Below the pieces are notes generated by a model. The model saw only the letters and a list, made by a program, of their open reading frames with translations. It did no database searches and was not told the DNA's origin. A DNA stretch of 33,323 nt from Fibrobacter succinogenes (GTDB taxonomy: Bacteria > Fibrobacterota > Fibrobacteria > Fibrobacterales > Fibrobacteraceae), in the NCBI GenBank assembly GCA_902767785.1, contig CACXIR010000023.1:1-33323 (forward strand). The letters are read 5' to 3'. The position numbers and the translations under genes were made by a program. This document shows, piece after piece, positions 1 to 33,323 of this stretch. The stretch's first letter is position 1. Every line of letters begins with the position of its first letter.

Positions 1-47
1 GCCCGCATTGCTGCGAGCCTCTCTTAAGATTTTCCGAAAGAACCGGA

Positions 48-686
48 TTAACCTTCTTCCAGAGCTTCCTTGAATTCGTCCACCGTGGCGATGTACTCGT
101 CGATCATGTCGGGCTTGGAATCCAGGTGACCCAGAATCTTTTCCAGGTGTTCCTTGTTGAACACGGCCTTCAGCTGGCGGCTAGCGTGACCCTTGTAGCC
201 CCATTCCTTCAGGATTTCGTCGGTGACCACAAAGGAATCGTCCATGGAAACAAAGCGCATGGGACCGTAGACGGCCCAGTTGTGTTCCATCTGCATGCAT
301 TCCGGTTCGGGCAGGTCGGGGTTGGACATGTAACGCTGAATATGGCGGGTGCGAACGTCCTTGACCTTGTCGATACGCATGTAACCCATGATCAGGTACT
401 TGTTGCGCATTTCGGAATCGCTAAGGCCCTCGTAGCGGGTGCCGAATAAGATGTAGCGGCTCTTGGCACGGACGATGGCGTTGATGTTTTTCACATTGTA
501 GCAGCTCATGAGGCCGTAGGTGCTGGTTTCGTAGTTGGGTTCGTAAAGGAATCCCTTTTCGTTTTCGTTCAGCTGGTCACGGACAGGCATTTCGGACTGG
601 TGGCTAGTTTCCACATAGAGCAGGCTGCCGGCGGCATTGCCGCGGTAGTCTTGCCAGCCTTCAAGATTGATTTGTGTCTTAGGCAT
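48..686 (-). CDS. Hypothetical protein (212 aa)
   Basis: I do not recognise this protein. It is an acidic, apparently soluble chain with no signal peptide and no membrane segment. Seen features are a Tyr-rich middle (GLMSCYNVKNINAIVRAKSRYILFG begins it, around residues 58-80) and an acidic, helical C-terminus ending EFKEALEEG. The ATG start is supported by an AGGGG stretch about 8 bases upstream. It is the last gene in the window of a leftward cluster, 90 bases after murI, and may share that transcript. The orderly codon use and the good ribosome site make it a real gene, but nothing in its sequence or position fixes a function. Confidence 0.8.
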   Translation of the reverse strand: MPKTQINLEGWQDYRGNAAGSLLYVETSHQSEMPVRDQLNENEKGFLYEPNYETSTYGLMSCYNVKNINAIVRAKSRYILFGTRYEGLSDSEMRNKYLIMGYMRIDKVKDVRTRHIQRYMSNPDLPEPECMQMEHNWAVYGPMRFVSMDDSFVVTDEILKEWGYKGHASRQLKAVFNKEHLEKILGHLDSKPDMIDEYIATVDEFKEALEEG

Positions 687-776
687 TTTTCAACCCCTAG
701 ATAAGTGATACATAATAAAATAACTAGCGGACCTAAAAAGGTTCGTCATTTACGATGGCAAAATACAATTTCAGGG

Positions 777-1586
777 TCAAAAAGTCAACGACTCTGCGGA
801 AATTTCTTCCATTCCGAACAAAAATGCCCCTTTTTCGAAGAATTTCGCAGTATCGGTGGTCAAAAAGGCCACCTTTCCGTTCTTGGACAAACGTGCGTCC
901 ATCTCCCGGTGGCGGTTCAGGTAGTCCACCGTCTTGTCTGCCACAATTTGGCCTTGAATGACCAGCCGGATTCCTGGGGGCAGCGCCTCGCGGATCTCGT
1001 TTTCCAGCAGGGGGTAGTGGGTGCAGGCCAAAAGGACCGTGTCTATCTCGGGGTCCTTTTTAAGTAGGGCCTCCACCTCTTTCTTTACGAAAAATCGAGA
1101 ACCTTCGGTACCCATCTCACCGTTTTCCACAATGGGCACCCACATAGGGCAGGCATGCTGGGTCACTTTCAGGTTCGGGAAAAAGTGCTCTATTTCCAAA
1201 TGATAGCTATTGGAGGAAACCGTTCCCGCCGTAGCGAAAATCCCGATGTGGCCGGTCTTGCTGTAGTTGCCGATTTCCTCTGCCGTGGGGCGGATAATGC
1301 CCAGCACCCTCCGGTCAGGGAACTCGAAGGGCAACACTTGCTGCTGGATGCTCCGCAGCGCCCGGGCCGAAGCCGTGTTGCAGGCGAGGATCACCAGGGG
1401 GCAACCCCGGCTGAAAAGCTCCCGCACGCACTGCAGGGTATAGCGGTAGATGGTCTCGTAACTTCTGGAACCATAAGGGGCCCGGGCGTTGTCGCCCAAG
1501 TACAAAAAGTCGTAGTCCGGCAAAGCCTGCCGCAAGTCCTTCAAGATGGTAAGGCCGCCAAATCCGGAATCGAAAACACCAATCAC
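777..1586 (-). CDS. murI: Glutamate racemase
   Basis: Converts L-glutamate to D-glutamate in the cytoplasm for peptidoglycan precursor synthesis. The 269-residue length is normal for the family. The N-terminal FDSGFGG motif (residues 5-11) and both catalytic cysteine motifs are present: ACNTAS with Cys69 and ACTHYPLL with Cys188 and His190. These are the two Cys acid/base residues of cofactor-independent glutamate racemases. Translation starts at GTG, which overlaps the stop codon of the upstream helicase/acyltransferase gene by four bases (GTGA), so the two are probably translationally coupled. Family assignment is secure. Confidence 0.97.
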   Translation of the reverse strand: MIGVFDSGFGGLTILKDLRQALPDYDFLYLGDNARAPYGSRSYETIYRYTLQCVRELFSRGCPLVILACNTASARALRSIQQQVLPFEFPDRRVLGIIRPTAEEIGNYSKTGHIGIFATAGTVSSNSYHLEIEHFFPNLKVTQHACPMWVPIVENGEMGTEGSRFFVKKEVEALLKKDPEIDTVLLACTHYPLLENEIREALPPGIRLVIQGQIVADKTVDYLNRHREMDARLSKNGKVAFLTTDTAKFFEKGAFLFGMEEISAESLTF

Positions 1587-3739
1587 AGGGCGGCCTCCAT
1601 GCGGGAGCGTATCAGGGGCATAATCTCTTTACGCGGGTCCTGGTTGCCCTGACGGTCAAAAATTTCTCCCGCATCCACGGGTTCCAATATTCGGGCAGTC
1701 ACCTTGCAGCGTCCCGTATCCTTCCGCCTTTCCCAAACCTCTGCCGTGCCGTGGAAAACCACCGGGAGCACTATGGCGTGGGACTCCAACGCCAGGCGGA
1801 ATCCTCCGCTCTTGAAGGGCGACAGGGAATCGTCCTTGCCGCGGGTACCCTCAGGGAAAAGTCCAAGCCGCGGAGCGCTCCCCTTGGTCATGGTCTCGCG
1901 AATGAGGGTCGCTCCGCCGCCCTTTTTGCGGTTGATAAAAACGCAACCGATTTTTTTCATCCAGAAACTGAGGAAGGGAATATAGCGCAGGGACTGCTTG
2001 GCAATGAACCCCACGGTCCGTTCCAAGGTCAGAAACATTACGGGAATGTCCGCATAGGAATTGTGGTTTCCCATGACAAACACCGGGCGGTTCCAGTCCA
2101 CCTGCGCCAACATGGCCTGGTCCTGGATTTCCAGGTCAATCCGCAGCACCTTCATGCAAAAACGGGAAAACTTCTGTATCTTGCGTTCCAGCCACTGGGG
2201 GAAATCTTTCCCATAGGCAAGCAGAATAAAAGGAAGCACCAGAATGTGAATAAACATGTAGGCAAGAACTACCACCACCACGTATATTCTGAACAACATA
2301 ACCGGCATATTCCACCCTGGCTTTTTTTGACTCGGCGGCAGGAATCGGGAGGGCTTCAACTTTAGCAATTTCCCTTTCCAATACCGCTGCTTGCAATATA
2401 GCAAAACCAAAAACGCCTCGGCACGGGTCACCCCCACATAATAAAGCCGCCTTTCCTCGTCCAGTTGCATTTTGCGTTCCCTGCGGCTGCCCTCGCACCT
2501 GCCCGGAGTGAACCCCTCCGCAAGCCCCGCGTAAAAGACGACTGCATATTGGAGGCCCTTGGAAGCATGAACCGTCTCTATGTGAACACCATCCTCTATA
2601 GGTTCCTCCCCTGCAACAGATTCCCCCGCCACCGGCAGTTCCCCCTCCCGCAAAGCCTCCACGAAATATTCCCGCTGGCGGTTGTAGCGTACCAATATGG
2701 CAAAGTCGCCCCAGCGGAGTCCATATGTTTCTCGCAATTCCTTTACCGCCTGCGTAATCCGTTCCACCTCTTCAACGGGATTTTCCGAAATCCAAACCTG
2801 AGGCAGGCGGTTTTCCTTGAAAATGCAATTGCCCCTGGATCCTGCAGGGTTGCCCGCACGCAAAACCTTCCGCAAGGCTATAGGCTTGTTCTCGAAGATG
2901 TCATTTGCCAAATGCAAAATGTTCGGCACCGAACGGTAGTTCCACTCCAGGCGGATAAGGGTACTATCCTTGAAGTCTTCCCTAAAGCGGCGGATGTTGC
3001 CGATGTCCGCGCCGCGAAACCCGTAAATGGCCTGATCGTCATCCCCCACCACGAACAGGGTCCGCCGCTCACCCAGCAGGTTTTTCACCAACCGGTACTG
3101 GGAAGGGTTGATATCCTGGTATTCATCCACCAGAATCTCTTTCCACTGGTTCTGGAAATATTCCCGCACTCCGCCATCTGTCTCCAACAAGCGGATAGCA
3201 AGGTATATCAAATCTTCGAACACCAAGTTTCCAGACAAAATAATTTCCCTCTGCAGGGGTAATAATTTTTTCTGAAGTGCGGCAGGCAAGTCCGGGGCAA
3301 AAAGTTCCTCGCGGTCCAGCCGGGACGCAGGGATTTTCAGTCGCACCAGTTCCCGCAAGAATTCTCTGGCATTAGATTCACGGGGAACAGGAATCTTGTT
3401 AAACCCAAGCCTTTCATATGCAAAGCTCCCGCCTATTTTTTGACGCAACATAAACAGTGCCAGGGAATGGAAGGTGCAGAGCCGCACTCCCGCATTGGGG
3501 AATAGCTTCTGCACCCGTTCCCGCATCTCTGTGGCGGCCTTGGCAGTAAAGGTCAACGCCAAAATGCTTTCGGGTTCCGCGCCGCACATAATGCGGTACT
3601 GTATTCGCTTGGTCAAAACGGAGGTCTTTCCCGACCCCGCCCCGGCAAGAATCAACAAGGCTCCATCTTTTTCATGATCGTGCAACACGGCGGCACGCTG
3701 GTCGCCGTTCAGTCCCTTCAAGATGCTTTCGGCATCCAT
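1583..3739 (-). CDS. UvrD/Rep-like helicase fused to PlsC-type acyltransferase
   Basis: One 718-residue frame holds two unrelated enzymes. Residues 1-466 form a superfamily 1A helicase: Q-motif LNGDQ (10-14), Walker A GAGSGKT (33-39), DEYQD (205-209), GDDDQAIYGFRG (232-243), motif V with TVHASKG (389-395) and motif VI EERRLYYVGVTRA (428-440), then the usual terminal PSRFL. Only about 13 residues separate the segment after motif IV from motif V, so the large 2B subdomain of UvrD/Rep is missing. Residues 478-718 are a lysophosphatidic-acid-type acyltransferase with a hydrophobic N-terminal anchor, the H-X4-D motif (His559, Asp564) and FPEGTR (628-633). The junction carries seven A's that read A AAA AAG in frame, and an internal ATG (Met478, base 2308) preceded by AGGGTGG could start the acyltransferase alone. 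The start has GGGGAG upstream. Both domain calls are firm; whether the fusion is the only product is unknown. Confidence 0.9.
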   Translation of the reverse strand: MDAESILKGLNGDQRAAVLHDHEKDGALLILAGAGSGKTSVLTKRIQYRIMCGAEPESILALTFTAKAATEMRERVQKLFPNAGVRLCTFHSLALFMLRQKIGGSFAYERLGFNKIPVPRESNAREFLRELVRLKIPASRLDREELFAPDLPAALQKKLLPLQREIILSGNLVFEDLIYLAIRLLETDGGVREYFQNQWKEILVDEYQDINPSQYRLVKNLLGERRTLFVVGDDDQAIYGFRGADIGNIRRFREDFKDSTLIRLEWNYRSVPNILHLANDIFENKPIALRKVLRAGNPAGSRGNCIFKENRLPQVWISENPVEEVERITQAVKELRETYGLRWGDFAILVRYNRQREYFVEALREGELPVAGESVAGEEPIEDGVHIETVHASKGLQYAVVFYAGLAEGFTPGRCEGSRRERKMQLDEERRLYYVGVTRAEAFLVLLYCKQRYWKGKLLKLKPSRFLPPSQKKPGWNMPVMLFRIYVVVVVLAYMFIHILVLPFILLAYGKDFPQWLERKIQKFSRFCMKVLRIDLEIQDQAMLAQVDWNRPVFVMGNHNSYADIPVMFLTLERTVGFIAKQSLRYIPFLSFWMKKIGCVFINRKKGGGATLIRETMTKGSAPRLGLFPEGTRGKDDSLSPFKSGGFRLALESHAIVLPVVFHGTAEVWERRKDTGRCKVTARILEPVDAGEIFDRQGNQDPRKEIMPLIRSRMEAAL
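2322..2329 (-). other. A-run slippery site at the helicase/acyltransferase junction
   Basis: On the coding strand the sequence is CAA AAA AAG in the zero frame, so the heptamer A AAA AAG is in the register of the best-known bacterial -1 slippery site. It falls at codons 471-473, just after the natural helicase C-terminus (PSRFL) and 18 bases before the ATG that could start a separate PlsC protein. A -1 shift would end the helicase after about 17 further codons. Whether slippage happens here is inference. Confidence 0.5.
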
Positions 3740-3800
3740 ATGCTCCCCTACGGGAATGCGGCGCTCCTATGACTTGCGCCTGCGGGATATGGCAAGGGGA

Positions 3801-4805
3801 CTAGGGATTTTCCCTGTCCGAAACATTCGGACGGCCGCCCAACAAAAAGGCAAAACCGCCGAACAAACTCAGCACCAAGCTTACAAAGTAAGCCAGCAAC
3901 TGTATCACTACTGATTCCAATCCAGGCACGCCTGCGCGAGCAAACAGCGATTGGGCTAAAAATTCACGAGGTCCAAAGCCACCTATGGATATGGGCAACG
4001 CGCTAATGATGGCCACCAGCGGGATGTAGTAGAAATACCAGGATATGGACAGGTCAACGCCAATGGCAATTCCGCAAAAGAAGTGGACAAAAATGCGGAG
4101 GGACTGGGTCACCGCCGAAATCAAGGTAATCTGCGCCATCAGTTTTTTGGACTGGAAATTCTGGAACCTGGAGAACATGTGCTCCAGACGCACCGTCAGT
4201 TTTTCGGGCAGCACCTTGGACAAAATCCCGTGGACCAGGTTCCCAAGCCTGCGGCTGCAAAGGCAACCCAACAAGGCACAGAACCCCAGGAATATCCAGA
4301 CCGAGGGCCACATGAACGCCCGCTGGGCATCGTCGTGCATAAAGAACAACAGGCCCATGCCCAAGGTAAACAGGGTCACAAAGAAGAGTCCAAAGAGCCG
4401 GTCAAAGAAAGTGGCCGTAAGCCCGGCGCCCACGGAATCCTGGCCGCCTTCCATGCGGATGTCGTAAACTTTCTTGACGTCGCCGCCTACATTGCCGGGC
4501 ATAAAGTTGTTGAAGAACAGCCCTACGTAGTAAAGCTTCAGCAGGCGGCCGTACTTCAAGCGCACCCCCTGTTTTTCCAGCAAAAGCTGCCACTGCACGC
4601 AGGCGGTAAAATTCGAGAGCGCAAGGCACGCCACTGCCATAACCAGCGGAATCACGCTGCTCGAAGAAAACAGCCTGTACAAATCCCCAATTTCCCAGTC
4701 CGGATCGCTGACGATATTGCGGTAGACGAAATAGGCGGGGACAGCCGTCACCGTCAACTTCAGGCAAAAAATCAGCGTGGACTTTATCTTGGGGGACAAC
4801 TGCAT
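3801..4805 (-). CDS. AglD/YbhN-family (UPF0104) integral membrane protein
   Basis: A 334-residue polytopic membrane protein of the lysylphosphatidylglycerol-synthase transmembrane/UPF0104 group, the flippase-like domain found in MprF and AglD. About eight hydrophobic segments are visible. Family-type motifs include FNNFMPGNVGGDVKKVYDI (around residues 102-120) and ISALPISIGGFGPREF (around 271-286). The gene starts four bases after the methyltransferase stop with no clear ribosome site of its own, which suggests coupling. With an acyltransferase and a methyltransferase beside it, a role in lipid or glycolipid handling is likely, but the substrate cannot be read from the sequence. Confidence 0.85.
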   Translation of the reverse strand: MQLSPKIKSTLIFCLKLTVTAVPAYFVYRNIVSDPDWEIGDLYRLFSSSSVIPLVMAVACLALSNFTACVQWQLLLEKQGVRLKYGRLLKLYYVGLFFNNFMPGNVGGDVKKVYDIRMEGGQDSVGAGLTATFFDRLFGLFFVTLFTLGMGLLFFMHDDAQRAFMWPSVWIFLGFCALLGCLCSRRLGNLVHGILSKVLPEKLTVRLEHMFSRFQNFQSKKLMAQITLISAVTQSLRIFVHFFCGIAIGVDLSISWYFYYIPLVAIISALPISIGGFGPREFLAQSLFARAGVPGLESVVIQLLAYFVSLVLSLFGGFAFLLGGRPNVSDRENP

Positions 4806-4808
4806 GTG

Positions 4809-5588
4809 CTAGGGCTTGCGACCGATAACGCCGATACTCAATTGGGTATAATGCATCAGGGGCGCCGACTTGAGGGAATCTAGAATCTTGTCCTTTGCCT
4901 TCTGGTAGGCAGAACCCTGAAGCGGGTACTTGGGCAGTTCCACGCCGAACTTGAATCCCAGTTCCCGGAACATGCGGTAGAAAAGGTTTGGCCGCATCCA
5001 GTCGCCATAGGCGTAAGTCAGTTCAAAGCCGGCATCTTTCATCAGTTGCTTGAGCTGGCCCATGGTAAACTGCTTTTCCCAACCGGCAAACCACTTGTCC
5101 ATGGCAATCAAGATGTGCTTGATTATGGTATAGGGGTGCACCGTCTGGGGAACGTCGCACAGGCAGTGACCGCCGTGCTTCAAAATCCTGAAGTTTTCCT
5201 GAATCAGGGGGAGGGAATTCTTGAAATGTTCAGCCAACCCCTGGTGGAACACCAGGTCAAAGGTATTGTCGGGGAAAGGCGCCTTGAAGGCATCCCCTCG
5301 GACCAGCTGCAAATTGTCCTGGAGTTTTTCGCTGGAACGCAGGGCATCCACAATCTTCAAACTGTTCTCCGCAAAGTCCAGCACGTACACCTGGGCGCCA
5401 AGGCGGGCCAGTTCCGCACTGTCACGACCGGTACCAGCACCTACTTCCAGAATCTTCATGCCTTCCAGCTTGAAATTCTTCTTGATGGCCTCCAACACGG
5501 AAGGAGACGAAGGATACACCTTGTTCATGTCGTTCTTGCGCTTCCAAAAACGATTCCATACAGACTGGTCTGGTTCTTTTATAGACAT
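4809..5588 (-). CDS. Class I SAM-dependent methyltransferase
   Basis: A 259-residue cytoplasmic methyltransferase with a Rossmann-type SAM site: motif I ILEVGAGTGRDSAELA near residue 46, the acidic end of strand 2 in VYVLDFAENSL, and DLVFHQGLAEHF as the motif II/III region. It falls in the broad Methyltransf_11/25 group and the substrate is unknown. I chose the ATG at 5588 (MSIKEPDQ) over an in-frame TTG three codons upstream. A TATATT element lies only about 9 bases before that ATG, so the message could have a very short leader. It is the first gene of the leftward cluster that continues through the membrane protein, helicase-PlsC and murI. Confidence 0.85.
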   Translation of the reverse strand: MSIKEPDQSVWNRFWKRKNDMNKVYPSSPSVLEAIKKNFKLEGMKILEVGAGTGRDSAELARLGAQVYVLDFAENSLKIVDALRSSEKLQDNLQLVRGDAFKAPFPDNTFDLVFHQGLAEHFKNSLPLIQENFRILKHGGHCLCDVPQTVHPYTIIKHILIAMDKWFAGWEKQFTMGQLKQLMKDAGFELTYAYGDWMRPNLFYRMFRELGFKFGVELPKYPLQGSAYQKAKDKILDSLKSAPLMHYTQLSIGVIGRKP

Positions 5589-5748
5589 AGCGGGCAAAAT
5601 ATACGAAATGTGGCGGAAGAAGATTTCTCTAACCGCAAAAGGGACAACGAATTAGAGAACTTTTGAAAAATCCGGCGGGACCCCAGGGGAACCCATCGAC
5701 CCTCTTTCGTGAAACAATGCGTTCTTTCAAAGCCATCTCTCCCGACTT

Positions 5749-5789
5749 TTTGTCATAAAATTATGACAAATGTTGCTTTTTATGACAAA
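5749..5789. promoter_or_regulatory. Palindromic operator plus extra half-site (candidate upstream activating sequence)
   Basis: The half-site TTTGTCATAA (5749-5758) is repeated in perfect inverted form as TTATGACAAA (5761-5770) around a 2-base centre. The same half-site occurs a third time at 5780-5789, 19 bases further on. The palindrome centre lies about 128 bases upstream of the start site predicted from the sigma-54-like promoter, a usual distance for an enhancer-binding activator. The protein that binds is unknown. It could also serve the divergent methyltransferase cluster. Confidence 0.55.
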
Positions 5790-5825
5790 TTTTTATATCT
5801 TTACCCCCTGATTAAGCGCCGTTAG

Positions 5826-5841
5826 GGGCAAAAGTTTGCCC
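5826..5841. promoter_or_regulatory. Second palindrome upstream of the sigma factor gene
   Basis: GGGCAAA (5826-5832) and TTTGCCC (5835-5841) form a perfect 7-base inverted repeat with a 2-base centre, 20 bases before the sigma-54-like promoter. It could be an operator or a small hairpin. No protein is assigned. Confidence 0.3.
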
Positions 5842-5860
5842 GATGTAAAATTTTCCTCTG

Positions 5861-5876
5861 TTGGCATACAACTTGC
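5861..5876 (+). promoter_or_regulatory. Sigma-54-type (-24/-12) promoter
   Basis: TTGGCA and TTGC are arranged so that the invariant GG and GC are exactly 10 bases apart (GG-N10-GC), as required for sigma-54 promoters (consensus TGGCAC-N5-TTGC). The predicted start is near 5888, giving a leader of about 27 bases with AAGGA before the ATG at 5915. Palindromic sites lie upstream at an activator-like distance. The match is by eye only. Confidence 0.6.
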
Positions 5877-5914
5877 TTAAAAAAAAGCGATATTTAGGTA
5901 GGTAAGGACATAAA

Positions 5915-6727
5915 ATGCATATTGATTCAACAGATACTACACTCAAGCGTTACCTAGAAGACATCCGACGTACCGCCCCCCTTTCCCGCGAAGAAGAACA
6001 GATCCTGTTCCAGAAAGCCAAGGAAGGCGACAAAATCGCAAGAAAGAGGCTGATATCTGCCAACATGCGTTTTGTGCTGAAAGTGGCCATCCAATACCGA
6101 GGCTGCCCCATTCCCCTGCCCGATTTGGTCAGCGAAGGGGCCATGGGCCTGGTACGCGCCATTGAATCTTTTGAACATACCCGCGGCCTCAAGTTCATCA
6201 GCTACGGCGTTTGGTGGATCAAGGCCTACATCACCCGCGCCATCAACGAGCAGGGCAACCTGATCCGCCTGCCGGCAAACCAGCACTTGCGCGTACGCAA
6301 GGCCCTGCACGAGCAATCCCGCGGTAAAGAAATCAACGAAGAAATCCGGGAACTCATCCAGATTGGCCAGCGGGGCGTTTCCTTTGACAGCCCCCTCAAG
6401 GCGGACTCCAAGGCAACCTATGCCGAAGTCCTCCCCGACAACGCGGCAATCAACCCGGAAGCGGATTCCGAGATCCAGAGCGTGGAGAACCTGGCCCGAG
6501 ATCTTATGGAACAGCTCCCCGAACGCGAAGCCAAGGTCATCACCGGAATCTTCGGCATCAACCAAGAAGCCCCCCAGACTTTGCGCGAAGTGGGCGAATC
6601 CATGAACATTTCCCACGAGCGCGTCCGTCAGTTGCGCGACCAGGCTCTGCGCCGCATCCGCAAGTACAACAGCAAGGAATTCTTGCAAGAAAAGAAAGAC
6701 GCGTTCCTCGCGGCTATTAATAAATAA
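5915..6727 (+). CDS. Sigma-70 family RNA polymerase sigma factor (short, RpoD-like)
   Basis: A 270-residue sigma factor without region 1.1. Region 1.2 begins TLKRYLEDIRRTAPLSREEE. Region 2 runs from RLISANMRFVLKVA through DLVSEGAMGLVRAIESFEHTRGLKFISYGVWWIKAYITRAI (-10 recognition and melting), region 3 follows, and region 4 ends in the helix-turn-helix TLREVGESMNISHERVRQLRDQALRRIRKY. This is the compact architecture of Bacteroidetes-type primary sigma factors and of group 2 factors. The ATG has AAGGA about 8 bases upstream. Its own promoter appears sigma-54-like, which argues for an alternative, condition-dependent factor rather than the housekeeping one, but that is inference. The stop codon lies inside a hairpin that belongs to a downstream repeat. 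Confidence 0.92.
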   Translation: MHIDSTDTTLKRYLEDIRRTAPLSREEEQILFQKAKEGDKIARKRLISANMRFVLKVAIQYRGCPIPLPDLVSEGAMGLVRAIESFEHTRGLKFISYGVWWIKAYITRAINEQGNLIRLPANQHLRVRKALHEQSRGKEINEEIRELIQIGQRGVSFDSPLKADSKATYAEVLPDNAAINPEADSEIQSVENLARDLMEQLPEREAKVITGIFGINQEAPQTLREVGESMNISHERVRQLRDQALRRIRKYNSKEFLQEKKDAFLAAINK

Positions 6728-6837
6728 TAGCCGCTCCACGACGCAGGGGGCTTTGCCCCCTGGACCCCTTTCCCAGATTCGGGTCACGATTAATAAGTAA
6801 TCGCTGCCTTGCGACGCAGGGGGCTTTGCCCCCTGGA
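6710..6837. repeat. Tandem hairpin repeat, 73-base period
   Basis: Two copies of a 49-base unit (6716-6764 and 6789-6837) match at about 42 positions with no gap. Each starts with a small AT-rich hairpin: GCGGCTATTA/TAATAGCCGC at 6710-6734 and CGATTA/TAATCG at 6787-6803. Each ends with the identical 26 bases at 6739-6764 and 6812-6837, which hold the hairpin GCAGGGGGCTTTGCCCCCTG. The first copy includes the last codons and stop of the sigma factor. The GC-rich stems may act as terminators or RNA stabilisers for that gene. Confidence 0.8.
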
Positions 6838-6863
6838 TTCAGCGGGCGTTTTTTATGCGAAAA

Positions 6864-6884
6864 GCCCCGGCAAACCGCCGGGGC
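6864..6884 (-). terminator. Rho-independent terminator of the secreted-protein operon
   Basis: GCCCCGGC and GCCGGGGC form a perfect 8-base stem with a 5-base loop. On the minus strand the stem is followed by TTTT, the arrangement of an intrinsic terminator, about 23 bases after the stop of the 1442-residue protein gene. Confidence 0.8.
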
Positions 6885-6906
6885 AATTCTCTTCAGAAGT
6901 TATCCG

Positions 6907-9900
6907 CTATTTTTTCTTTTTGCGGCGGACACCCCACTTGTCCTTGATTTCCTCTTCGATCTTCCTTCTTTCGTAGCGGACCACCATCTTGAACTGCACC
7001 ATGTAAATGCCAGTTCCCACAAAGCGTCCGTTATGGTCCTTGAAGTTCCAGTTCACGAACACCTTCTGGTCGGAATTCAAGCAGTTGCCTCCGAACTTCG
7101 GGCTGTTACAAGGCACCGTGATAACGGTGTCGTTCACGTACTGTCCCAAGTGGTCATAGTAGTTCACCACGAAGGAGATGAACACCTTTTCAGGATCCAG
7201 GGAATCCAGCACCGAGGGATCCACCGTTCCGTCAGCCGCTATCTGCGCACGGTCCAGCAATTGCGGCACAAACCGTTCGCCTAGCTGCACCAAGTGACCC
7301 AGAACTCCTTCCTTCTCCATGTCTTCCTTGGTGGTAGAGCCAGGCACATAGCGCAGGTTCACGGAACTCATGGTATGCAGGATTTCGTCCTTGTCGTCGA
7401 AGGTTCCCATCTTTGTGGTTTCCACCATGTGGTTCAGCAAGCCGCCAATAACCACGGGAGAAGGCTTGTCACCGGTAATATTGCCAAAGTTATCCTGGAT
7501 AACGCCCTTGCTGCCGCGGACCACCATCAGGGAGTCGCCAGGCATTACTGTTACGCGTCCGGCATCCAAGATAAGCTTTGCCGTGAACCCGTCCTTAGAC
7601 CATTCGATAGAAGTCGGAATCAAGTCCAGGGTATCCTTTCCGTGGATGTAGCGGAAGTAGTCACGTCCCTTCACCGGCTTGATAGCCTCGGAGAAGTTCA
7701 CCAACAGCGTATCGGACTTTTTGCCGTAATTCAAGGTGGCGCCAGCAATTACAGGCGACATCTTGTCCACGATCTTGACGACGTCCTCGTTCACAAAGGT
7801 CTCGCCAAAGACAGGGTAGTACGTATAGACGATGGCCTGGGGCAGGGACTCGTTGATACTGGTAACGCCCTTAGCCAAAGGATACTGAGAATACACTTCC
7901 CATATGACCTTGGTGGGATCCTTGGGGTCAATCCTTAAGCTAGAGGGATTGGCCTGCAGGTGGGTCAGCAATCCACGACTGCTGTACCAGGGGAAGGTCA
8001 TGTGGAGCTTTTCCAAATCTTCCTGCTTTATGGGAGCCGAGTAGTTCACCACAATCTGGTCCAAGACTCCGTCGTAATCCGTATCCCAGTATTCCACGTC
8101 CTTGACGGCAGGCATGCGATCCACTACAGTAATCACCACATGGCGGTCGTACTCGTCGGAGGTAATATAGGGAGCGTCGTTGAAGACCACATTGGGGTAC
8201 AGCGATACGCTATCCTTGAGGCCGCCCTGAAGCTTCAGGTTCTCGCCCACAAAGACGACGATGTTCCTGGAAGGCAGGTAGACCTTGGAAATCTCTCCCA
8301 GACCAAAGAACGACTCCTTGCCCTTGATCTTCAAGGCAATCAACATTTCGGGAGTTGTCAGGTCGTAAGGAATGATATCTATGTTGAATTCCACGAACAA
8401 GGAGTCCATGCCGCCCTTGGTGGTATCCCTAATGGCATGTGCCGCCTTGATGATGTTGGTTCCCAGTTTGACCAACGGGACCTGACGCACATAGGTAGCG
8501 CCGTTTTCCTTATCCTTGTACGTGACCAGAGCATAGGCGTTCTTGCCAATGTCTTCGGGGAACGTCAAGTCGGAAACATCATTAAGGATAATCCTGTCTC
8601 GAGCGCCATTCAATGTGGGAACCGTCGCCGGATCCATGCGTACGCCATTGACCACCAGTGCTACAGAGGTCACCTCCATAAACTTGGACAAGGTATCCAA
8701 CAACATTATTTCCACATAGTCAAGCTGGCTATCCAAATCGGAATCCTTGATCATGGCGACCTTCGCCTCAGGTACTGCGGCATAGAAGTTGATATTGTCT
8801 ATCACTACCATGTCACCCTTCTCGTTAGACACATAGATTTCGCCATTCCTTATAGGATCATAGGCGGTCACGTAAATCGTCACGCTGCCATCCGCATTGA
8901 CCTTGATAGAATCTCCAGGTTGCGGGTTCTTAGGATCGATGAGAATCAATCCCGAATTGGTGGTGATGATCAAGGAATCTACATCGTCGCCAAAGTACTG
9001 CTTGACCTTGTCGGCACTTAAAGTTATGGCCACCACATCGCCCACCTTGGCAGAGTCGATGTTGGAATTCTGACGGAAGTCCAGCGTGGTACCTGTGGGG
9101 TTATTGACCACAAGGTAGACGTTGTCGCCAATCTGCACCGTTCCCGGATCGCCAGGCTGCTTGTCGGTGACAGGAATCAAAGTCGTCGCGTTTTGCACCA
9201 CAGAATCGCCCTTGTCGTAGTTGTCCCACGACGGGTTGAAATACCCACCTTCGGCAGAGCTGTAACCGAATTCGTCACCACCAGCATTGGGGCTGTAGTT
9301 GGACGTACTGCTGCCAAAAACATCTCCTCCGCTATCCTGGCTGCTAGAACTATTTTCGCCGCCATTCTGGCCGCTGCTGGAACTGTTGGTTCCCTGGCCG
9401 CTGCTAGAGCTTCCGGTGCCCTGGCCGCTGCTGGAACTGCCGGTGCCCTGGCCACTGCTGGAACTGCCAGTGCCCTGGCCGCTGCTGGAGCTGCCGATTC
9501 CCTGGCCGCTGCTGGAACTGTCGGGTCCTTGGCCGCTGCTGGAACTATCGGGTCCCTGGCCGCTGCTGGAACTGTCAGGTCCCTGACCGCTGCTGGAACT
9601 GTCGGGTCCCTGGCCGCTGCTGGAACTATCGGGTCCCTGGCCGCTGCTAGAATCACCCTGGCCACTGCTAGAACTGCCGGGTCCCTGGCTGCTGGAACTT
9701 CCTCCGCTGCCATTGCTGCTGGAGCTCATGCTGCTAGAAGATTCTTGCCATTCCGCCTGTGAACTCAAGAGTTCATAACCGCTGGAATAAACCTCGCCGC
9801 CAGTACTTGCGCTGGAATACTGAGCCTTTTCCAAATCCAGAGGAGCCAAGTCGTCAAGGAAGTTGTCGATCCACTGCATGTGCAGCAACACGTTATTGTC

Positions 9901-11235
9901 TATGTGACGCTCCGGATTGGCCGCATAGTCGACAAAGATAAGGTGCCCCGTATTGCTAGCCACAAACAGGTGGCCATGACCATCCACCGTTCCCTGGTCC
10001 AAGCGCCAACCTACTGTGGGAGTCACTCCGGTTCTGTTGTTGGTTCCACCATCGCAGTACCCAGAACAAGAACCATTGCTGCAAGTTCCTCCTCCCCAGC
10101 CGTTGTTATTTGAACCGGTCCATTCACCAGTAGTCGCATTCGCCTTTTGCCTGCAAGAAGGAGTACGGGGCCCAGTCATGTGAGTCGTGTCTTCGACAAA
10201 GAAGAACTCGCGCAAATCAATGGTAGCGACAATATCAGCCTGCACCTGACCATTTGTCCCCACATAGGTGCGAATCTGCCGGATCTTGGACCCGCCAAAC
10301 AGGAATATGGTGTTAGAATAAGGGTCATAAGTGCCGCCATGGCAGCCTTCCAGGGTATCAAGGAGGGTTTTCATTCCCAAGCCAATGACAACGGTATCTC
10401 CCATATTGGCCACGTATTTTTTCGCCGAATCGGCATGGTTTATCACCCTTAAAGTGGAATCCGTGAAATAACCGAAATAAGATTCCTTCAAGTAAGTCTT
10501 CCGCGTCTTTTCATCACAGGGTACGCCGTTGATATCCACCTCGCATCCACCGCCCGCAAAATTGGAGTGGGTATAAAAGGCACGTCCAGCGCCGTCCCAA
10601 ACGACAGTGGTCACCTCTTTTAAGTTCTTGTGAGGGTCGGTCGACGCAGGCCTCAATTCCACCTCATAGCCCACATTGGCAATATTGCCATCCTGCATGG
10701 AGTAACGCACCAGAGGGCCAGGCATGCCATCGGCCCACACGTACTTGCCATTGGGGTCAATCATCACATGCCAATATCCATGTTTGGGAAGGGAGTTGTC
10801 CTGGGTAGCGGGGTCCGTCGATGCGTTCTTGTACCTCGACTGCGAAGTCTGGGCAACGCAATCATTGCTACTGGTGCTATTGCTAACCTTTCTCACCTTG
10901 TGAAGGCGTTCGCCTTGACCAGCAACCACCAGGTGGTCCTTGTCGAAGTGCATAATGCCATCGGCACCATTGGAATTACAAATGTTTTTCTTGTTCGACA
11001 ATTGCAAGGTGCCCAAGCCATCGTAGAAATAGTCGATCTTCTTGACTCGATCGCTACCGATGTACTTCGTATAATACAGGGTGGCGTTCGTGGATTGCTG
11101 TTCCACGATTTCACCTACCTGCTGAATCCAGAGGCCCGTAGCGGGGTTACCCGGAGCATTGGTCGGAGTGACGGCGAACACCAGCGCCGCCGCGCCCAAA
11201 ACCAACATTGCAATGTTTCTTGCCACGTACTTCAT
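6907..11235 (-). CDS. Very large secreted protein with Ser-Gly-Gln linker array
   Basis: A 1442-residue exported protein. An N-terminal signal peptide (MKYVARNIAMLVLGAAALVFA) is followed by a roughly 480-residue region with short beta-rich repeats (for example DKDHLVVAGQGERLHKV and DPNGKYVWADGMPGPLVRYSM), which suggests a propeller-like fold. Residues about 500-645 are a Ser-rich linker containing some ten units of SSSSGQG plus two residues. The remainder is a series of beta-sandwich-like modules with acidic loops such as DSDLDSQLD and DTDYDGVLD that could bind calcium, and a module beginning DKMSPVIAGA that also occurs in the neighbouring gene. The C-terminal module (VNWNFKDHNGRFVGTGIYMVQFK) is shared with that neighbour and resembles FlgD/secretion-associated Ig-like ends; the last residues are strongly basic. 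The ATG has AGAGGG at good spacing. A role in surface attachment or polysaccharide contact is inference. Confidence 0.88.
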   Translation of the reverse strand: MKYVARNIAMLVLGAAALVFAVTPTNAPGNPATGLWIQQVGEIVEQQSTNATLYYTKYIGSDRVKKIDYFYDGLGTLQLSNKKNICNSNGADGIMHFDKDHLVVAGQGERLHKVRKVSNSTSSNDCVAQTSQSRYKNASTDPATQDNSLPKHGYWHVMIDPNGKYVWADGMPGPLVRYSMQDGNIANVGYEVELRPASTDPHKNLKEVTTVVWDGAGRAFYTHSNFAGGGCEVDINGVPCDEKTRKTYLKESYFGYFTDSTLRVINHADSAKKYVANMGDTVVIGLGMKTLLDTLEGCHGGTYDPYSNTIFLFGGSKIRQIRTYVGTNGQVQADIVATIDLREFFFVEDTTHMTGPRTPSCRQKANATTGEWTGSNNNGWGGGTCSNGSCSGYCDGGTNNRTGVTPTVGWRLDQGTVDGHGHLFVASNTGHLIFVDYAANPERHIDNNVLLHMQWIDNFLDDLAPLDLEKAQYSSASTGGEVYSSGYELLSSQAEWQESSSSMSSSSNGSGGSSSSQGPGSSSSGQGDSSSGQGPDSSSSGQGPDSSSSGQGPDSSSSGQGPDSSSSGQGPDSSSSGQGIGSSSSGQGTGSSSSGQGTGSSSSGQGTGSSSSGQGTNSSSSGQNGGENSSSSQDSGGDVFGSSTSNYSPNAGGDEFGYSSAEGGYFNPSWDNYDKGDSVVQNATTLIPVTDKQPGDPGTVQIGDNVYLVVNNPTGTTLDFRQNSNIDSAKVGDVVAITLSADKVKQYFGDDVDSLIITTNSGLILIDPKNPQPGDSIKVNADGSVTIYVTAYDPIRNGEIYVSNEKGDMVVIDNINFYAAVPEAKVAMIKDSDLDSQLDYVEIMLLDTLSKFMEVTSVALVVNGVRMDPATVPTLNGARDRIILNDVSDLTFPEDIGKNAYALVTYKDKENGATYVRQVPLVKLGTNIIKAAHAIRDTTKGGMDSLFVEFNIDIIPYDLTTPEMLIALKIKGKESFFGLGEISKVYLPSRNIVVFVGENLKLQGGLKDSVSLYPNVVFNDAPYITSDEYDRHVVITVVDRMPAVKDVEYWDTDYDGVLDQIVVNYSAPIKQEDLEKLHMTFPWYSSRGLLTHLQANPSSLRIDPKDPTKVIWEVYSQYPLAKGVTSINESLPQAIVYTYYPVFGETFVNEDVVKIVDKMSPVIAGATLNYGKKSDTLLVNFSEAIKPVKGRDYFRYIHGKDTLDLIPTSIEWSKDGFTAKLILDAGRVTVMPGDSLMVVRGSKGVIQDNFGNITGDKPSPVVIGGLLNHMVETTKMGTFDDKDEILHTMSSVNLRYVPGSTTKEDMEKEGVLGHLVQLGERFVPQLLDRAQIAADGTVDPSVLDSLDPEKVFISFVVNYYDHLGQYVNDTVITVPCNSPKFGGNCLNSDQKVFVNWNFKDHNGRFVGTGIYMVQFKMVVRYERRKIEEEIKDKWGVRRKKKK
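9366..9735 (-). repeat. 27-base tandem repeat coding for a Ser-Gly-Gln linker
   Basis: About ten 27-base units, plus shorter flanking ones, encode SSSSGQGPD, SSSSGQGTG and close variants in frame. The block separates the N-terminal domain of the secreted protein from its C-terminal modules and must form a flexible, hydrophilic linker. Because units are nearly identical at the DNA level and a multiple of three, copy number could change without breaking the frame. Confidence 0.92.
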
Positions 11236-11256
11236 AGCACTACCCTCTGAAAGGAC

Positions 11257-14019
11257 TTAGTCATCAAGAGGAATTCCGCCCTTGCCGGCACGGATGCCCC
11301 AGTTGTAAATCCTTTCCACTTTAAAACTATTCTTGGCACCGTAAACGTTAACCTTGAACTGTGCCACATAAACTCCTACGCCAACCTTGCGGCCCTCGCT
11401 AGACCGCATGTTCCAGCGCACATACATCTTTTTTGCATGCTCAAAGCAATTGCCATCAAAAGCATCCTTGTCGCTGCATTTCAGCTTATTGGAAGCTCCG
11501 CCCACGTAGGACCCCAGGTTGGTAAACACCTTCAGCTCCCAAGAAAGGCCCACTTTGTCCAGGTTCATGCTCTCTGCACCGGACGAATCCTCCCCCATGA
11601 CTGTCGCAAAGCTGATATCCATCAAGATCCCCAGGGATTTTTTCATTTCATCGCCAATGGGGTCATCGGCATCGACAAACTTTTCCGTAAAGGCAGCCTT
11701 GTCCGCCAAGAGAACCGCACGGTCCAACGTGGCCAAGGAGGTGGACTGCATCAACACACGGGGGTCGCCCTTGACCATGACGGGCGTGGACTTGTCAGAA
11801 ACTCCGTTGCCGTTCAAGTCCATAATTTTCGCTTTGTCGAAATCGAACTTCAGGGAATCCGCAGGGTTCATGCGGTCTGCCAGGGGTACACCGTTCTCTA
11901 GTTGCAATTTTACAGACTTGCCGTCTTCGCTCCAGGTCATGGAACTAAAGGGAATGGAAACCCACCTGCCGTCTACCTTGAAGCTAAAGCACTCCGACAA
12001 GGCGGCAAGGGACAGGGATTCCCGGTCCACCGGCTCGGAGAAGGTGATAGTCAGTACGTCCGCTTCCATCCTCTGGAAGGATTCCGGCTGCAGGAAGGTA
12101 CCTGCAATCACCGGAGACATGCGGTCGTGCATGGCGCAAGGATAGGTTTCCTTCTTGATGGAGCCGTCGGGCTGGATCACAGGCTTAATGACCTCGGCAT
12201 AACCGTACTTGAGGCTATCCACTTTCACTCCCGCCGTATCCACGTAGGTGAGCATCCGCTGTACATCGAACTTGGTGGAATCCACCACAATGGAAAGCAT
12301 AAGGCCGTCTTTAGAAAGCTTCACAAAGTTGGTGTCCGTCAGGTCGGGCTTGATCTTCAGGACATTGCCCTTGTTGTCCATCCAGTACAGCACCACTTCC
12401 ATCTCTTCCAAGTCCTTCTTGGTGATGGGTTCCTTGAAGGCAACCGTGGCACTGTCCATACGACCATCGCCGTTCCTGTCATAGAAGCCGTTCCGCTCGT
12501 CATCCATGTAGTTCTTGCCCGAATTGGTTATCTTCACGGGGTTGTTCTTGCCTGTCTTGTTGCCATCAGCAGCCTTAATAAGCCCATTGGGGCACTTGTC
12601 CTTGGCGCAGGAGGTGGCTATTTCGATTTCTCCGCCAACCTTGACGGAATTCTTGGGTACCTTGAATTTCCAAATGCGATCGTCCCCACCAACGCCTTTT
12701 TCCACTGCCGTCATGGACAGGGGCACCCCATTCAAGAGGAAACCACTACCCGAGGTCCAAGACTCGTCCAGGGGCTTGTTGAAATTGAGGATTACATAGT
12801 CGAAGTCGCCATCGCCCGGTTCCAAGGTGGCAGTCTGTATAACCGGGCCTATGCGGTCCTGGATGGCCGTGGAAAGGTAGCCGGAATCGACTGCAGAGAC
12901 GGCGTACACCTTCAAGTCGCCCGTAGGCGTTCCATTGGGAATGGTCGTCTTCACGCCGGTGAGTTCCACAAGGTTGCCGTTCTTGTTGGCCTCTCCACTA
13001 AAATTGATGAAATCTCCGCCCGTGGGCCAATTATACTGGAAATCCTTCAGGTCGACCCCGGTCATCTTGCCGTTAAAGTAGGCCGCTATGCTGTCGCCAA
13101 TACCATCGCCGTTGGTGTCATAGATGAAGGCACTATCCAAGGTGGGAAGATTGCGGTTCACAATCTGCAAGTAGCCCTTGAAGGGTTCCACCGCCCGGAA
13201 CGTGGTGTCGGTTACGTTCGGATAGTATATGGCCGAGTTCAGGGTGAATTCCACATCGGAAATGGCCTTGTCCGAGGTAATCAAGAAAGAGGACCTTGAG
13301 TTGGAGAGCTGTCCCACATAGTACTGGGTTCCCTCGATGGTCATGGTTCCCATGGGCGTTTTACCCGGAGTTAGGAACTTGAGGGACTCCTGCTTGGAAG
13401 AAAGGAAATACCACAAATTCGGACTCAAATCGTCTATTTCCCCCTTGTGGGGACCTATGGGTTTTACGGACTGCACGTAAACCGGGAGCGTATCCCCCAC
13501 GGGCAACTGCTGCATATTGTCGATATCGAACGCCTTTTTGCAATCCGGGTCCATGCAGAACCGGAACCGGGGGACGTAAAAGTTGTAGACCTTGATGACC
13601 TTGACATCCTGCATGGTCACGTCTGCCGAGGCCCCCAAGGGTGCATTGCTGATGGTCCAGTGTCCCGTCACGGAAGTGACCACGTAGCCATCGGCATTGG
13701 AAACGAAGCTCTGCCCATTGGTGGCAACCACCTCCTTGTTCACGTCGAACACGATGGTGTCGGAGCCGACGTTGGGAGCATAGACATAGACGTTCACGCC
13801 AGGGAGGCGGTAATTCAGGTTCGGATCCCCATTGTCCATGTCCTTTACGTAAAGGCCTATTCGCTGGCCCCCGTCCAAGGGCAAATATTCGCAGCGACTA
13901 TCGGGTTTGGCGTCATTGATGCAGTCGCCGTTAAAATCAACGCCGGCAAAGCCCCAGGTCGCACCTAGCGACAGGGTTAACACAAACAGCAAAAATCTGT
14001 CTTGCATCTTCGCCAACAT
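11257..14019 (-). CDS. Large secreted protein, paralogue of the downstream gene product
   Basis: A 920-residue exported protein. The chosen ATG (14019) has GAGG five bases upstream and gives a clean signal peptide, MLAKMQDRFLLFVLTLSLGATWGFA. An upstream TTG (14076) with AAGGAG also reads in frame but would put a Cys-rich stretch before the signal. The mature protein has acidic loops DFNGDCIND, DTNGDGIGD and DRNGDGRMD, each leading into a beta module, and a DRMSPVIAG...DVLTITFSEPVD module matching DKMSPVIAGA...TLLVNFSEAIK in the downstream protein. The C-terminal module (MYVRWNMRSSEGRKVGVGVYVAQFK) also matches. It lacks the Ser-rich linker. It lies 21 bases upstream of its paralogue, so the two are co-transcribed. 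Possible calcium binding and a surface role are inferred. Confidence 0.87.
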   Translation of the reverse strand: MLAKMQDRFLLFVLTLSLGATWGFAGVDFNGDCINDAKPDSRCEYLPLDGGQRIGLYVKDMDNGDPNLNYRLPGVNVYVYAPNVGSDTIVFDVNKEVVATNGQSFVSNADGYVVTSVTGHWTISNAPLGASADVTMQDVKVIKVYNFYVPRFRFCMDPDCKKAFDIDNMQQLPVGDTLPVYVQSVKPIGPHKGEIDDLSPNLWYFLSSKQESLKFLTPGKTPMGTMTIEGTQYYVGQLSNSRSSFLITSDKAISDVEFTLNSAIYYPNVTDTTFRAVEPFKGYLQIVNRNLPTLDSAFIYDTNGDGIGDSIAAYFNGKMTGVDLKDFQYNWPTGGDFINFSGEANKNGNLVELTGVKTTIPNGTPTGDLKVYAVSAVDSGYLSTAIQDRIGPVIQTATLEPGDGDFDYVILNFNKPLDESWTSGSGFLLNGVPLSMTAVEKGVGGDDRIWKFKVPKNSVKVGGEIEIATSCAKDKCPNGLIKAADGNKTGKNNPVKITNSGKNYMDDERNGFYDRNGDGRMDSATVAFKEPITKKDLEEMEVVLYWMDNKGNVLKIKPDLTDTNFVKLSKDGLMLSIVVDSTKFDVQRMLTYVDTAGVKVDSLKYGYAEVIKPVIQPDGSIKKETYPCAMHDRMSPVIAGTFLQPESFQRMEADVLTITFSEPVDRESLSLAALSECFSFKVDGRWVSIPFSSMTWSEDGKSVKLQLENGVPLADRMNPADSLKFDFDKAKIMDLNGNGVSDKSTPVMVKGDPRVLMQSTSLATLDRAVLLADKAAFTEKFVDADDPIGDEMKKSLGILMDISFATVMGEDSSGAESMNLDKVGLSWELKVFTNLGSYVGGASNKLKCSDKDAFDGNCFEHAKKMYVRWNMRSSEGRKVGVGVYVAQFKVNVYGAKNSFKVERIYNWGIRAGKGGIPLDD

Positions 14020-14186
14020 ACCATCCTCACATTGTTCTACGCAACAACAAACACGCCCATTGGAAAACCTGGGCAATCTCTCCTTAAAAATATGTTTTTT
14101 TACGTGAATGCGGAAAACTTCCTCGACGGAACAAGCCCTATTTGAGGCCTAAATCACACTTTTTTCGAATCGAGATTTAAAGCGAA

Positions 14187-15332
14187 TTATTCCAACTTGG
14201 AATATGCCGCACTGTACAAGTCCGCCACCACGGCGTCCATGAACAGCCAGCCATCGCCACAAAGAGCAATCCGGCTACCGCAGCGTTCTAAAAAACCGCG
14301 ATCCACGTAGCGGCCCACCACCTTTTCGGGAATGTCCACGCCCATGTGCCGCAATTCCTCCAAATCCAGGCCATACTTTGTACGTAACGACAGCTGGATA
14401 GCCTCCGCAATGGCCTCTTCGTGGCCCACAGGGTCCCTCGACAGTGCGGACTCCGGGCAGCCCTCTTCCACGTAGCGGCGCCACTGCGGGTAGCGTTCGG
14501 GAGCATGGTACCGCACTCCGTCTATATACCCATGAGCGGAGGGGCCGAAGGCCAGGTATTCCCCCCGCCGCCAATAGTTCAGGTTGTGAAGGCTCTCTTG
14601 CCCCGCTCGGGCGAAATTGGAAACCTCGTAACGGTCAAAGCCCTTGGACTGCAGCAATGCTACGCCCTCGCGGTACATGTCGCCATAAAGGTCCTCGTCG
14701 ATTTGAACCAGGCCCTTTTCCACCCTATGCCCAAGGCGGGTGCGGCTATCCACCTTGAGTCCATAAAAACTGATATGCCCCAGAGGGTAAGAGGATAGCT
14801 TCTCCAAATCTTCCAGGAACTGCTCCAAGGTTTGCCCCGGCAGGTTGAACATCAAGTCGGCATTGACCCGAAGCCCGCTAGAAAGAAGCAAATCCAAGGC
14901 GGCAAAGCCCTGCTCCACAGAATGGGAGCGGCCCACCGCACGCAAAAGTTCCGGCCTAAAGCTCTGGAGTCCAAGGCTTACGCGAGTGACGCCATTCCTT
15001 GTCGCTACTTCCAGGCGTTCGCCATCCGTAGATTCGGGGTTGAACTCCATGGTGGATTCCCGCAGGGCATGCAAGGGGAGTCCCAATGTTGCAAGCCCTG
15101 AAAAAAGAGCCTCCAACTGTTCCGGAGAAAGCAGGGACGGCGTTCCGCCGCCCAAATACAGAGTCTCTACGCGAGAAAAAACTTGGGGATGACGGCTTGC
15201 AAACAGTTCCATTTCTCGGGACAGCAAGTCCAGAAATTCCTGGTGGAGCCTTGCCGGCCCCTGGATAGTGAAAAAATCGCAGTAATCGCAGATCTTGGTA
15301 CAAAATGGAATATGGAGGTACAGGCCCAGCAT
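14187..15332 (-). CDS. hemW: Radical SAM heme chaperone HemW (HemN-like)
   Basis: A 381-residue radical SAM protein. The N-terminal LYLHIPFCTKICDYCDFFT carries the CX3CX2C iron-sulfur motif followed by DF, as in HemW, rather than the CX2CXC pattern of true oxygen-independent coproporphyrinogen III oxidase. Further family signatures are ETLYLGGGTPSLL, EFNPES, RVSLGLQSF and a HemW-type C-terminal domain (GPSAHGYIDGVRY, then EAIAEAIQLSLRTKYGLDL). HemW is thought to carry heme to target proteins; older annotation calls it coproporphyrinogen III oxidase. No clear ribosome site precedes the ATG. It is transcribed towards the secreted-protein operon and is divergent from the small membrane protein. 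Confidence 0.93.
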   Translation of the reverse strand: MLGLYLHIPFCTKICDYCDFFTIQGPARLHQEFLDLLSREMELFASRHPQVFSRVETLYLGGGTPSLLSPEQLEALFSGLATLGLPLHALRESTMEFNPESTDGERLEVATRNGVTRVSLGLQSFRPELLRAVGRSHSVEQGFAALDLLLSSGLRVNADLMFNLPGQTLEQFLEDLEKLSSYPLGHISFYGLKVDSRTRLGHRVEKGLVQIDEDLYGDMYREGVALLQSKGFDRYEVSNFARAGQESLHNLNYWRRGEYLAFGPSAHGYIDGVRYHAPERYPQWRRYVEEGCPESALSRDPVGHEEAIAEAIQLSLRTKYGLDLEELRHMGVDIPEKVVGRYVDRGFLERCGSRIALCGDGWLFMDAVVADLYSAAYSKLE

Positions 15333-15407
15333 TTCTTAAAAATACATTATCATCGTTGCCTGCAGGGGAAAATAATGTAAATTAAAACGAGATGCGGGGT
15401 GTTTGCG

Positions 15408-15587
15408 ATGGACAAGGCGGCAAAAGACATAATTAAGCAGAAAATCAAGAAGAGGCTCCCCCTCTGGGTTTTCCTTACGCTCTCCACCGTCATCTTCTTC
15501 TTGGCCTCCACCCTGCTCATGGGCGAGTCCTACAAGGACATTGTCCTTATAGCCATGATTTGGGCACTCCCCCTCTTTATCCACTAG
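15408..15587 (+). CDS. Small two-span membrane protein (59 aa)
   Basis: A short protein with a basic N-terminus (MDKAAKDIIKQKIKKRLP) and two hydrophobic segments (WVFLTLSTVIFFLASTLLM and DIVLIAMIWALPLFI), hence a predicted membrane hairpin. I prefer the ATG at 15408; an in-frame GTG lies at 15399, and GGGG precedes the ATG by about 8 bases. The gene ends 4 bases before the nucleotide cyclase start, so the two are probably translated together, and it may be an accessory of that enzyme. I do not recognise a family. Confidence 0.7.
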   Translation: MDKAAKDIIKQKIKKRLPLWVFLTLSTVIFFLASTLLMGESYKDIVLIAMIWALPLFIH

Positions 15588-15591
15588 ACCT

Positions 15592-16671
15592 ATGGCTATT
15601 ACCCGAAAGACACAGAGAAAGTTCAGGTCCGTATGTTTTTACGTACTCTGCTGGATCTGCGTCGCCTTGGGGATAGCCTCCTTGCAGATGTTTAGGGACT
15701 TTGGACGCCTGGACCCGGAACCCCTTTTGAAAATGTTCCAGTTCGCCCTGTTCATGGGACTATCCCACGGGATATACGACGTTATCGTCCTAAAGGACGA
15801 AAGGGATTGCAGGCCCGTGTGGAAGGCCTTTTTGGTGCGAAACCTGTACTTCATAGCGGCCATATGCGCAAGCATTGTCCTGTGTACGCTACTCTTCAAA
15901 GCCTCTGCCACAGAGGGCGTCGTAAACGAGATTTCCCTGGCGGCCATTTGCGACAACCTGAAGTCCCACCAAGTCCAGGAACAGGCCATACTCTTCTTCC
16001 TTGCCGCCTACCTCATCACCTTTGTCCGGTCGGTCCATAAAAAGTTTGGCCCCAGGGTGTTCTGGAACGTGCTGCTGGGAAAATCCCAGGAACCCATGGA
16101 AGAGGAACGAGTCTTTATGTTCATAGACCTGAGGCATTCCACCTCCATGGCCGAGGAACTGGGCCACACGGTCTACAGCAGCCTGCTGCGGGACTACTAC
16201 CGCCTGCTTTCCAACTGCTGCGAAGAGAACCACGGCGAAATCTACCAGATTGCAGGGGACGGGGCGTTTCTAACCTGGAAAATGTCCTCTTGCCGAAAAA
16301 AAGCCCGGCCGGTAAGCTGTTTCGAGGACTTTGCCGAGGGCTTAAGGCTCATGGGACCCAAGTTCCAGAAGAAATACGGGGTTATTCCCGCCTTCAAGGC
16401 AGGGGTCCACTGCGGCAAGGTGGTGGCCACGGAAGTGGGCAACTTCGGCAGCGAAATGGCGTACCACGGAGACGTGCTGAACACCACCTCCAGGATCCAG
16501 GGACTATGCACCAAATTGGGGCAGGAATTCTTGATTTCCGAGGATTTCTACCGGGAATTGCACATGCCAATCCCCCACGGATACATCGCCAAAAAGGAAG
16601 GATATTTCGAGTTAAAGGGCAAAAAACACGAAATTCTGCTATTTTCTCTGCAAAAGCCCTTGACAATCTAA
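15592..16671 (+). CDS. Membrane-bound class III adenylate/guanylate cyclase
   Basis: A 359-residue protein with about four N-terminal transmembrane segments (within residues 12-150) and a C-terminal class III nucleotidyl cyclase domain. The first metal site is Asp179 in FMFIDLRHST and the second Asp223 in IYQIAGDGAFLTW; the transition-state residues are Asn297 and Arg301 in YHGDVLNTTSRIQ. The residue that is usually the base-selecting Lys before GD appears to be Gln219, so whether ATP or GTP is used cannot be stated. The likely product is cAMP or cGMP. It follows the small membrane protein at 4 bases. The promoter of the downstream tRNA overlaps its last codons. Confidence 0.9.
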   Translation: MAITRKTQRKFRSVCFYVLCWICVALGIASLQMFRDFGRLDPEPLLKMFQFALFMGLSHGIYDVIVLKDERDCRPVWKAFLVRNLYFIAAICASIVLCTLLFKASATEGVVNEISLAAICDNLKSHQVQEQAILFFLAAYLITFVRSVHKKFGPRVFWNVLLGKSQEPMEEERVFMFIDLRHSTSMAEELGHTVYSSLLRDYYRLLSNCCEENHGEIYQIAGDGAFLTWKMSSCRKKARPVSCFEDFAEGLRLMGPKFQKKYGVIPAFKAGVHCGKVVATEVGNFGSEMAYHGDVLNTTSRIQGLCTKLGQEFLISEDFYRELHMPIPHGYIAKKEGYFELKGKKHEILLFSLQKPLTI

Positions 16672-16688
16672 ATTCCTTAAGCTATAAT
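16660..16688 (+). promoter_or_regulatory. Consensus sigma-70 promoter of tRNA-Gly
   Basis: TTGACA (16660-16665) and TATAAT (16683-16688) are both perfect and separated by 17 bases. The predicted start is near 16695, a few bases before the mature tRNA at 16701. The -35 element lies inside the 3' end of the cyclase gene. Confidence 0.9.
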
Positions 16689-16700
16689 TGGTCTCACCTC

Positions 16701-16773
<73 letters not shown>

Positions 16774-16783
16774 CGAAAAAAGA

Positions 16784-16816
16784 AAAACCACCCATTTGGG
16801 TGGTTTTCTTTTTTTT
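16784..16816 (+). terminator. Rho-independent terminator after tRNA-Gly
   Basis: AAAACCACCC and GGGTGGTTTT pair perfectly over 10 bases around an ATTT loop, followed by C and eight T's. It ends the tRNA transcript. Confidence 0.92.
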
Positions 16817-17215
16817 GCGTCGGGATAAAAAGGGACTCGGAGCCGAGAAGAGGGTGCGACTGAAATTTTTCATATGAGAACGAAGTGAACATAATTGAAA
16901 AATTTCAGCACTTGAGGCGCAAGCCTCAAGCCCGTAGGACGAAGCATCGGCTCGCAAGGCGAGTGACCGATGCTGAGTATTCCCTTTTCCCGCTCGAATA
17001 CAAAATGCCCAGCTTTTGCTGGGCTTTTTTGTATTCGAATGAGAGTAGGGGTGGACCCGAGACCCCTTGGGGGAGAGGGGCCGGCAAAAACCACCGTGCG
17101 CGTAGCGCATGAAATAGGTGGTTTTTGAGCTTGACACGAACGAGTGAGTGTCGAGCCCGAAGGGTTGCTGAGCAGCCGCGCTAGCGGAGACTGCGAAGCA
17201 ACATTCCCTTTTCCA
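16817..17215. repeat. Palindrome array with repeated tRNA-Gly 3' ends
   Basis: No credible protein gene lies here. The 18 bases TCCCTTTTCCCGCTCGAA from the tRNA 3' end (16760) recur at 16981 and, truncated, near 17205, giving spacings of 221 and 224 bases. An inverted partial copy, AAAAGGGACTCGG, lies at 16828-16840. Between the copies are perfect inverted repeats: CTGAAATTTTTCA at 16860-16872 with 16896-16908; CTTGAGGC/GCCTCAAG with a GCAA loop at 16911-16930; AGCATCGG/CCGATGCT enclosing CTCGC/GCGAG at 16943-16974; AAAAACCACC/GGTGGTTTTT at 17086-17126; GCTTGACAC/GTGTCGAGC at 17129-17156; and GTTGCT/AGCAAC at 17164-17202. It could be a structured RNA, a repeat family, or remnants of insertions at the tRNA. 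Confidence 0.75.
16995..17037. terminator. Two-storey hairpin terminator after the second tRNA-end copy
   Basis: The outer stem is CGAATACAAAA (16995-17005) with TTTTGTATTCG (17027-17037). The inner stem is GCCCAGC (17007-17013) with GCTGGGC (17018-17024), followed by six T's. Its position after the repeated tRNA 3' end mirrors that of the terminator after the real tRNA. Confidence 0.75.
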
Positions 17216-17295
17216 TTTATCAATAGCTGCTCCTCTCTCCTTAAAAAAATATATTTTCCAAAAAAGGACTAAACCATTTTTCAAGGACACCCAAT

Positions 17296-17718
17296 ATGCC
17301 GTTCTGCCCTAATTGCGGAAAGCTGCTTGCAGATGATAACGCCTTCTGCCCTTCGTGTGGACACAATGCCACGACCACAACGACAATTCTACCTCCCCAA
17401 AAAAGCAAGGAAGCCGCTGGGCTGCTAGGCCTTTTCTTCGGCAGCCTTGGAGTTCACGACTTTTACGTGGGCAAGGTGACCCATGGCGTAATCAAGCTGG
17501 TCCTCACTTTCACCGTACTCGGTTACTTCGTTTCTGCAATTTGGAGGTTCGTGGACGTCATTTGCATTATCACTGGGAGTTACCATGACAACTGGAACCG
17601 CCCCCTTACGGGGGATGCAACCATCACCAAGATACTGCTGGTTCTTCCCATATTGTTCTTTATCTTGGCGATTGCCATCACCATCTTTGTCATATCCCCC
17701 CTGTTTATCGTAGCCTAG
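17296..17718 (+). CDS. Zinc-ribbon and TM2-domain membrane protein
   Basis: A 140-residue protein. The N-terminus is a zinc ribbon with two CXXC pairs (Cys4/Cys7 and Cys18/Cys21). It is followed by a Thr-rich stretch and a TM2 domain (LLGLFFGSLGVHDFYVGKVTHGVIKLVLTF... then IWRFVDVICIITGSYHDNWNRPL), in which two membrane helices are joined by a short turn with the typical G-hD-FY motif. A further hydrophobic segment ends the chain. The start is supported by AAGGA 8 bases before the ATG. TM2 proteins of this kind are widespread and mostly of unknown role. It may share a transcript with the rhomboid gene 23 bases downstream. Confidence 0.88.
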   Translation: MPFCPNCGKLLADDNAFCPSCGHNATTTTTILPPQKSKEAAGLLGLFFGSLGVHDFYVGKVTHGVIKLVLTFTVLGYFVSAIWRFVDVICIITGSYHDNWNRPLTGDATITKILLVLPILFFILAIAITIFVISPLFIVA

Positions 17719-17741
17719 GTACTTTAAAAGAGGCCCTACCC

Positions 17742-18737
17742 ATGCCACGCCTGATGTCGCCGCTTAGGCCCCGCTACATGCGCAAGCCTCCTGAAGGTCC
17801 TGCCCCGGACCTGCCTAAGGACGCAGCGACTCCTTCCCCATTTCCGTCAGTGCAGCCTGCGGAACCGGAGGCACCCGAGTACCCCGAAACCCTTTGCGTT
17901 TCCGAGGGAACCTTTCGGCAGGTCCGGGACGATAGCCTTGTGCTGCTTTCCCAAGGAATAGAACACCGGCTCTTGCGTTCAGAAGAGGGGCCATTCCAGA
18001 TTTTCATTGTGCCAGAATTCGAGGCGGCGGCAAGGCAGCAACTGAGCCTGTACCACCAAGAAAATCCGCCCAAGGAAGAAAACCCACCCCTGCCCTTGAG
18101 TTTCAGTCTGCAGCCCCTGTGGGTGCTGCTAGCCCCCATGCTGGTGACCCTGCTGGACTTTTCGGAAAAGGTGAACCTGCACGGGCCGGGGCTCTCTGAC
18201 GCAGCCAAGGTCTTGAAGGGAGAATGGTGGCGGAGCCTTACCGCCCAGACCCTCCACGGAGATGCCCGCCACCTGGCCTCCAACCTGCTTTGCGGCTACA
18301 TCGTGATGAACATGATCACCTTCCGCATACCGCTCCTCCGACTTGCTCCCTTCATTGCCGTGGCCGCCGCCATAGCAAACATTTGCGTCTCGGCCACAGT
18401 GCAAACCGACTTCCGCTCCCTGGGGTTTTCCACCTTCGTATTTGCCGCCATCGGCTGCCTTGCGGTCATAGAATTCCGGCTCATGCCCAAGGAATCCCAC
18501 GGGATGCTCCGGCGGTTCGCGCCCCTGTGCGGCGCAGCCTCCCTGGCGGTATTCCTGGGACTTGGAGAAAACGCAGACATCCTAGGACATGCCTACGGGT
18601 TTTTAGCAGGGCTGTTCTGCGGATTTATACCCAATAAAAAAAGCCTGCGCTGGGGTTCTCCCCTTTCTAGCGCAGACGGATTAGGCTTGTTGTTCTATTA
18701 CGGGCTTTACCTGCTGGCCTGGAAAATGGCCCTCTAG
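17742..18737 (+). CDS. Rhomboid family intramembrane serine protease
   Basis: A 331-residue protein. Residues 1-120 are a Pro-rich, apparently cytosolic N-terminal part. From about 125 there are six or so membrane helices with rhomboid landmarks: GEWWRSLTAQTLHGDARHLASNLL (160-183, the loop and helix-2 His/Asn region), the serine motif GFSTF with Ser230 in place of the usual GxSG, and GHAYGFLAG with catalytic His283. The Ser/His pair is kept, so activity is plausible, but the Gly after the Ser is replaced by Thr. The stop codon overlaps that of nrdG on the other strand (shared CTAG). Confidence 0.85.
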   Translation: MPRLMSPLRPRYMRKPPEGPAPDLPKDAATPSPFPSVQPAEPEAPEYPETLCVSEGTFRQVRDDSLVLLSQGIEHRLLRSEEGPFQIFIVPEFEAAARQQLSLYHQENPPKEENPPLPLSFSLQPLWVLLAPMLVTLLDFSEKVNLHGPGLSDAAKVLKGEWWRSLTAQTLHGDARHLASNLLCGYIVMNMITFRIPLLRLAPFIAVAAAIANICVSATVQTDFRSLGFSTFVFAAIGCLAVIEFRLMPKESHGMLRRFAPLCGAASLAVFLGLGENADILGHAYGFLAGLFCGFIPNKKSLRWGSPLSSADGLGLLFYYGLYLLAWKMAL

Positions 18738-19240
18738 GCCATGGCCAGTTCCGGGTGGACCTTCATCTCTTCCAGTTGCAGGTCGTGCAGGACCACGAAG
18801 CCCTCTACCAGGCTCTTTTGCACATCGATGATGCGCTGGTTAGATGAGCCGCGGAACTTGAGTTCCAGGGACTTTTTCGCCATGATGAAGGGGCCGTCAA
18901 TCAGGATATCCGCAAAGGTCAGCAACTCGAACATGTCGGGACGTTCGTGAGAAAGTTCCATCAACCGTTCGTAGGTATAACCCGTGAATATCACCAGGTT
19001 CAGGCCGCGTTCCTTGATTTCCCGAGCCAACGGGACTAGTGCCGCTGCCTGGTCCATGGGATCGCCACCGCTAAAGGTGATGCCGTCCAGAAGCGGATTC
19101 TCGTCTATCATGGAGAGGATTTCATCGATGTCGATGAAATGGCCCCCGTTGAAGTCGTGGGTCTGCGGATTCTGGCAGCCGGGGCAATGGTGGTTGCAAC
19201 CCTGGGTAAAAATCGTCATGCGGATACCGGGCCCGTCCAC
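18734..19240 (-). CDS. nrdG: Anaerobic ribonucleotide reductase activating protein
   Basis: A radical SAM activase that places the glycyl radical on NrdD. TQGCNHHCPGCQNPQTHDFNGG holds the CX3CX2C cluster motif, and GITFSGGDPMDQ and FTGYTYE are family motifs. The coordinates use the only standard start codon, GTG at 19240, but it falls inside the conserved N-terminal motif. The same frame continues upstream through LRIAGIEPESFVDGPG, which matches the N-terminus of this activase type (RIAGI..(D/E)S.VDGPG). No ATG, GTG or TTG exists between there and the in-frame stop at about 19313. The best candidate is ACG at 19294, one base after the stop of the 48-codon gene and 4 bases after GGGGTG. A frame from 19294 would give 186 residues. 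Confidence 0.88.
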   Translation of the reverse strand: MDGPGIRMTIFTQGCNHHCPGCQNPQTHDFNGGHFIDIDEILSMIDENPLLDGITFSGGDPMDQAAALVPLAREIKERGLNLVIFTGYTYERLMELSHERPDMFELLTFADILIDGPFIMAKKSLELKFRGSSNQRIIDVQKSLVEGFVVLHDLQLEEMKVHPELAMA

Positions 19241-19295
19241 AAAGGATTCAGGCTCAATTCCCGCAATGCGAAGTCTCGGAGTTTCCTGTTCCGTA

Positions 19296-19442
19296 TTACA
19301 CCCCGTGCTTTACGCGGTCATTCACTTCGGCGCGCTTGGCGTTGTTGAAACGGTCCACGGTACCCACCAGGTAACCGGTGATGCGGCGGATGCGTTCAAA
19401 GCCCACGCCTTCTCCATACTTGCTCAATTCTTTCTCTGACAT
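19296..19442 (-). CDS. NrdD glycyl-radical domain as a separate 48-aa protein
   Basis: A 48-codon gene with a textbook ribosome site (AAGGAGG, 4 bases before the ATG). The product, MSEKELSKYGEGVGFERIRR followed by ITGYLVGTVDRFNNAKRAEV and NDRVKHGV, is the C-terminal glycyl-radical tail of anaerobic ribonucleotide reductase. The motif RITGYL corresponds to RVCGY of NrdD, making Gly23 the predicted radical site, and RFNNAKRAEV-DRVKH is the usual NrdD terminus. It lies 27 bases after the stop of the main nrdD frame, with two in-frame stops in between, and directly before nrdG. The protein must presumably dock onto the truncated NrdD to form an active enzyme, in the manner of the glycyl-radical spare part YfiD/GrcA. 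Confidence 0.9.
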   Translation of the reverse strand: MSEKELSKYGEGVGFERIRRITGYLVGTVDRFNNAKRAEVNDRVKHGV

Positions 19443-19469
19443 TTGTCCTCCTTGTTAAAAAATCTGTGT

Positions 19470-20501
19470 TTACCTCACGCCCCTGAATACGGGCATGCCG
19501 GGATAAAGTTTGCGCAGTTCCTCGATCTTGGCCTCGGAAATGGCGTGTCCTTCGCTACGTCCGCAGCGGGGGCAGCAATCGCCGATAACGCCCACGAATC
19601 CGCAGACCGGGTCGCGGTCCACCGGGTGGTTGATAGAGCCGTAACCGATCCCCACCTTGGCCATGTGCTGCACGATCTTCTCGAAAGCGTCCAGGTTCTG
19701 GGTCGGGTCGCCATCCAGCTCGATGTAGCTGATGTGGCCCGCATTGGTGAGGGCGTGGTACGGGGCTTCCAGGGAAAGCTTCTTGAAAGCCGAAATCTTG
19801 TAGTACACCGGCACGTGGAACGAGTTGGTGTAATAGTCGCGGTCGGTAACGCCCGGAATGATGCCGAACTTCTTCTTGTCCATGCGTACAAAGCGTCCGG
19901 AAAGGCCCTCGGCCGGAGTGGCCAACAAGCTGAAGTTCAAGCCCAAGCGCTTGGATTCCTTGTCGCAGAATTCACGCATGTGGCCGATAATCTTGAGGCC
20001 CAGTTCCTGGGAGGCTTCGCTTTCGCCATGGTGCTTGCCGGTAAGGGCCACCAGGGTTTCGGCAAGACCGATAAAGCCAATGGAAAGGGTACCGTGCTTA
20101 ATGACTTCGCCCACGGTATCTTCCCAGCCCAGCTTTTCGGAATCCATAAGCTGGTCGCTGACCAATTGCAGCATGCGGTCCAGCTCCTTGAAGAACAGGT
20201 CCACAGACTTCATCTTGATAGCAATACGGGGCAGGTTAATAGAGGTAAAGCTCAAGTTACCACGGCCAAAACTGATTTCGCGAGTCGGGTCGTAGTTATT
20301 GCCAATCACGCGGGTACGGCAACCCATGTAGGAAATTTCGGTTTCGGGATGGCCCGGCTTGTAGTACTGCAGGTTGTAGGGTGCGTCCTGGAAGCTGAAG
20401 TTAGGGAACAGGCGCTTGGCGCTCACCTTGCAGGCCAGCTTGAACAGGTCGTAGTTGGGATCGCCGGGGTTCAGGCTTATGCCGGATTTTACACGGAAAA
20501 T
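19470..20501 (-). CDS. nrdD: Class III ribonucleotide reductase, C-terminal part of the main chain (after frameshift)
   Basis: This frame resumes NrdD homology at IFRVKSGISLNPGDPNYDLF and runs about 343 residues. It contains the catalytic-cysteine region MGCRTRVIGN, the segment GRGNLSFTSINLPRIA, and a zinc site with paired cysteines in CGF...CCPRCG near the end. It stops at FRGVR, before the glycyl-radical tail, which is on the separate 48-codon gene. It has no credible start of its own: the open frame extends upstream to 20600 but only as out-of-frame sequence of the N-terminal half. Unless the frames are joined, this part is not made in useful form. The listed coordinates cover only the homologous stretch. 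Confidence 0.85.
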   Translation of the reverse strand: MFRVKSGISLNPGDPNYDLFKLACKVSAKRLFPNFSFQDAPYNLQYYKPGHPETEISYMGCRTRVIGNNYDPTREISFGRGNLSFTSINLPRIAIKMKSVDLFFKELDRMLQLVSDQLMDSEKLGWEDTVGEVIKHGTLSIGFIGLAETLVALTGKHHGESEASQELGLKIIGHMREFCDKESKRLGLNFSLLATPAEGLSGRFVRMDKKKFGIIPGVTDRDYYTNSFHVPVYYKISAFKKLSLEAPYHALTNAGHISYIELDGDPTQNLDAFEKIVQHMAKVGIGYGSINHPVDRDPVCGFVGVIGDCCPRCGRSEGHAISEAKIEELRKLYPGMPVFRGVR

Positions 20502-21730
20502 CTCTGGATGGGGAAAATGGCCGTTTCGCCGCCGCCCAGACCCTCGTCGGTGGTGAGCAGCAGGTTCTTCATGACCATGCGGGCTTCGGGCTCGGTGCAC
20601 ATGCCGTAGTTGATGCTAGAGAACGGGGTCTGTGCACCGGCACGGCTGTGCATGGAGTTCAGGTTGTGAACGAAGGCTTCCATGGCCTGGAACGTGGTCT
20701 TGTCTGTTTCTTCGTAAGCCTGCTTTTCGGCGAACTTCTGAGCCTTCTTCACGATTTCAGCGTCGTAGACCTTGGAAAGCTCGCGGGCCTCGGCCTCCAC
20801 AAACTTCTCGTTGGGTACCAAGGTGGCCACCATGCCCATTTCCGCCATTTCGGCGTGAAGCTTCTTGACGCCCGGAAGGATTTCCTCTTCTTCCTTGCCG
20901 GTAAAGAGGATCAAGGCTTTCACCAGGTTAGAGAGGTAGGCCTTGCGGTAGGTGATGCGAACGCCGTCGGCCATGGCATAGTCGAAGTTGGGGATGGACT
21001 GGCCACCATGCTGGTCATTCTGGTTACTTTGTATGGCAATGGCCGCGAGGGCCGCGTAACTGCGGATATCCTTGGGTTCGCGCAGGTGACCGTGACCCGT
21101 GTTGAAACCGCCCTTGAACAGCTTCTTCAGATCGATCTGGCAGCAGGTCATGGTAAGGGAATAGAAGTCCAAATCGTGAATATGGATATCCCCCTCGGAA
21201 TGGGCGCGGCTGTGCTCGGGCTTGAGCATCATCATGGTGTAGAAATGCTTGGCGGACTCGGAACCGTACTTGAGCATGGTACCCATAGCGGTATCGCCGT
21301 CGATGTTCGCATTTTCACGCTTCAGGTCAGATTCCTTGGCGGAGCTAAAGGTAATGTCGCGCAACGTGTGCATGAGGCGAGTGTTGACCTCGCGGATGCG
21401 GGTACGCTCGGCACGGTACAGGATGTAGCTCTTGGCGGTATCGGCATAGCCGCCCTCGGTCAGGGCCTTTTCAACAGCGTCCTGGATTTCTTCGATTTCG
21501 GGCTTAATCTTGCCGTCGGCTTCCAAATGCCCCACGGCATTGACAGCCACCTGAAGGGCCGTGCTGGAGAGGACGTCGTCGTTTCCTAACAAATTCAGCT
21601 GGTCCTGGGACGCCTTGATCTGTTCTTCCAGTTCACCAGATGCGCGGAAAGCCTTCTCGATAGCAGCAGAAATCTTCTCAATGTTGAACGGCATCTCGCG
21701 GCCGTCGCGTTTTTTCACTGTTACAATCAT
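20489..21730 (-). CDS. nrdD: Class III ribonucleotide reductase, N-terminal part, truncated by frameshift
   Basis: NrdD reduces ribonucleotides to deoxyribonucleotides without oxygen. This 413-residue part has an ATP-cone allosteric domain (residues 1-95, beginning MIVTVKKRDGREMPFNIEKI) and family motifs NANIDGDTAMGTMLKYG, EGDIHIHDLDFYS and NQNDQHGGQSIPNFDYAM. At GGGETAIFPIQ the frame runs into RFSV and a stop, whereas the -1 frame continues with IFRVKSGISLNPG. The local coding sequence CAGAGATTTT looks like CAGATTTT with AG duplicated. The ATG has AAGG upstream. With the frames joined the chain would be about 750 residues, near the usual NrdD length. Confidence 0.92.
   Translation of the reverse strand: MIVTVKKRDGREMPFNIEKISAAIEKAFRASGELEEQIKASQDQLNLLGNDDVLSSTALQVAVNAVGHLEADGKIKPEIEEIQDAVEKALTEGGYADTAKSYILYRAERTRIREVNTRLMHTLRDITFSSAKESDLKRENANIDGDTAMGTMLKYGSESAKHFYTMMMLKPEHSRAHSEGDIHIHDLDFYSLTMTCCQIDLKKLFKGGFNTGHGHLREPKDIRSYAALAAIAIQSNQNDQHGGQSIPNFDYAMADGVRITYRKAYLSNLVKALILFTGKEEEEILPGVKKLHAEMAEMGMVATLVPNEKFVEAEARELSKVYDAEIVKKAQKFAEKQAYEETDKTTFQAMEAFVHNLNSMHSRAGAQTPFSSINYGMCTEPEARMVMKNLLLTTDEGLGGGETAIFPIQRFSV
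20495..20507 (-). other. Frameshift in nrdD (extra AG, or a -1 shift)
   Basis: The coding strand reads CCAGAGATTTTCC. Removing one AG restores Ile-Gln-Ile-Phe-Arg-Val, as expected between the two NrdD parts. A -1 ribosomal shift over the same place would also rejoin the frames. No classical slippery heptamer is present, so a mutation or a sequencing/assembly error is more likely than programmed shifting. Confidence 0.85.
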
Positions 21731-21783
21731 TACAATTACCTTTTTTTCAGCAAAATTGGTCTATGTCCAAATAATAACAAAAA

Positions 21784-21832
21784 ACACCATATCTTGTGCT
21801 TTTCAATTTATGGCCACCACAATATGTGGTGA
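21784..21832 (-). promoter_or_regulatory. Two NrdR-box-like sites upstream of nrdD
   Basis: ACACCATATCTTGTGC (21784-21799) and CCACAATATGTGGTGA (21817-21832) match the NrdR box (acaCwAtATaTwGtgt) at about 13 and 12 of 16 positions. They start 33 bases apart, close to three helical turns, as is usual for paired NrdR boxes before ribonucleotide reductase operons. They lie 54-102 bases before the nrdD start. NrdR would repress the operon when dATP is plentiful. The nrdR gene itself is not in the window. Confidence 0.65.
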
Positions 21833-22027
21833 TTTTGGGGGTCGGACCACCACCGCCAGTCGGGTCAAGAAATTTACAACCCCTTAATACGCAATTATTT
21901 AAGGATCAGCAGCCACGTAAGCAAAAAGTAAACTTCGTAAAACGGCCGAACTAAGGGGAAATGCGATTACAAGAGCCGGCAATCAAAAATATCAATTTAT
22001 TTTATTAAAAGCATTAAAACAATCTAT
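21833..22027. other. Intergenic stretch between nrdD control region and lipoprotein promoter
   Basis: The gap between nrdD and the lipoprotein gene (21731-22109) holds the NrdR-box-like sites on the nrdD side and the strong promoter on the lipoprotein side. In the part between them I see AT-rich sequence, a few short GC-rich words and no gene, hairpin or repeat that I can support. Confidence 0.5.
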
Positions 22028-22056
22028 TTGACAATATTAATCATTAAAGATATATT
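22028..22056 (+). promoter_or_regulatory. Strong sigma-70 promoter of the lipoprotein gene
   Basis: TTGACA (22028-22033) and TATATT (22051-22056) are separated by exactly 17 bases in a very AT-rich context. The predicted start near 22063 gives a leader of about 47 bases containing the GAGGAG ribosome site. Confidence 0.85.
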
Positions 22057-22109
22057 ATAGGCAAGAAACTTCATACTTTGTGAACGGCCCTGCGTTCCGA
22101 GGAGTCATT

Positions 22110-22949
22110 ATGAAACACTTTGCCGCACTCTGCTCCCTCGCATTCCTGCTCTGCTCTTGCGCGGGGGTGCATGTCCAAAAACCCGAAGTCGAAAACGTGA
22201 AGAAAATCGCCATCCTGAGCGTGTCAGCAAGCGAAGACATCAAGAAACTGGAAGACGAAGAAGAAGAGGGCAGCCTCAAGGACGCCCTGGTAGGGGTTGC
22301 CACCAGCGCCGCCATGGACAACGTGCCGCAACTCGCCAAGGGCCGCGAACGGCTCATCACCCATGGCGCCGAGGCCCTGTCCCAGACCCTCGGCAGCATC
22401 AAGGGCTGGGCGGTAATCCCCTTTGACGAGGTTACCGGAAACGCCCAGGTCCAGAAGTTCTTCGACCCCACGGGAGCGGAAGGCGTCATCAGCAAGTTGT
22501 CAAGGCTGGTTCCGGTGAGCGGCTGGCGCTTCATGACACCCGCAGGAATGCACGCGCTGCCCTACGAGGCGGTAGTCTCTGGAGAGACGGCCCTCTTTGG
22601 TGCCAAGACTGACGACCAGGAAGTCCGCGAAGAAGTGGGCAAGCTCTGCGAGGCCCTGAACGTAGATGCAGTTGCCGTAGCCGAATACTACTTCTTCTAT
22701 GAGGAGGGCGGATTGCTGCCCACAGCAAGGGCCACCCCGGTGGCAATGGTGGACGTGGTGCTTATCGACAAGAAGGGAAACAAGCTACTGCACACGGACC
22801 ACGGCTGGACCCAGGTCAAGGGCAAAGGCAACGTGATGCTGGTGGACAAGTATGTGGACCTGCAGTCTGACCCAAGCGTAGACGCCTACATCAACGCCAT
22901 CGACAAGGCCATGGGCGAATTCAAGAACGCCGCCAAGAAAAAACTCTAA
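22110..22949 (+). CDS. Lipoprotein of unknown function (279 aa)
   Basis: The chosen ATG has GAGGAG six bases upstream and gives a lipoprotein signal peptide, MKHFAALCSLAFLLCSC, with the lipidated residue at Cys17. A GTG at 22080 would add ten residues and spoil the signal. The mature protein begins AGVHVQKPEVENVKKIAILSVSA, typical of periplasmic or outer-membrane lipoproteins that combine a mixed alpha/beta domain with unknown function. Features include an acidic run (EDEEEEG) after residue 48 and a C-terminal KKKL. No family is recognised with certainty. Its own strong promoter suggests abundant expression. Its last 29 bases overlap the 3' end of the symporter gene on the other strand. Confidence 0.88.
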   Translation: MKHFAALCSLAFLLCSCAGVHVQKPEVENVKKIAILSVSASEDIKKLEDEEEEGSLKDALVGVATSAAMDNVPQLAKGRERLITHGAEALSQTLGSIKGWAVIPFDEVTGNAQVQKFFDPTGAEGVISKLSRLVPVSGWRFMTPAGMHALPYEAVVSGETALFGAKTDDQEVREEVGKLCEALNVDAVAVAEYYFFYEEGGLLPTARATPVAMVDVVLIDKKGNKLLHTDHGWTQVKGKGNVMLVDKYVDLQSDPSVDAYINAIDKAMGEFKNAAKKKL

Positions 22950-24384
22950 GCACCAACGCCACAAGTATTGTGGTGGTCATGCTGATGAAGGGCATCCAGG
23001 GCCAGCTGAAAATGCCGCCCAGCACCGCGGGTACCCCAAAGGCGGGAATTCCCTGAATAAGGACCAGGCTTCCCATGCCGCAAAGAACAGCAGCTATGAC
23101 CTGCCAGCTCTTGAGGCCCTTCACAAAAAAGGCAAGCAGGAACATGCCCAGCAGCGGACCCGTAAAGAGTCCCGTAAAGAAGATGGCGTTCTTGAGGAGG
23201 CTCCCCTGCTGGGTGGCGGCAAACAAAGCAAAGAACACGCCCAGCACGCCCCAGACCACCGTCCAGAGTTTGGCCCGCTTGAGGCCACCCATGCCCCTGG
23301 ATTCCTCCCAGCCCAAGAAGTCGTGTTCCGAAGTGTTGCTGAGGGAATTGATAGCACCCGAAAGGCTGCTCATGGCGGCGGCGCAAATAGCAGCCACAAT
23401 CAAGCCGGTGACGCCCACAGGGAGTCCATTTACGATAAAGTAAGGGAACACGTCGTTCTGGCCCAGACCCTCGGGCAAGGCCGCCACGTGAGACACTTTG
23501 TAATACACGAACAGGGCGGCGCCCACCCAGTAGAACAATATGGATACAAAGCAGCCCAGCACCATAGAAAGCACGCTGGAGCGGTTGGCCGCCTTCACGT
23601 CCTTGCAGCTCAGGTAACGCTGCACAAACTGCTGGTCGCAACCGCGAATGGCAATTTCCAAAATGGCATAGGCAAAGCCCGCCGACACCAAAGTCCTAGC
23701 ATTGGATATGTCAAAGCTGGCGTCCCACCACTTGGTCTTGCCTGCCTCGCTTGCAAGAGCGGCCATCTCGCCAAAGCCGCCCACTGCGTTGGAGATCAGC
23801 ACCAGCACCAGCACGCCGCCGCCAAAGAACACGCAGAACTGCATCACGTCGGTCCAAATGACCGCCTTGATGCCGCCAAACCAGGTGTAGAAAATAGCCA
23901 CGGCGGCAGAAACAACGATTGCCAACTTCAAATCGATGTGCAAGATCTGCGCCAGTACCAAAGACGGGGCATAGAGTAAAATTCCCGTGCGTAGCAACAA
24001 GTGCATGCAGTAGAACACTGCCGCCAGGCGCCGCACCGCCTTGGAGCCGAAACGGACTTCGAAAAGTTCATAGGCACTATTGATGCCCGAAGTGCGAAAC
24101 CTGGGAATGAACACAAAGCCCACTACGACAATGCTGAGAAGTGCGCCAATCTGGAACATGAGGAAAGTCATGTTGTCGCCATACACATCGGCAGGGGCGC
24201 CCAGGAAGGTAGTGGCGCTTACGGAAGTAGCAATAAGGCTAATGCCCACGGCAATCCAAGGCATGGCACCGCCGCCAAACATGTACTCCTTCAGGTTTTT
24301 ATTCCCGCGAGAAACCCAAAGCCCAATAAGCAAAGAAAACAAGAGATAGGCGGCAAGCACCGCCCAGTCTATCCATGTAAACAT
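22921..24384 (-). CDS. Sodium/solute symporter (SSS family)
   Basis: A 487-residue inner-membrane transporter with about 13 hydrophobic helices. SSS-family signatures include the N-terminal FGGGAMPWIAVGISLIATSVSATTFLGAPADVYG, FTYTWFGGIKAVIWTDVMQF-like sequence around residues 166-184 (seen as YTWFGGIKAVIWTDVMQF), RGCDQQFVQRYLSCKD, and AAICAAAMSSLSGAINSLSNT, whose Ser-rich segment supplies Na+ ligands in this family. The substrate (sugar, sialic acid, amino acid or other) is not determined by the sequence. GGAGG precedes the ATG by 8 bases. It is the last gene of the lptF-lptG-GGDEF cluster, 12 bases after the GGDEF gene. Its 3' end overlaps the lipoprotein gene. Confidence 0.92.
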   Translation of the reverse strand: MFTWIDWAVLAAYLLFSLLIGLWVSRGNKNLKEYMFGGGAMPWIAVGISLIATSVSATTFLGAPADVYGDNMTFLMFQIGALLSIVVVGFVFIPRFRTSGINSAYELFEVRFGSKAVRRLAAVFYCMHLLLRTGILLYAPSLVLAQILHIDLKLAIVVSAAVAIFYTWFGGIKAVIWTDVMQFCVFFGGGVLVLVLISNAVGGFGEMAALASEAGKTKWWDASFDISNARTLVSAGFAYAILEIAIRGCDQQFVQRYLSCKDVKAANRSSVLSMVLGCFVSILFYWVGAALFVYYKVSHVAALPEGLGQNDVFPYFIVNGLPVGVTGLIVAAICAAAMSSLSGAINSLSNTSEHDFLGWEESRGMGGLKRAKLWTVVWGVLGVFFALFAATQQGSLLKNAIFFTGLFTGPLLGMFLLAFFVKGLKSWQVIAAVLCGMGSLVLIQGIPAFGVPAVLGGIFSWPWMPFISMTTTILVALVLRVFSWRRS

Positions 24385-24396
24385 CCGGAGTCCCTC

Positions 24397-26211
24397 CTAA
24401 ACAGATTCCGTATATTGAATTACCTGGTTACGGCCGCCTTCCTTAGCCTTGTACAAGGCCTGGTCCGCCAAGCTGACGGCCTTCATCATATTGTCCTTAT
24501 AATCTGGCGTCACCAGGAATGCACCAATGCTGATGCTGACCCGCAGGGGATCGGGCTTATGCACATCAAATTCCAGCTGAAGTACCGCCTTGCGAATGCG
24601 CTCGGCAGTTTCAATCATTCCCTCGGGGGTGGTATCTACCAAGCCCACCACCATTTCTTCGCCACCATAGCGGGCCACGATGTCTATATCCTTGCGGACC
24701 TCGCGGAGCAGGGTCTTGGCAATTTCAATAATCACGATGTCGCCCACTTCGTGACCGTAGGTATCGTTCACGCTCTTGAAGTGGTCGATATCCATCATCA
24801 ACACGCCAATATTGTACTTGCGCCTGTCGGCACGAATCTTTTCGGTACGCAGGGCCTCGGGCATGGAACGCTTGTTCAAGAGTCCCGTCATGCCATCACG
24901 AGTGGCCTGGTCCTTCTTGGTCTCGTACTGGCTCGCCCTGGCATAAGCAAATCCCGCAACTCCCGCGAATGCCTTAAGGAGCTGCATCTCGTGTTCCGTA
25001 TAGCGGCCAGAAGTACGGCTTTCCAGGCAGATGGCAAGTTCTGCCTGGCCCGCATTATTGTCCGTGGCAACGGGCATCACAAAGAGCTGGCGGAAATCCA
25101 TGTTCCTGGTTTCGTGATTGTCTATGCGAGGCACGTATTGGCTAGAACTGGAACTAAAGAATCTCTCTACTGGGCGATTCTGGAACAGAGCCAAAACGGC
25201 AAGGCCCTTGTCGGACAAAGAGAACTTTTTATTGGCAAACTGTTCGGAATCTATGCCATCGCAGCAAACCACCCTGCCTTCCCGTTCCTTGTGGGGGTCG
25301 TCCTCGGCTCGGTCCAGAGCCAAAAGCATCATGCGGTCAAAGGGTATGTTCTGCTTGACGTAATCGAAAATCTGGCGGTAGATGTCCTTGACGGACATGG
25401 TCTGGAAGAACTTGTGCTGGTAGCTGTACAAAATGCTGAACTGGTGCTGGCCAATGTAGTTCTTGGCAGAGACAAAACTCTTGTAGTAAAGCACGTACAG
25501 GGTGCTGGCAATGTTGGTCATGGCCTGGGCCGTGGACTGGCTAAAGGCATTGGGGTAAAGGGAATCCACCACCAAGGCACCCATGCGATTCTTGTTCTGG
25601 TCCAAAATGGGAACGGCCACCAAAGACTTGATAGAGGGATTGTCAATGTAGTACAGCAAGGCCTTCCCTCCCGACAAATCCCCTTCCAAGAGCCGTTCCA
25701 CGTCCATGTTGAACAGCTGCCCCAACAAGCCAGACGTCTCCGTTATTTTCACGTCCGTAGCAATCTGGGAACTGGACTCGGCGCTATAGACTCGAATCCC
25801 CCATTCCTTAAAACTTCCCAAATTCGAAAAGATCAGCAGGGAATTGGCATTGGGAATAACACGCTTTAAGCCCTGAAGCAAGTCGGTCATGGCCTTGTTC
25901 ACGTCGGCATTGGCCCGTGCCCACACCTGATTCACCTTCAAGGTAGAATTGGGTTCATTGTATTCCGTAGAATCGTCTTTCACGGAATTGCGCAAATCAG
26001 GGGTAACGGCAGGAGCGAGCCCCGTAGCCCGCATGGCACGGGTCACTACCGGAATGGCAGAAGTCTTTCCGCCGGGAATGCGGGGCAAGTTCATGTACCC
26101 AAGCGCCACCGCCACGCCTGCCACGGGAATCAAAAAGAAGAACATCCCGCCCTGGAATGCAACCCCAAGCAACAGGCCCGCCACCACAAACAAAATATTC
26201 GACATCAACAT
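24397..26211 (-). CDS. Membrane-anchored GAF-GAF-GGDEF diguanylate cyclase
   Basis: A 604-residue signalling protein: two N-terminal hydrophobic segments (residues 4-40), a linker, two GAF-like sensory domains (about 85-260 and 280-425), and a C-terminal GGDEF domain starting RDGMTGLLNKRSM. The active-site motif is RYGGEEM (GGEEM at 516-520), which keeps the catalytic GGEE and so should make cyclic di-GMP. The metal-binding MDIDHFKSVNDTYGHEVGD and SISIGAF segments are intact. The product-inhibition site that is normally RxxD reads KDID, so feedback inhibition may be weak. The ATG has GAGGG five bases upstream. It sits 9 bases after lptG, which is unusual company and suggests coupling of envelope assembly to cyclic di-GMP. 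Confidence 0.92.
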   Translation of the reverse strand: MLMSNILFVVAGLLLGVAFQGGMFFFLIPVAGVAVALGYMNLPRIPGGKTSAIPVVTRAMRATGLAPAVTPDLRNSVKDDSTEYNEPNSTLKVNQVWARANADVNKAMTDLLQGLKRVIPNANSLLIFSNLGSFKEWGIRVYSAESSSQIATDVKITETSGLLGQLFNMDVERLLEGDLSGGKALLYYIDNPSIKSLVAVPILDQNKNRMGALVVDSLYPNAFSQSTAQAMTNIASTLYVLYYKSFVSAKNYIGQHQFSILYSYQHKFFQTMSVKDIYRQIFDYVKQNIPFDRMMLLALDRAEDDPHKEREGRVVCCDGIDSEQFANKKFSLSDKGLAVLALFQNRPVERFFSSSSSQYVPRIDNHETRNMDFRQLFVMPVATDNNAGQAELAICLESRTSGRYTEHEMQLLKAFAGVAGFAYARASQYETKKDQATRDGMTGLLNKRSMPEALRTEKIRADRRKYNIGVLMMDIDHFKSVNDTYGHEVGDIVIIEIAKTLLREVRKDIDIVARYGGEEMVVGLVDTTPEGMIETAERIRKAVLQLEFDVHKPDPLRVSISIGAFLVTPDYKDNMMKAVSLADQALYKAKEGGRNQVIQYTESV

Positions 26212-26220
26212 GGATTCCCT

Positions 26221-27315
26221 CTACAGCCGGAAAGACCTGTACAACATGGTAGAAGCCAGAGCCCCGAACACCAGGTGGCTTATCCAAGCCCCCATAAAGG
26301 GAGTCAAGGCCCCATTCTCGCCCATCTTTAGGCCAATCCTTTCCAAAATATAATAACTAAAGACCAACAACAGTCCTATGCCGAACTTTTGAGAAAGCCC
26401 TCCGGAGCGGCTATACCGGTGGCAAAGGGCGGCCCCTATCAAAAGGACAATCAAATTCATCCAGTGGGCGGAGCGCTTAAAGTGGAGGGCCGTTTCCATG
26501 GCACGGGTGTCTTCGCCAGACCGTTTCAGCACCTCGATTCGTTTCTGGACCATCTTGGAATCCATTTCGTCGGGAACCTGGCGTTCGTTGATCAAGTCGT
26601 CAGGCATGGTATTCACCTTATCCACCATTTTCCGCCTTACAAGAGGGGCCACATAAACAGAACCATCCTTATTGAACACCCGCTCGTAGCCTTTGTCAAA
26701 AAGCCAGTAGCTCGCACCATCCGGTTCCTCTACCCAGGTAACAACCCTTGCGTCATAGCGTTCCGCCAAACGGCCCTGGTCTCGCAAAAGCAACACCACC
26801 TCGTGGCCCATTTTGTTCTCGCCCGAATAGTGCCTAAAGAACCAGCTGGCTTTTTCGCTGTCAATAAAGGTAAAGTTCTGCTTTTCCTTGATGCGGGGGT
26901 TCTTTTTCTTTTGAGCGTTGGTCTCCATGATTTCTAATCGCTTGTGGTTTGCATCAGGAAGCCAACGTTCACTCATCTCGTAAGAAGCAACCGATATAAG
27001 CACGCCAAAGAGGAATATGGGCATCAGCGTCAAAAACGGATTGCGTCCCGAGCTTTGCATGGCGCTCATTTCCAAATGGCGGGTCATGTTGCCCACAGAA
27101 GCAAGAACCGCAATAAACAATGCCACAGGAGTAATCAGGTACAAGATATAGGGCAAGTAGCTGAAATAGTAATCGTAAACAGCTTGCACATCACGAGTCA
27201 ACCAGGTCTTGATGTTGCCCACGAAGTCGATAACCACGAACATGAAGATGGCCCCCACCACCACGATAAGGAACATCTTCAAGAAATTTCTCATGAGGTA
27301 ACGGGAAAACTTCAT
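26221..27315 (-). CDS. lptG: Lipopolysaccharide export permease LptG-like
   Basis: A 364-residue YjgP/YjgQ-family inner-membrane permease. Three N-terminal helices (MFLIVVVGAIFMFVVIDFV; YLPYILYLITPVALFIAVLASVG; LTLMPIFLFGVLISVASYEM) are followed by a periplasmic beta-jellyroll domain (about residues 120-270) and three C-terminal helices. With LptF and the ATPase LptB it would drive lipopolysaccharide from the inner membrane to the Lpt bridge. Its ATG overlaps the lptF stop by four bases (ATGA). Being the second of the pair fits LptG, but F and G labels are assigned by order only. Confidence 0.9.
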   Translation of the reverse strand: MKFSRYLMRNFLKMFLIVVVGAIFMFVVIDFVGNIKTWLTRDVQAVYDYYFSYLPYILYLITPVALFIAVLASVGNMTRHLEMSAMQSSGRNPFLTLMPIFLFGVLISVASYEMSERWLPDANHKRLEIMETNAQKKKNPRIKEKQNFTFIDSEKASWFFRHYSGENKMGHEVVLLLRDQGRLAERYDARVVTWVEEPDGASYWLFDKGYERVFNKDGSVYVAPLVRRKMVDKVNTMPDDLINERQVPDEMDSKMVQKRIEVLKRSGEDTRAMETALHFKRSAHWMNLIVLLIGAALCHRYSRSGGLSQKFGIGLLLVFSYYILERIGLKMGENGALTPFMGAWISHLVFGALASTMLYRSFRL

Positions 27316-28712
27316 CCGAACCTCTTTGTTAGGGACCTGATTTTTTCTTTGACAATACGGAAGGCCCTAAATACCTTGTTCTCGCCAGAGAACCGATCCC
27401 TGACCATGGCCACCGTAATAAAGATGCCAAAAGCACCAATAATCACATTAGAGGCCCACATGGCCAATTCCGGAGAAATAATCAGGCGGTCCGCCAGGTT
27501 TTCGCCACCAATGAGGCAAATCCAATATATGACGAAAAAAGCCAGACTGTACAAGATTCCCGTACCAATACCCCCTTTGCGGGCCATAATTCCGAGGGGT
27601 GCACCAATCAACACAAAAATGATGCAGGCAAAAGAGGTGCTGAATTTTTTGTGGATTTCTACAAGGTACTGCGCCTCACGTTTTTCTTCTGATTCCAAGC
27701 GGCCGCGAAGACGTTCCGTAAGGCGAAGAACCCCTTGTTCCTGGGAACGGACCCGGGGAAGAACCCTTCTTCGACGGCCCAGGTCGTCCTTCAATTGATC
27801 ACGAGCACTGTCGGGAACCACGCTATCCCCTTCCACCAAGTTGCTCATGGATATAAGGGACGCCAGACGCGTCCTTTTTGCGTAATCCATCAGGGAATCA
27901 TAACGGTGGCGGGCATCGTTCACAACCTCCATCATCATTTCCACTGGCATCTCGCGGTCGCTCCTGTAACTGCGGCTGCGGCGTTCCAGACGATCGTCCA
28001 CGTTCTCCAAAGCCAAATCCTGGGAGAAGAACCGTATGCGGAAGTAGTTTTCGGGATTGTCGGGATCCACCATGTGGGTTTCGCCACTGCGGAGCTTGAA
28101 CATGAGGGTAGCTCCGTTGTCTATGTAATTTAGAGTAGCGCTGTCCGCATAAACCACGCGGGGAGCACCGCGGCGTTCCATTTCGTAAACCTGAATGCCA
28201 TACAAGGTTCCGGACACCTGGTCAATACGGCTTACCCAAAGCTGCACGTCAGGAAACTGGGTAATGAGCCTGCCCGCATCAATAAACACATGGGGCTTTT
28301 TCCTAGAAACAGCATTCATCAATTCCACGGAACGGTGGTTGGCTTCGGGCAACACCCAGTTGTTGAACAGCACCATAAGCACCGACAAAAGCCCTGCCAC
28401 CAGCATCACAGGTCGCATAAGCGACAAGGGAGACATGCCGGCTGCCTTTACCGCAGTAATCTCCTGGTCCCCCGAAAGGCGGCCAAACGCCATAAGACAC
28501 GACACCAGAACAGCCATGGGAATAGACAGGGAAAGCATCCAGGCCAAGTTCAGCACGAATATTTCAAGAACCGTAGAGGCTGGGAGGCCCTTGGACAGCA
28601 CGTTGTCCAGTATCTTCACCAAGAAATCCACCACAAACAAAAACGTAATGCCAAAAAGAGCCGCCAGGAAGGGGGCTATCAGCTCTTTCAAGACATATCG
28701 GACAAGGATCAT
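27312..28712 (-). CDS. lptF: Lipopolysaccharide export permease LptF-like
   Basis: A 466-residue YjgP/YjgQ-family permease. It begins MILVRYVLKELIAPFLAALFGITFLFVVDFLVKIL and shows the family segment LSIPMAVLVSCLMAFGRLSGDQEITAVKAAGMSPLSLMRP. It has three helices, a periplasmic domain and three C-terminal helices (CIIFVLIGAPLGIMARKGGIGTGI onwards). It is about 100 residues longer than typical LptF. The excess is a charged, probably helical insertion (about residues 255-355, rich in Arg, Asp and Glu) just before the fourth helix. No clear ribosome site is seen. It is the first gene of the lptFG-GGDEF-symporter cluster and is divergent from bamD. Confidence 0.9.
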   Translation of the reverse strand: MILVRYVLKELIAPFLAALFGITFLFVVDFLVKILDNVLSKGLPASTVLEIFVLNLAWMLSLSIPMAVLVSCLMAFGRLSGDQEITAVKAAGMSPLSLMRPVMLVAGLLSVLMVLFNNWVLPEANHRSVELMNAVSRKKPHVFIDAGRLITQFPDVQLWVSRIDQVSGTLYGIQVYEMERRGAPRVVYADSATLNYIDNGATLMFKLRSGETHMVDPDNPENYFRIRFFSQDLALENVDDRLERRSRSYRSDREMPVEMMMEVVNDARHRYDSLMDYAKRTRLASLISMSNLVEGDSVVPDSARDQLKDDLGRRRRVLPRVRSQEQGVLRLTERLRGRLESEEKREAQYLVEIHKKFSTSFACIIFVLIGAPLGIMARKGGIGTGILYSLAFFVIYWICLIGGENLADRLIISPELAMWASNVIIGAFGIFITVAMVRDRFSGENKVFRAFRIVKEKIRSLTKRFG

Positions 28713-28777
28713 CTTTTAATGGATTTCTTTTTTTTCTAATTTGCTAGGTGAAAATTAGAATTAACCAAAGAAAAAAA

Positions 28778-29629
28778 ATGAACTTTTTCCAAAAGACCGC
28801 CCCATTCCTCTGCCTTTTTTCCTTGGCGGCTATGTTCGCCGGTTGCTCTTCGGACCAACGCGGCAAAATGAGCCATGCTGAATATTGCCGAGGCAAGTAC
28901 GAAGCAGCAGAAGAACTATTCAAAAAACAGAAATACGGACGTGCCCAAGACAAGCTAGAAGAGATCCTGAGCCTCTGCGCCGGTACGGGCTACATGGAGC
29001 GAAGCCAATTCCTGCTGGCCGAAAGCTACTTCAACCTGGAAGAATGGATTGAGGCACGTGGCGAATACGGCAGCTTTGTGCTGAATTTTCCCGGATCCCC
29101 CTTTATCGAGACCGCCGAGTTCCGCAAAGCCATTTCGGCCTTCAACATAGAATACAAGATTGCCCGCGACGAATCCAGCACCAACACCGCAATGAAGGAT
29201 TTCGAACGCTATCTTGAAAAATACCCGGACACTCCCCTCAGGGACTCCGTCAACTACTACTATGGACTTCTGGTAGAACGCAAAGCCGAAAAAGAATTCC
29301 AGACCGCACGGCTGTATTACCGCATGGACAAATACCAAGCCGCAGTCATTTACCTCAAGGAATTCCTGGAAGACTACAAGGTATCCAAGCGCCGAAAGGA
29401 AGCCCTGCTCCTAATCGTAGATTCCTACATAGAGCTAGACCAGTTCGAACCCGCACGGAGCTATTTGGCAATGCTGCGAGGAGAGTTTGCCAACGACAAG
29501 GACATTGAAAAGCTTAGCCAGAAAAACGAAAAGAACATTGCCAAAGCAGAACTATCCTTTGCCAAGCGCATGAAAAAAGACTCCAAGAAAAAGAAGGAGC
29601 AGAAAGAAGACAAGGAAATGACAAATTAG
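28778..29629 (+). CDS. bamD: Outer-membrane assembly lipoprotein BamD (YfiO)
   Basis: The preferred ATG (28778) gives a lipoprotein signal peptide MNFFQKTAPFLCLFSLAAMFAGC with Cys23 lipidated; an in-frame GTG at 28748 would add ten basic residues. The 283-residue protein has TPR-type helical repeats in the BamD order: YEAAEELFKKQKYGRAQDKLEEIL, then a segment with SQFLLAESYFNLEEWIEARGEYGSFVLNFPGSPFIETAEFRKAIS, then FERYLEKYPDTPLRDSVNYYYG and YQAAVIYLKEFLEDYK. BamD is the essential partner of BamA in beta-barrel insertion. A Lys-rich tail (MKKDSKKKKEQKED) follows. It is the first gene of a three-gene rightward cluster and is divergent from lptF. Confidence 0.9.
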   Translation: MNFFQKTAPFLCLFSLAAMFAGCSSDQRGKMSHAEYCRGKYEAAEELFKKQKYGRAQDKLEEILSLCAGTGYMERSQFLLAESYFNLEEWIEARGEYGSFVLNFPGSPFIETAEFRKAISAFNIEYKIARDESSTNTAMKDFERYLEKYPDTPLRDSVNYYYGLLVERKAEKEFQTARLYYRMDKYQAAVIYLKEFLEDYKVSKRRKEALLLIVDSYIELDQFEPARSYLAMLRGEFANDKDIEKLSQKNEKNIAKAELSFAKRMKKDSKKKKEQKEDKEMTN

Positions 29630-29633
29630 GCCT

Positions 29634-30608
29634 ATGTTCTCCCCTGCAAAAAAAATCCTGTGCCTGTGCCTTTTTACATGGTTCGCTGCGCAATCCCTTG
29701 CAAGCGAAGAAGTGAACGTGCACGACAATTCCAGAATTTCCATCTTTTTGCAGCCCGGCGTTTCCTTTCTCAGTTTTGACCAGCGGGAATACTTTCAAGA
29801 CGCCCTTGACACGATCTACCACGAATTCCTGACGCAGGCCCTAGACAAAAGAGACACACAGAACGTGGCCAAGCAAGATTTCCAGAAGGTCAACTTCTGC
29901 TTTCCCCTGTATGCGGGTTTGCAATTCCAACTGCGACAGGATCATTTTGTAAGCGTCGGGGCAGGTTACATCTACGACAACGAATCCGTGGTGGTCAGCG
30001 ACCAGAACAATAGGTCTCACAACTACAGCTACACCATCCAGGGGTTCCCCCTGTTCCTGGAATACCGATTCGCCATCCCCGTCAACTTGATGACCATGAG
30101 CGACGAAAGCCTATTCAGCATCGCGCTTCGCTGGTACTGGGCCCTCCCCCACACCGAAATCTACACCAGCTGGGGAAAGCTTTCTGCAGAGACTTCCTAT
30201 TATGGGGCAGGGTTCGGGTTCAGCATTGGCTACCTGCTGTTCAATTGGAAAAGCATGTATGTGTTTGGCGACCTAGGGTACAGCTCCATCTCTGTCAAAT
30301 CCAAAAAGCAATATGCAGACATTGTGCCTAACGGACCCGAAGAAAAAGCCAAGTGGAATATCGGCGGAATCCAACTTCAGATTCGCGTCAGCTTTGGCGT
30401 ATGGGACATGCCGATAGTGGAACAGGATTCCACCGCACAAGACAGCGCCGCAGCCCCCGTCGCGGCTCCCACCGCAGCCGATGGTACCGAAAAAACACCG
30501 GCGCAAAAGAACGAAAGCACCGACACTCCTGCCGCGACTACGCCTAAAGCAGAAGAACGACCCAAAGCCACAGCCAAAGAAAACGAAACACCGCAAAAAA
30601 CGGAGTAG
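29634..30608 (+). CDS. Outer-membrane beta-barrel protein with Ala/Pro/Thr-rich tail
   Basis: A 324-residue protein with a signal peptide (MFSPAKKILCLCLFTWFAAQSLAS) and alternating hydrophobic/aromatic strands typical of a small outer-membrane barrel (for example FPLYAGLQFQLRQDHFVSVGAGYIYD, GFPLFLEYRFAIPV, SIALRWYWALPHTEIY and YVFGDLGYSSISV). The last 60 or so residues are a low-complexity Ala/Thr/Pro/Glu/Lys segment, which would extend into the periplasm or outside. It starts 4 bases after bamD and 3 bases before the PHP gene, so all three are in one operon. No specific family is recognised. Confidence 0.82.
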   Translation: MFSPAKKILCLCLFTWFAAQSLASEEVNVHDNSRISIFLQPGVSFLSFDQREYFQDALDTIYHEFLTQALDKRDTQNVAKQDFQKVNFCFPLYAGLQFQLRQDHFVSVGAGYIYDNESVVVSDQNNRSHNYSYTIQGFPLFLEYRFAIPVNLMTMSDESLFSIALRWYWALPHTEIYTSWGKLSAETSYYGAGFGFSIGYLLFNWKSMYVFGDLGYSSISVKSKKQYADIVPNGPEEKAKWNIGGIQLQIRVSFGVWDMPIVEQDSTAQDSAAAPVAAPTAADGTEKTPAQKNESTDTPAATTPKAEERPKATAKENETPQKTE

Positions 30609-30611
30609 GCC

Positions 30612-32198
30612 ATGAGCATTCTGCCCGGCGAAAAGCTCCGCTACGCGGAAACCCACTTCAAGTTTAAGCTGCCCTGGTCCCTGCTATACAAGCCCTGGCC
30701 CGAAATTTTTACTGACGCACCCTTCCAGTTTGTGCCAGGAGTCGCGCCAATCCTATGGATTGGCGTACGGGACGGCTCCCGATTTCCAGCCACCATCAAA
30801 AGCGTGGAACTAGCCATTAAAAAAGTCGATAATGGCATGGAAGGCACACGACCAGGGGACTGTACACAAGAAGTCCGCACCTTTGACGGATTGGACCTTT
30901 CGGCGAAAAATGCCTTTGACTTTTTCCCGCTGGAAATCGGGAGCCTGGCCCCTGGCCATTATGAGATAACGCCCAGGGTGACTGCAACGCGAAACGGCAA
31001 AGAAAAGGTTTTCAAACGCTGGAACTTTCCTGGACTCAAGCCGGCACCGCTCAAAGTCCAAGTGCTGGCGGAAAAGCTCCCGATGGCTCCCGGCTTTATA
31101 GCAGGCGAAATGCACTGCCATACCCGCTATTCTGCAGACCATGTGGAATACGGAGCCAGCCCCGCCGTAATGCAACAGGCGGCAAAGGCCATAGGGCTTG
31201 ACTTTGTGAACTTCACAGACCATGCCTACGATTTTGCCTTCTTGCAAGAAGACTACACCCGGGAAGCTCCCTCTGCGCCCGCACGATTCCAAGAACTGAA
31301 GCAAGAAATTGCCGCCCTGCCCCCAAGTCCGCTGCTTGTTGCCGGCGAAGAAGTTTCTGCCGGGAACTCCAAAGGCGAAAACGTACACATGACCGTGCTG
31401 GGACCCGAAGGCTACCTGCCCGGGCTCGGCGACTGCGGACGGTACTGGCTGAACAACAGGCCCACATTGCCTATCGCAAAAATTCTGGAAATGGCAGACG
31501 TGCCCTGCTTTGCCGCCCACCCCCTGCAACAAATGGGAATGCTGGAAAAATTCATCTTCCGGCGCGGCTACTGGAAAAATGCAGACCTGCATCTAGGCGA
31601 CAGCAAGAATCCCATTCGCGGAATCCAGTTCTGGAACGGCGTCCGCGACGAAGGATTCAAGCTGGGGCGTGCCTGGTGGATAGAAGAACTGGGAAAGGGG
31701 AACTACCTGCTGCCCATTGGCGGCAACGACGCCCACGGCGACCTGAACGACACCACCTTCGTAGATTTGCCACTGCTTTCCCTAGGGTACAACCGCCATC
31801 ACGTTTTTGGGAAAGTCCGCACGGTTGTCGCCGCAGCCTCTTCTACCCCCACACTGCAGTCACTGCGCGAATCCTTCAAGGGAGACAACTGCTACATCAC
31901 CGACGGCCCTGCCCTGTGGTGGGAACGGTCCGGCGCCGCCATCGTATTCCACGCCCAAAGCAACAGCGAGATGGGTGGCGGGTTCCGCTACATTCGCATT
32001 TATGGGCGGCGCCGCATTGCAGACGGCCTTGCTGGCAGCAAAGCGGCGGCACAGGAAGAAGTCCTCCCCGAAAGTCTCGTGGCCGCAAGCCAGAACGAAA
32101 CCATTACAGTACAGGCTGCCGGCTACGCCTACCTGCGGGCCGAATGCGAAACCGCCAGCGGACGTTTCGCCCTCACCTCTGCAGCAACTATTTCTTAA
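30612..32198 (+). CDS. PHP-type metal-dependent phosphoesterase with N-terminal beta domain
   Basis: A 528-residue protein. Residues 1-155 look like a beta-sandwich domain. From residue 163 a PHP domain begins: GEMHCHTRYSADHVEYG gives the metal-binding HxH (His168, His170), FTDHAYD gives Asp203/His204, and further metal-ligand candidates are GEEVSAGN, FAAHPLQQ and GGNDAHGD. This is the CehA/McbA-like branch of PHP enzymes, which hydrolyse phosphate or other esters. No signal peptide is evident, so it is probably cytoplasmic. It follows the barrel protein at 3 bases. The natural substrate is unknown. Confidence 0.85.
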   Translation: MSILPGEKLRYAETHFKFKLPWSLLYKPWPEIFTDAPFQFVPGVAPILWIGVRDGSRFPATIKSVELAIKKVDNGMEGTRPGDCTQEVRTFDGLDLSAKNAFDFFPLEIGSLAPGHYEITPRVTATRNGKEKVFKRWNFPGLKPAPLKVQVLAEKLPMAPGFIAGEMHCHTRYSADHVEYGASPAVMQQAAKAIGLDFVNFTDHAYDFAFLQEDYTREAPSAPARFQELKQEIAALPPSPLLVAGEEVSAGNSKGENVHMTVLGPEGYLPGLGDCGRYWLNNRPTLPIAKILEMADVPCFAAHPLQQMGMLEKFIFRRGYWKNADLHLGDSKNPIRGIQFWNGVRDEGFKLGRAWWIEELGKGNYLLPIGGNDAHGDLNDTTFVDLPLLSLGYNRHHVFGKVRTVVAAASSTPTLQSLRESFKGDNCYITDGPALWWERSGAAIVFHAQSNSEMGGGFRYIRIYGRRRIADGLAGSKAAAQEEVLPESLVAASQNETITVQAAGYAYLRAECETASGRFALTSAATIS

Positions 32199-32204
32199 AA
32201 CAAA

Positions 32205-32243
32205 AAGCCCAGCCAATCACTTCGGCCGGGCTTCCTTTTTTTT
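32205..32243. terminator. Bidirectional Rho-independent terminator
   Basis: AAGCCC-A-GCC and GGC-C-GGGCTT form a 9-pair stem with one mismatch and a 9-base loop. Eight T's follow on the plus strand, and TTTTT-G-TTTT follows on the minus strand. It separates the PHP gene from the convergent alcohol dehydrogenase. Confidence 0.85.
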
Positions 32244-32252
32244 GCGTAGCAA

Positions 32253-33323
32253 TTACACGCTGGCATGTGCCGCAATCTTGTAAATTGCGGTCACGTCGGC
32301 AGCCTTCAGCGGCACGAATCCCCAGCCTTCACCCGGGTTCAGCTTTTCCACCAGTTTCGGGATGTCCTCTTCCTTGGCACCCAGCTCTGCGAAATTGATG
32401 GGCATGCCAATAGAATGGAGGAACCGGCGGAAGGCCTTGATGCCTTCCAAGGCAGTGGCCTTCGGGTCCGCAAAGTTCATCTGGCAGCCAAATACGCGGG
32501 TAGCCATCTGAGCAAAACGCATTACGTCATGGTCCACCACATATTCCATCCAGGCGGGCATAATCACCGCGAGGCCCGCACCATGGGCGCAGTCATAAAG
32601 TGCGGAGAGTTCGTGTTCTATGGCGTGGCTGTTCCAGTCCTGACTGCGCCCGCAGCCCACAATGCCGTTGTGGGCTACCGTCCCCGCCCACATGATGTTG
32701 GCACGCACCTGGTAGTTGGCGGGGTCGGCAATGGCGCGGGGCCCTTCCTTCACCATGGTAAGCAAAACAGCTTCGCACAGGCGGTCGGTCACTTCCACAT
32801 CCTTCGTGTTGGTGAAGTAGCGTTCAAACACATGGGCCATGATGTCGGTAATGCCGCAGGCCGTCTGGTAGGCGGGCAACGTGCAAAGGAGTGCCGGATT
32901 CTGCACCGCAAACTTGGGGCGGATCAAGTCGCTGCCGGTGCCACGCTTGAGCATGCCGTCTTCCTTGGTCACCACGGAATCGCCGCTACCCTCGGAACCG
33001 GCGGCGGCAATGGTCTGCACCACGCCAATGGGGAGAGCCTTTGCAATAGTGGCCTTGCCTTCGTAAAAATCCCAGAAGTCGCCGTCGTAGGGAACACCCA
33101 TGGCAATGCCCTTGGCGCTGTCAATAGTGGAGCCGCCGCCCACCGCAAGGATAAAGTCAATGCCGTTTTCGCGGACCATCTTGATGCCCTCGTAAACTAG
33201 GGTATCCCGCGGATTGGGCTTCACGCCACCCAGTTCTACATGGGCGATGCCGGCCTTGTCCAGGGATGCCTTCACCCGGTCAATCAAGCCGGAACGTACG
33301 GCAGAGCCTCCGCCGTAGTGGAT
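32253..33323 (-). CDS. Iron-containing alcohol dehydrogenase (BdhA/YqhD type), 5' end outside the window
   Basis: The frame is open to the right edge, where it reads IHYGGGSAVRSGLIDRVKASLDKAG, so the N-terminal 25-35 residues are missing. The NAD(P)-binding part has LAVGGGSTIDSAKGIA. Metal-binding and active-site landmarks of family III alcohol dehydrogenases are QTACGITDIMAHVFERYF (Asp and His ligands), SHAIEHELSALYDCAHGAGLAVIMPAWM (two His) and a C-terminal domain ending LKAADVTAIYKIAAHASV. The type resembles NAD(P)H-dependent butanol dehydrogenases and YqhD aldehyde reductases, which discard reducing equivalents in fermentation. It is convergent with the PHP gene across a shared terminator. 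Confidence 0.93.
   Translation of the reverse strand: MHYGGGSAVRSGLIDRVKASLDKAGIAHVELGGVKPNPRDTLVYEGIKMVRENGIDFILAVGGGSTIDSAKGIAMGVPYDGDFWDFYEGKATIAKALPIGVVQTIAAAGSEGSGDSVVTKEDGMLKRGTGSDLIRPKFAVQNPALLCTLPAYQTACGITDIMAHVFERYFTNTKDVEVTDRLCEAVLLTMVKEGPRAIADPANYQVRANIMWAGTVAHNGIVGCGRSQDWNSHAIEHELSALYDCAHGAGLAVIMPAWMEYVVDHDVMRFAQMATRVFGCQMNFADPKATALEGIKAFRRFLHSIGMPINFAELGAKEEDIPKLVEKLNPGEGWGFVPLKAADVTAIYKIAAHASV

Follow-up and report, generated by a model that had tools for sequence, protein, structure and literature searches.

A tandem of two structured units resembling the rtT repeats of E. coli follows a tRNA-Gly gene in Fibrobacter succinogenes

Directly behind a tRNA-Gly(GCC) gene of Fibrobacter succinogenes lies a tandem of two structured elements, each of which closes with a copy of the 3' end of this tRNA. 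We analyzed this array in a window of 33,323 nucleotides (contig CACXIR010000023.1, positions 1 to 33,323) and consider, with a probability of roughly two in three, that it is an RtT-like two-unit tandem that makes a structured RNA by read-through and releases it at the tail copy. The parts of this view that concern array anatomy, the own-tail rule, covariation, relatives across phyla, copy-number change, and loss are supported directly by the results below.

An initial annotation made from the sequence alone had noted that the tRNA 3' end recurs at a spacing of 221 and 224 nt, and the motif (A/G)TTCCCTTTTCC is indeed found at 16758, 16979, and 17203. The features of the array and its flanks are as follows, with scores from R1, a covariance model that we built from seven Gly units:

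15592-16671, plus strand: adenylate/guanylate cyclase catalytic domain protein, upstream flank, ending 29 nt before the tRNA
16701-16774, plus strand: tRNA-Gly(GCC) (ARAGORN; Rfam tRNA, 66 bits)
16776-16815, plus strand: intrinsic-terminator hairpin in the gap between tRNA-Gly(GCC) and unit 1 (inverted repeat with T run)
16828-16844, plus strand: inverted copy of the tRNA T-stem 3' strand/tail (unit 1)
16850-16986, plus strand: unit 1 core (R1, 69.5 bits; fold z -6.4)
16860-16908, plus strand: hairpin H1 of unit 1 (perfect arms, 13 nt)
16911-16930, plus strand: hairpin H2 of unit 1 with GCAA loop (sequence, R1 alignment)
16931-16939, plus strand: conserved CCCGnAGGn motif of unit 1 (sequence)
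16943-16974, plus strand: hairpin H3 of unit 1 (sequence, R1 alignment)
16981-16995, plus strand: tail copy D' closing unit 1, TCCCTTTTCCCGCTC (exact 15-nt match to the tRNA tail)
16996-17036, plus strand: second terminator-like palindrome, start of unit 2 (sequence, inverted repeat)
17075-17210, plus strand: unit 2 core with another H1 (AAAACCACC type; R1, 85.4 bits; fold z -6.7)
17203-17214, plus strand: truncated tail copy closing unit 2, ATTCCCTTTTCC (motif repeat)
17296-17718, plus strand: zinc-ribbon TM2-domain protein, flanking gene
17742-18737, plus strand: rhomboid protein, flanking gene

The tRNA gene does not encode CCA, and the repeated tail derives from its final 15 nt (16760-16774). 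From a copy of the T-stem 5' strand (GAGGG), the core of unit 1 runs through H1, H2, CCCGnAGGn, and H3 to the T-stem 3' strand, with these hairpins occupying the position of the T-loop. Each interval holds a 130-nt block of covarying hairpins plus a terminator. The terminator hairpin noted earlier is present in both, and their stems, looped by GCAA, GTA, or AAG, are near-perfect. The inverted tRNA end that had been pointed out was recovered as a 17-nt arm with 94% complementarity to 16751-16767. When the folding of the two units was compared to that of dinucleotide shuffles, none of 200 shuffles was as good, and a search of the window against Rfam at the gathering threshold reported the tRNA alone. 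An AAGGAG site on the minus strand is present as described (17237-17242); it is missing behind related arrays, and we gave it no weight. A minus-strand gene using this unconserved site was considered and rejected, its 192-aa frame being without a Pfam match.

The initial annotation had made compensatory changes in the stems the test of a structured RNA, and such changes are massive: Across 38 sequences, E. coli among them, pairing holds in 92% of cells, and double changes are seen in 38 of the 42 pairs. The covariation score of these sequences is 0.506, compared to 0.142 for shuffled and 0.05-0.08 for slid partners, in an alignment that was fitted to the structure and therefore leans toward it, with a large margin. 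With a plain MAFFT alignment, the divergence of the sequences was too great for RNAalifold to recover H1 and H3. Automated scoring of the GAAC/GTTC hairpin beside the inverted tail was noisy, and we place no reliance on it. Over 114 distinct units, the module helices comprise 3556 Watson-Crick, 74 GT, and 32 AC cells. Wobble pairs are thus scarcer than expected of an RNA, and helices this close to perfect would also suit palindromes that are maintained perfect at the DNA level. The excess of GT over AC favors a plus-strand RNA only weakly, short of deciding between RNA and DNA readings.

Similar arrays, which the initial annotation had proposed to look for in Fibrobacter, are found throughout the genus. 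BLASTN with the array matched 22 of 25 Fibrobacter genomes and none of 16 genomes outside of the genus, and these genus-wide matches rule out a local duplication private to the window genome. The R1 model detected units in 54 of 61 Fibrobacter genomes (at most 14 per genome), behind tRNA genes, and in four of the 41 genera of the phylum, all from one family. Among 20 array loci scanned for tRNAs, every tRNA found was a tRNA-Gly, and contig ends interrupt both of the loci that yielded no tRNA. Of the 30 top loci of the genus, 29 include tRNA-Gly, and the remaining one is the orphan array described next. Save for one orphan array (L064/L105) and the contig-end cases, the Fibrobacter units were always behind a tRNA at the sites that we read. 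At the orphan locus (L105; G054:C46:18500-23500, minus strand), a Gly-type multi-unit array stands without a tRNA: The promoter sequence TATAATTGGGTCACCCC of a tRNA-Gly is joined straight to the tail CCCTTTTCCCGCTC, and the tRNA body is missing. This promoter would drive the array alone, and an assembly error is possible.

The general unit consists of a terminator, an inverted tail, a copy of the T-stem 5' strand (GAGGG in Gly units, NNNNGTTCGACT elsewhere), the long hairpin H1, H2, CCCGnAGGG, H3, and the tail, i.e., the T-stem 3' strand plus the acceptor 3' strand in a form that matches the end of the tRNA. The hairpin module therefore takes the place of the T-loop in a truncated copy of the tRNA. 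Some units have a complete inverted tail and others an eroded one, and a truncated tail is frequent in array-final units. Some units at three loci (L019, L113, and L105) follow each other at 110-145 nt with no terminator between them, so the repeat does not require one.

Across the genus, units are located behind Gly(GCC/CCC), Pro(CGG/TGG), Ala, and Ser tRNAs, and the tail is always that of the unit's own tRNA, including at the weaker R1 matches behind Pro(CGG), Pro(TGG), Ala(GGC), and Ser(CGA). In the window genome, where 30 of 43 tRNA matches were read, an own-tail copy of 14-26 nt is present in the 450 nt that follow 6 of 32 distinct tRNA genes. For the other genes, such copies do not exceed 9 nt. 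Two Gly plus two Pro loci are clear members. Arg tRNAs probably also host units, and the unit at tRNA-Arg(TCT) (L043) is at best degenerate (R1, 9.3 bits). Behind tRNA-Arg(ACG) (L053; G000:C37), a 26-nt copy that includes the whole T-arm lies 177 nt downstream, and the filler is a different palindromic sequence without the CCCGnAGGG motif, perhaps reflecting another type of tail duplication.

The layout is not wholly new, contrary to what the initial annotation had suspected. Repeats at E. coli tyrT have been known for decades, and it is already known that several tRNA operons have rtT-type RNAs. The 178-bp repeats of tyrT/tyrV (rtT RNA, RttR, RF00391) show the same order of parts as the Fibrobacter units: tail, spacer, inverted tail, a T-stem 5' copy with GTTCGACT, hairpins, CCCGAAGGG, another hairpin, and a closing T-stem 3' strand plus tail, all in tandem copies behind a tRNA. 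Specifically, E. coli K-12 tyrTV reads tail, spacer, inverted tail GGGGAAGGAT, GAGAAGCTTCGACCAAGGTTCGACT, hairpins, CCCGAAGGG, hairpin, GAGTA, and ATCCTTCCCCCACCACCA, and the CCA in the tail copy is exactly where the annotated rttR RNA ends. The CCCGnAGGG motif is shared by E. coli rtT and nearly all units. However, Fibrobacter units differ from those of tyrT/tyrV by the additional long hairpin H1, by an intrinsic terminator that usually accompanies each unit and is absent at this place from the tyrT units, by the lack of an encoded CCA, and by their other tRNA hosts.

Model searches in both directions link the two groups. R1, which contains no other sequences than Fibrobacter Gly units, matches all four tyrT copies at 21-22 bits. 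Conversely, Rfam RtT, with matches over the full length of the model (1-130), gave a best score of 37.6 bits (best E-value 1.6e-5) in 41 whole Fibrobacterota genomes and reached its gathering score of 45 bits in none of them. All 12 inspected matches, which include the Pro locus of the window genome and one genome from another family of the same order, come immediately after a tRNA-Ser(CGA) or tRNA-Pro gene of the same strand, and this placement cannot be chance. The Fibrobacter units share with RtT the position directly behind a tRNA on the same strand, the tandem copies with a copy of the tRNA 3' end, the consensus hairpins, and CCCGnAGGG before the final hairpin. Judging from these sequence features, they are a distant, unannotated branch of the rtT kind rather than a new category, and we file them as RtT-like because the 45 bits that Rfam itself demands are not reached. 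We found no paper on the Fibrobacter repeats. In the largely non-subscription literature that we searched, there is no description of the branch in Fibrobacterota, of an own-tail rule that holds for different tRNA types, or of the placement at the T-loop.

For the known members, RtT RNAs are visible on Northern blots in Actinobacillus pleuropneumoniae (PMC4986893), and covariation supports the RtT helices (PMC8250186). A screen for biofilm formation and motility detected no change for RttR (PMC4606813), and a link of the rtT-type RNAs reported in E. coli and Actinobacillus to the stringent response has been suggested (PMC4986893, citing Boesl and Kersten 1991).

Beyond these cases, a search over GTDB genomes with the pattern GAGAAC-GTTCGAC-CCCGnAGGGC returned at least 119 stretches. 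Among the 119 matches listed, 73 have a tRNA on the same strand within 900 nt upstream, and 56 of these also have an exact 11-nt copy of the tail of that tRNA after the unit. The hosts among the matches listed are Enterobacterales, Xanthomonadales, Alteromonadales, other Gammaproteobacteria, Fibrobacter, and one deltaproteobacterial metagenome-assembled genome, and the tRNAs that have a matching tail or stand at unit distance include Lys, Ser, Pro, Tyr, Gln, Val, Glu, Arg, and Leu. Pattern matches in Glycomyces, Streptomyces, Rhizobiales, Clostridia, and others have no tRNA and were treated as chance. R1 finds many gammaproteobacterial units with up to 39 bits, though most of these loci had been preselected by the pattern and are weaker evidence than the matches of Rfam RtT in Fibrobacterota. 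Rfam RtT itself scores above its cut-off for units at the tRNAs for Lys, Tyr, Val, and Ser, and PGAP labels some enterobacterial units as "RtT sRNA". These enterobacterial RtT sRNAs behind tRNA-Ser (serX) and other tRNAs resemble the Fibrobacter units in their own-tail copies and variable tandem number but have an encoded CCA and a shorter module and belong to a different phylum. In the stretch that we read at serX, K-12 has two complete units plus one more tail copy, and strain JS316 has one unit. Altogether, the sequences indicate that an RtT-like class spans Gammaproteobacteria and Fibrobacterota.

Three further observations were made along the way. The tandem RtT-type units at serX are unannotated in the K-12 record (L252; NC_000913), and RefSeq annotates one in JS316. 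The deltaproteobacterial contig (L141; JAADGT010000314.1) contains a unit with an exact tail copy behind tRNA-Ser(TGA); this genome is outside of both main phyla and could be misbinned. Finally, on a series of IMG/VR contigs (L114-L131, e.g., L115:7516-8082), one to five enterobacterial units adjoin the end of a prophage contig beside the tRNA tail (attR, GGGTTCGAATCCCCCTCTCACCGCCA), with the tRNA itself absent from these contigs. Phages seem to integrate into tRNAs that bear these arrays.

The arrays vary between relatives. In other Fibrobacter, a unit type of the window may stand singly (L007 and L011), or the two types are arranged in reversed serial order (L009). The near-complete genomes G064 and G140 each have at least one tRNA-Gly without a unit, and in G145, G140, and G072 we found stubs that retain only the 5' part. 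Considering this gain, loss, shuffling, and absence, the units are dispensable and therefore without essential function. In enterobacteria, the modules behind Pro(CGG) of Enterobacter EA-1 and Pro(TGG) of Pseudescherichia vulneris are 92% identical, and the tail and terminator of each unit match its own locus. Units thus recombine, and modules can pass between loci.

The strongest rival to our reading is a selfish or mobile palindromic DNA element that resides behind tRNA genes. Its hairpins would act as DNA, either through single-strand or cruciform recognition or because template-switch correction keeps the palindromes perfect, and its insertion or gene conversion would leave the module flanked by the target's own tail. 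Such an element would account for the very few wobble pairs of either sense, for units that are gained, lost, and truncated, for a common module with local tails at the two Pro loci, and for the serial order of unit types, which changes between related species (window against L009 and L011). However, units are restricted to tRNA 3' flanks on one strand and in one orientation, GT exceeds AC in the helices as a weak pointer to an RNA strand, relatives in E. coli and A. pleuropneumoniae produce RNAs according to the literature, and no associated recombinase or transposase was identified at the loci read. On balance, we regard a purely DNA-level element as unlikely. The two readings are compatible if the element is selfish and simply exploits tRNA processing.

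Much less probable is that the units are stacked terminators that shield the next gene from the strong activity of the tRNA promoter, with the rest as a passenger. A terminator hairpin does open each unit, but this idea leaves the conserved module, the own-tail copies, and the inverted tail unexplained, and neither the E. coli tyrT units, which lack an intrinsic terminator there, nor the Fibrobacter units that adjoin without one fit it. Least credible and already largely refuted is the idea that phages or islands integrated into the tRNA again and again, with tail copies as attR scars and eroded cargo: tRNA 3' ends are common att sites and prophage ends adjoin such arrays at an enterobacterial tRNA tail, but the filler is a module that is conserved, covarying, and constant in size and not a random remnant, the layout is repeated at many tRNAs in two phyla, the array appears to lie outside of the prophage beside attR, and no integrase is encoded in the ca. 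220 nt between tail copies, where the overlapping frame matches no protein family. The degenerate chain of insertions that had been suggested for the array finds no support in its plain form, with filler that is conserved, covarying, and undecayed, but the units do expand, contract, and exchange.

Two other known systems share single traits with the array. The 3'ETS-leuZ RNA is a 3' spacer of a tRNA precursor that is released behind the tRNA at maturation and serves as an sRNA sponge. Trailers of this type are single and short, whereas the Fibrobacter units are tandem, structured, and close in a tail copy. REP/BIME elements are intergenic palindromes like the Fibrobacter units, and BIME-linked attenuators resembling rtT have been described (PMC2965389). 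However, REP elements are scattered in genomes without tRNA tails, and the Fibrobacter units, with tRNA-Gly at nearly all top loci (29/30), are not dispersed away from tRNAs but tied to their 3' flanks and to the tail of the adjacent tRNA.

How might an RtT-like array work in Fibrobacter? The earlier proposal of a structured-RNA family past the tRNA is largely right as far as genus-wide arrays behind tRNAs and compensatory change are concerned; co-transcription with the tRNA, tail processing, and any regulatory effect are inferred. Since an intrinsic terminator separates tRNA and unit, an RNA could be made only via read-through: RNA polymerase from the tRNA promoter would sometimes pass the terminator into the unit, and the module would fold in this transcript. 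The tail copy may then present a tRNA-like 3' end to tRNA-maturation nucleases and CCA addition, and processing at this site would release a stable RNA of ca. 150-220 nt as reported for E. coli rtT. Recombination between tail copies would change the arrays, and modules may now and then move between tRNA loci.

What makes these arrays interesting is the own-tail rule, which holds for different tRNAs and in both phyla. With one layout shared by many tRNAs of two phyla, what had been a local curiosity becomes a class. The rule (own tail, module at the T-loop position, and inverted tail) predicts further members and makes two ideas testable, i.e., the tail copy as a processing signal and the gain of a new tRNA tail by the module. 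More tentatively, and with the odds against it, the units could form a class of tRNA-parasitic elements at about ten tRNA types of Gammaproteobacteria and Fibrobacterota whose flanks are rewritten to match the tail of each new host tRNA. If this were true, the module would jump between tRNA genes, the matching tail would serve as an address and at the same time as a signal for RNA processing, and E. coli rtT would be one member.
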